From positions 930,001 to 994,000 of the forward strand of contig NZ_OBDO01000001.1 in assembly GCF_900215145.1 (NCBI RefSeq): a DNA stretch of 64,000 nucleotides, read 5' to 3'. Position 1 is the first letter of the stretch, and every line of letters begins with the position of its first letter. The notes beneath the pieces were generated by a model. It had not been told where the DNA came from, ran no database searches, and saw only the letters and a program-made list of their open reading frames with translations. Made by a program: the position numbers and the translations under genes. Source of the stretch: Geodermatophilus sabuli. Lineage in GTDB: Bacteria; Actinomycetota; Actinomycetes; Mycobacteriales; Geodermatophilaceae. Of the stretch, positions 1 through 64,000 are shown piece after piece.

Positions 1-992
1 AGATCCGCCTGCGGCCGCGGGTGCTGGCCGACGTGTCCGCCGTCGACCCGGCCGTCGAGCTGTTCGGCCGGCGGGTGTCCCTGCCGGTGCTGCTGGCTCC
101 CACCGGCGGCGGCCGGATCGCGCACCGCCGGGCAGAGCTGGCGGTCGCCGCCGCCGCGGCGGCCCAGGACACCGTCTACGTGCAGAGCACCGTCACCGGC
201 TACCCGCTGGAGGAGGTGTCGCGGGCCGGGGGAGGAGGGCTGTGGTACCAGCTGTACCTGCCGTCCACGCGGGAGGAGACCCGGACGGCGCTGGACCGGG
301 TCGCCGCCGCCGGCTACCGCGTGCTGGTCCTCACCGTGGACACGCCCGTCTTCGGCGGCCGCGAGCGCGACCGCCGCAACGGCTTCGGCCTGCCGGTCCG
401 CCCCACCCCGGGCATGCTCCTGCACGGCGCCTCCCGGCCCGCCTGGGCGGTGGAGTTCCTGCGCGGCAACCTGCCCACGCGGCGGGACGGCCGGCTGTCG
501 GCCTGGGCGACGCAGCGCCAGATCCTCGCCTCACCGCGGCCGGTCACCTGGGCCGACCTCGCGTTCGTCCGCGGGCTGTGGGACGGGCCGCTGGTGGTCA
601 AGGGCGTGCTGCGGTCGGAGGAGGTGCCGCGGCTGCTGGACTCCGGCGCCGACGGCGTCGTCGTCTCCAACCACGGCGGGCGGCAGCTGGACGGGGTGCA
701 GGCGACGGTCGAGGCGCTGCCCGCGGTCGTCGACGCCGTCGCCGGCCGGGTCCCCGTCCTCCTCGACGGCGGCGTCCGGCGCGGCACCGATGTGCTCAAG
801 GCCCTCGCCCTCGGGGCCACCGCGGTGCTGGTCGGCCGGCCCTACCTCTACGGGCTGGCCGCGGGTGGGCAGGCCGGTGTGGAGCACGTGCTGGAGCTGC
901 TCCGGGCGGAGCTGCTGCGTGCGATGGCGCTCACCGGCAGCCGGACACCGGGCGACGTCGACCGCGGGCTGCTGCTCCTGCCGGGCGGCTGA
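1..992 (+). CDS. FMN-dependent alpha-hydroxy-acid oxidase/dehydrogenase (5' end outside window)
   Basis: Oxidises an L-2-hydroxy acid (lactate, glycolate or mandelate type) to the 2-oxo acid with FMN. The reading frame is open from base 3 onward, and the first residues read IRLRPRVLADVS, an internal part of the family fold, so the GTG at 21 is not the start and about 40-60 residues are missing. The active-site signature SNHGGRQLDG lies at 666-695, with catalytic His at 672-674 and substrate-binding Arg at 681-683. The phosphate-binding stretch LDGGVRRGTDVLKALALGA follows, and LVGRPYLYGLAAGG closes the FMN site. No transmembrane segment is seen. It reads toward the alcohol dehydrogenase and amidohydrolase genes, so a shared catabolic role is plausible. 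The substrate cannot be told from the sequence. Confidence 0.9.
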   Translation, partial: IRLRPRVLADVSAVDPAVELFGRRVSLPVLLAPTGGGRIAHRRAELAVAAAAAAQDTVYVQSTVTGYPLEEVSRAGGGGLWYQLYLPSTREETRTALDRVAAAGYRVLVLTVDTPVFGGRERDRRNGFGLPVRPTPGMLLHGASRPAWAVEFLRGNLPTRRDGRLSAWATQRQILASPRPVTWADLAFVRGLWDGPLVVKGVLRSEEVPRLLDSGADGVVVSNHGGRQLDGVQATVEALPAVVDAVAGRVPVLLDGGVRRGTDVLKALALGATAVLVGRPYLYGLAAGGQAGVEHVLELLRAELLRAMALTGSRTPGDVDRGLLLLPGG

Positions 993-1057
993 CGAGGTCG
1001 TCCCGACCCGTCCACCGCACGGCGGAAGGGCCGTGGTGACCCCGAGCGCGCCGGACC

Positions 1058-1107
1058 TAGCGTGACCGGCAGCACACGAGTGGAGCGGGGCCCCAGCGCG
1101 GCCCCGC
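1058..1107 (+). promoter_or_regulatory. Possible -10 element and leader hairpin before the zinc alcohol dehydrogenase
   Basis: TAGCGT at 1058-1063 matches the actinobacterial TANNNT -10 pattern, about 105-115 bases before the next gene. An 8-bp perfect GC stem (1085-1092 with 1100-1107, 7-base loop) follows and could end transcription from the upstream gene or lie in the leader. No convincing -35 is seen. Confidence 0.3.
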
Positions 1108-1167
1108 CCGGGTCCGGCGGCCGGACGGCGCGGCGATCCCCGGCTCGGCACGAGGAAAGAGGACGAA

Positions 1168-2271
1168 TTGGGTGACATGGTGCGCGCCGCGGTCCAGGTG
1201 GGCCCGCGCAAGATCGAGATCCAGGAGTTCCCCCGGCCGCAGGTCGGCCCGGACGACGGCCTGCTCCGCCTGGAGGCCAACGGTCTGTGCGGCAGCGACG
1301 TGGAGTTCTACAAGGGCCACGCCCGCCCGGACAGCCCGGCGTTCGTTCCCGGCCACGAGCCGATGGGCATCGTCGAGGAGGTCGGGGAGAACGCCGCCAA
1401 GCGCTGGGGCGTGCAGCCGGGGGACCGGGTCGCCCTCGAGGTGGTCATCCCCTGCCGCAACTGCTTCGACTGCCTGACCGGCAACTACCAGGCCTGCCGC
1501 AACCGCGTCGGCGGCCACGGCGTCACCCCGATCGACGTGGCGCCCTCGCTGTGGGGCGGGTTCGCCGAGTACATGTACCTGGCCCCGGGGTCCGTCGTCC
1601 ACAAGATCGACAACACCCTGCCGGTCGAGGTCGCGGCCATGTACAACTCGATGGGGGCCGGCGTCCGGTGGGCGCTGCACTACGGGCAGGTACAGCTCGG
1701 CGACACCGTGCTCGTGCTCGGTTCCGGCCTGCGGGGCATCGCCGCGGTCATCGCCGCCAAGGCCGCCGGTGCCGGCACGGTCGTCGTCACCGGGCTGGAG
1801 GCCGACGCGCACAAGCTGGACCTGGCCCGCGAGTTCGGCGCCGACCACGCCCTGGTCGTCGACGGCGACGCCGCCGAGGACGTCGTCGAGCGGGTGCAGG
1901 ACCTGACCGGCGGCCGCGGCGTCGACGTCAGCCTCGAGCTCACCCCGATGGCCGCGGGCCCCGTCACCGACGCGCTGCTGGCCACCAAGCACGGCGGCCG
2001 GGTCGTACTCGCCGGCATCAAGGGCAACCGGGAGATCCCGCTGCGCACGGACCTGATCATCAACCGGGCGCTGACCGTCCAGGGCGCGTTCGGCGTGGAT
2101 GCCAAGGCCATGGCCGAGGCGATCGCGCTCATCGAGTCCCGCCGCTTCCCGCTGGAGCGGCTGCACACCCACTCCTTCGGCCTGGACGACACCGCGCACG
2201 CCATCGAGGTCCTCGCCGGCGAGGTGCCCGGCGAGTCCGCCGTCCACGTCTCCGTCCACCCGAACCTCTGA
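1168..2271 (+). CDS. Zinc-binding alcohol dehydrogenase, MDR family
   Basis: Medium-chain dehydrogenase that should oxidise an alcohol with NAD(P)+. Catalytic-zinc ligands are in NGLCGSDVE and GHEPMGIVEEVG; the structural-zinc cysteines lie in CRNCFDCLTGNYQAC. The nucleotide-binding turn reads LGSGLRGIAAV, a variant of GxGxxG. The length (367 residues) is normal for the family. The start is uncertain: TTG at 1168 sits 5 bases after a good AGAGGA ribosome site, whereas ATG at 1177 is 14 bases away; the true protein may lack the first three residues. It is followed after 12 bases by an amidohydrolase, probably in one operon. The closest groups by motif are sorbitol/threonine dehydrogenase-like MDRs; the substrate is unknown. 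Confidence 0.85.
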   Translation: MGDMVRAAVQVGPRKIEIQEFPRPQVGPDDGLLRLEANGLCGSDVEFYKGHARPDSPAFVPGHEPMGIVEEVGENAAKRWGVQPGDRVALEVVIPCRNCFDCLTGNYQACRNRVGGHGVTPIDVAPSLWGGFAEYMYLAPGSVVHKIDNTLPVEVAAMYNSMGAGVRWALHYGQVQLGDTVLVLGSGLRGIAAVIAAKAAGAGTVVVTGLEADAHKLDLAREFGADHALVVDGDAAEDVVERVQDLTGGRGVDVSLELTPMAAGPVTDALLATKHGGRVVLAGIKGNREIPLRTDLIINRALTVQGAFGVDAKAMAEAIALIESRRFPLERLHTHSFGLDDTAHAIEVLAGEVPGESAVHVSVHPNL

Positions 2272-2283
2272 CCGGAGGACCGC

Positions 2284-3288
2284 ATGCTCATCGACACCCA
2301 CGCCCACCTGCTGCCGTACGACTACCCGGCCGATGCCCCCGAGTGCTTCCCCCGCATGGAGCCGGTGGACGGCGAGACCGCGCGCACGCTGCTGTTCGGC
2401 CAGATGCAGTTCAAGGCCAAGGACGTCTTCTTCGACGCCGAGCGCCGCATCGAGGCCATGGACGCCAACGGCGTCGACGTCGAGGTGCTCAGCCCGATGC
2501 CGCCACTGCTGCGCTACGACCTGCCGCTGGACGACGCGTTCTCCCTGGCCCGCCACGTCAACGAGTTCAGCGCCACGCTGGTGCAGGCCGACCCGACCCG
2601 GCTGATCGCCCTCGGCATGGTGCCGATGCAGGACCCGGACGCCGCGACCGCCGAGCTCCCCGCCATCAAGGAGCAGGGCCTCAAGGGCGTCGAGATCGCC
2701 TCGAACGTCCTGGGCTCCTCGATCGGCCACGAGAAGTTCCTGCCGTTCTTCGCCGAGGTGGAACGACTCGGCCTGTCGGTCTTCGTGCACGCCATGCCCT
2801 CGCCGACCGAGCGGCTGCCGATGTCGGCCATGGGCACCTACGTCGTGGGCGTCGAGGGCGCCTTCGCGGCCGCCTCGATGGTCGCCGGCGGAACCGCGGC
2901 CAAGTGCCCCGACCTGCGGATCTCCTTCAGCCACGCGGCCGGCGGCTACCCGCTGATGATCCCGCGCCACCAGTACTTCTGGGGCGGCTCGTGGAACGAG
3001 GAGCCGAAGAACCCCGAACGCGCCGTCATGCCCGACGACGGCCCCTCGCCGCTGGAGTACGCGCGGCGCTTCTACTACGACTCGCTGGTCTTCGACCGCC
3101 GGGCGCTGACCTACCTCATCGACCTGCTCGGCTCCGACCGGCTGCTGGTCGGCTCGGACTTCCCGGCCATGCCGCGGGAGGAGCCGGCCGGCCGGACGCT
3201 GAAGTCGATGGGCCTGGCCGACGACGTCCTCGAGGACATCCTCTGGAACAACGCCTGGCGCTGGCTGGGCATGGCGCCCACGCGCTGA
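2284..3288 (+). CDS. Amidohydrolase-2 family metal-dependent hydrolase/decarboxylase (ACMSD-like)
   Basis: A TIM-barrel metal enzyme of the family that includes aminocarboxymuconate-semialdehyde decarboxylase and related hydrolases. The N-terminus IDTHAHLLPYD carries the first metal-binding HxH; FVHAMPSPTERLP, FSHAAGGYP and the late VGSDFPAMPREEP supply the remaining His/Asp positions of the fold. The size (334 residues) is usual. The ATG at 2284 follows a GGAGGA ribosome site and lies 12 bases after the alcohol dehydrogenase stop, so the two are likely co-transcribed. It converges on the iclR-type gene with a strong hairpin between them. In these families the reaction ranges from decarboxylation of ring-cleavage products to hydrolysis; which applies here is not visible. 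Confidence 0.82.
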   Translation: MLIDTHAHLLPYDYPADAPECFPRMEPVDGETARTLLFGQMQFKAKDVFFDAERRIEAMDANGVDVEVLSPMPPLLRYDLPLDDAFSLARHVNEFSATLVQADPTRLIALGMVPMQDPDAATAELPAIKEQGLKGVEIASNVLGSSIGHEKFLPFFAEVERLGLSVFVHAMPSPTERLPMSAMGTYVVGVEGAFAAASMVAGGTAAKCPDLRISFSHAAGGYPLMIPRHQYFWGGSWNEEPKNPERAVMPDDGPSPLEYARRFYYDSLVFDRRALTYLIDLLGSDRLLVGSDFPAMPREEPAGRTLKSMGLADDVLEDILWNNAWRWLGMAPTR

Positions 3289-3293
3289 GTCCC

Positions 3294-3331
3294 GGGGGCG
3301 CCGGGACGCCGTCCGGAGTCCCGGCGCCCCC
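3294..3331. terminator. Bidirectional terminator-like hairpin between convergent genes
   Basis: A perfect 14-bp GC-rich stem (3294-3307 with 3318-3331) and 10-base loop sit in the 49-base gap between the amidohydrolase (+) and the IclR gene (-). There is no T-run, as is common in high-GC actinobacteria. Confidence 0.7.
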
Positions 3332-3337
3332 GCGTGG

Positions 3338-4183
3338 TCACGGCCGGCGGCGGACCGCCGGCTGGGCCGACGGGGCGCCCAGCGCGCGGGAGATGCCGCG
3401 GGCGGTGGCGTTGAGCACCGGCACCAGAGCCTGGGCCTGCGTCGCGCCTGCGGCCACCGTCACGCCGAGGGAGGCCACCACCTCGTCACCGGCACCCCGG
3501 ACGGGGACCGCGACGGCGAGGGCGGGCGCGTCGGCGGTCAGGTGGTTCTCCGCGGCGGCCACGCCGGTGCGGCGCACCTCGGCGAGGGTCCGGCGCAGCG
3601 CCGCCGGGTCGGTGATGGTGTACGGCGTGAAGGCCTTCAGCGGACCGCTGAGGACCTCCTCCTGCACCTGGGGGTCGGCGAAGGCCAGCAGCACCTGGCC
3701 GGTCCCGGTCGCGTGCAGCGGCCAGCGCCCGCCGATCCGGCTCATCAACCGCACGGCGCCCCGGGCGCGCAGCGCCTCGACGTAGACGACGTCGGACCCG
3801 TCCCGCACCCCGAGGACGACGTTGGCCCGCGTGGCCTGGTGCAGGTCGTCGACGTAGGGGACGGCGACCTCGCGCAGCTGCAACCCCTGGGGCGCCAGCG
3901 CACCCAGCTCGAGCAACCGCAGGCCGATGCCGTAGCGGCCGTCGGCGCCGCGCTCGAGGGCCCCCCACGCCCTGAGCTCGCCGACCAGGCGGTGCGTCGT
4001 GGTGAGCGACAGCCCCGAGCGGCGGCTGATCTCGCTGAGGGTGAGTGAGGCGTGGGCCGGACCGAACGCGTCCAGCACCGCCAGCACCCGGCTGGCGGCC
4101 GTCGCCGAGCCGCCGGCGTGCCCGGCCAGCCGGGTCGCTCCCGAGCGGTCGCTGCCCGGAGCCGGGCGGAGCTGTCTGGTCAT
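3338..4183 (-). CDS. IclR-family transcriptional regulator (module A)
   Basis: Regulator with an N-terminal winged helix (about residues 22-85; LTLSEISRRSGLSLTTTHR is the recognition region) and a C-terminal IclR effector domain with the hallmark LHATGTGQVLLAF. The family binds a small molecule in the C-terminal domain and controls an adjacent catabolic operon. It is divergent from the dpp-like transporter/UGSC operon starting at 4533, the likely target. The start chosen is ATG 4183 (MTRQLRPAPGSD); upstream in-frame codons would add an unconserved arginine/proline-rich tail. A close paralogue at 21022-21885 has the same relation to the second UGSC module, which supports a shared regulatory logic. 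Family assignment is secure; the effector is unknown. Confidence 0.9.
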   Translation of the reverse strand: MTRQLRPAPGSDRSGATRLAGHAGGSATAASRVLAVLDAFGPAHASLTLSEISRRSGLSLTTTHRLVGELRAWGALERGADGRYGIGLRLLELGALAPQGLQLREVAVPYVDDLHQATRANVVLGVRDGSDVVYVEALRARGAVRLMSRIGGRWPLHATGTGQVLLAFADPQVQEEVLSGPLKAFTPYTITDPAALRRTLAEVRRTGVAAAENHLTADAPALAVAVPVRGAGDEVVASLGVTVAAGATQAQALVPVLNATARGISRALGAPSAQPAVRRRP

Positions 4184-4532
4184 GGGCTCAAGCTTCGCTT
4201 CCGGGCGTCCCCTGTCACGCACCGGCCCCCCGTGCCCCACTGTGTTCACGGTCACCGCCGAGGAGCAGACGCCGGGCGCTCCGGCCCCGGGCTGCACGGC
4301 GGCCCGGGGCCGGTCCAGCGGACCGGTCGGTCCGCCCTCCGGCCCCCGAAGTTGTCTTCCGCGGGGTGAAAGCGGCGGGGCCCGCAGGCAGGTCGCTCGC
4401 GGAATCTGGTCCAGCCCCCAGTGACCCCCATCACTGGCTGTGCCCATGTCCCTGACGGCACGAGCGAAGTCCTCTTCCGTCAGCCCACACCGTTCCGCCC
4501 GACGTCACCCAGGCCCCAAGGGGAGCACCTAC
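4184..4532. promoter_or_regulatory. Divergent regulatory region of module A, with candidate operator
   Basis: This 349-base gap between the IclR gene (-) and the transporter operon (+) has no convincing gene. It holds a perfect inverted repeat CCAGTGA-N6-TCACTGG at 4418-4437, about 100 bases before the lipoprotein start, and a weaker pair TGACGG/CCGTCA at 4453-4458 and 4477-4482. The heptamer CACTGTG at 4238-4244 lies 55 bases from the IclR start; the same heptamer lies 59 bases from the paralogous IclR start at 21885. A ribosome site AAGGGGAG at 4518-4525 serves the ATG at 4533. That any of these bind IclR is inference. Confidence 0.45.
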
Positions 4533-6146
4533 ATGAAGCAACGGACGATCCTGTCCCTCCTCACCGCCGCTGCGCTGGCGTTGTCAGCCTGCGGCGGTGG
4601 TGGTGACAGCGGAGGGTCCGCCTCCGGCGGCACCGGGGGACCGGTGGGCGAGCCACAGCAGGGCGGCGAGCTGACCGTCCTGGAGGACGCCGCGTTCGCG
4701 GGCAGCTGGCCGGCCGGCCTCGACCCCGCCACGAACACCACCGGTGGTTCCAACATCGCCATGAACCAGGCGATCTTCGGTGGCCTGTTCCTGCTGCGTG
4801 CCGACGACGACGGCTCCAACGCCCGCGTCGAGGGCCACCAGGCCGAGAGCTACGAGATGTCCGAGGACGGGACGAGCTTCACGATCAAGCTCCGCGACGG
4901 CATCGAGTTCAGCGACGGCACGCCGCTGGACGCCGAGGCGGTCCGGGCCAACTGGGAGCGGGCGCTGGCGAACGCGTGCACCTGCAAGCCGAACTGGCCG
5001 CTGGCCGAGAACGGCATCCAGGTCGTCGACCCGCTCACCATCTCGCTCACCTTCACCCGGCCGTTCCCGGCCATCCTGGCGTCGTTCCCGACGAGCAACG
5101 TCAACTGGATCGCCTCCCCGACGGCGCTGCAGCAGATGGGCGAGGACGCCTTCAAGATCAAGCCCGTCGGCGCCGGCCCCTTCACGGTGGTCGACAACCA
5201 GCTGAGCTCGGTCCTGGAGCTGGAGAAGAACCCGAACTACTTCAAGGAGGGCCTGCCCTACCTGGACGAGCTCACCTTCCAGTCGATCGGTGGCGACCAG
5301 CCGGCCTACCAGGCGCTGCAGGCCGGCCAGGCCCAGGCCTACGAGGGCCTCAACACCACCCCGCTGCTCGAGCAGGCCCAGGCGAACGGCCAGATGCAGG
5401 TGACCATCCAGCCGGCCACCTCGCCCTACGTCGTCCAGCTCAACACCGAGATCGCCCCGTTCAACGACCCGCGGGCGCGTGAGGCGATCTACCGGGCGAC
5501 GGACTTCGACGCCATCAACGAGGGCATCTTCGGCGGCAACTACGAGGTCAGCCAGGGCTTCACCGCCCCGGGCGGCAAGTTCTACCACGCCGAGGTCGAG
5601 GGCTACCCCGAGTACGACCTGGACCGCGCCAAGGAGCTCGTCCAGGAGCTGGGCGGCCTCACGGTCAACCTCGGCACGATCAGCAACTACGTCGCGACGC
5701 AGATCAACACCGCGCTGCAGACGCAGTGGCAGGAGGCCGGCATCGACGTGACCATCGAGGACTCGCAGCTGTCCGGCGTGATCCAGAAGTTCACCGGTGG
5801 TCAGTGGCAGGCGATGCTGCAGACCGCGGGTGCCTGGGACCCTGCCGCCGGTGTCGGCGTCGGCTTCCGGTTCAACTCCGGCGTCCCGTACAGCGGCGTC
5901 AACGACCCGGCGCTGGACCAGCTGCTGGCCGACGCCTCCTCGACGGTGGACGAGGCCCAGCGGGACGACCTGTACCAGCAGGCCGCCGAGCTGATCGCGC
6001 AGAACTTCTACGCGCCGTTCGGTCTGGCCTTCGCGCCGGCCAACCTCGCGGCCGCCGGCGTCCACGGCCCGGGTCTCACCACCAAGATCCCGCCGCTGCT
6101 GGTCAACACCGGCGTCATCTGGGACGAGGTCTGGCGGGAGCAGTGA
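4533..6146 (+). CDS. Family-5 ABC transporter substrate-binding lipoprotein (dpp/opp type)
   Basis: Extracellular solute receptor for an oligopeptide/opine/nickel-type importer. The N-terminus MKQRTILSLLTAAALALSAC is a lipoprotein signal with lipobox LSAC (acylated Cys20) followed by a Gly/Ser-rich linker. The body has family-5 features: YEMSEDGTSFTIKLRDGIEFSDGTPLDAE, and PVGAGPFTVVDNQ about residue 210. The length (537) is normal. ATG 4533 is chosen because it follows AAGGGGAG and starts the signal peptide; an upstream in-frame ATG at 4440 would bury it. It is the first gene of an operon with two permeases and two ATPases, all overlapping by 4-14 bases. The ligand is unknown; by context it feeds the UGSC module downstream. 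Confidence 0.92.
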   Translation: MKQRTILSLLTAAALALSACGGGGDSGGSASGGTGGPVGEPQQGGELTVLEDAAFAGSWPAGLDPATNTTGGSNIAMNQAIFGGLFLLRADDDGSNARVEGHQAESYEMSEDGTSFTIKLRDGIEFSDGTPLDAEAVRANWERALANACTCKPNWPLAENGIQVVDPLTISLTFTRPFPAILASFPTSNVNWIASPTALQQMGEDAFKIKPVGAGPFTVVDNQLSSVLELEKNPNYFKEGLPYLDELTFQSIGGDQPAYQALQAGQAQAYEGLNTTPLLEQAQANGQMQVTIQPATSPYVVQLNTEIAPFNDPRAREAIYRATDFDAINEGIFGGNYEVSQGFTAPGGKFYHAEVEGYPEYDLDRAKELVQELGGLTVNLGTISNYVATQINTALQTQWQEAGIDVTIEDSQLSGVIQKFTGGQWQAMLQTAGAWDPAAGVGVGFRFNSGVPYSGVNDPALDQLLADASSTVDEAQRDDLYQQAAELIAQNFYAPFGLAFAPANLAAAGVHGPGLTTKIPPLLVNTGVIWDEVWREQ

Positions 6147-7177
6147 CAGCCACGGCCACCCCGCGGGTCCCGGTCAGCCGGGACCCGCGGGTCTCCCCCC
6201 TCTCCCGGCTGACCGCCTCGCCGGTGCTGCGGCTGGTCGTCAAGCGTCTGCTGATGGCCATCCCGATCATGCTGGGCGTCACGGTGCTGACGTTCTGGGT
6301 GCTGAGCCTCATCCCCGGCAACGCCGCCCAGCAGCTGCTGGGCCCGGAGGCCACGCCCGAGGACATCGCGCTGCTCGAGCAGCAGCTCGGACTGGACAAG
6401 CCGGGAGTCGTCCGCTACTTCGACTGGCTGCAGGGCGCCGTCACCGGTGACCTCGGGAACTCCCTGGTGAGCCGGCAGCCGGTGAGCGAGATCCTCTCGG
6501 CCCGCCTGCCGGTCACCGCCGAGCTGGTGTTCCTCGCCTTCGTCGTCTCCCTCGTGCTGGCCGTGCCGGTGGCCCTGCTCGCCGCCCACAAGCCGGGCGG
6601 GGTGATGGACCGGATCAGCATGATGATCAGCACCCTCGGGTTGTCGGTCGCCAACTACGTGCTGGCGCTGCTGCTGGTCCTGGTGTTCGCCGTCTCGCTG
6701 GGCTGGCTCCCGGCGATCGGCTACACCCCGCTGGAGGACGGCCTCTGGGCCAACCTCCGGGGGATGATCCTGCCGTCGGCGGCGATCGGCTTCCCGCTGT
6801 TCTGCTATTACACCCGGTTCCTGCGCGGGGACCTGGTCGACCAGATGCAGCAGGAGGAGTACGTCACCACCGCCCGCGCCAAGGGCGTCGGCTCCTGGGC
6901 GGTGCTGATCAAGCACGCGTTCCGGAACTCGTCGTTCGGCCTGATCACGATCGTCGGCCTGAACCTGGGCGCGCTGATCGGCGGCACGGTGATCATCGAG
7001 CAGATCTTCGCCCTGCCCGGCATCGGCCAGATGCTGCTGCAGGCCATCAACACCCGTGACTTCGTGGTGGTGCAGGCGGCGGTCGTCATCTTCGCCCTGG
7101 TCGCCGTCGTCGCGAACCTGGTCGTCGACCTCCTGTACGCCGTCCTAGACCCGAGGATCCGTTATGGCAGTCGTTGA
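6143..7177 (+). CDS. ABC transporter permease, DppB-like
   Basis: Inner-membrane subunit of the family-5 importer. After a short cytoplasmic N-terminus it has the DppB opening VLRLVVKRLLMAIPIMLGVTV, five further hydrophobic segments, and the EAA-type loop YVTTARAKGVGSWAVLIKHAF near residue 240, which docks on the ATPases. GTG 6143 overlaps the preceding stop (GTGA) and has GGCGGGAG 3-10 bases upstream, so it is taken as start over longer frames. 344 residues is slightly above the usual size because of the N-terminal tail. It forms the translocation pore with the next gene. Confidence 0.92.
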   Translation: MTATATPRVPVSRDPRVSPLSRLTASPVLRLVVKRLLMAIPIMLGVTVLTFWVLSLIPGNAAQQLLGPEATPEDIALLEQQLGLDKPGVVRYFDWLQGAVTGDLGNSLVSRQPVSEILSARLPVTAELVFLAFVVSLVLAVPVALLAAHKPGGVMDRISMMISTLGLSVANYVLALLLVLVFAVSLGWLPAIGYTPLEDGLWANLRGMILPSAAIGFPLFCYYTRFLRGDLVDQMQQEEYVTTARAKGVGSWAVLIKHAFRNSSFGLITIVGLNLGALIGGTVIIEQIFALPGIGQMLLQAINTRDFVVVQAAVVIFALVAVVANLVVDLLYAVLDPRIRYGSR

Positions 7178-8057
7178 GCCTGCCCCGTCGTTCTCCCTGA
7201 GCCCGGAGGTCGACGAGGCCGAGGCCCGGGCCGGTGGACGCGGCCGACGCTGGCGCAGCCAGCTCGGCACGTGGATCCCCGCCGGCATGATCGCGTTCGT
7301 CCTCGTCGCCTGCTTCCTGGGCCCGACCCTGCTGTCGCTGCCCAGCCCGGTCGGCGGGAGCGTGCTGGAGAGCAACCAGCCGGCGTTCTCGCCGGGGCAC
7401 GTCCTGGGCACCGACCCGAACGGCAACGACATCCTGTCGCGGCTGCTCCACGGCGGTCAGTCCTCGCTGTGGATCGCCCTCGCGGTGAACCTGCTCGGCC
7501 TGGTGGTCGGCGGCACGCTGGGCGCGCTGTCCGGCTACGTCGGCGGCTGGGTCGACACGGCGATCATGCGCGTCCTCGACGTGCTGATCGCGTTCCCGTC
7601 GCTGGTGCTCACCCTCGCAGTGGCGCAGGCGCTGGGCCCGAGCATGACGAACACGATCTTCGCCCTGGCGTTCTTCAGCATCCCGGCGTTCGCCCGCCTG
7701 GCCCGCTCCGCGGTGCTGCGACTGCGCGAGATGCCGTTCATGGCGGCCGCCCAGCTGGCCGGGACGTCACCGTCGCGGATGCTGTTCAAGCACCTGGCGC
7801 CCAACATCGCCCCACAGCTGATCACCTTCGGGATGCTCGGGATGGGCATCGTGATCATCATCGAGGGCGCGCTGAGCTTCCTCGGTCTCGGCATCCCCGA
7901 CCCGGCTCCCAGCTGGGGGAACATGGTCGCCACGGGCCAACTGAGCCTGTCGGCGACGCCGATGCTGGTGGTCTGGCCCAGCCTGGCCCTGCTGGTCACC
8001 GTCCTCGCCTTCAACCTGCTCGGCGAGAACCTGCGTGCACGTTGGAGTGGTCGATGA
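7164..8057 (+). CDS. ABC transporter permease, DppC-like
   Basis: Second pore subunit of the importer. It shows the DppC hallmark HVLGTDPNGNDILSRLLHG near residue 85, six predicted membrane spans, and the EAA loop MAAAQLAGTSPSRMLFKHLA near residue 195. The ATG at 7164 lies inside the dppB-like gene (14-base overlap), so translation is probably coupled. The first 30 residues are a charged cytoplasmic tail. The length (297) is normal. Confidence 0.92.
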   Translation: MAVVEPAPSFSLSPEVDEAEARAGGRGRRWRSQLGTWIPAGMIAFVLVACFLGPTLLSLPSPVGGSVLESNQPAFSPGHVLGTDPNGNDILSRLLHGGQSSLWIALAVNLLGLVVGGTLGALSGYVGGWVDTAIMRVLDVLIAFPSLVLTLAVAQALGPSMTNTIFALAFFSIPAFARLARSAVLRLREMPFMAAAQLAGTSPSRMLFKHLAPNIAPQLITFGMLGMGIVIIIEGALSFLGLGIPDPAPSWGNMVATGQLSLSATPMLVVWPSLALLVTVLAFNLLGENLRARWSGR

Positions 8058-9166
8058 GCAGCAAGCGCACGGCGGCCTTCCCCGCGGAGGACGCCACCGT
8101 GTCCGAGGGCGTCATCGTCCCCGAGACGGCCGGCCGGCACCGCCCGGCCACGGCGGCGTCGCCGGGGGAGCCGCTGCTGGTGGTCGAGGACCTCCGGGTG
8201 CAGTTCACCCGCGGCGGACGGAAGATCAACGCCGTCAACGGGCTGTCCTACGAGCTGGCCCCCGGCTCCATGCTGGCCATCATCGGCGAGTCCGGATCCG
8301 GGAAGAGTGTCAGCTCCCGGGCCCTGATGGGCCTGCTGCCTCCGACTGCCAAGATCTCCGGCTCGGTGCGGTTCGACGGCCGGGACCTGCTGGGCCTGTC
8401 CGAGCGGGAGATGCAGTCCCTGCGCGGTGGCGACATCGCCATGGTGTTCCAGGACCCGGCCCGCTCGCTGAACCCCACCATGAAGATCGGTGCCCAGATC
8501 ACCGAGGCGGTCCGCCTGCACAGCGACCTCGACAAGAAGGGCGCCCAGGCCCGCGCCGTCGAGCTGCTGAAGCTGGTCCGGCTGCCCGCCGCCGAGCGGC
8601 GCTTCCACGAGTACCCGCACCAGCTGTCCGGCGGTATGCGCCAGCGCGTCATGATCGCGATCGCGCTGGCCGGTGAGCCGCGGCTGCTGATCGCCGACGA
8701 GGCGACCACGGCCCTCGACGTCACGACGCAGGCGCAGATCATGGAGCTGCTGGTCGAGCTGCAGCAGCGGCTCGGCATGGCGGTCATCATGATCAGCCAC
8801 GACCTCGGGCTGGCGGCCAGCTACGCCCAGGACGTCGTCGTCATGTACGCCGGCCGGGCGGTGGAGTACGCCCCGACGAAGGTGCTGTTCGCCAACGTCC
8901 GGATGCCCTACACCCACGCCCTGCTGGGGGCCATCCCCGCACTGGACCGGGAGCCGCACTCGCTGTTCGAGGTCACCCCCGGCCAGCCGCCGGACCTCTC
9001 GGCGCTGCCGAAGGGCTGCCCCTTCCGGCCGCGGTGCTCCAACGCCACCGACCAGTGCCTGGAGATGCCGCCCTTCACCGAGCACGACCCCGAGCACTGG
9101 TTCGCCTGCTGGCACCCGGTCGGTTCGGGGACCGGCAAGCACACCGCGAACGGAGAACAGCGATGA
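8054..9166 (+). CDS. ABC transporter ATP-binding protein, DppD-like
   Basis: One of two ATPases powering the importer. Visible motifs: Walker A GESGSGKS, Q-loop VFQDPARSLNPTMK, signature LSGGMRQRV, Walker B LLIADEATTALD and the switch ISHDLG. The C-terminal oligopeptide/dipeptide extension contains the cysteine cluster CPFRPRCSNATDQCLE...FAC, which in this subfamily can hold an iron-sulfur cluster. ATG 8054 overlaps the permease stop (ATGA). About 40 N-terminal residues precede the ATPase core, a little longer than usual. All catalytic residues are present. Confidence 0.93.
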   Translation: MSSKRTAAFPAEDATVSEGVIVPETAGRHRPATAASPGEPLLVVEDLRVQFTRGGRKINAVNGLSYELAPGSMLAIIGESGSGKSVSSRALMGLLPPTAKISGSVRFDGRDLLGLSEREMQSLRGGDIAMVFQDPARSLNPTMKIGAQITEAVRLHSDLDKKGAQARAVELLKLVRLPAAERRFHEYPHQLSGGMRQRVMIAIALAGEPRLLIADEATTALDVTTQAQIMELLVELQQRLGMAVIMISHDLGLAASYAQDVVVMYAGRAVEYAPTKVLFANVRMPYTHALLGAIPALDREPHSLFEVTPGQPPDLSALPKGCPFRPRCSNATDQCLEMPPFTEHDPEHWFACWHPVGSGTGKHTANGEQR

Positions 9167-10290
9167 CCGCGGTCGAGGAGCGCACGGCGGGGGACCGGTC
9201 GGGCGCGCGCACCCCGCTGCTGAGGGCCCGCAACCTGGTGCAGGAGTTCCCCGTGCAGGCCGCGGGCGGCGTCAAGGGCGGCGTGGTGCACGCGGTGTCG
9301 GACGTGTCGTTCGACATCTACCGCGGCGAGACACTCGGCGTGGTGGGGGAGACCGGCTCCGGCAAGTCCACCCTCGCCCGCTCGGTGATCCAGCTGCCCC
9401 GCCCCAAGTCCGGGGTGGTGGAGTTCCAGGGCACGGACCTCATGAAGGCCGGCCGGAAGGAGCTCAAGGAGTCCCGCCGGCAGATGCAGATGGTGTACCA
9501 GGACCCGTTCGGCTCGCTGAACCCGCGCTGGCGGGTGAGCGAGCTGGTCGAGGAGCCCCTGGTCGGGCACGGCCAGGGCAACGCCTCGAGCCGCAAGCGG
9601 CGGGTCGAGGAGCTGCTCGACCTCGTCGGGCTGGACCCCTCCCAATACGCCAAGCGGCGGCCGTTCGAGCTCTCCGGCGGCCAGTGCCAGCGCGTGGCCA
9701 TCGCGCGGGCCGTGGCGCTGGAGCCCGCCCTGATCGTGGCGGACGAGGCGGTGTCCTCCCTGGACGTCCTCATCCAGGCGCAGGTGCTGAACCTCTTCGA
9801 GAAGCTCCGCCGCGAGCTGAACCTCTCGTACCTGTTCATCGCCCACGACCTGGCGATGGTCAAGCAGGTCAGCGACCGGGTGGCGGTCATGTACCTGGGC
9901 CAGCTGGCCGAGATCGGGCCCGCCGAGGGCATGTACCGGCAGCCGCTGCACCCGTACACGTCGGCGCTGCTGGACTCCATCCCGCGGGTGGACCCGGTCA
10001 CCGGTGCCGCGCACCGGCCGGTCGCCCTGCCGGGCGAGCCGCCGTCGCCCATCGACCCGCCCAGCGGCTGCCGCTTCCGCACCCGCTGCCCCCGGGCGCA
10101 GCTGAAGTGCGCCGAGGAGGCGCCGCAGCTGGTGGAGCGGCTGCCCGGCCACCAGGTCGCCTGCCACTTCCCGCTGGACGTCGTCGAGGCCGACCTGCCC
10201 CCGAAGCCGGCGGGCGCCACGCTGGCGCCCCCGCCGGTGCCGGCCCAGCCGACCGCGCCGGCCCAGCCGGCTCCGCAGCAGACCCTGTGA
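9163..10290 (+). CDS. ABC transporter ATP-binding protein, DppF-like
   Basis: Second ATPase of the importer. Walker A GETGSGKST, Q-loop VYQDPFGSLNPRW, signature LSGGQCQRV (one unusual Cys), Walker B LIVADEAVSSLD and IAHDLAMV are all visible. The C-terminal cysteine motif CRFRTRCPRAQLKC is followed by a Pro/Ala-rich tail. ATG 9163 overlaps the previous stop and has GGAGA 6 bases upstream. It ends 17 bases before the UGSC gene, so the transporter and the UGSC module appear to be one transcript. Confidence 0.93.
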   Translation: MTAVEERTAGDRSGARTPLLRARNLVQEFPVQAAGGVKGGVVHAVSDVSFDIYRGETLGVVGETGSGKSTLARSVIQLPRPKSGVVEFQGTDLMKAGRKELKESRRQMQMVYQDPFGSLNPRWRVSELVEEPLVGHGQGNASSRKRRVEELLDLVGLDPSQYAKRRPFELSGGQCQRVAIARAVALEPALIVADEAVSSLDVLIQAQVLNLFEKLRRELNLSYLFIAHDLAMVKQVSDRVAVMYLGQLAEIGPAEGMYRQPLHPYTSALLDSIPRVDPVTGAAHRPVALPGEPPSPIDPPSGCRFRTRCPRAQLKCAEEAPQLVERLPGHQVACHFPLDVVEADLPPKPAGATLAPPPVPAQPTAPAQPAPQQTL

Positions 10291-10307
10291 CGAACGAGGA
10301 GGGGCAC

Positions 10308-10862
10308 GTGTTCGACAGCATCGTCGACCCCACGGTGGGCGCTCCCGGTGACGACCGGGGGCGCACGAGCCTGGCCACCCGGCCGGCGCGACTGTCCGGG
10401 CTGCGGCTCGGGCTCCTGGTGAACACCAAGCGCAACGCCGCCGACTTCCTGGAGGAGCTGTCGGCGCTGCTCGAGTCCGAGTACGGCGTGACCACCGTCC
10501 TCACCCGGACCAAGCCGAGCATCGTGCACCCGGCCCCGCCGGAGATGCTCGAGGAGTTCCGCGGCGAGACCGACGTCGTCGTCGTGGGCGTGGGGGACTG
10601 CGGGTCCTGCAGCGCCTCCGCCGTCGCCGATGGACTGCAGCTGGAGGCCGCCGGCATCCCCGCCGCGGTCATCTGCAGCGACGCCTTCCGCGTCAGCGCC
10701 GACGCGATGGCCGACCTGCAGGGGACGCCGGGGTACGAGTACGTCACCACGGCCCACCCGGTGGCGAGCCTGTCCCGCGAGGGGGTCCGCGAGCGCGCCG
10801 TCCAGGCACTGCCCCAGATCGTCGGCATGCTGACCCGCTCGTCCGCGGCGGTGGCCTCGTGA
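10308..10862 (+). CDS. UGSC family (seleno)protein, cysteine form (module A)
   Basis: A protein of the UGSC family, named after a Sec-Gly-Ser-Cys motif in its selenoprotein members. Here the motif is Cys98-Gly-Ser-Cys101 (GVGDCGSCSASAVADG), both cysteines encoded by TGC, so no selenocysteine is used. The chain (184 residues) begins with an alpha/beta-like strand LRLGLLVNTKRNAADFLEEL and has no signal or membrane segment. GTG 10308 is chosen for the AGGAGGGG just upstream. The motif suggests redox or thiol chemistry; the reaction is not known to me. A paralogue is at 22260-22826, in both cases directly before the same partner gene. Confidence 0.82.
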   Translation: MFDSIVDPTVGAPGDDRGRTSLATRPARLSGLRLGLLVNTKRNAADFLEELSALLESEYGVTTVLTRTKPSIVHPAPPEMLEEFRGETDVVVVGVGDCGSCSASAVADGLQLEAAGIPAAVICSDAFRVSADAMADLQGTPGYEYVTTAHPVASLSREGVRERAVQALPQIVGMLTRSSAAVAS

Positions 10863-10935
10863 CCGAGCTCGCGAGGTCACGCATGGGCACAGCACCACGG
10901 GGCGCAGCGCCGACGAGCGCCGGCGAGGAGGCACT
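10863..10935 (+). repeat. 73-bp intergenic repeat, copy 1
   Basis: Fills exactly the gap between the UGSC stop and the partner-gene start. It aligns without gaps over its full 73 bases with the gap between trpB and trpA (41768-41840); I count 51 identical positions, including GAGCTCGCGAG at the start and GCCGACGAGCGCCGGCGAG near the end. It carries the ribosome site of the downstream gene. Confidence 0.7.
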
Positions 10936-12006
10936 GTGACCACGCTGGAGGACCCGGTCCGGACGGCGAAGGAGGCCATCCGGTACTGCTACGAGCAGGG
11001 CTGGACCGACGGTCTGCCGGTCGTCCCGGCCACCGTGGACGACGTCGAGGCCTTCCTCGCCACCACCGACCGCGACCCCGACGAGGTCATCGGCGCGCAG
11101 GAGCACCTCAACCGCCGGGTCACCGTCCGCCAGGCGGCGGTCAACGCGATCATGGCCGGGTGCGAGCCCGAGTACTTCCCGGTCGTGCTGGCCGCCTGGG
11201 ACGCGCTCAACGGGGAGCCGTCCACCAACGGCGGTGCCTGGCAGTCCACCAGCGGCCCGGCGCCGCTGCTCGTGGTCAACGGTCCAGTCCGCCAGCGGCT
11301 GGGCATCAACTGCGCGGGCGGGGTGTTCGGTCCCGGCTTCCGCGCCAACGCCACCATCGCGCGGGCCATCGGGCTCATCGTGCGCAACGGCTACGGCATC
11401 AAGCCGCAGGAGCTGGAGCAGGCCACCCAGGGCGTGCCCGGCCGGTGGCAGCTGCTCATCGGCGAGAACGAGGAGCTCTCCCCGTGGGAGCCGCTCAGCG
11501 TCGTCGGCGGGCTCGAACCGGGCGTCGACGCGGTGTCGGCGATGCTCATCCGGTGCTGCGAGTACGTCGACAACCGGCACACCGAGAGCGCCGAGGCGGT
11601 CCTCCAGGACTTCGCGGACTCCCTGGCCCGCATCGGCGCCTACCTGGGCCTCCGGCACTCCACCGGTGGGCTGGTGCTCGGTCCTGAGCACGCGGCGCTC
11701 CTCGCCGACGCCGGGTACGGCCGGGCCGACGTCCAGCAGTGGCTCTTCGAGCACGCCACGCGCAGCCACGCCGAGCTCGCCGCGGCGGGCAAGGCCGGCG
11801 GCCCCGGCGGGCCGGCCGAGACCGACGAGGCGTTCCCGATGCTGCCCTCGCCCGCGGAGATCCCGGTGATCGTCGCCGGCGCGGCCAACGCCGCGATCTC
11901 CATGGTGTTCCGTCCGTTCGGCTGGGCCACCTGGTCCGGTCGATCGGTGCCCGTCCGCTGGTCGGCCCAGTCCCGGCCGACCACCCTCCAGGAGGTGTCC
12001 CCGTGA
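10936..12006 (+). CDS. Uncharacterised UGSC-partner protein (module A)
   Basis: I do not recognise a function. The 356-residue chain has strongly conserved blocks shared with its paralogue at 22823-23926: GWTDGLPVVP near the N-terminus, AVNAIMAGCEPEYFPVVLAA (a conserved Cys in MAGC), WQSTSGPAPLLVVNGPVR, GGVFGPGFR, PWEPLSV and EYVDNRHT. There is no signal peptide or clear membrane span. It always follows a UGSC gene in this window, which suggests the two act together, perhaps as subunits. GTG 10936 follows GAGGAGGC. It is translationally coupled to the 76-residue gene downstream (4-base overlap). In public annotation such proteins are sometimes labelled thioredoxin-like; no CxxC thioredoxin motif is visible here. 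Confidence 0.75.
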   Translation: MTTLEDPVRTAKEAIRYCYEQGWTDGLPVVPATVDDVEAFLATTDRDPDEVIGAQEHLNRRVTVRQAAVNAIMAGCEPEYFPVVLAAWDALNGEPSTNGGAWQSTSGPAPLLVVNGPVRQRLGINCAGGVFGPGFRANATIARAIGLIVRNGYGIKPQELEQATQGVPGRWQLLIGENEELSPWEPLSVVGGLEPGVDAVSAMLIRCCEYVDNRHTESAEAVLQDFADSLARIGAYLGLRHSTGGLVLGPEHAALLADAGYGRADVQQWLFEHATRSHAELAAAGKAGGPGGPAETDEAFPMLPSPAEIPVIVAGAANAAISMVFRPFGWATWSGRSVPVRWSAQSRPTTLQEVSP

Positions 12007-12233
12007 CCATCGACCAGGCGCAGCTGGACCAGCTGAAGCAGACCCTGCAGGCCGACGACTACCGGCTCGACGTCGACGTGCAGGGCGACCAGGCCGACGT
12101 CGCCATCGTGGCCGGTCCCGACGCGTGCGAGGAGTGCCTCGTGCCCAAGCCCCTCATGCAGTCGATGCTCGCCCCGGTCCTGGGGGTCCAGCCGGAGAGC
12201 ATCCGGCTGACCTACCCGGCCGACAAGGGCTGA
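12003..12233 (+). CDS. Small CxxC protein of the UGSC operon (76 residues)
   Basis: A small acidic protein starting at GTG 12003, which overlaps the partner-gene stop (GTGA) and has AGGAGGT at 11990-11996 as a near-ideal ribosome site. Its second half holds GPDACEECLVPKP with Cys42 and Cys45, followed by a short helix and a YPADKG tail. No signal peptide. The length and the CxxC resemble small redox or metal-sulfur carriers, but I know of no family match. Module B has no equivalent next to its partner gene. Coding is supported by the coupling and ribosome site. Confidence 0.65.
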   Translation: MTIDQAQLDQLKQTLQADDYRLDVDVQGDQADVAIVAGPDACEECLVPKPLMQSMLAPVLGVQPESIRLTYPADKG

Positions 12234-12290
12234 GCGACCAGCTCCACCCGGTAGCCGCGGCGGGACCCGACCTCCGCCGCGGAGGACCAC

Positions 12291-12334
12291 CCGCGGACCC
12301 GTGGGAGCGGCGCCTGCCGCCCACGGGTCCGCGG
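12291..12334. terminator. Terminator-like hairpin after the UGSC operon
   Basis: A perfect 15-bp GC stem (12291-12305 with 12320-12334, 14-base loop) lies between the small CxxC gene and the SDR. A smaller 7-bp hairpin precedes it at 12271-12285. It may end or attenuate the transporter/UGSC transcript; no T-run is present. Confidence 0.6.
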
Positions 12335-12397
12335 CATGCCCAGGACCCAGGACCTGCTGCAGATGCGTCTGCAGCCCGCACGAAACGGAGCACGGAC

Positions 12398-13330
12398 GTG
12401 GAGATCTCCCTGGAGGGGAAGGTCGCGCTGGTCACCGGCGTCGGCCCCAACATCGGCAGCGGCATCGCGCTGGCGCTGTCCCGGTACGGCGCCAAGGTGG
12501 CGTGCAACGACGTCAACGACGACGTCATCAAGGCCGCGATCGCGCGGATCGAGCGCAACGGCGGCGAGGCGATGGCCGCACCGGGCGACGTCACCGACGA
12601 AACCGCCGTGCAGGCCTACGTCGACGCCGTCCTCGAGCAGTGGGGCCGCATCGACATCCTGGTCAACAACGCGGCGATGCTCGGGGGCAAGGGGCTGCTG
12701 GACGAGAGCGCCGAGACCTTCGAGCGCTCGATCAAGGTGTCCGGCCTCGGCTACTTCCTCAACACCAAGATCGTCGGCCGGGCGATGGCCGAGCGTGGCA
12801 TCCGCGGCTCGATCGTGTGCATCTCGTCGTCCAACGGGTGGAACGGCTCGGCCGGCGTCATCGCCTACGCGTTCAACAAGGGCGGCGTGAACAACTTCGT
12901 CCGGGCCGCGGCGATGGACCTGGCGCCCTACGGCATCCGGGTCAACAGCTACACCCCGACCGCCCCCACCATCGACAACCCCGAGCTGCTCGCGGAGCTG
13001 GCGGCGCAGGGCCGCCCGGCGGACATGCTCAACGCCGGGCGCAAGGGCGGCGGACTGGGCGGGGGCACCGGCGACGAGCCGTGGCGCCGCCCGGCCCGCT
13101 GGAGCGGTGAGCGGCCGCCGCTGGTCCCGATGGGCAGCACGGGGACGCCGACCGACATCGGCCACGCGGTCGCCTGGCTGTGCTCGGACTACGCGCGGCT
13201 GATCACCGGCACCGACCTCGTCGTCGACGGTGGCGCCCGGGCGAAGAACTTCGCCTACTTCCCGGCGGACCCCGACGACCTCGCCGGGCCGGTCCCGCTC
13301 GTCCCGCTGGACGAGACCCCCGCCCCCTGA
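12398..13330 (+). CDS. Short-chain dehydrogenase/reductase (SDR)
   Basis: NAD(P)-dependent oxidoreductase of the classical SDR fold. The cofactor turn is TGVGPNIGSG (residues 13-22), NNAA at 90-93, catalytic Ser in SSSNG (143-145) and Tyr157-x3-Lys161 in YAFNK. It has an insertion around residues 200-240 rich in Gly (RKGGGLGGGTGDE), longer than typical 250-residue SDRs. GTG 12398 is preceded by ACGGAG. It lies downstream of the UGSC operon but after a strong hairpin, so co-expression is uncertain. The substrate is unknown. Confidence 0.88.
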   Translation: MEISLEGKVALVTGVGPNIGSGIALALSRYGAKVACNDVNDDVIKAAIARIERNGGEAMAAPGDVTDETAVQAYVDAVLEQWGRIDILVNNAAMLGGKGLLDESAETFERSIKVSGLGYFLNTKIVGRAMAERGIRGSIVCISSSNGWNGSAGVIAYAFNKGGVNNFVRAAAMDLAPYGIRVNSYTPTAPTIDNPELLAELAAQGRPADMLNAGRKGGGLGGGTGDEPWRRPARWSGERPPLVPMGSTGTPTDIGHAVAWLCSDYARLITGTDLVVDGGARAKNFAYFPADPDDLAGPVPLVPLDETPAP

Positions 13331-13336
13331 TCGATC

Positions 13337-13386
13337 CATGAGCCGGTAGGGGCAGAAATGGCCATCTCTGCCCCTACCGGCTCATG
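13337..13386. repeat. Palindromic element 1 (terminator-like)
   Basis: A 50-bp near-perfect palindrome with 20-bp arms (CATGAGCCGGTAGGGGCAGA and its complement) around a centre that reads AATGGCCATC. It lies between the SDR (+) stop and the DUF559 gene (-), whose last three codons and TAG stop are inside it. Its core GGGGCAGAArTGGCCATyTCTGCCCC-like centre is shared with the element at 14297-14334. Confidence 0.8.
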
Positions 13387-14297
13387 CCGGCGAGGGCGGC
13401 CCGCACCCGTGCGACGACGGCGTCGAGGTCGCGGAGGTCGGTCGCGCTGAGCCGGATCACTCGCCATCCGGCCGCCTCCAGGCGCCGGAGGCGTGCGTCG
13501 TCGGCTCGGATCTGGTTCTCGACGAAGTGGTGGGCACCGTCGTACTCGACGGCAAGCCGCGCCTCCGGGAACGCCAGGTCGACCCGTGCCACGAAGCTGC
13601 CCGCAGACCGGACCTCGTACTGGGGGACGGGAGCCAGGCCGTCCGAGACCAGCGCGACCCGGACCCGTGACCCAGGAGCCGACTCGGCTCGTGGATCGAC
13701 CAGTGGGACGGCCTCACGGACGCGGGTCACGCCCCACCGGCCGCTCCCCAGGCCGGCCATCGACGTCAGTGCCTCCCGCGTCAGCGACCCGGCCCGCACC
13801 ATGGCGTCGAGGGCGGCCACTGCCGTCCCGCGCGGCTCGATCGAGGCGAGGTCCCACGCCGTCCTGAGGGACGAGGTGACCGGGACGCCGTCGCGCTGTT
13901 CCACATCACCGGCTGCGAGCGTTGTGCGGTGGACCCGGACCCCGCGTGGGCCCTTCCACTCCACGTCGGGCGGCCGGACGACGGTGACCGGGTCGTGCGG
14001 CGCCGCGAAGGGCGCGCCGTGCCAGGCGGCGGCGGAGTGTCCTCCTATGGCCGTGCCGGGCGGGAGCACCAGGGCCACGCCCGTGCAACGGAGGCGGTGG
14101 TCGAACTCGAGTGCGGGATCTGCGTAGACGCCCTGGACCAGGCGGCGGTAGCTGCGCTCACGGAGTTGCCTGGGCGTGATGAACCCGTCAGCGATGGCCT
14201 GGCTGCCGACGAAGACGCCGGTGAGGTGGGAGCGGTGCACCGCGGCAGGGTGCCGTAGCAGGGGCCCGTCGCGCTGACGTCGTCCACAGGTCACCAC
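13374..14297 (-). CDS. DUF559-type protein with AbiEi-like N-terminus
   Basis: The C-terminal third has the DUF559/very-short-patch-repair-like nuclease fold signature: VARVDLAFPEARLAVEYDGAHH, then a conserved basic/aromatic stretch and GWRVIRLSATDL. The N-terminal half (GFITPRQLRERSYRRLVQGVYAD, then GGHSAAAWHG) resembles the type IV antitoxin (AbiEi) winged-helix plus linker common in actinobacterial proteins of this kind, whose role is unsettled. The start is uncertain: GTG 14297, 14294 or 14240 are possible and none has a clear ribosome site. It sits alone between two related palindromes, with genes of other functions on both sides, so it may be a mobile or recently acquired unit. Confidence 0.75.
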   Translation of the reverse strand: MVTCGRRQRDGPLLRHPAAVHRSHLTGVFVGSQAIADGFITPRQLRERSYRRLVQGVYADPALEFDHRLRCTGVALVLPPGTAIGGHSAAAWHGAPFAAPHDPVTVVRPPDVEWKGPRGVRVHRTTLAAGDVEQRDGVPVTSSLRTAWDLASIEPRGTAVAALDAMVRAGSLTREALTSMAGLGSGRWGVTRVREAVPLVDPRAESAPGSRVRVALVSDGLAPVPQYEVRSAGSFVARVDLAFPEARLAVEYDGAHHFVENQIRADDARLRRLEAAGWRVIRLSATDLRDLDAVVARVRAALAGMSR

Positions 14298-14334
14298 CTC
14301 GAGGGGCAGAAGTGGCCATTTCTGCCCCTCGAGG
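14297..14334. repeat. Palindromic element 2 (terminator-like)
   Basis: A 38-bp palindrome with arms CCTCGAGGGGCAGAA and TTCTGCCCCTCGAGG, with a single G/T difference near its centre. It starts 2 bases after the SDR stop (on the minus strand) and abuts the first possible DUF559 start. It shares the GGGGCAGAA..TTCTGCCCC core with element 1. Confidence 0.8.
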
Positions 14335-14336
14335 GC

Positions 14337-15248
14337 TCAGCGCAGGTCGGTGAGGCGGGGGGAGGGGAGCCGCTTCTCCGCCGCGTAGACGGTGTGCCCG
14401 GTGAGGAACGGGATCGCCGCGGCGCGGGCCTCGTCGATCGGCTCGTCGGGGAACGCGGCCAGCGTGGTGTCGAAGCGCTCCTGCACCCCGGCGCGGAACT
14501 CCGGGTGCGTGAGGATGAACAGGTCGTTGCGCCGGACGCCGTTCAGCACCCGCTCACCGGCCTCGACGTAGCTCATGTACGGCTGGGTCTTGGCCCGCTC
14601 GAGGAACTCCGCGGGCGGTGGGGTGTAGCCGCTCTCGCCGTACTGGGCGGGCCGGTTGGCGACCGCGCCGGCGATGTTGCTGTGCACCGGGCCGGGGCAG
14701 TAGGCCGAGACGCCGATGCCGTCGGCGGCCAGCTCGATCGCCAGGGCCTCCGACAGCGCCACGACCGCGGCCTTCGTCATGGAGTACAGCCCCGCCACGA
14801 TCGGCATGAGCGCGGCCATCGACGCGGTGTTGACGATGTGGCCGCCCTGCCCGTGCGCGCGGATGCGCGGCACGAACGCGGCGATGCCGTTGCCGACGCC
14901 CTTGATGTTGACGTCGATCAGCCAGTCCCAGTCGGCCGGCGTGGCCTCCATGACCGGGCCGGTCAGACCGATGCCGGCGTTGTTGACCAGCACGTCGACG
15001 CGGCCGTGGCGGCGCTCGGTCTCCTCCGCGGCGCGCTCGACGGCGTCCCGGTCGGTGACGTCGAGGAGGACCGAGTCCACCTCCAGGCCGGCGTCGGCGA
15101 ACTCCGCCCGCGTCTCGTCGATGTGCTCCTGACGGCGGCCGCTGATGACGACCGTCATCCCCGCGCGGGCGAACGCCAGGCCGATCCCGCGCCCGATGCC
15201 ACTGGACCCGCCGGTGATGAACGCGACCTTGCCTTCGACGTCCTGCAT
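14337..15248 (-). CDS. Short-chain dehydrogenase/reductase (SDR)
   Basis: Classical SDR: cofactor motif TGGSSGIGRG (12-21), NNAG at 89-92, Ser143 in NTASMA and catalytic Tyr155-x3-Lys159 (YSMTK). The C-terminal part is longer than usual (303 residues) and includes TPPPAEFLERAKTQPY. ATG 15248 is preceded by GAGGAGAG; an upstream GTG would add an unconserved tail. It lies downstream of the CoA-transferase genes but behind a strong hairpin, so it may be only partly co-transcribed with them. The substrate is unknown. Confidence 0.88.
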   Translation of the reverse strand: MQDVEGKVAFITGGSSGIGRGIGLAFARAGMTVVISGRRQEHIDETRAEFADAGLEVDSVLLDVTDRDAVERAAEETERRHGRVDVLVNNAGIGLTGPVMEATPADWDWLIDVNIKGVGNGIAAFVPRIRAHGQGGHIVNTASMAALMPIVAGLYSMTKAAVVALSEALAIELAADGIGVSAYCPGPVHSNIAGAVANRPAQYGESGYTPPPAEFLERAKTQPYMSYVEAGERVLNGVRRNDLFILTHPEFRAGVQERFDTTLAAFPDEPIDEARAAAIPFLTGHTVYAAEKRLPSPRLTDLR

Positions 15249-15276
15249 GGAGCTCTCCTCGCTCGCGAAGATGGGT

Positions 15277-15310
15277 CGGGCCCGCACCGCTGGACGGCGG
15301 TGCGGGCCCG
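15277..15310. terminator. Hairpin between CoA-transferase subunit B and the SDR
   Basis: A perfect 14-bp stem (15277-15290 with 15297-15310, 6-base loop) in the 96-base gap. It should weaken or stop read-through from the CoA-transferase genes into the SDR. Confidence 0.65.
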
Positions 15311-15344
15311 TGGCCGGGGGTCGGCCGTGTGGTCCTCGGCCGGC

Positions 15345-16016
15345 TCAGCCGGCCAGGTGCTCGGTGTAGGGGGCGGTGGTGCGGGCGCGGACGTCCTCCG
15401 GGGTGACGCCGGGGGCGCACTCCACGAGCCGCAGCTGCCCGTCGACGACGTGGAAGACGGCCAGGTCGGTGTAGACCCGGGTGACCACGCCCTTGCCGGT
15501 CAGCGGCATCGTGCACTCGGGCACGATCTTGGGCTGCCCCTTGCGGTCGACGTGCTCCATGGCGACCCAGACCTGCGGCGTGCCGGCGACGAGGTCCATC
15601 GCGCCGCCCACGGCCGGGTTCTTGCCCGGCACGTACCAGTTGGCGAGGTCGCCGGAGGCCGACACCTGCAGCGCGCCCAGGATCGTGCAGTCCAGGTGAC
15701 CGCCGCGGATGATCGCGAAGGACATCGCGGAGTCGGTGATGGCCGCGCCGCTGATCAGCGTGATCGGCTGCTTGCCGGCGTCGGTGAGGTCGGGGTCGGC
15801 CTCCTCCGGCGAGGCCTCCGCGCCGATGCCGAGGACGCCGTTCTCCGCGTGGAGCACGACCTCCTTGTCGGCGGGCAGGAAGCGGGGGACCAGCAGCGGG
15901 ATGCCGACGCCGAGGTTGACGACGTAGCCGTCCTGCAGGTCCTCGGCGAGACGCTCCGCGATGCCCTCGCGGGTGCGGCCCACGACCGGGGCCGGGGCGG
16001 GGATGGTGCCGGTCAT
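15345..16016 (-). CDS. CoA-transferase subunit B (3-oxoacid type)
   Basis: Beta subunit of a SCOT-type CoA-transferase that moves CoA between a dicarboxylate/acyl donor and a 3-oxo acid. The catalytic glutamate is in HAENGVLGIG (about residue 57); VNLGVGIPLLVP and ISGAAITDSAMSFAIIRGGH are typical. The length (223) is normal. ATG 16016 overlaps the stop of subunit A (ATGA). The pair would let the cell activate or recover a carboxylic acid made by nearby catabolic enzymes; beta-ketoadipate or acetoacetate are possible substrates, not decidable here. Confidence 0.9.
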   Translation of the reverse strand: MTGTIPAPAPVVGRTREGIAERLAEDLQDGYVVNLGVGIPLLVPRFLPADKEVVLHAENGVLGIGAEASPEEADPDLTDAGKQPITLISGAAITDSAMSFAIIRGGHLDCTILGALQVSASGDLANWYVPGKNPAVGGAMDLVAGTPQVWVAMEHVDRKGQPKIVPECTMPLTGKGVVTRVYTDLAVFHVVDGQLRLVECAPGVTPEDVRARTTAPYTEHLAG

Positions 16017-16774
16017 CAGGAGGCCTTCCTCGTCGTCGCGGCGGTGTCCTCGGTGGCGGGCGCCTTGCCGGTGGTCATGACCACGTCGTCCACGAAGACG
16101 CCGGGCAGGTGGATGTCGTCGGGGTGCAGCTCGTCCACCTCGACCAGCTGCTCGATCTCGGCGAGCGTGTGCTTCCCGGACATACCCGCCATCGGGTTGA
16201 AGTTCCGCGCCGACAGGCGGAACCGCAGGTTGCCCTTCCGGTCGGCCTTGTGGGCCTTGACGAACCCGAAGTCCGCGACGATGCCCTCCTCGAGCACGTA
16301 CTCGCGGCCGTTGATGAGGCGCGTCTCCTTGGCCGGCACGTGCTCGGCCACGCCGCCGTCGGGGGAGTAGCGCAGCGTGAAGGAGCCGTCGGACAGCATC
16401 GTGCCCGCGCCGGACGGCGTGAAGAAGGCGGGGATGCCGGAGCCGCCCGCGCGCAGCCGCTCGGCCAGCGTGCCCTGGGGGATCAGCTCGAGCTCCACCC
16501 TGCCGGCGAAGTACTCGTCGTAGAACTCCTGCAGGATCGGGAAGGACGCCGTCACGCGGCGCAGCCGGCCCTCGTGCAGCAGCCGTCCCACGCCGGTGAA
16601 GTCGTGGCCCACGTTGTTGACGATGACGTGCAGGTCGCGGCGGTCGAGCTCGCACAGCGCGTCGAGCAGCCCGTCCGGCCGGCCCGAGCTGCCGAAGCCG
16701 CCGACGGCGATGGAGGCACCCGAGGGCACGGCGTCCACCACGGACAGGATGTCCTCGCGGAACTTGTCGATCAC
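16016..16774 (-). CDS. CoA-transferase subunit A (3-oxoacid type)
   Basis: Alpha subunit partnering the following gene. It carries the CoA-binding SIAVGGFGSSGRPDGLLDAL motif near the N-terminus, VNNVGHDFTGVGRLL, and GTLAERLRAGGSGIPAFFTPSG. GTG 16774 is chosen because AAGGA lies 6 bases upstream and VIDKFREDI is the usual start of the family; the longer frame (to 17014) adds a low-complexity Pro/Arg tail. The length (252) is normal. It is divergent from the NDMA-dependent alcohol dehydrogenase. Confidence 0.9.
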   Translation of the reverse strand: MIDKFREDILSVVDAVPSGASIAVGGFGSSGRPDGLLDALCELDRRDLHVIVNNVGHDFTGVGRLLHEGRLRRVTASFPILQEFYDEYFAGRVELELIPQGTLAERLRAGGSGIPAFFTPSGAGTMLSDGSFTLRYSPDGGVAEHVPAKETRLINGREYVLEEGIVADFGFVKAHKADRKGNLRFRLSARNFNPMAGMSGKHTLAEIEQLVEVDELHPDDIHLPGVFVDDVVMTTGKAPATEDTAATTRKAS

Positions 16775-17188
16775 TGGGGGTCCTTCACGGGGGAGGGGTC
16801 CTTCCACGGGTGAGCTCGCTCGTGGACCGCGCCGCGGCCACACGGGGGCGCCGGGTGGCGCAGACGTCCCGGACCGACCGGGCCTGTGCGGCCGACGTCG
16901 GTCGAGCACGAGGAGTCCAGCAGCCGCGCGCGGCGGGCAGTACCGCATCTTCCACGTCCCGGAAAGGAGACGGGGCGCACAGCTGACGCGGCGATCCCCG
17001 TGGCGGTCCGCCACCGCGCGGTCTTCCGTGCTGGGGAAGGAGTGTGGTCCGTGCCACCCCGGCGGACGGATGGTGGACCCCGGCCGGGGAGTGCGCCCGT
17101 GCAGCTCGCGACGGTCGGATCAGACCTCGTCGCCGTCCTGCCGGGCACCCCGTTGCGGCCGACGTCCAGTACTGGGAAGGAGCCCCAT
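16775..17188. promoter_or_regulatory. Divergent intergenic region (414 bases)
   Basis: Lies between the CoA-transferase genes (-) and the alcohol dehydrogenase operon (+). I see no gene. Three purine-rich ribosome-like motifs recur (GGAAAGGAG near 16961, GGGGAAGGAG near 17034, GGGAAGGAG near 17174); only the last is next to a family-consistent start. The second is followed by GTG 17051, in frame with the dehydrogenase, so a 46-residue N-terminal extension is possible but unlike the family. No clear -10/-35 pair stands out. Confidence 0.4.
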
Positions 17189-18298
17189 ATGAGCATGACC
17201 ACGCGCGCCGCGGTCTGCCGCGAGCCGGGTCGGCCGTGGGAGATCACCGAGCTCGAGCTCGATGAGCCGAAGGCCAACGAGGTCCGCATCAAGTTCATGG
17301 CGGCCGGGATGTGCCACTCCGACGACCACATCCAGAAGGGCGACGCGCAGATGCGTTTCCCCGTGGTCGGCGGCCACGAGGGCGCCGGCATCGTCGACGC
17401 CGTCGGTGAGGGCGTCACCCGCGTGAAGGTCGGCGACCACGTCGTCTGCTCCTTCATCCCCGCCTGCGGCAAGTGCCGCTACTGCTCCACCGGTCGGCAG
17501 AACCTCTGCGACGAGGGCAAGAACGCCTCCACCGGCGAGTTCCCCGACGGCACCTTCCGCTTCCACCAGGACGGCGAGGACTTCGGCGGGCTGTGCGTGC
17601 TGGGCACCTTCTCTCAGCACGCTGTGGTGAGCGAGTACTCGGTCATCCAGATCCCCGATGACATCCCGTTCGAGATCGCGGCGCTCGTGGGCTGCGGCGT
17701 GCCGACCGGCTGGGGCAGCGCGGTCCACCTCGCCGGCGTCAAGGCCGGTGACACCGTGGTCATCTACGGCGCCGGTGGCGTGGGCAGCAACGCGGTCCAG
17801 GGCGCGGCCCTGGCCGGCGCCGAGCGCGTGGTCGTCGTCGACCCGGTGGAGTTCAAGCGGGAGATGGCGACCGTCTTCGGCGCCACGCACACCTTCGCCT
17901 CGGCCAAGGAGGCCCACGACTTCGTCGTCGAGTCGACCTGGGGGGAGCTGGCCGACCACGCCATCATCACCGTCGGCAGCCTGCACGACCAGGTGATCGC
18001 CGACGCGCTGCAGGTGGTGGGCAAGACCGGGCAGGTCACCATCACCGCCGTCGGCAACGGCTGGGTGGACGAGCACCCGGGCATGTTCATCGGGTACCAG
18101 CGGCGCGTCCAGGGCGGCATCTTCGGCGGCTGCAACCCGCTGCACGACGTCCCGCGGCTGATCAGCCTGTACCGCTCCGGGAAGCTCAAGCTCGACGAGC
18201 TGGTCACGCGGACCTACAAGCTCGACGAGGTCAACCAGGGCTACCAGGACATGCTCGACGGCAAGAACATCCGCGGCGTCATCATCCACGAGCACTGA
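17189..18298 (+). CDS. NDMA-dependent (mycofactocin-type) alcohol dehydrogenase 1
   Basis: Zinc MDR alcohol dehydrogenase of the subgroup assayed with N,N-dimethyl-4-nitrosoaniline, which keeps its nicotinamide cofactor bound and is re-oxidised by mycofactocin in known members. Catalytic zinc ligands: MCHSDDH and GGHEGAGIV; structural zinc: CGKCRYCSTGRQNLC; cofactor turn GAGGVGSNAVQGA. The length (369) fits. ATG 17189 follows GAAGGAG. It starts an operon with an aldehyde dehydrogenase and a second, closely similar alcohol dehydrogenase, suggesting stepwise oxidation of a primary alcohol to the acid. Mycofactocin genes are not in this window, so the requirement is inferred. Confidence 0.88.
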   Translation: MSMTTRAAVCREPGRPWEITELELDEPKANEVRIKFMAAGMCHSDDHIQKGDAQMRFPVVGGHEGAGIVDAVGEGVTRVKVGDHVVCSFIPACGKCRYCSTGRQNLCDEGKNASTGEFPDGTFRFHQDGEDFGGLCVLGTFSQHAVVSEYSVIQIPDDIPFEIAALVGCGVPTGWGSAVHLAGVKAGDTVVIYGAGGVGSNAVQGAALAGAERVVVVDPVEFKREMATVFGATHTFASAKEAHDFVVESTWGELADHAIITVGSLHDQVIADALQVVGKTGQVTITAVGNGWVDEHPGMFIGYQRRVQGGIFGGCNPLHDVPRLISLYRSGKLKLDELVTRTYKLDEVNQGYQDMLDGKNIRGVIIHEH

Positions 18299-18309
18299 GG
18301 ACCACGAAC

Positions 18310-19788
18310 ATGACGATTGCCCCTCCCGCGCCCTCGGCGGGTGCCTCCCTGATCATCGACAACGCCCAGCTCATCGGTGGTGACTGGGTCCCCGCGGCCG
18401 GCGGCGAGACCATCGACGTCATCAACCCGGCCACCGGCGAGGTCCTCGGCCGGGTGCCCCGCGGCACCGCCGCCGACGTCGACGCCGCCGTCCGGGCCGC
18501 CGAGGCCGCGTTCCCGGCCTGGCGCGACACCAACGCCACCGCCCGCGCCGCGCTGCTGTTCCGCTGGGCCGCGCTGATCGACGAGAACATCGCCGAGCTC
18601 GACGCCCTGGAGTCCCAGGAGGTCGGCCGCCCGCACTGGGGCCCGCCGCCGATGGCCGGCCAGCTGCGTTTCACCGCCGGCCAGGCCGACAAGGTGCAGG
18701 GCCTGTCCCTGCCCACCTACACCCCCGACGCCCTCGGCCTGACGCTCCGCGAGCCCTACGGCGTCGTCGGCGCGATCATCCCGTGGAACGCCCCCGGCCC
18801 GATGTTCGTCACCGACGTCGGCCCGGCGATCGCCGCCGGCAACACCATCGTGATCAAGCCGGCCGAGGACGCCCCCCTGACCGGGCTGGCGCTGGCCAGG
18901 CTGGCGCTCGAGGCGGGCATCCCGCCGGGTGTCGTCAACGTCGTGACCGGCTACGGCCACGAGGCCGGCGCCGCGATCCCGGCCCACCCGCGGATCCGGC
19001 GGATCAGCTTCACCGGCTCGCCGCAGACCGGTGAGCTGATCATGGCCGCCTGCGCCACGAACCTCACCCCGCTGCACCTGGAGCTGGGCGGCAAGTCGCC
19101 GCAGGTCATCCTGGCCGACGCCGACCTCGACGCCGCCATCCCGGCGATCGCCCGGGGCATCACCCTCAACACCGGCCAGATCTGCGCGGCCGGCTCGCGG
19201 GTCGTGGTCGCCCGGTCCATCCACTCCGAGGTCGTGCAGCGCCTGGCGCAGCACATGTCCGAGGTCGAGGTCGGCCCCTGGCACGAGCAGGTCACCATGG
19301 GGCCGCTCATCAACGCCAAGCAGCACGAGCGGGTGCTCGAGTACATGCAGCTGGGCCAGGAGGAGGGCGCCGACCTCGTCCTCGGCGGCGGTCGCCCGTC
19401 CGGGGAGAAGTTCGAGCGCGGCTTCTTCGTCGAGCCGACCCTCTTCGACAACGTGGACCCGCAGATGCGCATCCACCAGGAGGAGATCTTCGGCCCGGTC
19501 CTCGGCGTCACCCCCGTGGACGACGACGAGCAGGCTCTCGAGGTGGCCAACGGCACCGACTACGGCCTGGTCGCGTCCGTGTGGACCCGCGACGTCGGCA
19601 AGGCCGTCAAGTTCGCCCGCGGGCTGCAGGCGGGCCAGGTCGCGGTCAACGCCGCCCTGGGTGCCGGCGTCATCGGCGGCCCCTTCGGCGGCTACAAGCG
19701 CAGCGGCTTCGGCCGCTCCATGGGCGCCGACGCGGTGCTCGACTACACGCAGGTCAAGACCGTGTCCCTCCGTGGCACCGGGAACTGA
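18310..19788 (+). CDS. NAD(P)-dependent aldehyde dehydrogenase
   Basis: Oxidises an aldehyde to the carboxylate. Family residues are all present: IPWNAPGP and KPAEDAP around the cofactor, the general base Glu258 in LELGGKSPQ, and the nucleophile Cys292 in NTGQICAAGSR; EEIFGPVLGV near the C-terminus is also typical. 492 residues is a normal length. It lies 11 bases after alcohol dehydrogenase 1 and 10 before alcohol dehydrogenase 2, so the three form an operon. The natural role is probably the second oxidation step after the dehydrogenases on either side. Confidence 0.93.
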   Translation: MTIAPPAPSAGASLIIDNAQLIGGDWVPAAGGETIDVINPATGEVLGRVPRGTAADVDAAVRAAEAAFPAWRDTNATARAALLFRWAALIDENIAELDALESQEVGRPHWGPPPMAGQLRFTAGQADKVQGLSLPTYTPDALGLTLREPYGVVGAIIPWNAPGPMFVTDVGPAIAAGNTIVIKPAEDAPLTGLALARLALEAGIPPGVVNVVTGYGHEAGAAIPAHPRIRRISFTGSPQTGELIMAACATNLTPLHLELGGKSPQVILADADLDAAIPAIARGITLNTGQICAAGSRVVVARSIHSEVVQRLAQHMSEVEVGPWHEQVTMGPLINAKQHERVLEYMQLGQEEGADLVLGGGRPSGEKFERGFFVEPTLFDNVDPQMRIHQEEIFGPVLGVTPVDDDEQALEVANGTDYGLVASVWTRDVGKAVKFARGLQAGQVAVNAALGAGVIGGPFGGYKRSGFGRSMGADAVLDYTQVKTVSLRGTGN

Positions 19789-19798
19789 GAGGGATCGC

Positions 19799-20923
19799 AT
19801 GAGCAGCATCACGACGCGCGCGGCCATCGCCCGGGCGCCGCACCAGGGCTGGGAGCTGGTCGACCTCCAGCTCGACGACCCCAAGGAGCACGAGGTCCGG
19901 GTCAAGTTCGCCGCCTCGGGCCTGTGCCACTCCGACGACCACATCACCCAGGGTGACGCGCCGGTGCGCATGCCCGTGGTGGGTGGCCACGAGGGTGCGG
20001 GGATCGTCGAGTCGGTCGGCCCGAACGTCACCCGGGTCAAGCCCGGCGACCGGATCGTGTGTTCCTACATCCCGGCCTGCGGGGCCTGCCGCCCCTGCTC
20101 CACCGGGCACCAGAACATGTGCGTGAAGGGCCTCAACGCCGGCACGGGCATGTTCCTCGACGGCACCTTCCGGTTCCACCTCGGCGACGAGGACCTCGGT
20201 GGCTTCTGCACCGTCGGGTCCTTCTCGCAGTACGCGGTGATCTCGGAGTGGGCGGCCATCCCGCTGGCCGACGACATCCCGTGGGAGGTCGCCTGCCTGG
20301 TCGGGTGCGGCGTCCCCACCGGCTGGGGTTCGGCGGTCAACGCCGCCGGCGTCCGCGCCGGTGACACCGTGGTCGTCTTCGGCTCGGGTGGGGTGGGCAG
20401 CAACGCCGTCCAGGGCGCCCGCTACGCCGGCGCGAAGAACGTCGTCGTCGTCGACCCGGTCGCGTTCAAGCGCGAGATGGCCACCTCGGTCTTCGGTGCG
20501 ACGCACGCCTTCGCCACGGCGAAGGAGGCCCACGAGTTCGTCGTCGAGACCACCTGGGGCCAGCTGGCCGACCACGCGATCCTCACCCCCGGTGTGGTGA
20601 CCGAGGAGATGGTGAACGCCGCCATCCAGATGACCGGCAAGGGCGGCAAGGTCACCATCACCGGCGTCGGCAAGCTGACCGAGAAGGCCGCGCACTTCCA
20701 CGCCGGCGCGCTCATCGGCTACCAGCGGCAGGTCCGCGGCGCCCTGTTCGGCGACTGCAACCCGCTCTTCGACGTGCCGCGGCTCCTCCGCCTGTACCAG
20801 GACGGCCAGCTCAAGCTCGACGAGCTGGTGACGCGCACGTACAAGCTGGACGAGGTCAACGAGGCCTACCAGGACCTCGCTGACGGCAAGAACATCCGCG
20901 GCGTCATCCTCCACGAGGGCTGA
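19799..20923 (+). CDS. NDMA-dependent (mycofactocin-type) alcohol dehydrogenase 2
   Basis: Paralogue of the gene at 17189, similar along its whole length. It has zinc motifs LCHSDDH, GGHEGAGIV and CGACRPCSTGHQNMC, cofactor turn GSGGVGSNAVQGA, and the same C-terminal LDELVTRTYKLDEVN. 374 residues. ATG 19799 is preceded by GAGAGGG at 19787-19793. Having two copies around one aldehyde dehydrogenase suggests different alcohol ranges or that the two form mixed oligomers. It ends just before a very strong hairpin that closes the operon. Confidence 0.88.
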   Translation: MSSITTRAAIARAPHQGWELVDLQLDDPKEHEVRVKFAASGLCHSDDHITQGDAPVRMPVVGGHEGAGIVESVGPNVTRVKPGDRIVCSYIPACGACRPCSTGHQNMCVKGLNAGTGMFLDGTFRFHLGDEDLGGFCTVGSFSQYAVISEWAAIPLADDIPWEVACLVGCGVPTGWGSAVNAAGVRAGDTVVVFGSGGVGSNAVQGARYAGAKNVVVVDPVAFKREMATSVFGATHAFATAKEAHEFVVETTWGQLADHAILTPGVVTEEMVNAAIQMTGKGGKVTITGVGKLTEKAAHFHAGALIGYQRQVRGALFGDCNPLFDVPRLLRLYQDGQLKLDELVTRTYKLDEVNEAYQDLADGKNIRGVILHEG

Positions 20924-20932
20924 ACCCCGCGA

Positions 20933-20979
20933 ACGGCAGAGGCCGCCGGCACCCGATGGGTGCCGGCGGCCTCTGCCGT
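20933..20979. terminator. Strong bidirectional terminator hairpin
   Basis: A perfect 22-bp stem (20933-20954 with 20958-20979) with a 3-base GAT loop, in the gap between the alcohol dehydrogenase operon (+) and the second IclR gene (-). It is the longest perfect stem seen in the window. Confidence 0.85.
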
Positions 20980-21021
20980 GTGTGCGGTGCGGACGGGGTG
21001 CCGGCCGGGCCGGCACACCAC

Positions 21022-21885
21022 TCAGCCGGAGGAGCGGGGGGTGCGGGAGGCCCGGATGGCGTTGCTGGCCTCGGGCTTGGCCGAGGGGGCGCCCAGGGCC
21101 CGGGAGATGCCGCGGGCGGTGGCCGCCAGGGCGGGGACCAGGGCGTGGCTCTGCACCGTCCCCCGCTGCACCGTGACGCCCAGGGCGGCGACGACCTCGT
21201 CCCGCTCGCCCCGGACCGGGACGGCGACGGCCAGTGCGTCGGGGGTCAGCTGGTTCTCCGCGATCGCCACGCCGGTGCGCCGCACCTCCGCCAGCACCCG
21301 CCGCAGCTCGGCGACGTTGGTGATGGTGTCCGGGGTGAACCGCTTGAGCGGGGCCTGCAGCAGCTCGTCCTGCACCTCCCGGTCGGCGAAGGCCAGCAGC
21401 ACCTGCCCGGTGCCCGTGGCGTGCAGCGGCCAGCGCCCGCCCAGACGGCTGAGCACCTGGACCGCGCCGCGGGCCCGCAGCGCCTCCACGTACACGCCGT
21501 CGGAGCCGTCCCGGACGGCGAGGTGCACGTTGGCGCGGGTGGCCTGATGGAGGTCGTCGAGGTAGGGGAGGGCCAGCTCGCGCAGCTGCAGCCCGTGCGG
21601 GGCGAGGGCACCCAGCTCGAGCAGGCGCAGCCCGATGGCGTACCGCCCGTCGGGGGCGCGCTCGAGCCCGCCCCACTGCCGCAGCTCGCCCACCAGGCGG
21701 TGCGTCGTCGTCAGGGTGAGTCCGGAGCGCCGGCTGATCTCACTGAGGGTCAGGGAGGGGTGCGCCGGCCCGAAGGCGGCCAGGACGGCGAGCACCCGTC
21801 CGGCGGCCGTGGCGGCGCCGCCGGTGGGCAGCCGGGCGGGCCGGCTCTCGGTGGCGGTCGCCGGCAACGGTCTGGTGGCTCCCAT
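21022..21885 (-). CDS. IclR-family transcriptional regulator (module B)
   Basis: Paralogue of the regulator at 3338-4183. The helix-turn-helix LTLSEISRRSGLTLTTTHR is nearly identical, as is the effector-domain signature LGGRWPLHATGTGQVLLAFAD; the N-terminal 25 residues and the C-terminal tail differ. 287 residues, ATG 21885 preceded by AAAGGG. It is divergent from the second UGSC module, which it probably controls. The near-identical recognition helix means the two regulators may bind each other's operators. Effector unknown. Confidence 0.9.
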   Translation of the reverse strand: MGATRPLPATATESRPARLPTGGAATAAGRVLAVLAAFGPAHPSLTLSEISRRSGLTLTTTHRLVGELRQWGGLERAPDGRYAIGLRLLELGALAPHGLQLRELALPYLDDLHQATRANVHLAVRDGSDGVYVEALRARGAVQVLSRLGGRWPLHATGTGQVLLAFADREVQDELLQAPLKRFTPDTITNVAELRRVLAEVRRTGVAIAENQLTPDALAVAVPVRGERDEVVAALGVTVQRGTVQSHALVPALAATARGISRALGAPSAKPEASNAIRASRTPRSSG

Positions 21886-22259
21886 GCACGCCCTTTCGTT
21901 TCACACGACATCTGGTTGGCAACTGCACCGAGGTGGGCCGCGTCACTGTGCGGCGCGGCGGCGGCAGTGTCAAGCACGTCCACCTCTCCGCGGCGTCCGC
22001 CCCGGGCTTCCACCCGGGGGAAGAGCCGTCGCTGTCCGAGTGTGGCCCCGCCCACCATTGTCGGGCAAGGACGGCGTGAGCCCGGGTCCCGCCCCCCGCG
22101 CGGGGAGCCGGCCGTCGCGGCGCCGTCCGCCAGCCGTGATCCGCGCGCCGGCCGGGCCCCTGCGGCCACGACCGGCGGCGACCATCCCGCCGAGAGGACA
22201 CGAGGCCGCGTGAACCCGACCCCCATCCGCCCGACCCCCGCTCCGGGAGGCAGGAACTG
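21886..22259. promoter_or_regulatory. Divergent regulatory region of module B (374 bases)
   Basis: Between the IclR gene (-) and the UGSC gene (+). No gene is seen. CACTGTG at 21944-21950 is at the same distance from the IclR start as in module A. A short imperfect palindrome GGGCTTCCACCCGGGGGAAG lies near 22010. GGGAGGCAGGA just before 22260 is the UGSC ribosome site. No clear promoter elements for the + strand were found. Confidence 0.4.
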
Positions 22260-22826
22260 ATGGCCACCCTCGCCGACATCCTCGACCCCACCGGGCAGAC
22301 CACCCCGCGTATCGGCGGGACCGCGCAGGCGCCACGGCGCACCGACCTGACCGGCGTCCGGCTCGGGCTGCTGGAGAACACCAAGCACAACGCCGCACTG
22401 CTGCTCGACGAGCTCGCCGCGCTGCTGCAGAGCGAGCACGGCGCCTCGGCCACCGTGCTGCGCCGCACCAAGACCGTCTTCGCCCTGCCCCTCCCCGAGG
22501 AGCAGCTCGCCGAGCTGGTCCGCGAGTGCGACGTGGTGCTCACCGGGGTGGGGGACTGCGGCTCCTGCAGCGCGTCGGCCGTCGCCGACGGCATCGCCCT
22601 GGAGCGGGCCGGCGTGCCGGCGGCCGTCATCTGCTCCGACGCGTTCACCGCCACCGCCAGCGGCATGGCCGAGGTCCAGGGCGCTCCCGACTACGCCTAC
22701 CTGACCACGCCGCACCCGGTGGCCATCCTCGACCCGGACGCCGTCCGCGACCGGGCCCGGCAGCTGCTGCCGCGGGTCGTCGCCACCGTGACCGCCGCCG
22801 GTGCCCAGCAGGAGGCGGCGTCATGA
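22260..22826 (+). CDS. UGSC family (seleno)protein, cysteine form (module B)
   Basis: Paralogue of the gene at 10308. The motif is Cys100-Gly-Ser-Cys103 in GVGDCGSCSASAVADG, again with two TGC codons. Shared blocks include VRLGLLENTKHNA, AAVICSDAF and the C-terminal TTPHPVA. 188 residues, cytosolic by sequence. ATG 22260 follows GGGAGGCAGGA. It overlaps the partner gene by 4 bases. The pairing is the same as in module A, but without the 73-bp repeat between the two genes and without a transporter upstream. Confidence 0.82.
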   Translation: MATLADILDPTGQTTPRIGGTAQAPRRTDLTGVRLGLLENTKHNAALLLDELAALLQSEHGASATVLRRTKTVFALPLPEEQLAELVRECDVVLTGVGDCGSCSASAVADGIALERAGVPAAVICSDAFTATASGMAEVQGAPDYAYLTTPHPVAILDPDAVRDRARQLLPRVVATVTAAGAQQEAAS

Positions 22827-23926
22827 CGCTGACCGAGGCCCCTGCCGTGGTCCCCGACGCCGACCCCGAGGCCGCCCAGGCCGCGATCGAGCACTGCTAC
22901 GCGCAGGGCTGGTCCGACGGGCTGCCCCTGGTGCCGGCCACCCGGTCGCTGGTCGACCGGTTCCTCGCCACCGTCGACCGCCGGCCGGACGAGGTCATCG
23001 GCTCCCTGGTGCACCTCAACCGCACGGTGACGGTGGAGCTCGCGGCGGTCAACGCGGCGATGGCCGGTTGCCGGCCGGAGTACTTCCCGGTCGTCCTCGC
23101 CGCCTGGGAGGCGATCCAGCGTGACCGCTCGGCCCAGGGTGGCGGCTGGCAGAGCACCAGTGGTCCCTCGCCGCTGCTCGTGGTGAACGGGCCCGTCCGC
23201 GCCGAGCTCGGCCTCAACGCCGCCGGCGGCGTCTTCGGCCCCGGGTTCCGGCCCAACGCGACCGTCGCGCGCAGCATCGGGCTGATGGTCCGCAACGCGC
23301 TCGGCGTCGTCCCGCACGGCTTCGAGCAGGCCACCCAGGGCCTGCCGGGTCGCTGGCAGGTCTGCCTGGCGGAGAACGAGGAGGAGAGCCCCTGGGAGCC
23401 GCTGTCGGTCGAGGGCGGCGTGCCCGCCGGCACCTCCGCGGTCTCCGGGATGCTCACCCGCACCGTCGAGTACGTCGACAACCGGCACACCGCAGACCCG
23501 GAGCAGCTGCTCGCGGACTTCGCCGACACGATCTCCCGCAGCGGCGCCGCGATCTTCCGTCACCACCCGGCCGGCATCGTCTTCTGCCCCGAGCACGCGC
23601 AGCTGCTGGCCGACGCCGGGATGAGCAAGGCCGACGTCCGAGCCTGGCTGGTCGAGCGCTGCGGCAGGAGCAAGGCCGACCTGGCCCGTGTGGGCAAGGA
23701 CGGCGTCGGCGACAACGGCGTCCGCTTCGCCGACGGCGGCACCGACCCCGAGGCCTTCGACCGGCTCTTCTCCGGCGCGGGGCCCGAGGTGCTGCCGATC
23801 GTCGTCGCCGGCGCCCGCAACGCCGGCATCTCGATGGTGGTGCGCGTCCTCTCCGGCTGGTCGGCGAGCTCGGTGCCCGTCGTCGGCCGGACCACCCCCT
23901 CGACCCAGGCAGGAGCCGTCCAGTGA
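22823..23926 (+). CDS. Uncharacterised UGSC-partner protein (module B)
   Basis: Paralogue of the gene at 10936, 367 residues, function unknown. Shared blocks: GWSDGLPLVP, AVNAAMAGCRPEYFPVVLAA, WQSTSGPSPLLVVNGPVR, GGVFGPGFR, PWEPLSV, EYVDNRHT. It has a longer C-terminal region before PEVLPIVVAGARNAGISM. ATG 22823 overlaps the UGSC stop and has AGGAGG 7 bases upstream. Only the Cys in MAGC is clearly conserved between the two copies, a candidate active or metal-binding residue. It overlaps the next SDR by 4 bases, forming one tightly coupled operon. Confidence 0.75.
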   Translation: MTLTEAPAVVPDADPEAAQAAIEHCYAQGWSDGLPLVPATRSLVDRFLATVDRRPDEVIGSLVHLNRTVTVELAAVNAAMAGCRPEYFPVVLAAWEAIQRDRSAQGGGWQSTSGPSPLLVVNGPVRAELGLNAAGGVFGPGFRPNATVARSIGLMVRNALGVVPHGFEQATQGLPGRWQVCLAENEEESPWEPLSVEGGVPAGTSAVSGMLTRTVEYVDNRHTADPEQLLADFADTISRSGAAIFRHHPAGIVFCPEHAQLLADAGMSKADVRAWLVERCGRSKADLARVGKDGVGDNGVRFADGGTDPEAFDRLFSGAGPEVLPIVVAGARNAGISMVVRVLSGWSASSVPVVGRTTPSTQAGAVQ

Positions 23927-24759
23927 CCGAGTTCAGCGAGTCCCTCACCGACCCCTTCGGGGACGCCGGCGAGCTCTGGATGACCGGGCGCACCGCCCTG
24001 GTCACCGGTGGCGGCCAGCAGAGCACCAAGGAACCCGGCGTCGGCTACGCCATCAGCCGGGTCCTCGCCGCCCACGGCGCGCGGGTGGCCGTCCTCGACC
24101 GGGACCTCGCCGCGGCGCAGCGCACCGTCGACGCGATCGAGGCCGACGGCGGGAAGGCGATCGCCGTCGTCGCCGACCTGCTCGACGACGACGCCTGCAA
24201 GCGGGCCGTCGAGGAGACCGTCGCGCAGTTCGGCGGGTTCGACACCCTGGTCAACAACGTCGCCGTCGGTGACCGCGCGGGCATCTTCGAGGTCACCCCC
24301 GAGCGGTTCCACCAGCTGATGGACCTGAACCTGACCACCGCCTGGCAGATGACCCGGCACGCGGTCGAGGTGCTGCCCACCGGCTCGGCGATCGTGAACA
24401 TCAGCTCCGTCGGCGTCCGCGCCCGCGGACCGGGCATGGTCTACAACCTGGCCAAGGCCGGCCTGGAGAACATGACCGTCGGCGCCGCCAACACCCTCGG
24501 CGAGCGCGGCATCCGGGTGAACTGCGTGCAGGTCGGCGCCATCTGGGGCGCCTTCGCCGCGGCGAACATGTCCCCGGAGATGCGCGCGATCCGCAAGGGC
24601 TGGTCGGGGCTGGGGACCGAGGGCAGCCCCTGGGACATCGCCCAGGCGGTCCTGTTCCTCTCCAGCGACCGCGCCCGCTGGGTGTCGGGCCAGATCCTGT
24701 CGGTGGACGGCGGCCCGAGCAGCCCCAAGCCGCCGAAGCCGGCCGGGGACGCGAGGTGA
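23923..24759 (+). CDS. Short-chain dehydrogenase/reductase (SDR), module B
   Basis: SDR with an expanded cofactor loop: TGGGQQSTKEPGVGYAI (28-44) has about five extra residues between the first and last glycines. NNVA at 111-114, Ser161-162 and Tyr174-x3-Lys178 (YNLAK) complete the active site; the SVDGG near the C-terminus is typical. 278 residues. GTG 23923 overlaps the partner-gene stop, with AGGAG upstream. It probably acts on the product or substrate of the UGSC pair. Confidence 0.87.
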   Translation: MTEFSESLTDPFGDAGELWMTGRTALVTGGGQQSTKEPGVGYAISRVLAAHGARVAVLDRDLAAAQRTVDAIEADGGKAIAVVADLLDDDACKRAVEETVAQFGGFDTLVNNVAVGDRAGIFEVTPERFHQLMDLNLTTAWQMTRHAVEVLPTGSAIVNISSVGVRARGPGMVYNLAKAGLENMTVGAANTLGERGIRVNCVQVGAIWGAFAAANMSPEMRAIRKGWSGLGTEGSPWDIAQAVLFLSSDRARWVSGQILSVDGGPSSPKPPKPAGDAR

Positions 24760-25619
24760 GCGCGCAGCGGGTCGCGCTCGTCACCGGCTGCGGCAAGCCG
24801 GACGGCATGGGTCAGGCGATCGCGCGGACGCTCGCGGCGCAGGGCCTGGCCGTCGTCGTCACCGACCTGCACGCCACCGGCGTGCCCAACCGCCAGCAGG
24901 AGGACCGGTCGGCGGACTGGGGCGGCGTCGAGGCGCTCGTCGCCGGCATCACCGCCACCGGCGGGACGGCGGCCTCCGCCCTGGGGGACGTCGCGGTCGA
25001 GGCCGACGCGCAGCGGATGGTGGCCGAGGCCGTCGAGCGCTTCGGCCGGCTCGACGTCCTGGTCAACAACGCGGCCGCGCCGCAGGGCCCGGACCGCGCC
25101 GACGTCGCCGACATCCCGGTCGAGGTCTTCGACCGGGTGATCGCGGTCAACCTGCGCGGGCCGTGGCTGATGAGCAGCGCCGCCGTCCCGGTCATGCGGG
25201 CGCAGCGTTCGGGCCGGATCGTCAACATCTCCTCGATGGCCGGGCTCACCGCCGCGCCGTTCTCCGGCCCCTACTCGGCGTCCAAGGCCGGGGTCATCGG
25301 GCTCACCCGGGCCCTGGCGATGGACCTGGGCCCGTGGGGGATCACCGTCAACGCCCTGTGCCCCGGGCTGGTGGGTACCAGCCGCGCGTTCCTCAGCTCC
25401 GGCCCGGACGTCGACGAGGCCGCGCTGCTGGCCTCGCGCGGGCGCAACATCCCGGTCGGCCGGGTCGGCCTGCCCGACGACATCGCGGCCGCGGTCGCCT
25501 TCCTGGCCTCGCCAGGGGCCGGGTACATCACGGGCCAGGCGATCCCGATCGACGGCGGCGGCATGAGCCCGTTCCCGCTGCGGCACCCGGAGCCGGCCGC
25601 CGAGGCCGCCGTCTCCTGA
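24756..25619 (+). CDS. Short-chain dehydrogenase/reductase (SDR), module B
   Basis: Second SDR of the operon, 287 residues. Cofactor motif TGCGKPDGMGQAI (10-22), NNAA 104-107, Ser159-160 and Tyr173-x3-Lys177 (YSASK). As in the previous gene the Gly-rich turn is longer than the usual TGxxxGxG. GTG 24756 overlaps the preceding stop (GTGA). It is the last gene before a perfect terminator hairpin. Confidence 0.88.
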   Translation: MSAQRVALVTGCGKPDGMGQAIARTLAAQGLAVVVTDLHATGVPNRQQEDRSADWGGVEALVAGITATGGTAASALGDVAVEADAQRMVAEAVERFGRLDVLVNNAAAPQGPDRADVADIPVEVFDRVIAVNLRGPWLMSSAAVPVMRAQRSGRIVNISSMAGLTAAPFSGPYSASKAGVIGLTRALAMDLGPWGITVNALCPGLVGTSRAFLSSGPDVDEAALLASRGRNIPVGRVGLPDDIAAAVAFLASPGAGYITGQAIPIDGGGMSPFPLRHPEPAAEAAVS

Positions 25620-25626
25620 CCCACCC

Positions 25627-25663
25627 GAGTGCCCCGGCGCAGGAGCCCTGCGCCGGGGCACTC
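25627..25663. terminator. Terminator hairpin closing module B
   Basis: A perfect 17-bp stem (25627-25643 with 25647-25663) with a 3-base loop, 7 bases after the last SDR stop. Confidence 0.85.
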
Positions 25664-25695
25664 CGCTGTCGGTACCCGGGTGCAGGGTGCCCGGC

Positions 25696-26619
25696 ATGGA
25701 GTACTCGCCGCCGGACCTGTCGGGCACCGTCGCGCTGGTCGCCGGCGCCACCCGCGGCGCGGGGCGGGGGATCGCCGTCGCGCTCGGCGCCACCGGGGCG
25801 ACTGTGTGGTGCACCGGGCGCAGCACAGCCGGCCGGCCGTCGGAGTACGGCCGCCCGGAGACGATCGAGGAGACCGCCGAGCTGGTCACCGCCGCCGGCG
25901 GCCGTGGCATCCCGGTCGTCTGTGACCACCTCGACCCCGCCCAGGTCGCCGCGCTCGTGGCGCACATCGACGCCGAGTCGCACCGCCTCGACGTACTCGT
26001 CAACGACGTCTGGGGCGGCGAGACGCTGTTCCAGTGGGACGTCCCGCTGTGGGAGCACGACCTCGACGCCGGCCTGCGGCTGCTGCGGCTCGGCGTGGAG
26101 ACCCACCTGGTCACCAGCGCGCACGCGCTGCCCCTGCTCGTCCGCCGCCCGGGTGGCCTGGTCGTGGAGATGACCGACGGGACGACGGCCTACAACGAGC
26201 ACACGTTCCGGGTGAACGCCTTCTACGACCTGGCCAAGTGGTCGGTGCTCCGGCTGGCGTTCGCCCAGGCGCACGACCTGCGCCCGCACGGCGCGACGGC
26301 GGTCGCGCTCACCCCGGGCTGGCTGCGCTCGGAGATGATGCTCGAGCACTACGGCGTGACCGAGGAGAACTGGCGGGAGGGGACGGCGGTCGAGCCGCAC
26401 TTCTGCATCTCCGAGAGCCCGGCCTTCGTCGGCCGGGCCGTCGCGGCGCTCGCCGCGGACCCCGACCGGGCCCGCTGGTCGGGGCGGTCGACGTCCAGCG
26501 GTGAGCTGGCCCGCCGCTACGGCTTCCCGGACGTCGACGGCACGCAGCCGGACGCGTGGCGCTACGTCGTCGAGGTCCAGGACGCCGGCCGCCCGGCCGG
26601 TGACGCCGGCTACCGATGA
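25696..26619 (+). CDS. SDR family protein with atypical active site
   Basis: An SDR-like protein of 307 residues. The cofactor turn GATRGAGRGI (17-26) and Tyr177-x3-Lys181 (YDLAK) are present, but the usual NNAG is NDVW (103-106) and the catalytic Ser position reads EMTDG, so Thr may replace Ser. These features match the DHRS1-like branch of the family. ATG 25696 is preceded at 7 bases by CAGGGT, a weak leaderless -10; GTG 25687 is the alternative. It is separated from module B by a terminator and lies just upstream of hisA, so it is probably its own unit. Confidence 0.82.
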   Translation: MEYSPPDLSGTVALVAGATRGAGRGIAVALGATGATVWCTGRSTAGRPSEYGRPETIEETAELVTAAGGRGIPVVCDHLDPAQVAALVAHIDAESHRLDVLVNDVWGGETLFQWDVPLWEHDLDAGLRLLRLGVETHLVTSAHALPLLVRRPGGLVVEMTDGTTAYNEHTFRVNAFYDLAKWSVLRLAFAQAHDLRPHGATAVALTPGWLRSEMMLEHYGVTEENWREGTAVEPHFCISESPAFVGRAVAALAADPDRARWSGRSTSSGELARRYGFPDVDGTQPDAWRYVVEVQDAGRPAGDAGYR

Positions 26620-26627
26620 GCGCTCAC

Positions 26628-26633
26628 TAACCT
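26628..26633 (+). promoter_or_regulatory. Leaderless -10 element of hisA
   Basis: TAACCT ends 7 bases before GTG 26641 with no ribosome site between them, the arrangement of a leaderless actinobacterial transcript. Confidence 0.6.
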
Positions 26634-26640
26634 GTCAGGC

Positions 26641-27372
26641 GTGCCGAAGCTGCAGCTGCTCCCCGCCGTCGACGTCGCCGACGGCCAGGCCGTCCGTCTC
26701 GTGCAGGGGGAGGCCGGCAGCGAGACGTCGTACGGCGATCCGCTCGACGCGGCCCTGCAGTGGCAGCGCGACGGTGCCGAGTGGGTGCACCTGGTCGACC
26801 TCGACGCCGCCTTCGGCCGCGGCAGCAACCGCGAGCTGCTGGCCCGGGTGGTCGGCGAGCTCGACGTCGACGTCGAGCTGTCCGGCGGCATCCGGGACGA
26901 CGAGTCGCTGGCCGCGGCGCTGGCCACCGGCTGCCGGCGGGTCAACCTCGGCACCGCCGCGCTGGAGTCGCCCGAGTGGTGCGCCCGGGCGATCGCCGAG
27001 CACGGCGACCGGATCGCCGTCGGCCTGGACGTGCGCGGCACCCGGCTGGCCGCCCGCGGCTGGACCAAGGAGGGCGGCGAGCTGTACGAGACGCTCGCCC
27101 GCCTCGACGCCGAGGGCTGCGCCCGCTACGTCGTCACCGACATCACCAAGGACGGCACGCTGCGCGGCCCGAACCTGGAGCTGCTGCGCGAGGTCTGCGC
27201 CGCCACGTCCCGGCCGGTGATCGCCTCCGGCGGGGTCAGCTCCCTCGACGACATCCGGGCGCTGGCCGGGCTCACCGCGGTCGGCGTGGAGGGCGCGATC
27301 GTCGGCAAGGCGCTGTACGCCGGGGCCTTCACGCTGCCGGAGGCGCTCCGGGTCACCGGGGGGCCGGCGTGA
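26641..27372 (+). CDS. priA: Bifunctional phosphoribosyl isomerase A (HisA/TrpF)
   Basis: (beta/alpha)8-barrel isomerase converting ProFAR to PRFAR in histidine synthesis; in Actinobacteria this enzyme also does the TrpF step of tryptophan synthesis. [20 protein letters not shown] opens the barrel with the catalytic Asp; [16 protein letters not shown] and the second catalytic Asp in [14 protein letters not shown] are visible. The length (243) is normal. No separate trpF is in the trp cluster of this window, which fits the dual role. It is the first gene of priA-ridA-hisF. hisH, usually just upstream, is not present here. Confidence 0.95.
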
Positions 27373-27761
27373 GGGTCGTCCGGCTCGGCTCCGACACCCC
27401 GTGGGAGGCGGTGGTCGGCTACAGCCGCGTCGTCGTCCACGGCGACATGGCGTGGGTGAGCGGCACGACCGCCACCGTGGACGGCCGGGTCGTCTGCCCG
27501 GGGGATGCCGCCGGCCAGACCCGCCAGGCGCTGGCCAACCTGACCGAGGCGCTGCAGCGGGCCGGGTTCGCCGTCGCCGACGTCGTCCGCACCCGGCTGT
27601 TCGTCACCGACATCTCCCGCTGGGAGGAGGTCGGGCGGGCGCACGGCGAGGTGTTCGGCGACGTCCGCCCGGCGACGTCCATGGTGCAGGTCGCCGCGCT
27701 CATCGACCCGGCGATGCTGGTGGAGATCGAGGCCGACGCGGTGCGGGGGGTGTCGGCATGA
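27369..27761 (+). CDS. RidA family protein (reactive imine deaminase-like)
   Basis: A small RidA/YjgF-type protein (130 residues) that in the family hydrolyses reactive enamines/imines. It has [15 protein letters not shown] near the start, [17 protein letters not shown] in the middle and the conserved Arg in [10 protein letters not shown]; the family Arg-Pro-Ala-Thr is seen as [13 protein letters not shown] 27369 overlaps the priA stop and its own stop overlaps hisF, so the three are translationally coupled. A RidA gene between hisA and hisF is common in Actinobacteria. Confidence 0.9.
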
Positions 27762-28552
27762 GCGTGGCGGTGCGCGTCATCCCGTGCCTGGACGTCGACG
27801 CCGGCCGGGTGGTCAAGGGCGTGAACTTCGTCGACCTGCGCGACGCCGGCGACCCGGTGGAGATGGCCCGCGTCTACGACGCCGAGGGCGCCGACGAGCT
27901 GACCTTCCTCGACATCACGGCCAGCTCCGGAGACCGGGAGACCACCTACGACGTCGTCCGCCGGACCGCGGAGAGCGTCTTCATCCCGCTGACCGTCGGT
28001 GGCGGCGTCCGCGGCGTCGACGACGTCGACAGGCTGCTGCGCGCCGGCGCGGACAAGGTCGCGGTCAACACCGCCGCCGTCGCCCGGCCGGAGCTGATCA
28101 GCGAGATCACCGACCGGTTCGGCAACCAGGTGCTGGTGCTGTCGCTCGACGCGCGACGCTGCCGGGACGGCGCGGTCACCGGCTCCGGCTTCGAGATCAC
28201 CACGCACGGCGGGCGCCGGGGCACCGGGCGGGACGCCGTCGAGTGGGTGGTGCAGGCCGCCGAGCTCGGGGTCGGCGAGGTCCTGCTCAACTCCATGGAC
28301 GCCGACGGCACCCAGGCCGGGTTCGACCTGGAGCTGATCCGGGCGGTGCGCCGGGAGGTGACCGTGCCGGTGATCGCCAGTGGGGGCGCCGGCGAGCCGG
28401 AGCACTTCCCGCCCGCGGTCGAGGCCGGCGCCGACGCGGTGCTGGCCGCGAGCGTCTTCCACTTCGGCAAGCTGCGGATCGGCGAGGTCAAGGCCGCGCT
28501 GTCCGGCGCGGGCCTCCCCGTCCGCCGGGAGGCCGACTCCCCACTGCGGTGA
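27758..28552 (+). CDS. hisF: Imidazole glycerol phosphate synthase cyclase subunit HisF
   Basis: Cyclase that uses ammonia from HisH to turn PRFAR into IGP and AICAR. The start [19 protein letters not shown] holds the first catalytic Asp; [22 protein letters not shown], and the second catalytic Asp in [13 protein letters not shown] are visible, as is the phosphate-binding ASGGAG. 264 residues. ATG 27758 overlaps the ridA stop. The gene ends at a strong hairpin facing the convergent gene downstream. Confidence 0.96.
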
Positions 28553-28595
28553 GGGAAGAGCTCCGTGGGCGTGACGCCCTCGGAGTTCCTCCCTC
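28551..28595. terminator. Bidirectional terminator between hisF and convergent gene
   Basis: A 45-base hairpin: outer arms 28551-28565 and 28581-28595 pair with two mismatches/wobbles, and an inner GGGCG/CGCCC stem closes it. It covers both stop codons. Confidence 0.7.
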
Positions 28596-29217
28596 AGCTG
28601 ATCTCGACGCGGGCGATGTCGTCGCGGCCGCTGGCCCACAGCAGCAGCTCCAGCGGCTCGCCCTCGACCGTGGTGGGCGGCTCGGCGCGCGAGATCCGCC
28701 GCACCATGCCGGGGACGTCGCTGCGCCGCAGCCGCAGGCCGCCGGGCACGCGCCCGGTGGCGCGTCGGGCGAAGAGCACCGCGGCCCCCCACAGCTCGTC
28801 CTGGTCGGCGCGGGGGAGTGCCCGCGGCTCCCACCCGGGCTGGGCGCGGCGGGCGTCCTCGTGGTGGATGGCGAACTCGGCGGTGTTGACCAGCCGCGCC
28901 AGCAGCGGCCAACCCAGCGGCGACCAGGCGGGCGGCCCCGAGCGCAGCCGGGCGACGACGTCGGCGTGCGGCGCCGACTCACGCAGCTGGTCCTCCAGCC
29001 GGTGCGACCAGGCGGTCAGCGGTGCGGCGATCCCCAGCTGCTCGACCGCGAGGCCGGGCATCGCGTCGGGGCGCCGCTCGCGGACCACGAGGTGCGCGGC
29101 GAGGTGGGCGGTCGTCCACCCGTGGCAGCAGGTCCGCGCGTCCGGCCCGAGCGCGGCCAGCAGGTCGGCCAGCTCGGCGCGCTCGCGGTCGACGAGGGGC
29201 CGGGAAGAGGTGGTCAC
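28594..29217 (-). CDS. TIGR03085-like metal-binding protein (DinB/maleylpyruvate isomerase fold)
   Basis: A 207-residue protein of the actinobacterial DinB-like group that uses three histidines to bind a metal. CHGWTTAHLAAHLVVRE gives two of these near residue 35-45, and NTAEFAIHHEDARR around 115-125 the third. The C-terminal part (about 145-207) is a small separate domain. In relatives with known function the fold handles mycothiol-dependent isomerase/transferase reactions, but this subgroup has no proven reaction. It converges on hisF and is divergent from the ABC exporter. Confidence 0.78.
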   Translation of the reverse strand: MTTSSRPLVDRERAELADLLAALGPDARTCCHGWTTAHLAAHLVVRERRPDAMPGLAVEQLGIAAPLTAWSHRLEDQLRESAPHADVVARLRSGPPAWSPLGWPLLARLVNTAEFAIHHEDARRAQPGWEPRALPRADQDELWGAAVLFARRATGRVPGGLRLRRSDVPGMVRRISRAEPPTTVEGEPLELLLWASGRDDIARVEIS

Positions 29218-29328
29218 CCGGCGAAGTTACCGACGGTGCGGAGCCGGGGACACCGGATCTCGGAGCGGGTTGTCCGAGGTCCCCCGTACGGTCGCCGACA
29301 CCGCCCAGGACGACGACCGAGGAGGACC

Positions 29329-31104
29329 GTGCCCCGCCGCCGAGAAGCCGTGGTCCGGCGAGGGGTGCGCCACATCGGGCGTGCGATCGCCGAGCAGCCC
29401 GGCATGTTCACCCTGGCGTTCGTCGCCAGCAGCCTCTACGGCGGGATGACCGTCGCCAGCGCGTACGTCATCGGCGAGATCGCCGGCCACGTCGTCCTGC
29501 CGGCGTTCGAGGAGGGGGCGACGACCGTCGCGGCGCTCACGCTGGCCGCCGTCGCGATCCTCGCCGTGGCCGTCCTCAAGATCCTCGGCATCCTCGGCCG
29601 GCGGCTGTTCGCCGGCATCATGAGCTACCGGCTGCAGGCCGCCTACCGCCGCCGGGTGACCGGCCAGTACCTGCGCCTGCCGCTGTCCTGGCACCAGCGC
29701 CACCCGACCGGGCAGCTGCTGAGCAACGCCAACTCCGACGTCGAGGCGTCCTGGTACTTCGTCGCGCCGCTGCCCTTCGCCTGCGGCGCCCTGGTGATGA
29801 TCGCGATCACCGTGGTCGCCCTCGTCGCGACCGATCCCTGGATGGCGCTGGTCGGCCTGGTGGTCTTCCCACTGGTGTTCCTCGCCAACGCCGTCTACTC
29901 CCAGGTGATGAGCCCGCGGATCCAGCGGGCCCAGCAACTGCGCGCCGAGGTCAGCGAGATCGCCCACGAGAGCTTCGACGCCGCGCTGGTGGTGAAGACC
30001 CTGGGCCGGGAGGACGTCGAGACCGCCCGCTTCACCGCCCGCGCCGAGGAGCTGCGGGACGGGCTGGTCGCGGTCGGCCGGGTGCGCGGCCTGTTCGACC
30101 CGCTGATGGAGGCCCTGCCCAACCTCGGCACGCTCGCCGTGCTGCTCATCGGCGCCGAGCGGGTCGCCGCCGGCGCCACCGACGCCGGGGACCTCGTCTC
30201 CATCGCCTACCTGTTCACGCTGCTGGCGCTGCCGATCCGCGCCATCGGCTGGGTGCTCGCCGACCTGCCGCGGGCGCTGGCCGGGTTCGACCGGGTCACC
30301 CCCGTCCTCGACGCGACCGGCGAGACGCCGCACGGCGACGACGCCGCCCCACGGGGCACCGGGGGCGCCGGGCTCGGCCTGCGCGACGTCGGGTTCACCT
30401 TCGACGGCGCGGCGGAGCCCACGTTGTCCGGCGTCACGTTCGACGTCGCCGCGGGCACCACCGTCGCCGTCGTCGGCCCGACCGGGTCGGGCAAGTCGAC
30501 CCTGGCCCGGCTGCTGGTGCGGCTGGTCGACCCGGGCACCGGGCAGGTGCTCCTCGACGGGGTCGACCTGCGGGCACTGCGCGAGGGGGAGCTCAGCTCC
30601 CAGGCGGCGTTCGTGCCGCAGGGGACGTTCCTGTTCGACGACACCGTGCGCGGCAACGTGACCCTGGGCGGGGACTTCTCCGACGAGGAGGTGCGCGCGG
30701 CGCTGCGGGTGGCCGCTGCCGACGAGTTCGTCGACCGGCTGCCCGAGGGCCTCGACACCCGGGTCGGGGAGCGCGGCGCCTCGCTGTCCGGCGGCCAGCG
30801 ACAGCGGCTGGCGCTCGCCCGCGCCGTCGTCCGCCGGCCCCGGCTGCTGGTGCTCGACGACGCGACCAGCGCCGTCGACCCCGCCGTCGAGGCCCGCATC
30901 CTCGACGCCCTCCGCGACGCCGACCGGCCCTCGACGGTGGTCGTGGTCGCCTACCGGCAGGCGACGATCGGGCTGGCCGACGAGGTGGTCTGGCTGGAGG
31001 GTGGCCGGGTGCTCGCCCGCGGCAGCCACGAGCAGCTGCTCGCCGAGGTGCCCGGCTACGCGGCACTGGTGCGGGCCTACGCCCGGACGGAGGTGGCGGC
31101 GTGA
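29329..31104 (+). CDS. Heterodimeric ABC exporter, subunit 1 (degenerate ATP site)
   Basis: Half-transporter with six membrane helices (about 25-310) and an ATPase domain (about 345-590). Walker A GPTGSGKST and signature LSGGQRQR are canonical, but Walker B reads LLVLDDATSAVD (Asp for the catalytic Glu) and the switch is VAYR (Tyr for His), so this domain's own site should not hydrolyse ATP efficiently. GTG 29329 follows GAGGAGG. It overlaps subunit 2 by 4 bases. The pattern fits heterodimeric exporters of lipids, drugs or peptides; the cargo is unknown. Confidence 0.9.
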   Translation: MPRRREAVVRRGVRHIGRAIAEQPGMFTLAFVASSLYGGMTVASAYVIGEIAGHVVLPAFEEGATTVAALTLAAVAILAVAVLKILGILGRRLFAGIMSYRLQAAYRRRVTGQYLRLPLSWHQRHPTGQLLSNANSDVEASWYFVAPLPFACGALVMIAITVVALVATDPWMALVGLVVFPLVFLANAVYSQVMSPRIQRAQQLRAEVSEIAHESFDAALVVKTLGREDVETARFTARAEELRDGLVAVGRVRGLFDPLMEALPNLGTLAVLLIGAERVAAGATDAGDLVSIAYLFTLLALPIRAIGWVLADLPRALAGFDRVTPVLDATGETPHGDDAAPRGTGGAGLGLRDVGFTFDGAAEPTLSGVTFDVAAGTTVAVVGPTGSGKSTLARLLVRLVDPGTGQVLLDGVDLRALREGELSSQAAFVPQGTFLFDDTVRGNVTLGGDFSDEEVRAALRVAAADEFVDRLPEGLDTRVGERGASLSGGQRQRLALARAVVRRPRLLVLDDATSAVDPAVEARILDALRDADRPSTVVVVAYRQATIGLADEVVWLEGGRVLARGSHEQLLAEVPGYAALVRAYARTEVAA

Positions 31105-32930
31105 GCACCGCGCTCGCCGAGCACCGCGACGAGGGGGCGCTGCGCACCCTGCGCCGCGGCCTGCGGATGATGCCGGAGTTCCGCCGCGGGCTGCCGGCCA
31201 CCTTCGCCCTCGCCCTGGTCGCGACCGCCGGGCGGGTGGTCGTCCCGATCGCCGTCCAGCAGGTCCTCGACCGGGGCCTGGCCGGCCCCGGCGGGCCGGA
31301 CCTGGGGCTGGTCCGCGACCTCGTGCTGCTGTGCGCCGTCGTCGTGGTGCTCACCGCCGTCGCGGTGTACCGGATGAACGTCCGGCTGTTCCGGACGACG
31401 GAGACCGCGCTGGCCGGGCTGCGCGCGCGGGCGTTCCGCCACGTGCACGACCTGTCGGTGCTGCACCAGCAGGGCCAGCGGCGGGGGTCGCTGGTCTCCC
31501 GGGTCACCAGCGACGTCGACCAGCTGTCCACCTTCATGCAGTGGGGTGGCGTGCTCGGCGTGGTGAGCCTGGGCCAGCTGCTCGTGGCGACCGTCGTCAT
31601 GGCCGTCTACTCCTGGCAGCTGACGCTGCTCGTCGTCGTCTGCTTCGTGCCGCTGGGCATCGCCGTCCGGTTCTTCGCCCGGCGGCTGGCCGTCGTCTAC
31701 GGCGTCGTCCGGGAGCGGGTGGGCGACGTGCTCGCCGCGGTCTCCGAGGCCGTCGTCGGCGCCGCCACGGTGCGGGCCTACGGCATCCGGGAGCGCACCG
31801 CCGCCCGCCTGGACCGCGCCGTCGACCGGCACTACCGGGCGCAGGTGGCCGCACAGCGCACCACCGCGGCGGTGTTCGTCAGCGGTGAGTTCGTCGCTGC
31901 CGTCGCCACCGCGGCCGTGGTCGTCGTGGGCGTGCTGCTGGGCCTGGACGGCGACCTCACCGCCGGCACCCTCGTGGCGTTCCTCTTCCTCGTGACGCTG
32001 TTCGTCGCCCCGGTGCAGACGGCCAGCGAGGTCCTCAACGAGGCGCAGAACGCCGTCGCCGGGTTCCGCCGGGTGCTCGACGTGCTCGACACCGAGCCCG
32101 ACGTCCGGGACCCGGCCGGCGTCGACCGCGCCGGCACGCTCGAGCTGCCGCCCGGCCCGCTGGGCGTGCGGTTCGAGCACGTCACCTTCCGGTACGCGCC
32201 CGGCGCCCGGCCCGCCCTGGACGACGTCGACCTGGACATCGCGCCGCGCCGGCGGGTGGCGATCGTCGGGGAGACCGGCTCGGGGAAGACGACCTTCGCC
32301 AAGCTGGTCACCCGGCTGATGGACCCCACGGAGGGCCGCGTGCTGCTGGGCGACGACGCTCCCGGGTGGGTGCCGCTGGAGCGGGTCGCGTTCGCCTCGC
32401 TGCGCCGGCGGGTGGTCATGGTGCCGCAGGACGGGTTCCTCTTCGACGCCACCATCGCCGCCAACGTCCGCTACGGCCGACCGGGGCTGACCGACGCCGA
32501 GGTGCTCGCCGCCTTCGACGACCTCGGCCTGGCGGCCTGGGTGGCCGGCCTCGCCGACGGCGTGGCGACCCGCGTCGGGCAGCGCGGCGAGTCGCTGTCG
32601 GCGGGGGAGCGGCAGCTGGTCGCCGTCGCCCGTGCCTACGTCGCCGACCCGGACCTGCTGGTGCTCGACGAGGCCACCAGCGCCGTCGACCCGGCGACCG
32701 AGCAGCGGCTGACCCGGGCCCTGGACACCCTCACCGACGGCCGGACGACGCTCACCATCGCGCACCGGCTGTCGACCGCCGAGCGCGCCGACGAGGTGCT
32801 CGTGGTGGACGCCGGCCGGGTCGTCCAGCGCGGGACGCACGCCGAGCTGGTCGACGTCGTGGGCCCCTACGCGCGGCTGCACGCCTCCTGGCGGCGTTCC
32901 TCGGCCGGGGAGCCGCAGCCGGCGGGCTGA
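31101..32930 (+). CDS. Heterodimeric ABC exporter, subunit 2 (catalytic ATP site)
   Basis: Partner half-transporter, 609 residues: membrane domain about 30-330, ATPase 365-600. Walker A GETGSGKTT, Walker B LLVLDEATSAVD with the catalytic Glu, and switch IAHR are intact, but the signature reads LSAGERQL instead of LSGGQ. The complementary defects mean that one composite site (this Walker A/B with subunit 1's LSGGQ) is canonical and the other is degenerate in all its parts. GTG 31101 overlaps subunit 1's stop. Confidence 0.9.
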   Translation: MSTALAEHRDEGALRTLRRGLRMMPEFRRGLPATFALALVATAGRVVVPIAVQQVLDRGLAGPGGPDLGLVRDLVLLCAVVVVLTAVAVYRMNVRLFRTTETALAGLRARAFRHVHDLSVLHQQGQRRGSLVSRVTSDVDQLSTFMQWGGVLGVVSLGQLLVATVVMAVYSWQLTLLVVVCFVPLGIAVRFFARRLAVVYGVVRERVGDVLAAVSEAVVGAATVRAYGIRERTAARLDRAVDRHYRAQVAAQRTTAAVFVSGEFVAAVATAAVVVVGVLLGLDGDLTAGTLVAFLFLVTLFVAPVQTASEVLNEAQNAVAGFRRVLDVLDTEPDVRDPAGVDRAGTLELPPGPLGVRFEHVTFRYAPGARPALDDVDLDIAPRRRVAIVGETGSGKTTFAKLVTRLMDPTEGRVLLGDDAPGWVPLERVAFASLRRRVVMVPQDGFLFDATIAANVRYGRPGLTDAEVLAAFDDLGLAAWVAGLADGVATRVGQRGESLSAGERQLVAVARAYVADPDLLVLDEATSAVDPATEQRLTRALDTLTDGRTTLTIAHRLSTAERADEVLVVDAGRVVQRGTHAELVDVVGPYARLHASWRRSSAGEPQPAG

Positions 32931-32987
32931 TGCACCGGTCGCCGGGCGGTCGCGGGTGGTGCCCGGCCACCGGCGGCCGCGGCGCCC

Positions 32988-32993
32988 TAGCCT
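32988..32993 (+). promoter_or_regulatory. Leaderless -10 element
   Basis: TAGCCT ends 7 bases before ATG 33001; no ribosome site is present. Confidence 0.55.
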
Positions 32994-33000
32994 GCCCTCC

Positions 33001-33447
33001 ATGCCCACTCCCACGGCCCGGCGCCCGGCACCCGACGTCCCGCCGTCCGACCCGGGCATGCCGGGCCTGGCCCTCGCCGCGGGGATCGTGGGCATCGTCG
33101 GTGTGCTGCCGCCGGCCTTCGTCGCCGTCCTGGCCGTGGCGCTGGGTGGCCTGGTCGCCGACACCGGCCCCGACCCGTGGACCTACCTGCTCGTCGTCGC
33201 GCCGATCGTGCAGCTGTGGGGCGCGCTGTGGCTGCTGAGCCGCCGCGGCTGGCTGCTGCTGGTGCTGTCGGTCCTGCCGGTCGCCGTGCTGACCGGGGCG
33301 GTCATCTGGGCCGCGGCGCAGGCCGAGGAGTCCGGCGGCCTGGGCTGGCCGCTGCTGCTCCTGGCGGCCCCGGTCGTCGCGGCCGGGCTGGCGCTCACCC
33401 CACGCGTCCGCCGATGGGTGGCCGGCCGCCCGCGCAGCCGCCGCTGA
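33001..33447 (+). CDS. Small membrane protein of unknown function (148 residues)
   Basis: Not recognised. After a Pro-rich cytoplasmic start (MPTPTARRPAPDVPP) there are four hydrophobic segments (about 22-45, 58-75, 79-98, 108-125) and a basic C-terminal tail ending RRWVAGRPRSRR. ATG 33001 is supported by the leaderless promoter 7 bases upstream; longer frames start inside the end of the exporter region. The next gene is of the same kind (another small four-helix protein with its own leaderless promoter), suggesting related roles or an old duplication. Confidence 0.65.
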   Translation: MPTPTARRPAPDVPPSDPGMPGLALAAGIVGIVGVLPPAFVAVLAVALGGLVADTGPDPWTYLLVVAPIVQLWGALWLLSRRGWLLLVLSVLPVAVLTGAVIWAAAQAEESGGLGWPLLLLAAPVVAAGLALTPRVRRWVAGRPRSRR

Positions 33448-33527
33448 CCGGGCCCCGCCGCCGACACCGCTGACCGACCGGGAGCCGGCCGGCGTCCGCA
33501 GCACGGCCGATGGCCCGGCGACGGCCC

Positions 33528-33533
33528 TACGCT
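33528..33533 (+). promoter_or_regulatory. Leaderless -10 element
   Basis: TACGCT ends 7 bases before ATG 33541; no ribosome site is present. Confidence 0.55.
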
Positions 33534-33540
33534 GCCGGGC

Positions 33541-34056
33541 ATGGCGTCGTCCCCCTCGCGGAGCCGGGCCGCTCCGCGGCGCTCGCCCCGCCCGGCGCCC
33601 CGGCCGGTCCCGGGCCGCGCGGCCGGGACGACCGCGCTCGACCGTCCGTTGCTCGCCCCCTTCGCCGCCGTGTTCGGCGTGCTCGTGGCCGCCGAGGACC
33701 TCGTCCTGGGCTACCTGCTCTGGGAGCCGGACCGCCACTGGCACTGGTACGTCGTCGGCGCAGTCCTGCTCGCGGCTTGGGCTGCGGCGGGCGCGGCGAT
33801 GGTCTGGCTCGGCCGCGGCCGGGGGTGGCTGGTGCTGGCCGGCGCGAGCGTGCTGCCGCTGCTGCTCCTGCTGGGCCTGCTGGTGCTCTTCGGGGTCCTG
33901 GGCGGCGGGTCGGCGATGGTGTGGGCGGTCGTGCTGCTCATCGGACCGGTCGGCTGCCTGACGCTGGCCGTGCGCCGCCCGATCCGGGAGTGGACCCGCC
34001 CCGCCCGGGCGACGCGCTCCCCGCAGCGGGACCGCCGGAGGGCCGCGTCCCGCTAG
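33541..34056 (+). CDS. Small membrane protein of unknown function (171 residues)
   Basis: Not recognised. A 35-residue Arg/Pro/Ser-rich cytoplasmic start is followed by four hydrophobic segments (about 40-60, 70-90, 97-117, 122-142) and a basic tail. The DRHWHWYVVGAVLL stretch is an aromatic-rich loop. The layout resembles the preceding 148-residue protein. It has its own leaderless promoter and ends 9 bases before the flavoprotein gene. Confidence 0.62.
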   Translation: MASSPSRSRAAPRRSPRPAPRPVPGRAAGTTALDRPLLAPFAAVFGVLVAAEDLVLGYLLWEPDRHWHWYVVGAVLLAAWAAAGAAMVWLGRGRGWLVLAGASVLPLLLLLGLLVLFGVLGGGSAMVWAVVLLIGPVGCLTLAVRRPIREWTRPARATRSPQRDRRRAASR

Positions 34057-34059
34057 CGT
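34054..34059 (+). promoter_or_regulatory. Leaderless -10 element of the flavoprotein gene
   Basis: TAGCGT ends 6 bases before GTG 34066 and overlaps the stop codon of the preceding gene. Confidence 0.5.
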
Positions 34060-34065
34060 GCGTCC

Positions 34066-35718
34066 GTGGCTGACACAGACGTCGTGGTGGTGGGCGCGGG
34101 GCTGGCCGGACTGGTGGCCACCGCCGAGCTGGCCGACGCCGGCAAGCGGGTGGTGCTCCTCGAGCAGGAGCCGGAGGCGTGCTTCGGCGGGCAGGCGTGG
34201 TGGTCCTTCGGCGGGCTGTTCCTGGTCGACTCCCCGGAGCAGCGCCGGCTGCGCGTGCGTGACTCGCTGGAGCTGGCCCGGCAGGACTGGTTCGGTTCCG
34301 CCGGGTTCGACCGCGACGAGGACCACTGGCCGCGTCGCTGGGCGGAGGCCTACCTGCAGTTCGCCGCGGGGGAGAAGCGCGCCTGGCTGCGGGGGCAGGG
34401 CGTCGGCTTCTTCCCGATCGTCGGCTGGGCCGAGCGCGGCGGGTACACGGCCACCGGCCACGGCAACTCCGTGCCGCGCTTCCACATCGTCTGGGGCACC
34501 GGGCCGGGCCTGGTCGAGCCGTTCGCCCGCCGGGTGCGCGCCGCCGTCGACCGCGGCCTGGTGGAGGTGCGTTTCCGGCACCGGGTGGACGAGCTGGTCG
34601 TCAGCGACGGCGCCGTGACCGGCGTGCGCGGCGGCGTCCTCGAGCCCAGCGGGGTGGCCCGCGGGCAGGCCAGCTCACGCACCGGGGTCGGCGCGTTCGA
34701 GATCGCCGCGCAGGCCGTCGTCGTCACCTCCGGCGGGATCGGCGGCAACCCCGACCTCGTCCGCGCCAACTGGCCGGCCCGGCTGGGGCCGGCCCCGCAG
34801 CGGCTCCTCTCCGGCGTCCCCGCCCACGTCGACGGCCGGATGCTGCAGGCCACCGAGGCCGCCGGCGGGCACCTGATCAACCGCGACCGCATGTGGCACT
34901 ACACCGAGGGCATCGCCAACCACTCGCCGGTGTGGGAGCGGCACGGCATCCGGATCCTGCCCGGACCGTCGTCCCTGTGGCTCGACGCCACCGGGAAGCG
35001 GCTGCCGGTGCCGCTGTTCCCCGGCTTCGACACCCTCGGCACGCTGGCCCACATCGGGCAGACCGGCTACGAGCACACCTGGTTCGTGGCGACGGAGAAG
35101 ATCGTGGAGAAGGAGTTCGCGCTCTCCGGCTCCGAGCAGAACCCCGACCTCACCGGCAAGGACGTCCGGCTCCTGCTCAACCGGGTCAAGGCCGGCGTGT
35201 CCGGACCGGTGCAGGCGTTCCTGGACCGCGGGGAGGACTTCGTCGTCGCGCGGACCCTGCCCGAGCTGGTGGCCGGGATGAACCGCATCACCGGCGGGAC
35301 GCCGGAGCTGGACCTCGGCACGGTGGAGCGGGAGATCGTCTGCCGCGACCGCGCGATCGACAACCAGTTCGGCAAGGACCTGCAGATCACCGCGGTCCGC
35401 GGCGCGCGCCACTACCTCGGCGACAAGCTGATCCGGGTCGCCCCGCCGCACCGGCTGCTCGACCCGGAGGCCGGCCCGCTGATCGCGGTGCGGCTCAACC
35501 TGCTCACCCGCAAGACCCTCGGCGGGCTGGAGACCGACCTGTCGGGGCGGGTGCTGCGCGCGGGCGGGGAGGTCTTCCCCGGCCTGTACGCCGCGGGCGA
35601 GGTGGCCGGGTTCGGCGGCGGAGGCATGCACGGCTACCGCTCGCTGGAGGGGACCTTCCTCGGCGGCTGCCTGTTCTCGGGACGGGTGGCGGGCCGGGCC
35701 CTGGCGGCGGCGCTGTGA
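34066..35718 (+). CDS. FAD-binding dehydrogenase (COG3573-like, fumarate reductase/KstD superfamily)
   Basis: FAD-dependent oxidoreductase of 550 residues. The dinucleotide motif [20 protein letters not shown] (5-24) binds [13 protein letters not shown] follows. The C-terminal FAD-contact [23 protein letters not shown] and the closing [15 protein letters not shown] are typical of the fumarate reductase/3-ketosteroid dehydrogenase superfamily. The predicted-oxidoreductase branch it resembles has no firm substrate. It overlaps the following membrane-protein gene by 4 bases. No signal peptide. Confidence 0.85.
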
Positions 35719-36389
35719 CCGCACCACGGGACCCGTGGTCGGACCCGGCCACGCAAACCGAGCACGGCGCCCCCTACGCCGGCCCGCCGCCCACCGCGGC
35801 CGTCCCGCCGTGGGTCGGCCCGCCGTACGGCGCGCCCGCGCCCGGCTGGCCGCCCTACGGCGCATCCCCGTACGGGATGCCGTGGCCGTCGCCCCCGGCC
35901 GGACCGCGGCGTCCGGGCCAGGTCATCGCCGCCGCGGTGCTGGCCTTCGTGCAGGCGGCCGGGGTGGCCGTCGCGTCGGCCTACGTCTTCCTCGTCGCCT
36001 CGCTGTTCGCCCTCGCCGAGGGGGAGCCCGGTTTCCCCGGCGACGGCGACGCGCTGGCCACGGAGGCGACGGCCATCGCCGCCGTCCAGATCGCCTCGGT
36101 GGTCGCCCTCGTCGTCGGCGGGGTCATGGCGCTCAGCCGCCGCAGCCCGGCCGCGCGCTGGACCCTGGTCGTCGCGCTGGGCCTGCAGGTGGCGCTGGCC
36201 GTCTACTGGGCGGTGCGGCTGTTCGACCTCCTCGGGCGGGTGCCCGGTGGCGACCCGTCGGCGGTGCTGCTGTTCGGCGTCTTCTGCTTCGCCGCCGCCC
36301 CGGCGGTCGGCCTGGGGCTGCTGGTCGGCCGCTCGGCCCGCGACTGGTTCGCCGCCGACCGGCACGGGGAGCCGGCGCCGAGCCGGTGA
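35715..36389 (+). CDS. Proline-rich membrane protein of unknown function
   Basis: A 224-residue protein not assigned to a function. Residues 1-70 are a Pro/Gly/Tyr-rich cytoplasmic tail ([17 protein letters not shown]), common in actinobacterial membrane proteins. Four hydrophobic segments follow at roughly 73-97, 115-135, 143-165 and 180-200. GTG 35715 overlaps the flavoprotein stop. It might be a partner of that enzyme, but such tails occur in many unrelated proteins. Confidence 0.7.
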
Positions 36390-36424
36390 CCGGGGCGGCC
36401 GTCCCCGGGTGGGACGATCGGGGC

Positions 36425-36799
36425 ATGTCCGTCGTCCCCGCCCCCGAGTCCGCCCTGGACCCGGCCGTCGCCGCGCTGCTGCGCCGCGACGACGCCGGCC
36501 TGGTCGCCGCCGTGGTCCAGCAGCACGACACCGGCGAGGTGCTCATGGTCGCCTGGATGGACGACGAGGCGCTGCGCCGCACCCTCACCACCGGGCGGGC
36601 CACCTACTGGTCGCGCAGCCGGCAGGAGTACTGGGTGAAGGGCGAGACCTCCGGTCACCGCCAGTGGGTCCGCGACGTGCGCGTGGACTGCGACGGCGAC
36701 GCCCTGCTGGTGCTCGTCGACCAGGAGGGCCCGGCCTGCCACACCGGCACGCGCAGCTGCTTCTCCCGCCCGCTGGAGGTGCCCGGTGCGGCTCGGTGA
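36425..36799 (+). CDS. hisI: Phosphoribosyl-AMP cyclohydrolase HisI
   Basis: Opens the adenine ring of PR-AMP in histidine synthesis. The metal-binding [10 protein letters not shown] and CHTGTRSCF motifs are intact, as is the start [14 protein letters not shown] and [16 protein letters not shown]. 124 residues, the stand-alone form without HisE. A possible leaderless -10 (GACGAT at 36412-36417) is 7 bases before ATG 36425. It overlaps trpE by 14 bases, coupling a histidine gene to the tryptophan operon. Confidence 0.95.
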
Positions 36800-38309
36800 G
36801 ACCACCCCCTCGCGGGAGGAGTTCGCGGCGCTGGACCGGGCGGGGAGGCGCGCCGCGATGGTCCCGGTCATCCGCCGGCTGCTGGCCGACGGCGAGACCG
36901 CCGTCGGCATCTACCGCAAGCTCGCCGGCAACCGGCCCGGCACCGTGCTGCTGGAGTCCGCCGAGCAGGGGAAGCGGTGGGCGCGGTACAGCTTCGTCGG
37001 TGTTCGCAGCGCCGGCGTCCTGACCGAGCGGGACGGCGTGACCCAGTGGCTGGGGCAGCGGCTGCCCGGCCTGACCGACGACCTGCCGGCCGACCCGCTG
37101 GCCGCCGTCCGCACCCTCGCCCGCCGGCTGCGCTCGCCGCGCACCGCGGGCCTGCCGCCGCTGACCGGCGGTCTGGTCGGGTACCTGGGCTACGACGTCG
37201 TCCGGCGGCTGGAGCGGCTGCCGGTCCGGGCCACCGACGACCTCGGCATGCCCGAGCTGGCGCTCACCCTGGTCACCGACCTGGTCGTGCTCGACCACAG
37301 CGACGGCACCGTGCTGCTGATCGCCAACGCCCTGCGGGGCGCGGGGGAGGACGGCACCGGGTGGGAGGACGCCGTGGCGCGGCTGGACGCCATGGCCGCC
37401 GACCTCACCAAGTCCGCGCCCCCCGGGGTGGCCACCTTCGTCACCGCCGAGCCGCCGGCGGCGGTCAGCAACATGGCGCCCGGTGTCTTCGAGGACGGCG
37501 TGGAGCGGATCCGGGAGCACATCCGGGCCGGGGACGCCTTCCAGGTGGTGCTCTCCCAGCGCTTCGAGGTACCCACCGGGGTCGACGCCCTGGACCTCTA
37601 CCGGGTGCTGCGGGCCACCAACCCCTCGCCGTACATGTACCTGCTGCGCTTCGCCGGCCGGGAGACGCCGTTCGACGTCGTCGGCTCCTCGCCGGAGGCG
37701 CTGGTGACGGTGACCGGCTCCTCTGCCGTCGTCCACCCGCCGGCCGGCACCCGCCCCCGCGGCGCCACCCCCGAGGAGGACGCCCGGCTGGCCGAGGGCC
37801 TGCTGGCCGACCCCAAGGAGCGCGCCGAGCACGTGATGCTCGTCGACCTCGCCCGCAACGACCTGGGGCGGGTCTGCGTCCCGGGCACGGTCGAGGTGCC
37901 CGACTTCATGCGGGTCGAGCACTACAGCCACGTCATGCACCTGGTGTCGACCGTGGCCGGTCAGGTCGCCCCCGAGTGGGACGCCCTCGACGTCTTCGAC
38001 GCGACGTTCCCCGCCGGCACCGTCTCCGGGGCCCCCAAGCCGCGGGCGATGGAGATCATCGAGTCCCTGGAACCCACCCGCCGCGCCCTCTACGCGGGCA
38101 CGGTCGGCTACGTCGACGCCAGCGGCGACCTCGACATGGCGATCGCGATCCGGACGGCGGTGCTGCACCAGGGGCGGGCCTACGTGCAGGCCGGCGCCGG
38201 CATCGTCGCCGACAGCGACCCCTGCACCGAGGAGGCGGAGACCCGCCACAAGGCCCGCGCGGTCCTGTCGGCGATCGCCACGGCCGAGGAGATGCGGGAA
38301 CTCCCGTGA
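36786..38309 (+). CDS. trpE: Anthranilate synthase component I
   Basis: Makes anthranilate from chorismate with ammonia from TrpG. Seen motifs: the tryptophan feedback site LLES near residue 58, the chorismate-domain signature [68 protein letters not shown]. 507 residues. GTG 36786 lies in the end of hisI. Its TGA stop (38307-38309) falls in the first copy of the 83-bp tandem repeat. trpG and trpD are not in this window. Confidence 0.96.
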
Positions 38310-38637
38310 GCGGACAGCGGCGTGAGCATCGCAGCGAGCGCCAGCGAGCGAGGAGCGGAGCGCTGCGCGGGAGCGAACCGTGGGCACCGTGAGCGGACAG
38401 CGGCGTGAGCATCGCAGCGAGCGCCAGCGAGCGAGGAGCGGAGCGCTGCGCGGGAGCGAACCGTGGGCACCGTGAGCGGACAGCGGCGTGAGCATCGCAG
38501 CGAGCGCCAGCGAGCGAGGAGCGGAGCGCTGCGCGGGAGCGAACCGTGGGCACCGTGAGCGGACAGCGGCGTGAGCATCGCAGCGAGCGCCAGCGAGCGA
38601 GGAGCGGAGCGCTGCGCGGGAGCGAACCGTGGGCACC
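38306..38637 (+). repeat. Four perfect tandem copies of an 83-bp unit
   Basis: Copies start at 38306, 38389, 38472 and 38555 and appear identical base for base. The unit begins with the GTGA that contains the trpE stop in copy 1 and ends with GTGGGCACC, so the last copy provides the GTG start (38629) of the next gene together with its GGGAG ribosome site. Each unit has an inverted repeat CGCAGCG/CGCTGCG (24-base loop) and a 31-codon frame (GTG to TGA) running into the next copy. 83 is not a multiple of 3. No unique spacers lie between the copies. Confidence 0.95.
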
Positions 38638-39264
38638 GTGACGGCACCGCCCGGCCGCGCCCGGCGTGAGCTGACCCTGGCGGTGGCCGGCGCTGCGCTC
38701 GCGGGCGGGCTCGCCCTGTCCGTGGGTGGGCAGACGTGGATCACGGCCACGCTGCGCCGGCCGGCGCCCCTGCCGCCGACCACCACCGAGCTGACCGGCG
38801 GCACGCTGGCCCCGCTGGTCCCGGCCGGGGGGCTGCTGCTCCTGGCCGCCGCGGTGGCCCTGCTCGCCGTCCGCGGGGCCGGGCGGGTCGCCGTCGGGCT
38901 GCTGGTCGCCGTCGCCGGCGGCGTGCTGGGCTGGTCGGGGATGCGCGCGCTGCTCGGGGACGCCGACGTCGCGGCGGCCGCCGTCGTGGGCACCGGGAGC
39001 CCCGGCCGCGAGCTCACGGCCGAGCTGCACGCCGCCTGGCCGGTGCTCGCGCTGCTGGCGGGGGTCCTCGCCGTGCTCGCCGGCCTGCTCACCGTGCTGC
39101 GCGGCCGCGGCTGGCCGGGGATGGGCCGCCGCTACGAGCGGACGCCGAGCAGCGGCGAGCCGGTGCCCGCACGGCCACGGACCGACGAGGACCGCGCCGT
39201 GGACGCCTGGCGGGCGCTCGACCGCGGGGAGGACCCGACGGACCCCGGTGGACGCGAACCCTGA
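38629..39264 (+). CDS. Trp biosynthesis-associated membrane protein
   Basis: The actinobacterial trp-operon membrane protein (TIGR02234-like), placed between trpE and trpC as usual; its function is not established. 211 residues with four hydrophobic segments (about 17-35, 65-82, 88-106, 130-150), the conserved [10 protein letters not shown] after the first, and a charged C-terminal tail. GTG 38629 is chosen because GGGAG lies 6 bases upstream; GTG 38638 is the alternative. The start region is part of the fourth copy of the tandem repeat. Confidence 0.85.
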
Positions 39265-39345
39265 GTCCTACCCGCGACGGAGTGGCGGCAACCGCCCGTG
39301 GGCGGCGACGGTCGCCCCGCGGGCAGCCGGGCACCGCGTCGCCTC

Positions 39346-39351
39346 TAGAGT
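39346..39351 (+). promoter_or_regulatory. Possible -10 element before trpC
   Basis: TAGAGT lies 70 bases before trpC in a 157-base gap after the membrane protein gene; it suggests an internal promoter. No clear -35. Confidence 0.4.
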
Positions 39352-39421
39352 GGGAGTGCGGGGCCGGTCGAGGCCGGGCCGGACCGCCAGGCCAGAACGA
39401 CGATCAGCAGCGGGAGGACAC

Positions 39422-40231
39422 GTGTCCGTGCTCGACGAGATCGTCGCCGGTGTGCGCGAGGACCTGGCGGCGCGTGAGGCCCTGACCCCGTTGGCGGAGG
39501 TGAAGGCCACCGCGCAGGACGCCCGGCCGGCGCTCGACGCCCTGGCCGCCCTCCGCGCCCCCGGTGTCGGGGTCATCGCCGAGGTGAAGCGGCAGAGCCC
39601 GTCGAAGGGCGCCCTCGCCGACATCCCCGACCCCGCGGTCCTGGCCGGGCAGTACGCCGACGGCGGGGCGCGGGTGATCAGCGTGCTCACCGAGCGGCGC
39701 CGCTTCGGGGGCTCCCAGGCCGACCTCGCCGCCGTCCGGGCCGCGGTCGACGTACCGATCCTGTGCAAGGACTTCGTGGTCAGCAGCTACCAGGTGCACG
39801 AGGCCCGCGCACACGGCGCCGACGTCGTCCTCCTGATCGTCGCCGCACTCGAGCAGAACGCCCTCCTCGGCCTGCTGGAGCGGGTGGAGTCCCTCGGCAT
39901 GACCGCCCTGGTGGAGGTGCACACCGAGGCAGAGGCCGACCGCGCCCTGGCCGCCGGCGCCGCCGTCATCGGGGTCAACGCCCGCGACCTCACCACGCTC
40001 CAGGTCGACCGCTCCACCTTCGAGCGGATCGCCCCCGGGCTGCCGTCGGAGGTGGTCAAGGTCGCCGAGTCCGGCGTCCGCGGGCCGCACGACCTCATCG
40101 GCTACGCCGCCGCCGGCGCCGACGCCGTGCTCGTCGGCGAGGGCCTGGTCACCGCCGGCGACGCCCGCCAGGCGGTCGCCGACCTGGTCACGGCCGGCTC
40201 GCACCCCGCGACGCCCCGCACCAGTCGCTGA
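39422..40231 (+). CDS. trpC: Indole-3-glycerol phosphate synthase
   Basis: Closes the indole ring from CdRP. The barrel shows [12 protein letters not shown] (catalytic Lys), [24 protein letters not shown] with catalytic Lys, [21 protein letters not shown] and ESGVRGPHD. 269 residues; GTG 39422 follows GGGAGGA. No TrpF domain is fused, in line with PriA doing that step. Confidence 0.96.
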
Positions 40232-40255
40232 GCCGGCCCTCGCGAGGCCCGCTCC

Positions 40256-40302
40256 GAGCTGGTGGGGGTGAGGACGGGGTCCTCCTGCTGCCCCCACGGC
40301 TC
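40256..40302. terminator. Hairpin in the trpC-trpB gap
   Basis: GTGGGGG at 40262-40268 pairs with CCCCCAC at 40291-40297, enclosing a GAGGAC-GGG-GTCCTC stem, and GAGC/GCTC extend it outward. It may attenuate transcription between trpC and trpB. Confidence 0.5.
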
Positions 40303-40330
40303 GCACGCTCGCGGCGGGCCCCTGCAGGAG
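40270..40330 (-). repeat. Dispersed intergenic repeat family, copy 1
   Basis: Read on the minus strand this 61-base stretch runs CTGCAGGGGCCC, GAGCGTGCGAG, GGGGGCAG and ends GTCCTC. It resembles the stretches at 57315-57370 and 62887-62943 in the same order and spacing. Confidence 0.65.
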
Positions 40331-40390
40331 GGTCGACCCGCTGGGTACCCCGTGCACGACTGTCTCGCTCCCGCGCGGGACACTGGGGAC

Positions 40391-41767
<1,377 letters not shown>

Positions 41768-41840
41768 GGGAGCTCGCGAGCTCGGCAGTGGACACAGCAG
41801 CTCCGCGAACGCGGCCGACGAGCGCCGGCGAGGGGGCGGC
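41768..41840 (+). repeat. 73-bp intergenic repeat, copy 2
   Basis: Fills the trpB-trpA gap exactly, from stop codon to start codon, and aligns without gaps with 10863-10935 (51 of 73 positions by eye). The shared segments are GAGCTCGCGAG, GACACAGCA/GGCACAGCA and CCGACGAGCGCCGGCGAG. Confidence 0.7.
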
Positions 41841-42644
41841 GTGAGCCTCTTGGCAGACCGGATCGCGGCCGCACGGGCCGAGGGGCGGTCGGCGCTCGTC
41901 GCCTACCTGCCGGTCGGCTACCCGGACGTCGAGGCCTCCATCGCGGCGATGGTGGCCGCGGTCGAGGGCGGGGCCGACGTCGTCGAGGTCGGCGTCCCCT
42001 ACAGCGACCCGGGCATGGACGGGCCGGTCATCCAGCAGGCGGTGGACGTCGCCGTGCGCGCCGGGGTCGGCCTGCGCGACGCGCTCCGGGCGGTCGAGGC
42101 CGTCGCCGCCGCCGGCGCGGTGCCCGTGGTCATGAGCTACTGGAACCCGGTGGAGCGCTACGGCGTGGAGCGGTTCGCCACCGACCTGGCCGCCGCCGGG
42201 GGAGCGGGGGCGATCACCCCCGACCTCATCCCCGAGGAGGCCGGGGAGTGGCTGGCCGCCGCCGAGCGCGCCGACCTCGACCGGGTCTTCCTCGTCGCGC
42301 CGTCGTCCACCGACGCCCGCCTGGTGTCGACGACGGCCGCCTGCCGCGGCTTCGTCTACGCCGCCTCCACGATGGGGGTCACCGGCACCCGCGCCACGGT
42401 CAGCGACGCGGCCGAGCAGCTGGTCGCCCGCACCCGCGCGGCGGCTCCCGACCTCGCCGTCTGCGTGGGCCTGGGGGTGTCCGACGCGGACCAGGCCGCC
42501 GAGGTGGCCGCCTTCGCCGACGGCGTCATCGTCGGCTCCGCGTTCGTGCGCACCCTCCTCGACGGTCGCGGCGCGGACGGCGTGCGCGCGCTGGCCGCCG
42601 AGCTGGCCGAGGGCGTACGCCGCCGGGCCGGGGCCCCCGCATGA
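41841..42644 (+). CDS. trpA: Tryptophan synthase alpha chain
   Basis: Cleaves indole glycerol phosphate to indole and G3P. LVAYLPVGYPDVEAS, the catalytic Glu in DVVEVGVPYSDPGMDGPVIQ and Asp in ITPDLIPEEA are visible; MGVTGTR is the phosphate loop. 267 residues. GTG 41841 directly follows the 73-bp repeat, which supplies its ribosome site. Its end overlaps lgt by 4 bases. Confidence 0.96.
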   Translation: MSLLADRIAAARAEGRSALVAYLPVGYPDVEASIAAMVAAVEGGADVVEVGVPYSDPGMDGPVIQQAVDVAVRAGVGLRDALRAVEAVAAAGAVPVVMSYWNPVERYGVERFATDLAAAGGAGAITPDLIPEEAGEWLAAAERADLDRVFLVAPSSTDARLVSTTAACRGFVYAASTMGVTGTRATVSDAAEQLVARTRAAAPDLAVCVGLGVSDADQAAEVAAFADGVIVGSAFVRTLLDGRGADGVRALAAELAEGVRRRAGAPA

Positions 42645-43612
42645 CCACGCTGGCCGCCATCCCCAGTCCCACCCAGGGCGTCTGGGAGCTCGGTCCGCTA
42701 CCGATCCGCGCCTACGCGCTGTGCATCATCGCCGGCATCGTCGCCGCGATCTGGCTGACCGACCGCCGCTGGCGGGCCCGCGGCGGGGCGGAGGGCGACG
42801 TCCTCGACATCGCCGTCTGGGCGGTGCCCTTCGGCATCATCGGCGGCCGCCTCTACCACGTCATCAGCAGCCCCCGGGCCTACTTCGGCGAGGACGGGGA
42901 CCCGCTGCGCGCCCTCGCCATCTGGGAGGGCGGCCTCGGCATCTGGGGCGCCATCGCCCTCGGCGGGGTGGGCGCGTGGATCGCCTGCCGCCGCCGGGGC
43001 ATCCCCCTGCCCGCCTTCGCCGACGCGCTCGCGCCCGGGCTGCTGGTGGCCCAGGCGATCGGGCGGCTGGGCAACTGGTTCAACAACGAGCTCTACGGCA
43101 GCCCGACCGACCTCCCCTGGGCCTTGGAGATCCACGTCTGGGACGGCACCGGCGCGGTGGTCGGCCCCGACGGGCTGCCGCTCGTGCAGGGCTTCTTCCA
43201 CCCCACGTTCCTCTACGAGATGCTGTGGAACCTCGCCGCGGCCGCGCTGGTCATCTGGGCCGACCGGCGCTTCCGGCTCGGGCACGGTCGGGCGTTCGCC
43301 CTCTACGTGGCCAGCTACTGCGCCGGCCGGCTGTGGATCGAGCTGCTGCGCACCGACCCGGCCGAGACCTTCTTCGGCGTCCGGCTCAACGTCTTCACCT
43401 CCGTCATCGTCGGCCTGCTGGCGGTGGCCTACCTGGTCTGGCAGCGCGGCCGGCCGCGCGAGGTGATCACCCGCGGACGTGAGACGGCCGACACCGTCGG
43501 GGCCGAGCACGGTGCCGATGCGGCGTCGCCGGCGGTCGCGCCCGGCGGCGGCGAGCCGGCGGCCGACGGACCCGCAGGTGAGGACGACCGCCGGCGCCGC
43601 ACGGAGAGTTGA
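42641..43612 (+). CDS. lgt: Prolipoprotein diacylglyceryl transferase
   Basis: Membrane enzyme attaching diacylglycerol to the lipobox cysteine of prolipoproteins such as the two receptors in this window. Seven hydrophobic spans; the signature GRLGNWFNNELYG includes the essential Arg and Asn; GGRLYHVI and FHPTFLYE are also conserved. 323 residues with an Ala/Gly/acidic cytoplasmic tail from about residue 275. ATG 42641 overlaps trpA. A place at the end of the trp operon is common in Actinobacteria. Confidence 0.95.
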   Translation: MTTLAAIPSPTQGVWELGPLPIRAYALCIIAGIVAAIWLTDRRWRARGGAEGDVLDIAVWAVPFGIIGGRLYHVISSPRAYFGEDGDPLRALAIWEGGLGIWGAIALGGVGAWIACRRRGIPLPAFADALAPGLLVAQAIGRLGNWFNNELYGSPTDLPWALEIHVWDGTGAVVGPDGLPLVQGFFHPTFLYEMLWNLAAAALVIWADRRFRLGHGRAFALYVASYCAGRLWIELLRTDPAETFFGVRLNVFTSVIVGLLAVAYLVWQRGRPREVITRGRETADTVGAEHGADAASPAVAPGGGEPAADGPAGEDDRRRRTES

Positions 43613-43934
43613 GCGGGACGCGCCGCGACTCGGGTTTGGCGGTGTGAGCCCCGTGTTACGTCTGTGTACCCTCTGCCCAGGCCCTCCCAGTGATCCTGGC
43701 GAGGGTGCTTGCGTCGGAACCGGGCCAGCGCCGCCCCGCGGACGACAGCCCCGGGGGCACCACCTCCAGGGCTCGTGGACCAGGGTGGGACAGGCGATCC
43801 CGGATCGCCCTCCGCCCCCGGTTCTCTCGCAGTGCCGCACCTCTGCCCTCTGACCACCGGCCCCGGGCCTCCGCCCCCCGCCCGCTCCCGTCATCGACGA
43901 CGGCCGCGGACGGCGCGCCGACGACGGGAGTGAC
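43613..43934 (+). promoter_or_regulatory. Long leader of gltB (322 bases) with RBS-sequestering hairpin
   Basis: No gene is seen. TACCCT at 43667-43672 is a likely -10, giving a leader of about 255 bases. GGCGATCC-C-GGATCGCC at 43793-43809 is a perfect small hairpin. Further down, CTCCCGTC (43885-43892) is complementary to GACGGGAG (43923-43930), which contains the gltB ribosome site, so a hairpin could hide it. A GTTAC-N6-GTACC pair at 43655-43670 faintly resembles half of a GlnR box. Confidence 0.5.
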
Positions 43935-46900
43935 ATGTCCGAGTTCCCCGCCCCCGCCGCTGCGTCCCCCGCCTCCCGCGGGACCGCCGTCCCCTCCACC
44001 GCCCCGGCCGTGCCCTTCTCGGCCGTGCCGCCCGCGTCGGGCCTCTACGACCCGGCCAACGACAAGGACGCCTGCGGCGTGGCCTTCGTCGCGGACGTCC
44101 GAGGAAGGCGCAGTCGCCGCATCGTCTCCGCCGGCCTGACCGCGCTGCACAACCTCGACCACCGGGGCGCGGCCGGCTCCGAGCCCAACTCCGGCGACGG
44201 CGCGGGGATCCTCACCCAGGTCCCCGACGCGCTGCTGCGTGCCGAGGTCGACTTCGACCTGCCGCCGCTGGGCGAGTACGCCGTCGGCATCGCCTTCCTC
44301 CCGGTCGACGAGGCCGAGCGGGCCGCCCGCCACGCCGACGTCGCCCGGCTCGCCGCCGAGGAGGGCCTCACCGTCCTCGGCTGGCGGGAGCTCCCGGTCG
44401 ACCCCGATGGCGCGGATGTCGGCCCCACGGCGCGCGCGGTCATGCCGCACTTCGCCCAGCTGTTCGTCGCCGAGACCATGGGCGCCCGCGCCGACACCAC
44501 CGCGTTCGGTGGCGGCGTGGCCGTCAACGGCGTCACCCGGCTCGAGCGGCGCGCCTTCGTGCTGCGCAAGCGGGCCGAGCGGGCCGCAGCCGAAGCCGGC
44601 AGCTCCCTCTACATCGCCTCGCTGTCGTCGCGGACGATCACCTACAAGGGCATGCTGACCACCGACCAGCTGCCGGCGTTCTTCCCCGACCTGCGCGACG
44701 AGCGCTACGAGTCGGCGATCGCCCTGGTGCACAGCCGGTTCTCCACCAACACCTTCCCGAGCTGGCCCCTGGCCCACCCCTTCCGGCTGATCGCGCACAA
44801 CGGCGAGATCAACACCATCAAGGGCAACCGGAACCGGATGCGGGCCCGCGAGGCCAAGCTCGAGACCACCCTGTTCGACGGGCCGGCGGGCCCGGCGTCC
44901 GAGCTGGGGCTGGAGCGGATCTTCCCGGTCACCGCCAGCGACTTCAGCGACTCGGCGACCTTCGACGAGGTGCTGGAGCTGCTGCACCTGTCCGGGCGCT
45001 CGCTGCCGCACGCGATCCTCATGATGATCCCGGAGGCGTGGGAGAACCACGACGAGATGGACCCGGCCCGCCGGGCCTTCTACCGGTTCCACTCCTCGAT
45101 CATGGAGCCCTGGGACGGGCCGGCCGCGGTGGCGTTCACCGACGGCACGCTCATCGGTGCCGTCCTGGACCGCAACGGCCTGCGCCCCGGCCGCTGGTGG
45201 CACACCAAGGACGGCCTCGTCGTCCTGGCCAGCGAGGTCGGCGTGCTGGAGGTCCCCGACTCCGAGGTCGTCGCCAAGGGCCGGCTGCAGCCCGGGCGCA
45301 TGTTCCTGGTGCACACCGGCCTGGGCAAGATCGTCTCCGACGAGGAGGTCAAGGGGGCGCTCGCCGGCGAGCACCCCTACGAGGACTGGCTGCACGCCGG
45401 CCTCGTGCACCTGCCCACGCTGCCCGAGCGGCGTCGCGCCCGGCCCAGCCACGAGTCCGTCGTCCGCCGGCAGCTGCTGTTCGGCTACACCGAGGAGGAC
45501 CTGCGCGTCCTGCTCACGCCGATGGCCTCGACCGCCGCGGAGCCGATCGGGTCGATGGGCACCGACACCCCGGTGGCGGCGCTGTCGGACCGCTCCCGGC
45601 TGCTCTACGACTACTTCGGGCAGCTGTTCGCCCAGGTGACCAACCCGCCGCTGGACGCCATCCGCGAGGAGCTGGTGACCAGCCTCGGGCGCACCTTCGG
45701 CCCGGAGCAGAACCTGCTGCAGGCCACGCCGGCGTCGTGCCGGCAGGTGTTCCTGCCGTTCCCGGTCATCGACAACGACGAGCTGGCCAAGATCCTGCAC
45801 ATCGACGACGACGGCGACCTGCCCGGGTACGCCGCCGTCCGGATCACCGGTCACTTCGACGTCAACGGCGGCGGGACGGCGCTGGCCGAGGCGGTCGACC
45901 AGCTGCGGACCAAGGTCAGCAAGGCGATCGCCGCCGGCGCGCGCATCATCGTGCTGTCCGACCGCGACTGCGACGAGAAGCGCGCCCCGATCCCCTCGCT
46001 GCTGATGACCGCCGCGGTCCACCACCACCTCGTGCGGCAGAAGACCCGCATGGAGGTCGGCCTGGTCGTCGAGTCCGGGGACTGCCGCGAGGTCCACCAC
46101 GTCGCACTGCTGCTCGGCTACGGCGCCGCCGCGGTGAACCCCTACCTGGCCTTCGAGTCGATCGAGGACCTCATCCGCGACGGCGTCCTCACCGGCGTCG
46201 AGCCCGCGCAGGCCAACCGGAACATGGTCAAGGCGCTGGGCAAGGGCGTCCTCAAGGTCATGAGCAAGATGGGCATCAGCACCGTCGGCTCGTACACGAT
46301 GGCGCAGATCTTCGAGGCGGTCGGCCTGTCCCAGGAGCTCGTCGACGAGTACTTCACCGGCACCTCCTGCCCGCTGGGCGGTGTCGGCATCGACGTCCTC
46401 GCCGAGGAGGTGGCCATGCGCCACCGCCGTGCCTACCCGGAGAACCCGGCCGAGCGCGCCCACCGCCGCCTGGAGACCGGTGGCGAGTACCAGTGGCGCC
46501 GCGAGGGCGAGGTGCACCTGTTCAACCCCGAGACGGTCTTCCTGCTCCAGCACGCCACCCGGTCGCGCCAGTACGAGGTCTTCGAGAAGTACACGGCGAC
46601 CGTCGACCAGCTGTCGGAGGACGCCGCGACGCTGCGCGGGCTGTTCACCCTCCGCACCGGCGTGCGCCCCCCGGTGCCCCTGGAGGAGGTCGAGCCGGTC
46701 AGCGCGATCGTCAAGCGCTTCTCCACCGGCGCGATGAGCTACGGCTCCATCTCGCAGGAGGCGCACGAGACCCTCGCGATCGCCATGAACCGGCTGGGCG
46801 GCAAGTCCAACACCGGTGAGGGCGGCGAGGACCCCGACCGCTTCGTGCCCGACCCGAACGGCGACCTGCGCCGCTCGGCGATCAAGCAGGTCGCCAGCGG

Positions 46901-48626
46901 CCGGTTCGGCGTCACCAGCGAGTACCTGGTCAACGCCGACGACATCCAGATCAAGATGGCGCAGGGCGCCAAGCCCGGCGAGGGCGGCCAGCTGCCCGGC
47001 CAGAAGGTCTACCCGTGGGTGGCCCGCACCCGGCACTCCACGCCGGGCGTCGGCCTGATCAGCCCGCCGCCGCACCACGACATCTACTCGATCGAGGACC
47101 TCAAGCAGCTGATCCACGACCTGAAGAACGCCAACAACGAGGCGCGGGTCCACGTCAAGCTGGTCAGCGAGGTCGGGGTCGGGACGGTCGCGGCCGGGGT
47201 GAGCAAGGCCCACGCCGACGTCGTCCTGATCTCCGGGCACGACGGCGGGACCGGTGCGGCGCCGCTGACGTCGCTCAAGCACGCCGGCTCGCCGTGGGAG
47301 CTCGGCCTGGCCGAGACGCAGCAGACGCTGCTGGCCAACGGCCTGCGCGACCGCATCGTCGTGCAGTGCGACGGGCAGATGAAGACCGGCCGGGACGTCC
47401 TCATCGCCGCGCTGCTGGGCGCCGAGGAGTACGGGTTCGCCACCGCTCCGCTGGTCGTCTCCGGCTGCGTGATGATGCGCGTCTGCCACCTGGACACCTG
47501 CCCGGTCGGCGTGGCCACCCAGAACCCGGAGCTGCGCAAGCGGTTCACCGGGCGGCCGGAGTTCGTCGTCACCTTCTTCGAGTTCCTCGCCGAGCAGGTC
47601 CGCCAGTACCTCGCCGAGCTGGGCTTCCGCTCCCTCGACGAGGCCATCGGTCACGCCGAGCTGCTCGACACCCGCAAGGCGGTCGACCACTGGAAGGCCG
47701 CCGGGCTGGACCTCACCCCGATGCTGGCCGTGCCGGAGCTGCCCGAGGGTGCCTCCCGGCACCGGGTGCGGGAGCAGGACCACGGCCTGGACGTCGCGCT
47801 GGACCAGACCCTCATCCAGCTGTGCGAGGGCGCGCTGCTCGACGCGCGGCCGGTCAGCCTCGAGCTGCCCGTCCGCAACGTCAACCGCACCGTCGGCACG
47901 ATGCTCGGCTCGATGGTCACCCGGCGCTTCGGCGGCGAGGGCCTCCCCGACGACACGATCGACCTGACCTTCACCGGGTCGGCCGGTCAGTCCTTCGGCG
48001 CGTTCGTGCCGCGCGGCGTCACCATGCGGCTGCTCGGTGACGCCAACGACTACGTGGGCAAGGGCCTGTCCGGCGGGCGGATCGTCGTCCGGCCGTCGCG
48101 GGACGCCACCTTCGCCGCCGAGGACAACGTCATCGCCGGCAACGTCATCGGCTACGGCGCGACCGCGGGGGAGATCTTCCTGCGCGGCCGGGTCGGCGAG
48201 CGGTTCTGCGTGCGCAACTCCGGGGCGCTGGCCGTCGTCGAGGGCGTGGGCGACCACGCGCTGGAGTACATGACCGGCGGCCGGGCGGTGATCCTCGGCC
48301 CGACCGGCCGCAACATCGCGGCCGGCATGTCCGGGGGCATCGCCTACGTGCTCGACCTGCCCCGCCACCGGGTCAACGGCGAGATGGTCGACGTCGAGCC
48401 GCTGGACGGGGACAACGCGCAGTGGCTGCGCGACGTGCTGGTCCGCTACGCGGCGGACACCGAGTCGCCGGTGGCGTCTGCCCTGCTGGCCGACTGGGGC
48501 CGCTGGTCGGATCGCTTCAGCGTGATCATGCCGCGTGACTACCGTCGAGCGGTCGAGGCCCAGCGTGCCGCCGAGGCCGCCGGTACGGACGTCGATCGCG
48601 CACTCATGGAGGCAGCCCGTGGCTGA
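43935..48626 (+). CDS. gltB: Glutamate synthase (NADPH) large subunit
   Basis: Makes glutamate from glutamine and 2-oxoglutarate. Domain order: N-terminal glutaminase with nucleophile Cys47 ([14 protein letters not shown]; about 46 residues are removed as a propeptide), a central domain, the FMN/3Fe-4S synthase domain with Cys1178, Cys1184 and Cys1189 ([16 protein letters not shown]), and the Gly-rich C-terminal beta-helix ([15 protein letters not shown]). 1563 residues, as expected. The Ala/Pro-rich propeptide is longer than in many relatives. It is followed by gltD after a duplicated junction. Confidence 0.97.
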
Positions 48627-48691
48627 GTCGCGCTCCCGACCCTGCTCCCCGTTCCGTCCTGAGCTCATGGAGGCCGCACGTGGCTGACTCG
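48603..48691 (+). repeat. Duplicated gltB-gltD junction (61-bp offset)
   Basis: 48603-48630 (CTCATGGAGG...) and 48664-48691 agree at 25 of 28 bases. The first copy encodes the end of gltB (LMEAARG) and contains GTGGCTGAGTCG; the second contains GTGGCTGACTCG, the gltD start. A frame from GTG 48619 runs 22 codons and ends LMEAARG-stop, repeating the gltB tail. Confidence 0.8.
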
Positions 48692-50170
48692 ACCGGTTTC
48701 CTCAAGCACGAGCGGGCGCTGCCGCCGCGGCGTCCGGTCGATGTCCGGATCCTGGACTGGAAGGACGTCTACCTCACCCGGCAGACCGGTGAGGACGGGG
48801 TGTTCCCCGTGGGTGCGATCCGCCAGCAGGCGGCGCGGTGCATGGACTGCGGCATCCCGTTCTGCCACCACGGCTGTCCCCTGGGCAACCTGATCCCGGA
48901 GTGGAACGACCTCGCCCGCCGCGACGACTGGACCGAGGCCATCGAGCGGCTGCACGCCACCAACAACTTCCCGGAGTTCACCGGGAAGCTGTGCCCGGCG
49001 CCGTGCGAGGGCTCCTGCGTGCTGAACCTGCAGGAGTCGCCGGTCACGATCAAGCAGATCGAGTGGGAGATCATCGACCAGGCGTTCCAGCGCGACCTGG
49101 TCAAGCCGGTGCCGCCGCAGGAGCACACCGGCAAGAAGGTCGCGGTCATCGGGTCGGGTCCGGCCGGCCTGGCCGCCGCCCAGCAGCTGACCCGCGCCGG
49201 CCACGACGTGACCGTGTACGAGCGGGCCGACCGCGTCGGTGGGCTGCTCCGCTACGGCATCCCCGAGTTCAAGATGGAGAAGGCCGTCCTCGACCGGCGG
49301 CTGGACCAGATGCGGGCCGAGGGCACCCGGTTCGTCACCGGCGTCGAGGTCGGCGGCAGCGGTGCCGGCGACCTGTCGGTCGAGCAGCTGCGGGCCGAGT
49401 ACGACGCGGTCGTGCTGGCCGGTGGCGCCACCCTGGGCCGCGACCTCACCGCCCCGGGCCGGGAGCTCACGGGCATCCACCTCGCGATGGAGTACCTGCC
49501 CTTCGGCAACCGGCAGGCCCTGGGCGAGCTCGACGCCCCGCCGATCAACGCGCACGGCAAGCACGTGGTGATCATCGGTGGCGGCGACACCGGCGCGGAC
49601 TGCCTGGGCACCGCCCACCGGCAGGGCGCGGCCTCGGTGACCCAGCTGGAGATCATGCCCGCGCCGCCGGACCGCCGGGACCAGGCCAGCAACCCGTGGC
49701 CGACCTACCCGATGATCATGCGGGTCTCCAGCGCCCACGAGGAGGGCGGGGAGCGGCTGTACAGCATCAACACCGAGCGCTTCCTCGGCGACGAGGACGG
49801 CAACCTCCGGGCGCTGCTGGTCCACGACGTCGAGCGGGTCGACGGGCGGTTCCAGAAGGTCGAGGGGACCGAGCGGGAGCTCCCCGCCGACCTGGTGTTC
49901 CTCGCCATGGGGTTCACCGGCGCCCAGCGCGAGGGCCTGGTCGACACCCTCGGCGTCGAGGTCGACGGGCGCGGCAACATCGCCCGCGACGGCGAGTTCA
50001 TGTCCACCGTCCCCGGCGTGTTCGTCGCCGGTGACATGGGTCGCGGTCAGTCGCTGATCGTGTGGGCCATCGCCGAGGGGCGGGCCGCGGCCGGCGCCGT
50101 GGACACCTGGCTGACCGGGGCGTCGATGCTGCCGCGTCCGGTGACGCCCACCGCGGTGGCGCTGCGCTGA
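48680..50170 (+). CDS. gltD: Glutamate synthase (NADPH) small subunit
   Basis: Flavoprotein passing electrons from NADPH to the large subunit. Cys clusters CMDCGIPFCHHGCPLGNLIP and CPAPCEGSC near the N-terminus bind two 4Fe-4S centres; FAD motif VIGSGPAGLAAAQQLTRAG about residue 155, NADPH motif IIGGGDTGADCLGT about 297. 496 residues. GTG 48680 lies in the second copy of the duplicated junction, with GGAGG upstream. Confidence 0.96.
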   Translation: MADSTGFLKHERALPPRRPVDVRILDWKDVYLTRQTGEDGVFPVGAIRQQAARCMDCGIPFCHHGCPLGNLIPEWNDLARRDDWTEAIERLHATNNFPEFTGKLCPAPCEGSCVLNLQESPVTIKQIEWEIIDQAFQRDLVKPVPPQEHTGKKVAVIGSGPAGLAAAQQLTRAGHDVTVYERADRVGGLLRYGIPEFKMEKAVLDRRLDQMRAEGTRFVTGVEVGGSGAGDLSVEQLRAEYDAVVLAGGATLGRDLTAPGRELTGIHLAMEYLPFGNRQALGELDAPPINAHGKHVVIIGGGDTGADCLGTAHRQGAASVTQLEIMPAPPDRRDQASNPWPTYPMIMRVSSAHEEGGERLYSINTERFLGDEDGNLRALLVHDVERVDGRFQKVEGTERELPADLVFLAMGFTGAQREGLVDTLGVEVDGRGNIARDGEFMSTVPGVFVAGDMGRGQSLIVWAIAEGRAAAGAVDTWLTGASMLPRPVTPTAVALR

Positions 50171-50187
50171 GCAGTCCCCGCTGAACG

Positions 50188-50231
50188 GCCAGGGCCGGTC
50201 CCGCTCCGGTGGAGGGGGACCCGGCCCTGGC
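50188..50231. terminator. Terminator hairpin after gltD
   Basis: GCCAGGGCCGGTCCC at 50188-50202 pairs with 50216-50231 with a single bulge. Confidence 0.75.
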
Positions 50232-50246
50232 GTCTCCTGGGGCGGA

Positions 50247-50260
50247 TGTGAGCGCTCACA
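50247..50260. promoter_or_regulatory. Perfect LacI-family-type operator before pyk
   Basis: TGTGAGCGCTCACA is an exact 14-bp palindrome and equals the core of the ideal symmetric lac operator. It lies at about -60 to -47 from the pyk start. The central CG is a hallmark of LacI/PurR/CcpA-family sites. The binding protein is not in this window. Confidence 0.55.
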
Positions 50261-50293
50261 GGGGTCCTCCCCGCGAAGCGGCGGCGAGCCGGA

Positions 50294-50299
50294 TAGCGT
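50294..50299 (+). promoter_or_regulatory. Leaderless -10 element of pyk
   Basis: TAGCGT ends 7 bases before ATG 50307, with no ribosome site between. Confidence 0.6.
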
Positions 50300-50306
50300 C
50301 TGGGGC

Positions 50307-51722
50307 ATGTCGCGTCGCGCCAAGATCGTCTGCACCCTGGGCCCGGCCACCGGGACCCTGGAGCAGGTCACCGCCCTCGTCGAGTCCGGGATGGACGTCG
50401 CCCGGCTGAACTTCAGCCACGGCGCGCACGCCGACCACGAGAAGGCCTACCACCTGGTCCGGGAGGCATCCGACCGCACCGGGCACGCCGTCGCCATCCT
50501 CGCCGACCTGCAGGGCCCGAAGATCCGGCTGGGCACCTTCGTCGACGGCCCGGTCGTGTGGCCGACCGGCAGCCGGGTCTGCGTCACCGTGGAGGACGTC
50601 GAGGGCACCGCCGAGCGGGTCTCCACCACCTACAAGGGCCTGGCCGCCGACGCCCGCGTGGGCGACCGGCTGCTCGTCGACGACGGCAAGCTGGCGTTGT
50701 CGGTCGTCGGGGTGGACGGTCCCGACGTGTGGTGCCTCGTGGTCGAGGGCGGGGAGATCTCCAACAACAAGGGTCTCTCGCTCCCGGGCGTGGCCGTCAG
50801 CGTGCCGGCGCTGTCGGACAAGGACGAGGAGGACCTCCGCTTCGCGCTGCACCTGGGCGTCGACTTCATCGCCCTGTCGTTCGTGCGCTCGCCCCGCGAC
50901 GTCGAGCTGGTGCGCGACATCATGCGGCAGGAGGACGTCTCCGTCCCCGTCATCGCCAAGCTGGAGAAGCCCGAGGCGGTCGAGAACCTCGAGGCGATCG
51001 TCGAGGCCTTCGACGGCGTCATGGTCGCCCGCGGCGACCTCGGCGTGGAGCTGCCGCTGGAGCAGGTGCCGCTGGTGCAGAAGCGCGCCGTGCAGGCGGC
51101 CCGCGAGCGGAACAAGCCGGTCATCGTGGCCACCCAGATGCTCGAGTCGATGATCAGCTCCTCCCGGCCCACCCGCGCCGAGGCCTCCGACGTCGCCAAC
51201 GCCGTCCTGGACGGAGCCGACGCGGTCATGCTGTCGGGGGAGACCTCGGTCGGCCGGTACCCGATCGCCGCCGTCCGCACGATGGAGCGCATCATCGACG
51301 CCGTCGAGAGCGCCGACACCGCCGTGCCGGACCTGGTGCGCGTCTCCCGGTCGCGCGCGGGCGCCATCGTCCGCGCGGCCAAGGACGTCGGCGAGACCCT
51401 CGACGTCAAGGCGCTCGCCACGTTCACGCAGACCGGCGACACCGCCCGCCGCCTGGCCGCTCTGCACCCGCGGCAGCCGCTGCTGGCCTTCACCGTCGAC
51501 GCCCGGGTGCGCAGCCAGCTGGCGCTGGCCTGGGGCGTGGAGACCTTCCTCGTGCCGGAGGTGCAGCACACCGACGACATGGTGCGGCAGGTGGACTTCT
51601 CGCTGCTGTCCATCGGCCGGCTGAAGGAGGGCGACCGGGTGGTCGTCGTCGCCGGCAGCCCGCCGAACACCGTCGGCTCCACCAACCTCATCCGGGTGCA
51701 CGAGGTGGGCACCGACTCATGA
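50307..51722 (+). CDS. pyk: Pyruvate kinase
   Basis: Converts PEP and ADP to pyruvate and ATP. The start RRAKIVCTLGPATG, ARLNFSHGAH, the catalytic lysine region VIAKLEKPEAVENL, MVARGDLGVELPLEQVP and ATQMLESMISSSRPTRAEASDVANAV are all conserved. 471 residues, with a C-terminal domain ending VGSTNLIRVHEVG. It follows a leaderless promoter and a possible LacI-type operator. It overlaps tesB by 4 bases, a pairing also seen in mycobacteria. Confidence 0.97.
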   Translation: MSRRAKIVCTLGPATGTLEQVTALVESGMDVARLNFSHGAHADHEKAYHLVREASDRTGHAVAILADLQGPKIRLGTFVDGPVVWPTGSRVCVTVEDVEGTAERVSTTYKGLAADARVGDRLLVDDGKLALSVVGVDGPDVWCLVVEGGEISNNKGLSLPGVAVSVPALSDKDEEDLRFALHLGVDFIALSFVRSPRDVELVRDIMRQEDVSVPVIAKLEKPEAVENLEAIVEAFDGVMVARGDLGVELPLEQVPLVQKRAVQAARERNKPVIVATQMLESMISSSRPTRAEASDVANAVLDGADAVMLSGETSVGRYPIAAVRTMERIIDAVESADTAVPDLVRVSRSRAGAIVRAAKDVGETLDVKALATFTQTGDTARRLAALHPRQPLLAFTVDARVRSQLALAWGVETFLVPEVQHTDDMVRQVDFSLLSIGRLKEGDRVVVVAGSPPNTVGSTNLIRVHEVGTDS

Positions 51723-52594
51723 GCGGTCCCTCGGGGGACGGCGACAGCCAGGCCGCCGCGCTGCTGCAGGTCCTCGACCTCGAGGAGCGGGACCGGGACG
51801 TCTTCGTCGGCCAGACGCCGACGACGCGGCTGCAGCGGATCTTCGGCGGCCAGGTCGCCGGGCAGGCGCTGATGGCGGCCGGGCTGACCGTGCCGGAGGG
51901 CCGCGACGTGCACTCGCTGCACGCGTACTTCCTGCGGCCCGGTGACCCGCACGAGGAGATCCGCTACACCGTCGACCGGATCCGCGACGGGCGGTCGTTC
52001 ACCACCCGCCGCGTGATCGGCTGCCAGTGGCGCCGGGGCGAGGACGTCGCCATCTTCGCGCTGACGGCGGACTTCCACGCCGAGGAGCCGGCCGTCGTCG
52101 AGCACTCGCTGCCGATGCCGGCCGTTCCCGCGCCCGAGGAGCTGCCCTCGCTCGCCGACGTCGCCGCCCGCCACGGGCAGGAGGGGTCGGCGGAGATGGA
52201 GATCAGCCGTGCGGTCGAGCAGCGGCTGCTGGAGGACCCGTTCGACGGGCAGGCCAAGGAGCCGCCGACGCGGGTCTGGATGCGGGTCGCCGGCCGGCTC
52301 CCGGCGCAGCCGGCCGTGCACGCGGCGGCCCTGACCTTCGTCAGCGACCTCACCCTGCTGGGTGCGGGGCTGGTGCGCGTCGGCGGGTGGCAGGACCGCT
52401 ACGCCGGCGCGAGCCTCGACCACGCGGTGTGGTTCCACGCACCGGTCCGCGCCGACGACTGGTTCCTGTACGAGACCGACAGCCCCGCCGCCTCCGGGGG
52501 CCGGGCGCTGTGCTTCGGCCGCGTCTGGTCGGCCGACGGCACGCACGTGGCGACGGTCGCCCAGGAGGGGCTGCTGCGCGCCGTCGGGCGCTGA
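51719..52594 (+). CDS. tesB: Acyl-CoA thioesterase II (TesB-like)
   Basis: Double-hotdog thioesterase hydrolysing acyl-CoAs. The first hotdog shows RIFGGQVAGQALMAA and HSLHAYFLRPGDP; the second has TFVSDLTLLG and SLDHAVWFHAPVRADDW with the catalytic-type Asp/Thr/Gln network positions in place. 291 residues, normal for TesB. ATG 51719 overlaps the pyk stop. Downstream it meets the convergent decarboxylase gene after only 10 bases, with no visible terminator. Confidence 0.92.
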   Translation: MSGPSGDGDSQAAALLQVLDLEERDRDVFVGQTPTTRLQRIFGGQVAGQALMAAGLTVPEGRDVHSLHAYFLRPGDPHEEIRYTVDRIRDGRSFTTRRVIGCQWRRGEDVAIFALTADFHAEEPAVVEHSLPMPAVPAPEELPSLADVAARHGQEGSAEMEISRAVEQRLLEDPFDGQAKEPPTRVWMRVAGRLPAQPAVHAAALTFVSDLTLLGAGLVRVGGWQDRYAGASLDHAVWFHAPVRADDWFLYETDSPAASGGRALCFGRVWSADGTHVATVAQEGLLRAVGR

Positions 52595-52604
52595 GCCCGG
52601 TCGC

Positions 52605-54347
52605 TCAGGACCCGGTGCCCCGGGCGCCCGCTGCCTCCTCGGCGCCGGCCGTCTCCTCGGCGCCGGCCGTCTCCTCGCTCCCGACCGCCTCCTCGGCGCC
52701 GGTCGCGGCGTCGGGGCCGGCCTCCACCGGGGCCGGCAGCGACTGCTGTGCCTCCGCCTGCGCGGCCGTCTCGTCCTGGGCGGCGGGGGTCTCGGGGGCC
52801 GCGTCGGCCGGCGCGCCGGGAGCCACAGCGGCCGCCCGGCGCTCGGCCTCGGCCCGGGCCCGCTCGGCGGCGGACTCGGCGAAGTCGGCGGCGAGCCAGT
52901 CGTGGTTCTCGCAGAGCAGCGCCCAGGCCCGCTCCACGTGCGCGCGGGTGGTCGTCGGCGCGCCGACGGCGACCCGCAGCACGATCTGCCCGCGGACCGT
53001 GGTGTGGGTCAGGAACACCTCCCCGCCGTCGTTGAGCCGCTCCAGGAGCGTCATCGTCGCGACGTCGGCGTCCACCTCGGTGGACCAGTGGGGCCGCAGG
53101 CACACCAGCGACAGCGGGTGCTTCGTGACGACGTCGAAGCGGTCGTCGGCCTCGGCCCAGGCGGCCAGCTCCTGGGCCAGCGCGACCCCCGAGCGGATGT
53201 GCGCGCGCAGGCCCTCCGCGCCGTACCAGCGGAGGACGAACCACAGCTTGAGGGCGCGGAAGCGCCGGCCGAGCTCGATCTGCCAGTCGCGGTAGTCGAC
53301 GACGGCGCCGGCGTCGGTGGCGGCGTTGCGCAGGTACTCGGGCAGGATCGCCAGCGCGCCGGTGAGCGCGGCCCGGTCGGCGACCCAGAACAGCGTCGCG
53401 TCGAAGCCGGTGAGCAGCCACTTGTGCGCGTCGGTGGTGTAGCTGTCGGCCCACTCGACGCCGGCCTGCAGCTCCCGCAGCTCGGGGACGACGGCGCTGA
53501 CGCCCGCGTAGGCGGCGTCCACGTGCAGCCAGACGCCGTACCGCTGGCAGATCGGCCCGAGCTCGGCCAGCGGGTCGACGGCGGTGGTGGACGTCGTCCC
53601 GACGGTGGCGCAGACGAGGACGGGACGGAACCCGCGGGCGGTGTCGCGCTCCAGCCGGGCGGCGAGCGCGGCGGGGCGCATCGCGAGGTCCCCGTCGACC
53701 TCGACGAGGCGGACGGCGTCGGTGCCGAGGCCTGCCACCCGCACCGCCTTCTCCATCGAGGAGTGGGTCTCGGAGGAGACGTAGACCGTGTACTCCTCGG
53801 GCCGCACCCCGTCGCGGACGGTGGCGCCGCCGCTGGCGCGGTGCAGCGCGGCCAGCAGGGCCACGAGGTTGGCGCCGGAGCTGCTGTCCTGGACCACGCC
53901 GCCGCCGGTGCCCGTGGACCGGAAGGAGACCGGCAGGCCCAGCAGCTCGGCGAACCAGTCCATGACGTGCTGCTCGAGCTCGGTGGCCGCGGGGCTGGTC
54001 ACCCAGGACATGCCCTGGACGCCGAGGCCGGAGGAGACGAGGTCGCCGAGCACCGACGGGCCGGAGGTGTTGGCCGGGAAGTAGCCGAAGAAGCCGGGGT
54101 GCTGCCAGTGCGTGACGCCGGGCAGCACGACCCGCTCCAGGTCGCCGAGGACCGCGGCGAAGGGCTCGCCCTGCTCCGGCGGCGAGGCCGGGAGCGACGC
54201 CCGGACGTCGCCGGGGGCCACGGGGGAACGGACCGGGTGGGTGGCGATGCGGGTCCAGTAGTCGGCGATCCAGTCGACGACCTCGTGCCCGTGCTGCCGG
54301 AACTGCTCGGGGGTCATGTGCGGGGGCGTCGGCGTCGGCTCGCTCAC
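52605..54347 (-). CDS. PLP-dependent aromatic-amino-acid decarboxylase family protein with long acidic tail
   Basis: Group II decarboxylase acting on an aromatic amino acid. PLP Lys309 is in DAHKWLL; HVDAAYAG (275-282) and SETHSS (192-197) contact the cofactor; the N-terminal HPGFFGYFPANTS is typical. From about residue 490 an Ala/Glu/Pro-rich tail of some 90 residues ends in repeats of the form AGAEET/AGAEEA, absent from typical members. GTG 54347 is chosen: TACGGT ends 6 bases upstream (leaderless). ATG 54371 would add eight residues. Tryptophan, tyrosine or DOPA are possible substrates. Confidence 0.9.
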   Translation of the reverse strand: MSEPTPTPPHMTPEQFRQHGHEVVDWIADYWTRIATHPVRSPVAPGDVRASLPASPPEQGEPFAAVLGDLERVVLPGVTHWQHPGFFGYFPANTSGPSVLGDLVSSGLGVQGMSWVTSPAATELEQHVMDWFAELLGLPVSFRSTGTGGGVVQDSSSGANLVALLAALHRASGGATVRDGVRPEEYTVYVSSETHSSMEKAVRVAGLGTDAVRLVEVDGDLAMRPAALAARLERDTARGFRPVLVCATVGTTSTTAVDPLAELGPICQRYGVWLHVDAAYAGVSAVVPELRELQAGVEWADSYTTDAHKWLLTGFDATLFWVADRAALTGALAILPEYLRNAATDAGAVVDYRDWQIELGRRFRALKLWFVLRWYGAEGLRAHIRSGVALAQELAAWAEADDRFDVVTKHPLSLVCLRPHWSTEVDADVATMTLLERLNDGGEVFLTHTTVRGQIVLRVAVGAPTTTRAHVERAWALLCENHDWLAADFAESAAERARAEAERRAAAVAPGAPADAAPETPAAQDETAAQAEAQQSLPAPVEAGPDAATGAEEAVGSEETAGAEETAGAEEAAGARGTGS

Positions 54348-54408
54348 CGGGTCACCGTAATCCGCGTCCACCGGACCCAGCCGGGGACGGCACCTGAGGC
54401 GGTGTCGG

Positions 54409-54440
54409 CCGACAGACCGACAGGCCGACAGGCCGACGAT
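54409..54440 (-). repeat. Four 8-bp tandem units just 3' of the tRNA
   Basis: CCGACAGA, CCGACAGG, CCGACAGG, CCGACGAT on the plus strand, flanked by TCGG/GTCGG so that several short stem-loops are possible. It lies where the tRNA transcript should end. Confidence 0.55.
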
Positions 54441-54447
54441 GTCGGAG

Positions 54448-54521
54448 TGCCCCCGGTGCGACTCGAACGCACACTGTGCGGGTTTTGAATCCGCTCCCTC
54501 TGCCGATTGGGGTACGGGGGC
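54448..54521 (-). tRNA. tRNA-Leu (anticodon CAA), short variable arm
   Basis: A 74-base cloverleaf: acceptor GCCCCCG/CGGGGGC with discriminator A, anticodon loop TTCAAAA (CAA at 34-36, reading UUG), T-arm GTGCG-TTCGAGT-CGCAC. CCA is not encoded. The variable region is only ACAGT (5 bases), whereas bacterial tRNA-Leu normally has a long variable arm, and the last anticodon-stem pair is an A-C mismatch. A TAGGCT on the minus strand (plus 54551-54556) is 30 bases upstream as a promoter. The identity follows the anticodon and is the least certain part. Confidence 0.8.
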
Positions 54522-54585
54522 GTCGGAGGCGGTGCTCCGGCTGCCCGAGCAGCCTAGCGGTCCGTCGCCGACCCTCCGGCATCGC

Positions 54586-54591
54586 TAGGCT
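54586..54591 (+). promoter_or_regulatory. Leaderless -10 element of the ANTAR regulator gene
   Basis: TAGGCT ends 7 bases before GTG 54599. It is divergent from the tRNA promoter 30 bases away. Confidence 0.6.
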
Positions 54592-54598
54592 CCCGCGC

Positions 54599-55195
54599 GT
54601 GAGCAGCGAGTCGATCCGGGTCCTGATCGCGGAGGACGAGGCGCTCATCCGCCTCGACCTCAAGGAGATGCTGGAGGAGGAGGGGTACAGCGTCGTCGCC
54701 GAGGTCGGTGACGGGCAGCAGGCCGTCGACCGTGCCACGGAGCTGCGTCCCGATCTGGTCATCCTCGACATCCAGATGCCGGTCCTCGACGGGCTGTCGG
54801 CCGCCGAGCAGATCGCCACCGCTCGGGTGGCGCCGGTCATCGTCCTCACCGCGTTCAGCCAGCGGGAGCTGGTGGAGCGGGCGCGGGACGCCGGCGCGAT
54901 GGCCTACCTGGTGAAGCCGTTCTCCAAGAACGACCTGGTGCCGGCGATCGAGGTCGCCCGGGCCCGCTTCGCGGAGATGTCCGCGCTCGACGGCGAGGTG
55001 CGGACGCTGGAGGAGCGACTGGAGACGCGCAAGGTCGTCGAGAAGGCCAAGGGCAAGCTGATGGCCGACCAGGGCATGACGGAGGCGGAGGCGTTCCGCT
55101 TCATCCAGCGGACGGCGATGAACGAGCGGACGTCGATGAAGGCGCTGGCGCAGCGCATCCTCGACCCGCAGGAGGCCGAGGCCCCCGCGGAGTGA
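54599..55195 (+). CDS. pdtaR: Response regulator with ANTAR RNA-binding domain (PdtaR-like)
   Basis: Two-component receiver (residues about 5-118) joined to an ANTAR domain (about 128-190) that binds RNA hairpins and prevents termination. The phospho-acceptor Asp is in LVILDIQMPVLDG, acidic pocket EDEA at 13-16, Lys in VKPFSK. ANTAR shows VEKAKGKLMADQGMTEAEAFRFIQ. 198 residues. In mycobacteria the orthologue acts with the kinase PdtaS and is found in the same pyk-polA neighbourhood; no kinase gene is in this window. Targets would be hairpin pairs in leaders, unknown here. Confidence 0.92.
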   Translation: MSSESIRVLIAEDEALIRLDLKEMLEEEGYSVVAEVGDGQQAVDRATELRPDLVILDIQMPVLDGLSAAEQIATARVAPVIVLTAFSQRELVERARDAGAMAYLVKPFSKNDLVPAIEVARARFAEMSALDGEVRTLEERLETRKVVEKAKGKLMADQGMTEAEAFRFIQRTAMNERTSMKALAQRILDPQEAEAPAE

Positions 55196-55235
55196 CCCGC
55201 ATCGCCCGCTGAGGCCCCCGTCCGCGCCGTGTGTC

Positions 55236-55312
55236 GGACCGGATCTGGGAGGTCACGACCTCATCACGGTCCGGGCGACCCTCGGCCCGGGCGCGGATCC
55301 GGCAGCTACCTT
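55236..55312 (+). promoter_or_regulatory. Nested stem-loop and possible promoter before the liv receptor gene
   Basis: GGACCG/CGGTCC (55236-55241, 55267-55272) encloses GAGGTC-AC-GACCTC (55249-55262), which may end the regulator transcript. TACCTT at 55307-55312 is a likely -10, giving a leader of about 65 bases before ATG 55384. The rest of the 188-base gap shows nothing else. Confidence 0.45.
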
Positions 55313-55383
55313 CCCCCCACTGACCAGGCCAACCCGCCAGGGCTGGCCGAGTGCACGACTGACACGACAGTGGGAGTTGTTTG

Positions 55384-56724
55384 ATGCGCACAGGCATCCT
55401 CGCCCGGAGCGCCGCCATCAGCGCCGCGGCCCTGCTCGTACTGACCGCCTGCGGCGGCGGCGGCGACGACGAGGGCGGCACCGGCGGTGGTGGCGACGCC
55501 GCCAGCGGTGAGAAGCAGGTCAACGTCTACGGATCCGACGGCAACATGGGCAACGCCCTCGGTGAGCGGCTCTCCGGTGAGGGCGCGCTGGCCGGCATGA
55601 AGGGCACGCTGCCCCTGACCGAGCTGTCCGGTGACTTCCGCGACCGGCTGCTCGAGGTCACCCCGGATCTCGTCGACTACAACTACGCCGGAGAGACCTA
55701 CGACGCCATCGTCATCACGGCGCTGGCCGCGCAGATGGCCGGCACCAACGACGCCAACGTCTTCAAGGCCTTCGTCAACGGCGTCACCGTCGGCGGCGAC
55801 AAGTGCGAGGACTTCGCGTCCTGCCTGGAGATCGTCAACGGCGGCGGCAACCCCGACTACGACGGGCAGTCCGGCCCCCTGAGCTTCACCGACGCCGGCG
55901 AGCCGGCTCAGGCGAGCATCGGCATCCAGCAGTTCGGTCCGGACAACCGGATCGACGACAGCGCGACGCGCTACGTCCTGCCGGGTGACGAGGCGAACGC
56001 CACCACCGACGAGGGTCCGGCCCCGGCCCCGGCCGGCACGACCTCGCCGGAGCCGCTGATCATCGGCACGCTGCTGCCGGAGACCGGCAACCTGGCGTTC
56101 CTCGGCCCGCCGGAGATCGCCGGCGCCCAGCTGGCGGTCAACGACATCAACGCCGCCGGCGGCGTCCTGGGCCAGCAGGTGCAGCTCATCCAGCGCGACT
56201 CGGGTGACACGACCACCGACATCGCCACCCAGTCGGTCGACGCCCTGCTGCAGGCCGGCGCCAACGCCATCATCGGTGCGGCGTCCTCGGGTGTGAGCCT
56301 CACCGTCATCGACACCATCACCGGTGCCGGTGTCGCGCAGTTCTCGCCGGCCAACACGTCGGACCAGTTCACGACGTACAACGACAACGGGCTGTACTTC
56401 CGCACCGCCCCGCCGGACGTCCTGCAGGCCGAGGCGCTGGCCGACCTCATCATCGAGGACGGCAACAACACGGTCGGCATCCTCGCCCTCAACGACCCGT
56501 ACGGCACCGGGCTCGCGGAGAACGTCGCGAACAACCTGCAGTCCGCCGGTCTCGCGGAGGGCGACATCCAGTCGATCATCTACGACCCGCAGGCTGCGAA
56601 CTTCGACTCCGAGGTCCAGCAGATGGTCGACTTCAACCCCGACGCGATCGTGGTGATCGGGTTCGACGAGTCCTCGCGGATCATCGAGGGGCTCAACTCC
56701 AACGGGATCGGCCCGCAGCGCTGA
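55384..56724 (+). CDS. Branched-chain amino-acid-type substrate-binding lipoprotein, circularly permuted
   Basis: Extracellular receptor (type-1 periplasmic binding fold, LivJ-like) of the liv transporter. A lipoprotein signal ends in LTAC (Cys23). Residues about 43-200 match the C-terminal half of LivJ-like proteins (VYGSDGNMGNALGERL, DRLLEVTPDLVDYNYAGETYDA, CEDFASC, GPLSFTDAGEPAQASIGI). A Pro/Ala linker follows, then residues 225-446 match the N-terminal half (LIIGTLLPETGNLAFLGPPE, ANTSDQFTTYNDNGLYFRTA) and stop at GLNSNGIGPQR. In the family the order is the reverse. ATG 55384 has GGGAG upstream. The rest of the transporter is on the opposite strand beyond a small gene. Confidence 0.9.
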   Translation: MRTGILARSAAISAAALLVLTACGGGGDDEGGTGGGGDAASGEKQVNVYGSDGNMGNALGERLSGEGALAGMKGTLPLTELSGDFRDRLLEVTPDLVDYNYAGETYDAIVITALAAQMAGTNDANVFKAFVNGVTVGGDKCEDFASCLEIVNGGGNPDYDGQSGPLSFTDAGEPAQASIGIQQFGPDNRIDDSATRYVLPGDEANATTDEGPAPAPAGTTSPEPLIIGTLLPETGNLAFLGPPEIAGAQLAVNDINAAGGVLGQQVQLIQRDSGDTTTDIATQSVDALLQAGANAIIGAASSGVSLTVIDTITGAGVAQFSPANTSDQFTTYNDNGLYFRTAPPDVLQAEALADLIIEDGNNTVGILALNDPYGTGLAENVANNLQSAGLAEGDIQSIIYDPQAANFDSEVQQMVDFNPDAIVVIGFDESSRIIEGLNSNGIGPQR

Positions 56725-56730
56725 TCCCTC

Positions 56731-56756
56731 CCCGGGTCCGTCACTGACGGCCCGGG
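56731..56756. terminator. Terminator hairpin after the liv receptor gene
   Basis: CCCGGGTCCGTCA at 56731-56743 pairs with TGACGGCCCGGG with one bulge, 7 bases after the stop. Confidence 0.65.
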
Positions 56757-56768
56757 AGCGCGACCCCG

Positions 56769-56805
56769 CAGTGGCCCGGCACCGCACCACGGTGCCGGGC
56801 CACTG
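56769..56805. terminator. Second, bidirectional terminator hairpin
   Basis: A perfect 16-bp stem (56769-56784 with 56790-56805, 5-base loop) between convergent genes. Confidence 0.75.
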
Positions 56806-56817
56806 TGCTGTCGGGGG

Positions 56818-57237
56818 TCAGCGCTGCATCTGCTGGCCGGGCGGCTGCCAGTCCGAGGGGCGCCCGGTGTGGTTGGAGAACTCCACCGACCACCGCCACC
56901 AGCTGTGGTCCTCGGCGTGCTCCCAGGCGGTCAGGACGCCGACCTCGCCGCCGGGCAGCAGGACGGGCAGGCCCTGCATGGCGGCGTCCGGCCACACCTC
57001 GCTGCGGGTCACCGTCCCGCCGTCGAGCTGCAGCAGCGTGATGGGGGAGTAGTCGCCGTCCCGGTCGGAGTCGGCACGGACGACGACGCTGTCGTCCTCG
57101 GCGACCACCTCCACCTGCAGCCGCGCCGGCGCGGCGTGCACCAGCACGCGGGAGAAGCCGCCGGCGGTGGTGGCGCGCGCGAACTCCAGGCCGTTCATCC
57201 CGCCGTCGCGGGACCGCAGGTTCCACGTCCAGTTCAT
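56818..57237 (-). CDS. Conserved-looking protein of unknown function (139 residues)
   Basis: Not recognised. A compact, probably all-beta protein without signal peptide or membrane span: alternating strands such as RLQVEVVAEDDSVVVRAD and ITLLQLDGGTVTRSEVWP, and an aromatic cluster HSWWRWSVEFSNHTGRP near the end. ATG 57237 is the first start; no strong ribosome site is visible. It lies between the liv receptor (+) and the liv permease/ATPase operon (-), beyond a hairpin from livF, so it is probably transcribed separately. Confidence 0.65.
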   Translation of the reverse strand: MNWTWNLRSRDGGMNGLEFARATTAGGFSRVLVHAAPARLQVEVVAEDDSVVVRADSDRDGDYSPITLLQLDGGTVTRSEVWPDAAMQGLPVLLPGGEVGVLTAWEHAEDHSWWRWSVEFSNHTGRPSDWQPPGQQMQR

Positions 57238-57280
57238 GCCCGGCCCCTACCCGTCCTGGGCGGCACCCACGGACGACGAC

Positions 57281-57310
57281 GGCGCCGGACCCGCGGTGGG
57301 GTCCGGCGCC
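57281..57310. terminator. Terminator hairpin downstream of livF
   Basis: A perfect 12-bp stem (57281-57292 with 57299-57310, 6-base loop) about 60 bases past the livF stop on the minus strand. Confidence 0.65.
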
Positions 57311-57314
57311 GTAC

Positions 57315-57370
57315 GGCCCCGTCCAGAGGCAAGCCGCGAGCCTGCGAGCGGTGAGGAGGACGGGGTCCTC
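57315..57370 (+). repeat. Dispersed intergenic repeat family, copy 2
   Basis: GGCCCC at the start, CCGCGAGCCTGCGAG in the middle and CGGGGTCCTC at the end. It shares the middle block with copy 1 (14 of 15 bases) and the ends with copy 3. Confidence 0.65.
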
Positions 57371-57372
57371 TT

Positions 57373-58230
57373 TCAGTGGGCCTTGGCGAGAGTGCCCAGG
57401 TACAACTCGATGACCTTGGGGTCGTGCATCAGCGCGCTGCCGGTGTCGGTGTAGGCGTTGCGGCCCTGGTCGAGGACGTAGCCGCGGTCGCAGATCTGCA
57501 GGCACCGCCGGGCGTTCTGCTCGACCATGATGATCGAGACGCCGGTGGCGTTGATCCGGCGGCAGCGGATGAAGACCTCATCCTGGTACGCGGGGGAGAG
57601 TCCGGCCGACGGCTCGTCGAGCAGCAGCACCGACGGGTCCATCATCAGCGCCCGGCCCATGGCGACCATCTGCCGTTCGCCACCGGAGAGGGCGCCGGCC
57701 TTGCCCTTGCGCCGCTCGCCGAGCAGCGGGAACAGGTCGATGACGTAGTCGAAGCGCTCCTTGAACGTCTTCGGCCGCAGGTAGACGCCCATCTGCATGT
57801 TCTCCTCGATGGTGAGCGAGGGGAACACGTTGTTGTTCTGCGGCACGTACCCGACGCCGAGGGAGACCAGCCGGTGGGCGGGGGCGGAGGTGATGTCCTC
57901 CCCGCGCAGCGTGACCGCCCCCGAGCGCACCGGGATGAGCCCGAAGAGGGTCTTGAGCAGGGTGGACTTGCCGGCCCCGTTGGGACCGATGATCCCGACG
58001 AGCTCACCCTCCTGCAGGTAGAAGTCGCACCCCCGCAGGATGTTCACCCCCGGCACGTACCCGGCGACCAGGTCGTCGGCCCGCACGAGGGCGCCCTCGG
58101 CGAGGCGCACGTGCTCCTCACGGGTGGCCGCCTTCTCCGCGGGGGAGAGCTCGGTGGCCGGCGAGGCGGCCTGGGCGGCGCGGGTGAGGTCCTCGCCGGA
58201 CTCGTCGACCTCGAACAGGGGGTCGCTCAT
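57373..58230 (-). CDS. livF: Branched-chain amino-acid-type ABC transporter ATPase LivF
   Basis: ATPase of the importer. Walker A GPNGAGKST, signature LSGGERQMV, Walker B VLLLDEPSAGLS and the VEQNAR switch typical of LivF. 285 residues, with about 45 extra at the N-terminus (acidic, then LVRADDLVAGY). Its start overlaps livG's stop by 4 bases. Last gene of the livH-livM-livG-livF operon. Confidence 0.93.
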   Translation of the reverse strand: MSDPLFEVDESGEDLTRAAQAASPATELSPAEKAATREEHVRLAEGALVRADDLVAGYVPGVNILRGCDFYLQEGELVGIIGPNGAGKSTLLKTLFGLIPVRSGAVTLRGEDITSAPAHRLVSLGVGYVPQNNNVFPSLTIEENMQMGVYLRPKTFKERFDYVIDLFPLLGERRKGKAGALSGGERQMVAMGRALMMDPSVLLLDEPSAGLSPAYQDEVFIRCRRINATGVSIIMVEQNARRCLQICDRGYVLDQGRNAYTDTGSALMHDPKVIELYLGTLAKAH

Positions 58231-59255
58231 CGGTCGTTGCCCTCCTGACGGGTGGTGGAGTCCAGGATCGCGCCCTCGGTGTGTTCCTCGCGGGCGATGG
58301 CCTGCGAGGCCTCGGCGAGCACGCGGTCCTCCTCCTCGACGGTGAGCGGCGCGTCGTGGTGGGCGCCGAGGTAGGCGTCGACGACGGCCTGGTTCTGGCT
58401 GATCGACTCCGGCGGGCCCTCCGCGATGACCCGGCCGGCCGCCATGACGACGACCCAGTCACTGATGTCGCGGACGACGTCCATGTCGTGCTCGACGAAG
58501 ATCACCGTCATGCCCTCCTCGCGGAGGTCCTTGACGTGGCCGAGCAGGCTCTGCGTCAGCGCGGGGTTCACCCCGGCCATCGGCTCGTCGAGCATGACGA
58601 CCTTCGGGTTGCTCATCAGCGCCCGCGCCATCTCCAGCAGCTTGCGCTGACCGCCGGAGAGGGTGCCGGCGAAGTCGTCCTTCTTGGCGTCCAGCTTGAA
58701 CCGGGCGAGCAGGTCCATCGCCTTCTCGGTGTTCGACCGCTCCTGCGAACGCCAGGTGCCCGGCCACAGGGCGCCGAAGAAGCTCTCGCCCTTCTGCCCC
58801 TGCGCGCCGAGCAGCATGTTCTGCATGACGGTGAGCCGGGACAGCGCCTTGGTGAGCTGGAAGGTGCGGACGACGCCGAGACGGGCCACCTTGTGCGGGG
58901 CCAGGTCGGCCAGCGACCGTCCGTCGAACGTCCAGTTGCCGGTGTTGGGCTGGTCGAAGCCGGTCAGCAGGTTGAACAGCGTGGTCTTGCCGGCTCCGTT
59001 GGGCCCGATGAGGCCGGTGATGCCGCCGCGCTGGATCTCCAGGTGGTCGACCGCGACCGCCGTGAGCCCGCCGAACTGACGGGTCACGCCGTCGACCACG
59101 ACGATCGGGTCGGGCTTCGCGACGCCGACCTCCCAGGACACGTCCCGCAGGGCGGCCTGGGCCAGGCGGCGCGGCGGGTGGTGGGCGGCCTGGCCGAGGG
59201 ACGCCGCGTGCGCCCCGCTGCCGGCCGGCTCGGTGGGGGTGGGGTCAGCGGGCAT
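58227..59255 (-). CDS. livG: Branched-chain amino-acid-type ABC transporter ATPase LivG
   Basis: Second ATPase. Walker A GPNGAGKTT, signature LSGGQRKLLE, Walker B VVMLDEPMAGVNP, VEHDMD. 342 residues: about 45 extra N-terminal and 45 extra C-terminal residues (EEEDRVLAEASQAIAREEH) relative to typical LivG. ATG 59255 follows GAGGTG and overlaps livM by 11 bases; the core would also be reached from the internal VAKPDPIVVVDG. Confidence 0.92.
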   Translation of the reverse strand: MPADPTPTEPAGSGAHAASLGQAAHHPPRRLAQAALRDVSWEVGVAKPDPIVVVDGVTRQFGGLTAVAVDHLEIQRGGITGLIGPNGAGKTTLFNLLTGFDQPNTGNWTFDGRSLADLAPHKVARLGVVRTFQLTKALSRLTVMQNMLLGAQGQKGESFFGALWPGTWRSQERSNTEKAMDLLARFKLDAKKDDFAGTLSGGQRKLLEMARALMSNPKVVMLDEPMAGVNPALTQSLLGHVKDLREEGMTVIFVEHDMDVVRDISDWVVVMAAGRVIAEGPPESISQNQAVVDAYLGAHHDAPLTVEEEDRVLAEASQAIAREEHTEGAILDSTTRQEGNDR

Positions 59256-60243
59256 CGAGCATCACCTCTCGTCGGTCACCGAAGATGCCTTGTGGCCGGA
59301 AGACCAACAACAGCATGAGCCCGAGGCCGACCAGGACGAAGCGGATCTGCGCCACGTCGGTGGAGGTCAGCAGCCCCTCCGGGATGACGCCGTTCTCGAT
59401 CAGCGCCCGCAGGATGGCGTCGGCGAACTGCAGGATGAACAACAGGATCATCCCGCCCAGCACCGGACCCAGCACCCGCGCGGCACCGCCGAGGATGAGG
59501 GCGGCGTAGGCGAGGAACGTGTTGGCGTTCTGGTACTGGTCTGGGATCGCCGAGCCGGTGCCGACGGCGTAGACCATCCCGCCGAGAGCACCGATGATCC
59601 CGCCGAGCACCAGCGCCTGCATCTTGTAGACGTAGACGTTCTTGCCCAGCGCGCGGACGGCGTCCTCGTCCTCGCGGATCGACCGGACGACGCGGCCCCA
59701 CGGGCTGCGCATCAGGGCCCAGATGAGCAGGCAGGACAGGGTCACCAGCAGCCAGCCGACCACGGCCACCCAGAGCTCACCCCCGGACCAGCTGGTGCCG
59801 AGGATGCGGTAGCGCGCGTTGGTGGTCCACGGCGCGAGCGCCAGGAAGTCGCCGTTGAACGCCGAGATGCCCCGGGTGCCGTTGGTCAGGGGCGTGGCCG
59901 ACACGGACCGGAACAGCAGGCGTAGCCCCTCGGCCGCGGCGATGGTGACGATCGCGAGGTAGTCCGCGCGCAGCCGCAGCGTGGGCAGGCCGAGCAGCAG
60001 GGCGAGGACGATCGCCGCGAGCAGTCCGACGGCCACCCCGACCCAGAAGTCGAGGCCCCACTTGGTGACGGAGATGGCGATGCCGAACCCGCCGAGCATC
60101 GCGAAGGCGATCTGCCCGAAGTTGAGCAGGCCGGTGTAGCCGAACTGCACGTTGATGCCGACGGCCAGCAGGACGAAGAAGATCGCCTGGAACCCCAGGG
60201 CCGCCTTGCCGGCGACCGCGATGGCGTCGATGACTTCACTCAT
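59245..60243 (-). CDS. livM: Branched-chain amino-acid-type ABC transporter permease LivM
   Basis: Permease with about ten hydrophobic helices. Family blocks: GYTGLLNFGQIAFAMLGGFG, LRLRADYLAIVTIAAAEGLR, and the ATPase-docking loop RSIREDEDAVRALGKNVY. 332 residues. ATG 60243 is 3 bases after livH's stop. It pairs with LivH to form the channel. Confidence 0.93.
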   Translation of the reverse strand: MSEVIDAIAVAGKAALGFQAIFFVLLAVGINVQFGYTGLLNFGQIAFAMLGGFGIAISVTKWGLDFWVGVAVGLLAAIVLALLLGLPTLRLRADYLAIVTIAAAEGLRLLFRSVSATPLTNGTRGISAFNGDFLALAPWTTNARYRILGTSWSGGELWVAVVGWLLVTLSCLLIWALMRSPWGRVVRSIREDEDAVRALGKNVYVYKMQALVLGGIIGALGGMVYAVGTGSAIPDQYQNANTFLAYAALILGGAARVLGPVLGGMILLFILQFADAILRALIENGVIPEGLLTSTDVAQIRFVLVGLGLMLLLVFRPQGIFGDRREVMLDAR

Positions 60244-60246
60244 GGG

Positions 60247-61605
60247 TCAGCCCACCCGGACGCGGCTGCCCAGGATCCCCTGGGGCCGGATGACGAGGAT
60301 GACGATCAGCAGCAGCAGTCCGCCGACGTACTTGACGTCGTTCGGGATGACGAGCGTCGACATCTGGACGAAGACGCCGACGACGAGGCTGCCCAGGAGG
60401 GCGCCGTACGCGGTCCCGAGACCGCCGAGGGTGACGCCGGCGAACATGAGCAGCAGCAGGCGGAAGCCCATGTCCCACTGCACCTGGTCGGACAGGCCCA
60501 GGAGCACGCCGCCGAGGGCGGCGAGTGCCCCACCCATCATCCAGACGACGAGGATGACCCGGTTGACGTCGATGCCGGAGGAGGCGGCGAGGTCCCGGTT
60601 GTCGGAGACCGCGCGCATCGCCTTGCCGATCTTCGTGCGCTGCAGCATGAGCGCCACCAGGATGAGCACGACGATCGAGATGACCACCGAGGCGAGGTCG
60701 GCGCCGGTCATCCGGAACAGGCCGTAGTCGACGGCCCGGCCGCCTCCGACGTCCTGGTAGGCGTTGGACCGGCCGCCGTACACCAGCTGGATCAGGTAGC
60801 GCAGCATCAGCGACAGGCCGATCGAGACGACCAGCGCGGCGATGAGCCCGGTGCCGCGGCGACGCAGGGGGCGCCACAGGGCCAGCTCGTTGAGTGCGCC
60901 GACCGCAGCTCCCACGAGCATCGCGATCAACGCCGCCACGATGAGGGGGACGCCGCCCTGGACGTTGATGTACCAGGCGGCGACCGCGCCGATGGTGACC
61001 AGCTCGCCGTGGGCGAAGTTGGTCAGGCCCGTCGTCCCGAAGATCAGCGACAGGCCGACGGCGCACATGGCGATGAGCAGGCCGAACCGGATGCCGTCGA
61101 CGAGCAGCTGGACGGCGCGGACGGTGCCGCCGCCGCCCTCCCGGCTGCCGTCGTTGAGGCCGATGATCGCCGCCTGCCGGCGGCCCTCCTCGACGGTGAC
61201 GGTGCGGCTGTCCTCGCCGGAGAGGACCACGCCCTCGGGCAGGTCGTCGGCCTCGATGGAGACGACGTACTCACCGGGTCCGGGGAGGTCCACCTCCCAG
61301 CGGCCCTGCTCGTCGGTCTCGACGGAGTCGACCTCCTGGCCGCTGGCCGTGGTGACGGTGATCTCCACGCCCTCGATCGGGCCGCTGCGGCTGGTCTGCA
61401 GGGTGCCCACCAGCTGCTCGCCCTCGGCCTGGGCGATGCCGGGGACGATCATGGCGAGACCCAGCCCGAAGGCGGCGACGAGGAGGAGCCGGACCAGGGT
61501 GCGCTGCCGAGCGCCCGGGCGCGGGCGACCCGCGGTCCCGGCGGGGTCCTCGACGGTTCCTGGTCGTCGACCGCGTCGTGGGACACGGCCTGGAGCGTGC
61601 GTCAC
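60247..61605 (-). CDS. livH: Branched-chain amino-acid-type permease LivH fused to an N-terminal extracellular beta domain
   Basis: The C-terminal 290 residues are a LivH permease (GLSLIFGTTGLTNFAHGELVT; docking loop RAVSDNRDLAASSGIDV). Before it is an Arg/Pro-rich start, a signal-like segment RTLVRLLLVAAFGLGLAMIVP ending in AQA (about 55-61), and a beta-sandwich of about 95 residues (GPIEGVEITVTTASGQEV, DEQGRWEVDLPGPGEYVVSI) resembling carboxypeptidase-regulatory/prealbumin-like domains. 452 residues against about 290 for LivH alone. GTG 61605 has AGGAGG 4-5 bases upstream. First gene of the operon. Confidence 0.9.
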   Translation of the reverse strand: MTHAPGRVPRRGRRPGTVEDPAGTAGRPRPGARQRTLVRLLLVAAFGLGLAMIVPGIAQAEGEQLVGTLQTSRSGPIEGVEITVTTASGQEVDSVETDEQGRWEVDLPGPGEYVVSIEADDLPEGVVLSGEDSRTVTVEEGRRQAAIIGLNDGSREGGGGTVRAVQLLVDGIRFGLLIAMCAVGLSLIFGTTGLTNFAHGELVTIGAVAAWYINVQGGVPLIVAALIAMLVGAAVGALNELALWRPLRRRGTGLIAALVVSIGLSLMLRYLIQLVYGGRSNAYQDVGGGRAVDYGLFRMTGADLASVVISIVVLILVALMLQRTKIGKAMRAVSDNRDLAASSGIDVNRVILVVWMMGGALAALGGVLLGLSDQVQWDMGFRLLLLMFAGVTLGGLGTAYGALLGSLVVGVFVQMSTLVIPNDVKYVGGLLLLIVILVIRPQGILGSRVRVG

Positions 61606-61636
61606 TCGACCTCCTAGGCGTGTGAACGAGGGGGGG

Positions 61637-61642
61637 ACCGTA
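61637..61642 (-). promoter_or_regulatory. Likely -10 element of the liv operon
   Basis: On the minus strand TACGGT lies about 32 bases before the livH start, leaving a short leader with the AGGAGG ribosome site. Confidence 0.5.
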
Positions 61643-61794
61643 ACTCAGCGGTGTTTCGTCCTGCGGTCCTCGCCGCGAGCTGTGACCTTTCCGCGACACG
61701 CCGCTCCTGTCACGCCCGCACCACGGGCGGCGCGCCGCCGTGACCTGGAGGCCGCCGGACGGCACCCTCTGGCCACCGTCCAGGGGAGGCTCCT

Positions 61795-62436
61795 GTGTCA
61801 GGACCCGGTTCGCGGTCCCGCGTCACGACGCGCACGGCGCGTCCCGACGACCTGCCCGCCGTGCTCGCCCTCGTGCGCCAGCACCGGGCGGAGGCCCACG
61901 CCGAGGGCGTCCTGACCGGGCAGACCCCTGGGGCGGCCGCGGCCGCGGGGTTCGGCCGGCTGCTGGCCGATCCCACGCACCGGGTGGTCCTCGCGGTGCT
62001 GCCCGGCCCGGGCGGGCCGGACGGTGGCGCAGGCGCCGAGGTGGTGGTGGGACTGGCGATCCTCGGACTGGACCCGTTGTCGGTGGTCCTCGGTGTCCCG
62101 CAGGTGACCGTCGACAACCTCGTGGTGCACCGCGGGCACCGCCGTCACGGGGCCGGGGCGGCGCTGCTCGGCGCCGCGGTCGTCCACGCCGCCGACGCCG
62201 GGGCCGACCACGTGGTGGCCGCCGTGGGCGGGCACGAGGCGGAGCGGCAGCGGTTCTTCGCGCGGATGGGGTTCGCGCCGCTCACCACGCGGCGGATCGT
62301 GCCGCGGGAGACCCTCGCCCGCACACTGGCCGCCTGGCAGCGCGGGGGCGTGACGATCCCGACGCCGCGCCGTCCTCCGGTCCGCCGCCGCCCGGTCGCG
62401 CGGGTCAGCACGGTGCCGGGCGTCGCGGAGGGCTGA
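61795..62436 (+). CDS. GNAT family N-acetyltransferase
   Basis: Acyl-CoA-dependent acetyltransferase. The GNAT core spans about residues 10-165: TTRTARPDDLPAVLALVRQ at the start, the strand VTVDNLVVHRGHRRHGAGAALL with the acetyl-CoA loop (RGHRRHGAG), and FFARMGFAPLTTRR. The last 45 residues are basic and Pro-rich. 213 residues; GTG 61795 follows GGGGAGG. It is divergent from livH and convergent with the thioesterase gene after 10 bases. Acceptor unknown. Confidence 0.82.
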   Translation: MSGPGSRSRVTTRTARPDDLPAVLALVRQHRAEAHAEGVLTGQTPGAAAAAGFGRLLADPTHRVVLAVLPGPGGPDGGAGAEVVVGLAILGLDPLSVVLGVPQVTVDNLVVHRGHRRHGAGAALLGAAVVHAADAGADHVVAAVGGHEAERQRFFARMGFAPLTTRRIVPRETLARTLAAWQRGGVTIPTPRRPPVRRRPVARVSTVPGVAEG

Positions 62437-62446
62437 GCGCGCGGGC

Positions 62447-62857
62447 TCAGCTCCGGGCGGCGGAGAGCATGCAGGTCAGCCGGGCCGTCGCGGTGGGCCG
62501 TCCCTGGTCGTCGCTGACCTCGACGCGGAAGGTGGCCAGGGTGCGCCCGCGGCGGACCGGCGTGGCCACCGCCGTCACGGTGCCGCTGGTCGCCGCACGC
62601 AGGTAGGTGACGTTCAGCTCGACCCCCACGCACCGGCGGCCCGGGCCGGCGCCGAGCGCCGCGGCCCACGACCCGACCGTCTCCACGAGCGCGCAGGTGG
62701 CCCCGCCGTGCAGCAGGCCCGCCGGCTGCTGGTTGCCCTCGACCGGCATCGTGGCGACCAGGTGGTCGGGGTCGTAGTCGGTGATCTCGATGCCCAGCTT
62801 CTCGTCGAGCGGGCTGGTGAAGGCGGCGGGCAGCCAGTCGGGACGGGCGAGGGTCAC
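62447..62857 (-). CDS. Hotdog-fold thioesterase (PaaI-like)
   Basis: Single-hotdog acyl-CoA thioesterase of 136 residues. GLLHGGATCALVETVGSWAA carries the HGG motif and active-site Glu of the PaaI/hotdog group; GVELNVTYLRAATSG and the final RLTCMLSAARS are typical. GTG 62857 has TACCGT ending 6 bases upstream on the minus strand, a likely leaderless start. Located next to polA, as in several Actinobacteria. Substrate unknown. Confidence 0.87.
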   Translation of the reverse strand: MTLARPDWLPAAFTSPLDEKLGIEITDYDPDHLVATMPVEGNQQPAGLLHGGATCALVETVGSWAAALGAGPGRRCVGVELNVTYLRAATSGTVTAVATPVRRGRTLATFRVEVSDDQGRPTATARLTCMLSAARS

Positions 62858-62886
62858 CCCGGCACGGTAACCACCGCACTCTCCCC

Positions 62887-62943
62887 GGCCCCGCTGCAGG
62901 GTCCCGGCCTGAGCCTGCGAAGGTCGGGGGCAGTGGGGTCCTC
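62887..62943 (+). repeat. Dispersed intergenic repeat family, copy 3
   Basis: GGCCCCGCTGCAGGG, GAGCCTGCGA, GGGGGCAG and TGGGGTCCTC in order, ending 18 bases before polA. Confidence 0.65.
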
Positions 62944-62961
62944 TTACTAGGATCGGCGGCG

Positions 62962-64000
62962 ATGTCCGCTCCGGTCTCCGCCCCCGCGTCCACTGCCGTC
63001 CCGACCGGTGAGGGCGGCAGCCCGCCCCGCCCCCGACTGCTGCTGCTCGACGGGCACTCGCTGGCCTACCGCGCCTTCTTCGCGCTGCCGGTGGAGAACT
63101 TCTCCACCACCACCGGGCAGCCGACCAACGCGGTCTACGGCTTCACCTCGATGCTGATCAACATCCTGCGCGACGAGCAGCCGTCGCACCTGGCGGTCGC
63201 CTTCGACGTGGGGCGCAAGACGTTCCGCAGCGAGATCTACGCCGAGTACAAGGCCAACCGCGCCGAGAGCCCGACGGACTTCCGCGGCCAGGTCAGCCTG
63301 ATCCAGGAGGTGCTGGGCGCCCTGCGCGTCCCCGTCATCACCGCGGAGGGGTACGAGGCCGACGACGTCATCGCCACGCTCACCGTGCAGGCCGTCGAGC
63401 AGGGCATGGACGTGCTGATCGGCACGGGCGACCGGGACGCGCTCCAGCTGGTGAACGAGCACGTCACCGTGCTGTACCCGCGCAAGGGCGTCTCCGACCT
63501 CACCCGGTTCACCCCGGAGGAGGTGGAGGCCAAGTACGGCCTGTCGCCCGTCCAGTACCCGGACTTCGCCGCGCTGCGGGGCGACCCCAGCGACAACCTG
63601 CCCAGCATCCCGAGCGTGGGGGAGAAGACCGCGGCCAAGTGGGTGCGGGAGTACGGCTCCCTCGACGCGCTGGTCGACCAGGTCGACACGGTCAAGGGCA
63701 AGGTCGGGGAGAAGCTGCGCGAGCACCTGTCCTCCGTGCTGCAGAACCGGCGGCTGACCGAGCTCGACCGCGCCGTCCCGCTCGAGGTGGACCCGGGGGA
63801 CCTCGCCGTCCGCGCGTGGGACCGCAACGAGGTGCACACCCTCTTCGACAACCTGCAGTTCCGGGTCCTGCGGGACCGCCTGTTCGCCACGCTCACCAGC
63901 GCCGAGCCCGAGGTCGAGGGCGGCTTCGACGTCGCCGTCGACGAGGTGCCGGCCGGCGGGCTGGGCGCGTGGCTGGAGCGGCACGCACGCACCGGCCGGA
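62962..64000 (+). CDS. polA: DNA polymerase I (5' part; continues beyond window)
   Basis: The first 346 codons of DNA polymerase I. The visible part is the 5'-3' exonuclease: LLLLDGHSLAYRAFFALP, AFDVGRKTFRSEIYAEYKANR, the metal-binding GYEADDVIATL and IGTGDRDALQLV, and LRGDPSDNLPSIPSVGEKTA (helix-hairpin-helix). ATG 62962 is preceded by TAGGAT at 62948-62953, 8 bases away, so it may be leaderless. A Ser/Ala/Pro-rich 25-residue start precedes the domain. The frame is open to the last base. Confidence 0.95.
   Translation, partial: MSAPVSAPASTAVPTGEGGSPPRPRLLLLDGHSLAYRAFFALPVENFSTTTGQPTNAVYGFTSMLINILRDEQPSHLAVAFDVGRKTFRSEIYAEYKANRAESPTDFRGQVSLIQEVLGALRVPVITAEGYEADDVIATLTVQAVEQGMDVLIGTGDRDALQLVNEHVTVLYPRKGVSDLTRFTPEEVEAKYGLSPVQYPDFAALRGDPSDNLPSIPSVGEKTAAKWVREYGSLDALVDQVDTVKGKVGEKLREHLSSVLQNRRLTELDRAVPLEVDPGDLAVRAWDRNEVHTLFDNLQFRVLRDRLFATLTSAEPEVEGGFDVAVDEVPAGGLGAWLERHARTGR

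Follow-up and report, generated by a model that had tools for sequence, protein, structure and literature searches.

A circularly permuted LivJ-type receptor in Geodermatophilaceae, and its permuted positional orthologues in other Actinomycetota

Is a substrate-binding lipoprotein whose two parts stand in the reverse of the usual order a genuine circular permutation, and if it is, did the permutation happen once or repeatedly? The question is raised by a gene of Geodermatophilus sabuli in a 64-kb window (the whole stretch of DNA that was analysed), the relevant features of which are collected in Table 1. The initial annotation, made from the sequence alone, had described the product as a LivJ-type receptor carrying its C-terminal half first and its N-terminal half after a linker, with the reading frame intact and the signal in place. 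The frame and signal are as described: the lipobox-like LTAC occupies residues 20-23 by sequence reading, and Cys23 is invariant in 17 of 17 aligned family members. The two parts were likewise matched in the order given, at residues of about 44-200 and 225-446.

Table 1. Features of the receptor locus (positions in the window)
Feature	Position	Strand	Basis
Response regulator with ANTAR domain, conserved upstream neighbour	54605..55195	+	Pfam Response_reg + ANTAR; synteny
Permuted receptor ORF	55384-56724	+	446 aa plus stop, frame intact
Signal peptide and lipobox (residues 1-23, ...VLTAC)	55384..55452	+	Sequence reading
Gly/Ser/Asp-rich spacer behind lipid anchor (residues 24-43)	55453..55512	+	Sequence; pLDDT <50 at residues 1-41
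LivJ-type C-terminal part, relocated to the front (residues 44-200), starting with KQVNVYGSDGN strand and loop	55513..55983	+	Half-by-half mapping; re-ordered profile and 4gnr matches
Pro/Ala/Thr linker, old C-terminus to old N-terminus (residues 201-224)	55984..56055	+	Sequence
LivJ-type N-terminal part (residues 225-446), LIIGTLLPETG to GLNSNGIGPQR, GIGPQR at the cut	56056..56721	+	PF13458 4-216 of 343; 4gnr chain 5-221
Very stable hairpin without T-run, 3' of receptor gene, near convergent DUF7712 gene	56769..56806	+	Folding energy
DUF7712 protein, between receptor and LivF	56818-57237	-	Pfam E 1e-34
LivF-like ATPase, convergent neighbour	57373..58230	-	ABC_tran; synteny
LivG-like ATPase	58227..59255	-	ABC_tran + BCA_ABC_TP_C
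LivM-like permease	59245..60243	-	BPD_transp_2
LivH-like permease with extra N-terminal CarboxypepD_reg-like domain	60247..61605	-	BPD_transp_2 at 168-437; CarboxypepD_reg 65-141, E 5.4e-8

The match to the LivJ-type (Peripla_BP_6) family profile is significant, and the standard N-to-C order of that profile is not kept. In the native protein, residues 227-443 correspond to positions 4-216 of the 343 positions of Pfam PF13458 and the match stops there, whereas the protein re-ordered in silico (residues 225-444 followed by 46-200) gives a single run in which residues 3-310 cover profile positions 4-312, the score rising from 118.7 to 129.1 bits and the E value improving from 5.9e-34 to 4e-37; the swap of profile coordinates by which the annotation had proposed to check its reading is therefore found. 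The solved LivJ structure 4gnr behaves in the same way, residues 222-442 of the native protein matching chain positions 5-221 and residues 3-294 of the re-ordered protein matching chain positions 10-300. The C-terminal part by itself matches nothing significant in Pfam or PDB, and its identity follows from the normal-order orthologues together with the gain in score on re-ordering. On a normal-order relative (L052), the two halves of the window protein map at 76-292 and 295-425, only two residues apart, so that the circle closes as annotated, with GIGPQ and KQVNVYGSDGN as the residues that are adjacent in normal members.

The AlphaFold2 model of the window protein is confident (pLDDT 87.5, pTM 0.85), with block means of 93 to 97 over residues 201-230, which include the linker, and the sequential aligner Foldseek paired roughly half of its length with LivJ structures. 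The receptor most likely folds like a normal one. That the window protein is a circularly permuted LivJ-type receptor is supported by the coordinates of its profile matches, by orthologues of normal order at this locus, by the retention of the permuted order in 92 of 112 genomes of the family and by a predicted fold of high confidence. Since the best Pfam match spans only about half of such proteins, routine annotation can hide them. In 48 aligned permuted proteins the cysteines at residues 141 and 147 (numbering of P0001) are invariant and perhaps form a disulfide.

The annotation had also placed a terminator after the gene. A consensus terminator (stem plus T-run) was looked for downstream of the receptor gene and none was found; what does stand there is the hairpin of Table 1 (minimum free energy -51.9 kcal/mol, z -5.7 for 56760-56825), possibly a terminator between two convergent units. 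Rfam families gave no match at gathering threshold anywhere in the 64-kb window, and RNA regulation through a known family was accordingly dropped.

The permuted order is conserved among relatives. A permuted query matches 12 of 12 relatives of the same genus over residues 1-446 and finds near-full-length colinear matches in 92 of 112 Geodermatophilaceae genomes, among them the one from which the window comes. Matches with an E value of 1e-30 or below were obtained in 95 of the 112 genomes, in the remaining three as fragments only, and 86 of the 95 contain just one such match. The other 17 assemblies hold no close copy of either order: 13 of them have a completeness of 90% or more and a contamination of 5% or less, and a second search of all 17, made with the re-ordered query at E 1e-5, gave distant matches only (best E 9.8e-12) in nine and none in eight, by which overlooked normal copies within the family are rejected. 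Close relatives with the standard order at this locus, which would have spoken against the annotation, were thus not encountered inside the family. Across 22 copies from the genus, NG86 dN/dS has a median of 0.43 and a maximum of 0.64 and lies below 1 in 231 of 231 pairs; the receptor is under constraint, moderate by this measure. Additional copies do occur in the family. Three genomes of genus g17 also possess a normal-order paralogue (L052, L053, L054), about 46% identical in the N-half and accompanied by its own liv genes, genus g16 of the window's family (f1) has second permuted copies apart from liv genes (L055, L056, L060), and Klenkia taihuensis and K. brasiliensis have two permuted copies each among the loci found in named genomes.

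At the window locus the receptor is encoded together with LivF, LivG, LivM and LivH, and with a PdtaR-like response regulator. We infer that the receptor would serve the adjacent LivFGMH importer, and its putative ligand is probably a branched-chain amino acid or a related amide. The extra domain of LivH (residues 65-141) precedes the permease domain, is probably exported and could touch the receptor; sequence similar to the DUF7712 protein was seen at only one (L058) of 40 loci. Among 16 permuted loci of the family, the regulator and/or liv genes stand next to the receptor in 12, the other four being one on a contig of only 3.9 kb (L050) and three second copies situated elsewhere (L055, L056, L060). 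Normal-order orthologues from other families (L129-L138) have livFGMH nearby in 10 of 10 cases; nine of these ten (L129-L137) also have the regulator upstream, and in L138 it lies beyond livH. As the same genes surround normal-order and permuted receptors, the permuted gene is the positional orthologue of the normal receptor.

To follow this receptor beyond the family, the re-ordered query was searched across the order, class and phylum (298, 394 and 296 genomes, respectively) and within families, and the order of each locus was checked half by half. Normal-order orthologues up to 61% identical were recovered, and among 203 distinct ORFs in which both halves were identified, 89 proved to be permuted; 34 of the 89 come from outside the window's family. 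Permuted receptors occur in 1 of 5 genomes of f13, in six loci of genera g27 and g44 of f16 (L138, of genus g71 in the same family, is normal), in 10 of 149 genomes of f41 by two-piece matches, all 10 loci having been checked, in eight loci of genus g160 of f49 plus one (L218) that is cut by the end of its fetched stretch, and in 4 of 4 genomes of f39; receptors cut at another site occur in 4 of the 296 genomes of the phylum search (f68, f81 twice, f122). Both orders coexist within single genera (g160 of f49; g105, g117 and g175 of f41). A scan of contigs of named genomes gave 80 loci, and all 79 with both halves are permuted, a proportion that is no measure of prevalence as the permuted query favours such copies; the cut is that of the window protein in 55 of them and the second one in 24, the latter including Salsipaludibacter albus and records labelled Acidimicrobiaceae, Ilumatobacteraceae and Acidimicrobiia. 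The permutation is therefore recurrent, positional orthologues being permuted in at least three further groups, a recurrence that the initial annotation had not noticed.

Two cut sites can be distinguished, about 18-20 residues apart, before and after the GSDGN loop. Class A proteins, the window type, end with GIGP and start before VYGSDGN; class B proteins start at about LAGMKGT and end with ...GIGPQDKMVYGVDGNMGNALGEDF. A strand-helix module of about 20 residues containing the loop consequently stands at the front in class A and at the back in class B, and AlphaFold2 places it at residues 47-62 of the window protein and 441-458 of a class B protein (pLDDT 84.8, pTM 0.81). The loop aligns to the GGDG/SGDG segments of 4gnr and 3ipc and presumably holds the acidic residue for the amino group of the ligand in LivJ-type receptors. 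Among 168 permuted rows, drawn from two sets that overlap in genomes, the module is at the front only in 139, at the end only in 28 and at neither end in one (the truncated L218). No row has it at both ends, by which a single origin with redundant ends, one of them later lost, is rejected.

The other class A groups at this position have the regulator and/or liv genes as neighbours in 5 of 5 (L119-L123), 9 of 9 (L170-L178) and 6 of 6 loci (L226-L228 and L233-L235), with the regulator alone visible at L235, where the contig ends. At the class B loci (L196-L199) livFGMH adjoins in 4 of 4, and the regulator lies within the fetched stretch in none of the four. The permuted f16 loci (L124-L128, L210) are away from both regulator and liv genes in 6 of 6 examined; these copies sit on a long branch, and a changed function is possible.

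To estimate the number of origins, the 203 ORFs were reduced to 112 rows by down-sampling the window's family and crowded genera, and then to 64 rows chosen by the author, distant normal paralogues (L020, L061, L052-L054) having been removed before the trees were built. The tree built from these 64 proteins in re-ordered form, 25 of them permuted and 39 normal, contains six order changes, at least five of them forced by well-supported branches, and a single order change is found in 0 of 200 bootstrap trees. Approximately unbiased (AU) tests, whose p values are somewhat optimistic because the groups were named after the first trees had been seen, reject one clade of all permuted receptors (p 4.5e-10, in a quick tree of 112 rows), one clade of class A (p 2.7e-5, 64 rows) and the unions f41+f49+f39 (p 0.0023), f1+f13+f16+f49+f39 (p 2.2e-4), f1+f13+f16+class B (p 0.0049) and f39+f49+class B (p 0.0013). 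The tests do not reject a single clade of f1+f13+f16 (p 0.565), nor one of class B (p 0.309). The permuted f41 receptors form a clade (100/99) nested within a clade confined to f41 in which normal copies occur as well. Trees of single halves are less well supported, with seven order changes each, of which supported branches force only two (N-half) and four (C-half). The permuted f41 rows come together as a clade with the C-half but not with the N-half, f39+f49 the other way round, and f1+f13+f16 and class B with neither; permuted and normal f41 rows group together in both trees (100/99 in the N-half, 65/34 in the C-half).

These results support four permuted groups, f1/f13/f16, f39/f49, f41 and class B, and lend support to at least four separate origins, as long as neither reversion nor transfer of the gene is assumed. 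Each group would then represent a separate gain; counts of order changes cannot separate gain from loss, and so leave room for reversions or transfer.

A fused tandem duplication followed by loss of the outer halves was the route suggested by the annotation, and it is supported indirectly. Head-to-tail tandem copies were met at six fetched loci, five with two normal receptors (L135, L136, L185, L231, L232) and one with a permuted receptor followed by a normal one (L224). At the latter (genome G1130, 1287-3902) the pair lies between the regulator and livFGMH, and the permuted copy is divergent. The linkers of permuted proteins resemble a normal C-terminal tail joined to the segment that normally precedes strand 1, as in L171 (...DYEEGEV...PDGDGTFTVGSLLPQTG) compared with the normal tail ...EYVTGVVE and normal start KGDGVLTVGTLLPSTG of L141. 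The fused double receptor itself was not found: among 4,715 ORFs with a minimum length of 250 aa from 325 fetched loci (both halves present in 323 of them, loci that recur having been kept), none holds a half twice. Permutation by duplication is a model given in the background of PMC2096629. Tandem head-to-tail copies and linkers resembling fused old ends are what our loci have in common with it and make them fit it; they differ from the model as given there in that the pattern recurs in natural orthologues and in that the fused intermediate is not seen in the fetched loci. Tandem duplication with loss of outer parts seems the most likely origin of the permutation.

Very probably, then, the window encodes a genuine, conserved, permuted LivJ-type receptor of the adjacent LivFGMH importer that arose in place, related receptors having been permuted separately in at least four groups. 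Tandem receptor copies at the locus would have fused and lost their outer parts, leaving a permuted receptor in the same position, its old ends joined by a short linker and its new ends in front of the strand running into the GSDGN loop. The lipid anchor would thereby attach beside this loop instead of at strand 1, the protein would fold like the normal one and its clamshell motion should stay intact. Related Actinomycetota receptors at the same locus would have been permuted separately, at the window's cut or some 18-20 residues further on. With somewhat less assurance, though we lean towards it, the locus of the ANTAR regulator and livFGMH could be a permutation hot spot, in which frequent tandem duplication and selected re-anchoring by the ligand loop led to fixation at least four times independently, at two cut sites flanking the GSDGN loop, with the normal receptor replaced where it stood.

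An assembly rearrangement or a decayed gene is scarcely conceivable: we found no point in its favour, the permuted order is shared by those 92 separately assembled genomes and by all 79 order-tested named loci (to which the permuted query was biased), the frames are intact and no dN/dS value reaches 1, so that relatives and constraint together reject both. An unlikely, though not negligible, alternative is that one ancient permutation was followed by reversions to normal order, themselves by way of tandem duplication, or by horizontal gene replacement at the locus. All class A groups share one cut site, the AU tests leave f1+f13+f16 or class B unrejected as single clades, the trees of single halves recover the groups only partly, and reversion through tandem duplication would be mechanistically possible; PMC4990184 suggests horizontal spread for homologues of another permuted binding protein, TpMglB-2. 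Yet the permuted f41 clade lies inside an f41-only clade with normal copies, permuted and normal f41 receptors group in both single-half trees (although at 65/34 in the C-half), every tested union across the four groups is rejected, and the class B cut differs. Three normal rows near the window's group (L062, L064, L068), moreover, have no leftover linker at the junction.

It is also quite unlikely that the permuted protein has ceased to be the receptor of the transporter and acts instead as a tethered sensor or a store of ligand, feeding, for example, the pathway of the ANTAR regulator. The conservation of a response regulator with this domain next to the gene would suit such a role, as would the position of the six examined f16 loci and the second copies of f1 away from liv genes. 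However, liv genes and/or the regulator adjoin the receptor at 12 of the family's 16 loci and at all 20 loci of the other class A groups at this position, most matching family genomes (86 of 95) have a single match at E 1e-30, and normal-order orthologues occupy the same place.

Compared with known LivJ and Leu-Ile-Val-binding proteins (Peripla_BP_6, HAAT-type; 4gnr, 4n0q, 1z15), the window receptor has homologous parts, a lipoprotein export signal and adjacent livFGMH genes, and differs in its swapped parts, its new linker and its new ends beside the GSDGN loop. A natural permutation is already known from TpMglB-2 (Tp0684) of Treponema, described in PMC4990184 as a lipid-anchored, two-lobed cluster-B (type I) binding protein and shown there to bind glucose, for which the class name 'Type Ic / Cluster Bc' was proposed and which has relatives in treponemes and Gram-positive bacteria. 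Its first three N-lobe strands stand at the end of the chain, the permuted part is of unclear homology, and tethering is discussed by its authors as a possible reason for the permutation (PMC4990184). The window receptor resembles it in being, here by sequence, a circularly permuted cluster-B binding protein. As far as that description goes, it departs from TpMglB-2 in that the whole N-terminal stretch of about 220 residues, not three N-lobe strands, follows the C-terminal part, in being LivJ-type and not a sugar receptor, in having cuts that flank the GSDGN loop and clear homology of both parts, and in the several separate origins indicated at one locus. No glucose-binding protein is among the 10 matches listed for the window protein against PDB sequences (E limit 1e-9). 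Judged by titles and the starts of abstracts, no report of a naturally permuted LivJ-type receptor was found in the open-licence literature among the matches listed, nor were the LivJ-type permutation, the second cut site or repeated occurrence in place found there. Natural permutation of a cluster-B protein is thus already on record with TpMglB-2 (PMC4990184), and what looks new is its recurrence in place.

What the locus offers is a view of the process. Natural circular permutations usually become visible only long after the event, and at this locus an orthologous receptor is met in normal, tandem and permuted form across the phylum. With these coexisting forms, two cuts and both orders within genera, the duplication model, the tolerance of two-lobed receptors to new ends and the possible advantage of moving the anchor become directly testable. 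As binding proteins are common biosensor scaffolds, the permuted receptors could also guide sensor design. Through this recurrent swap, a normally rare evolutionary event becomes open to study.
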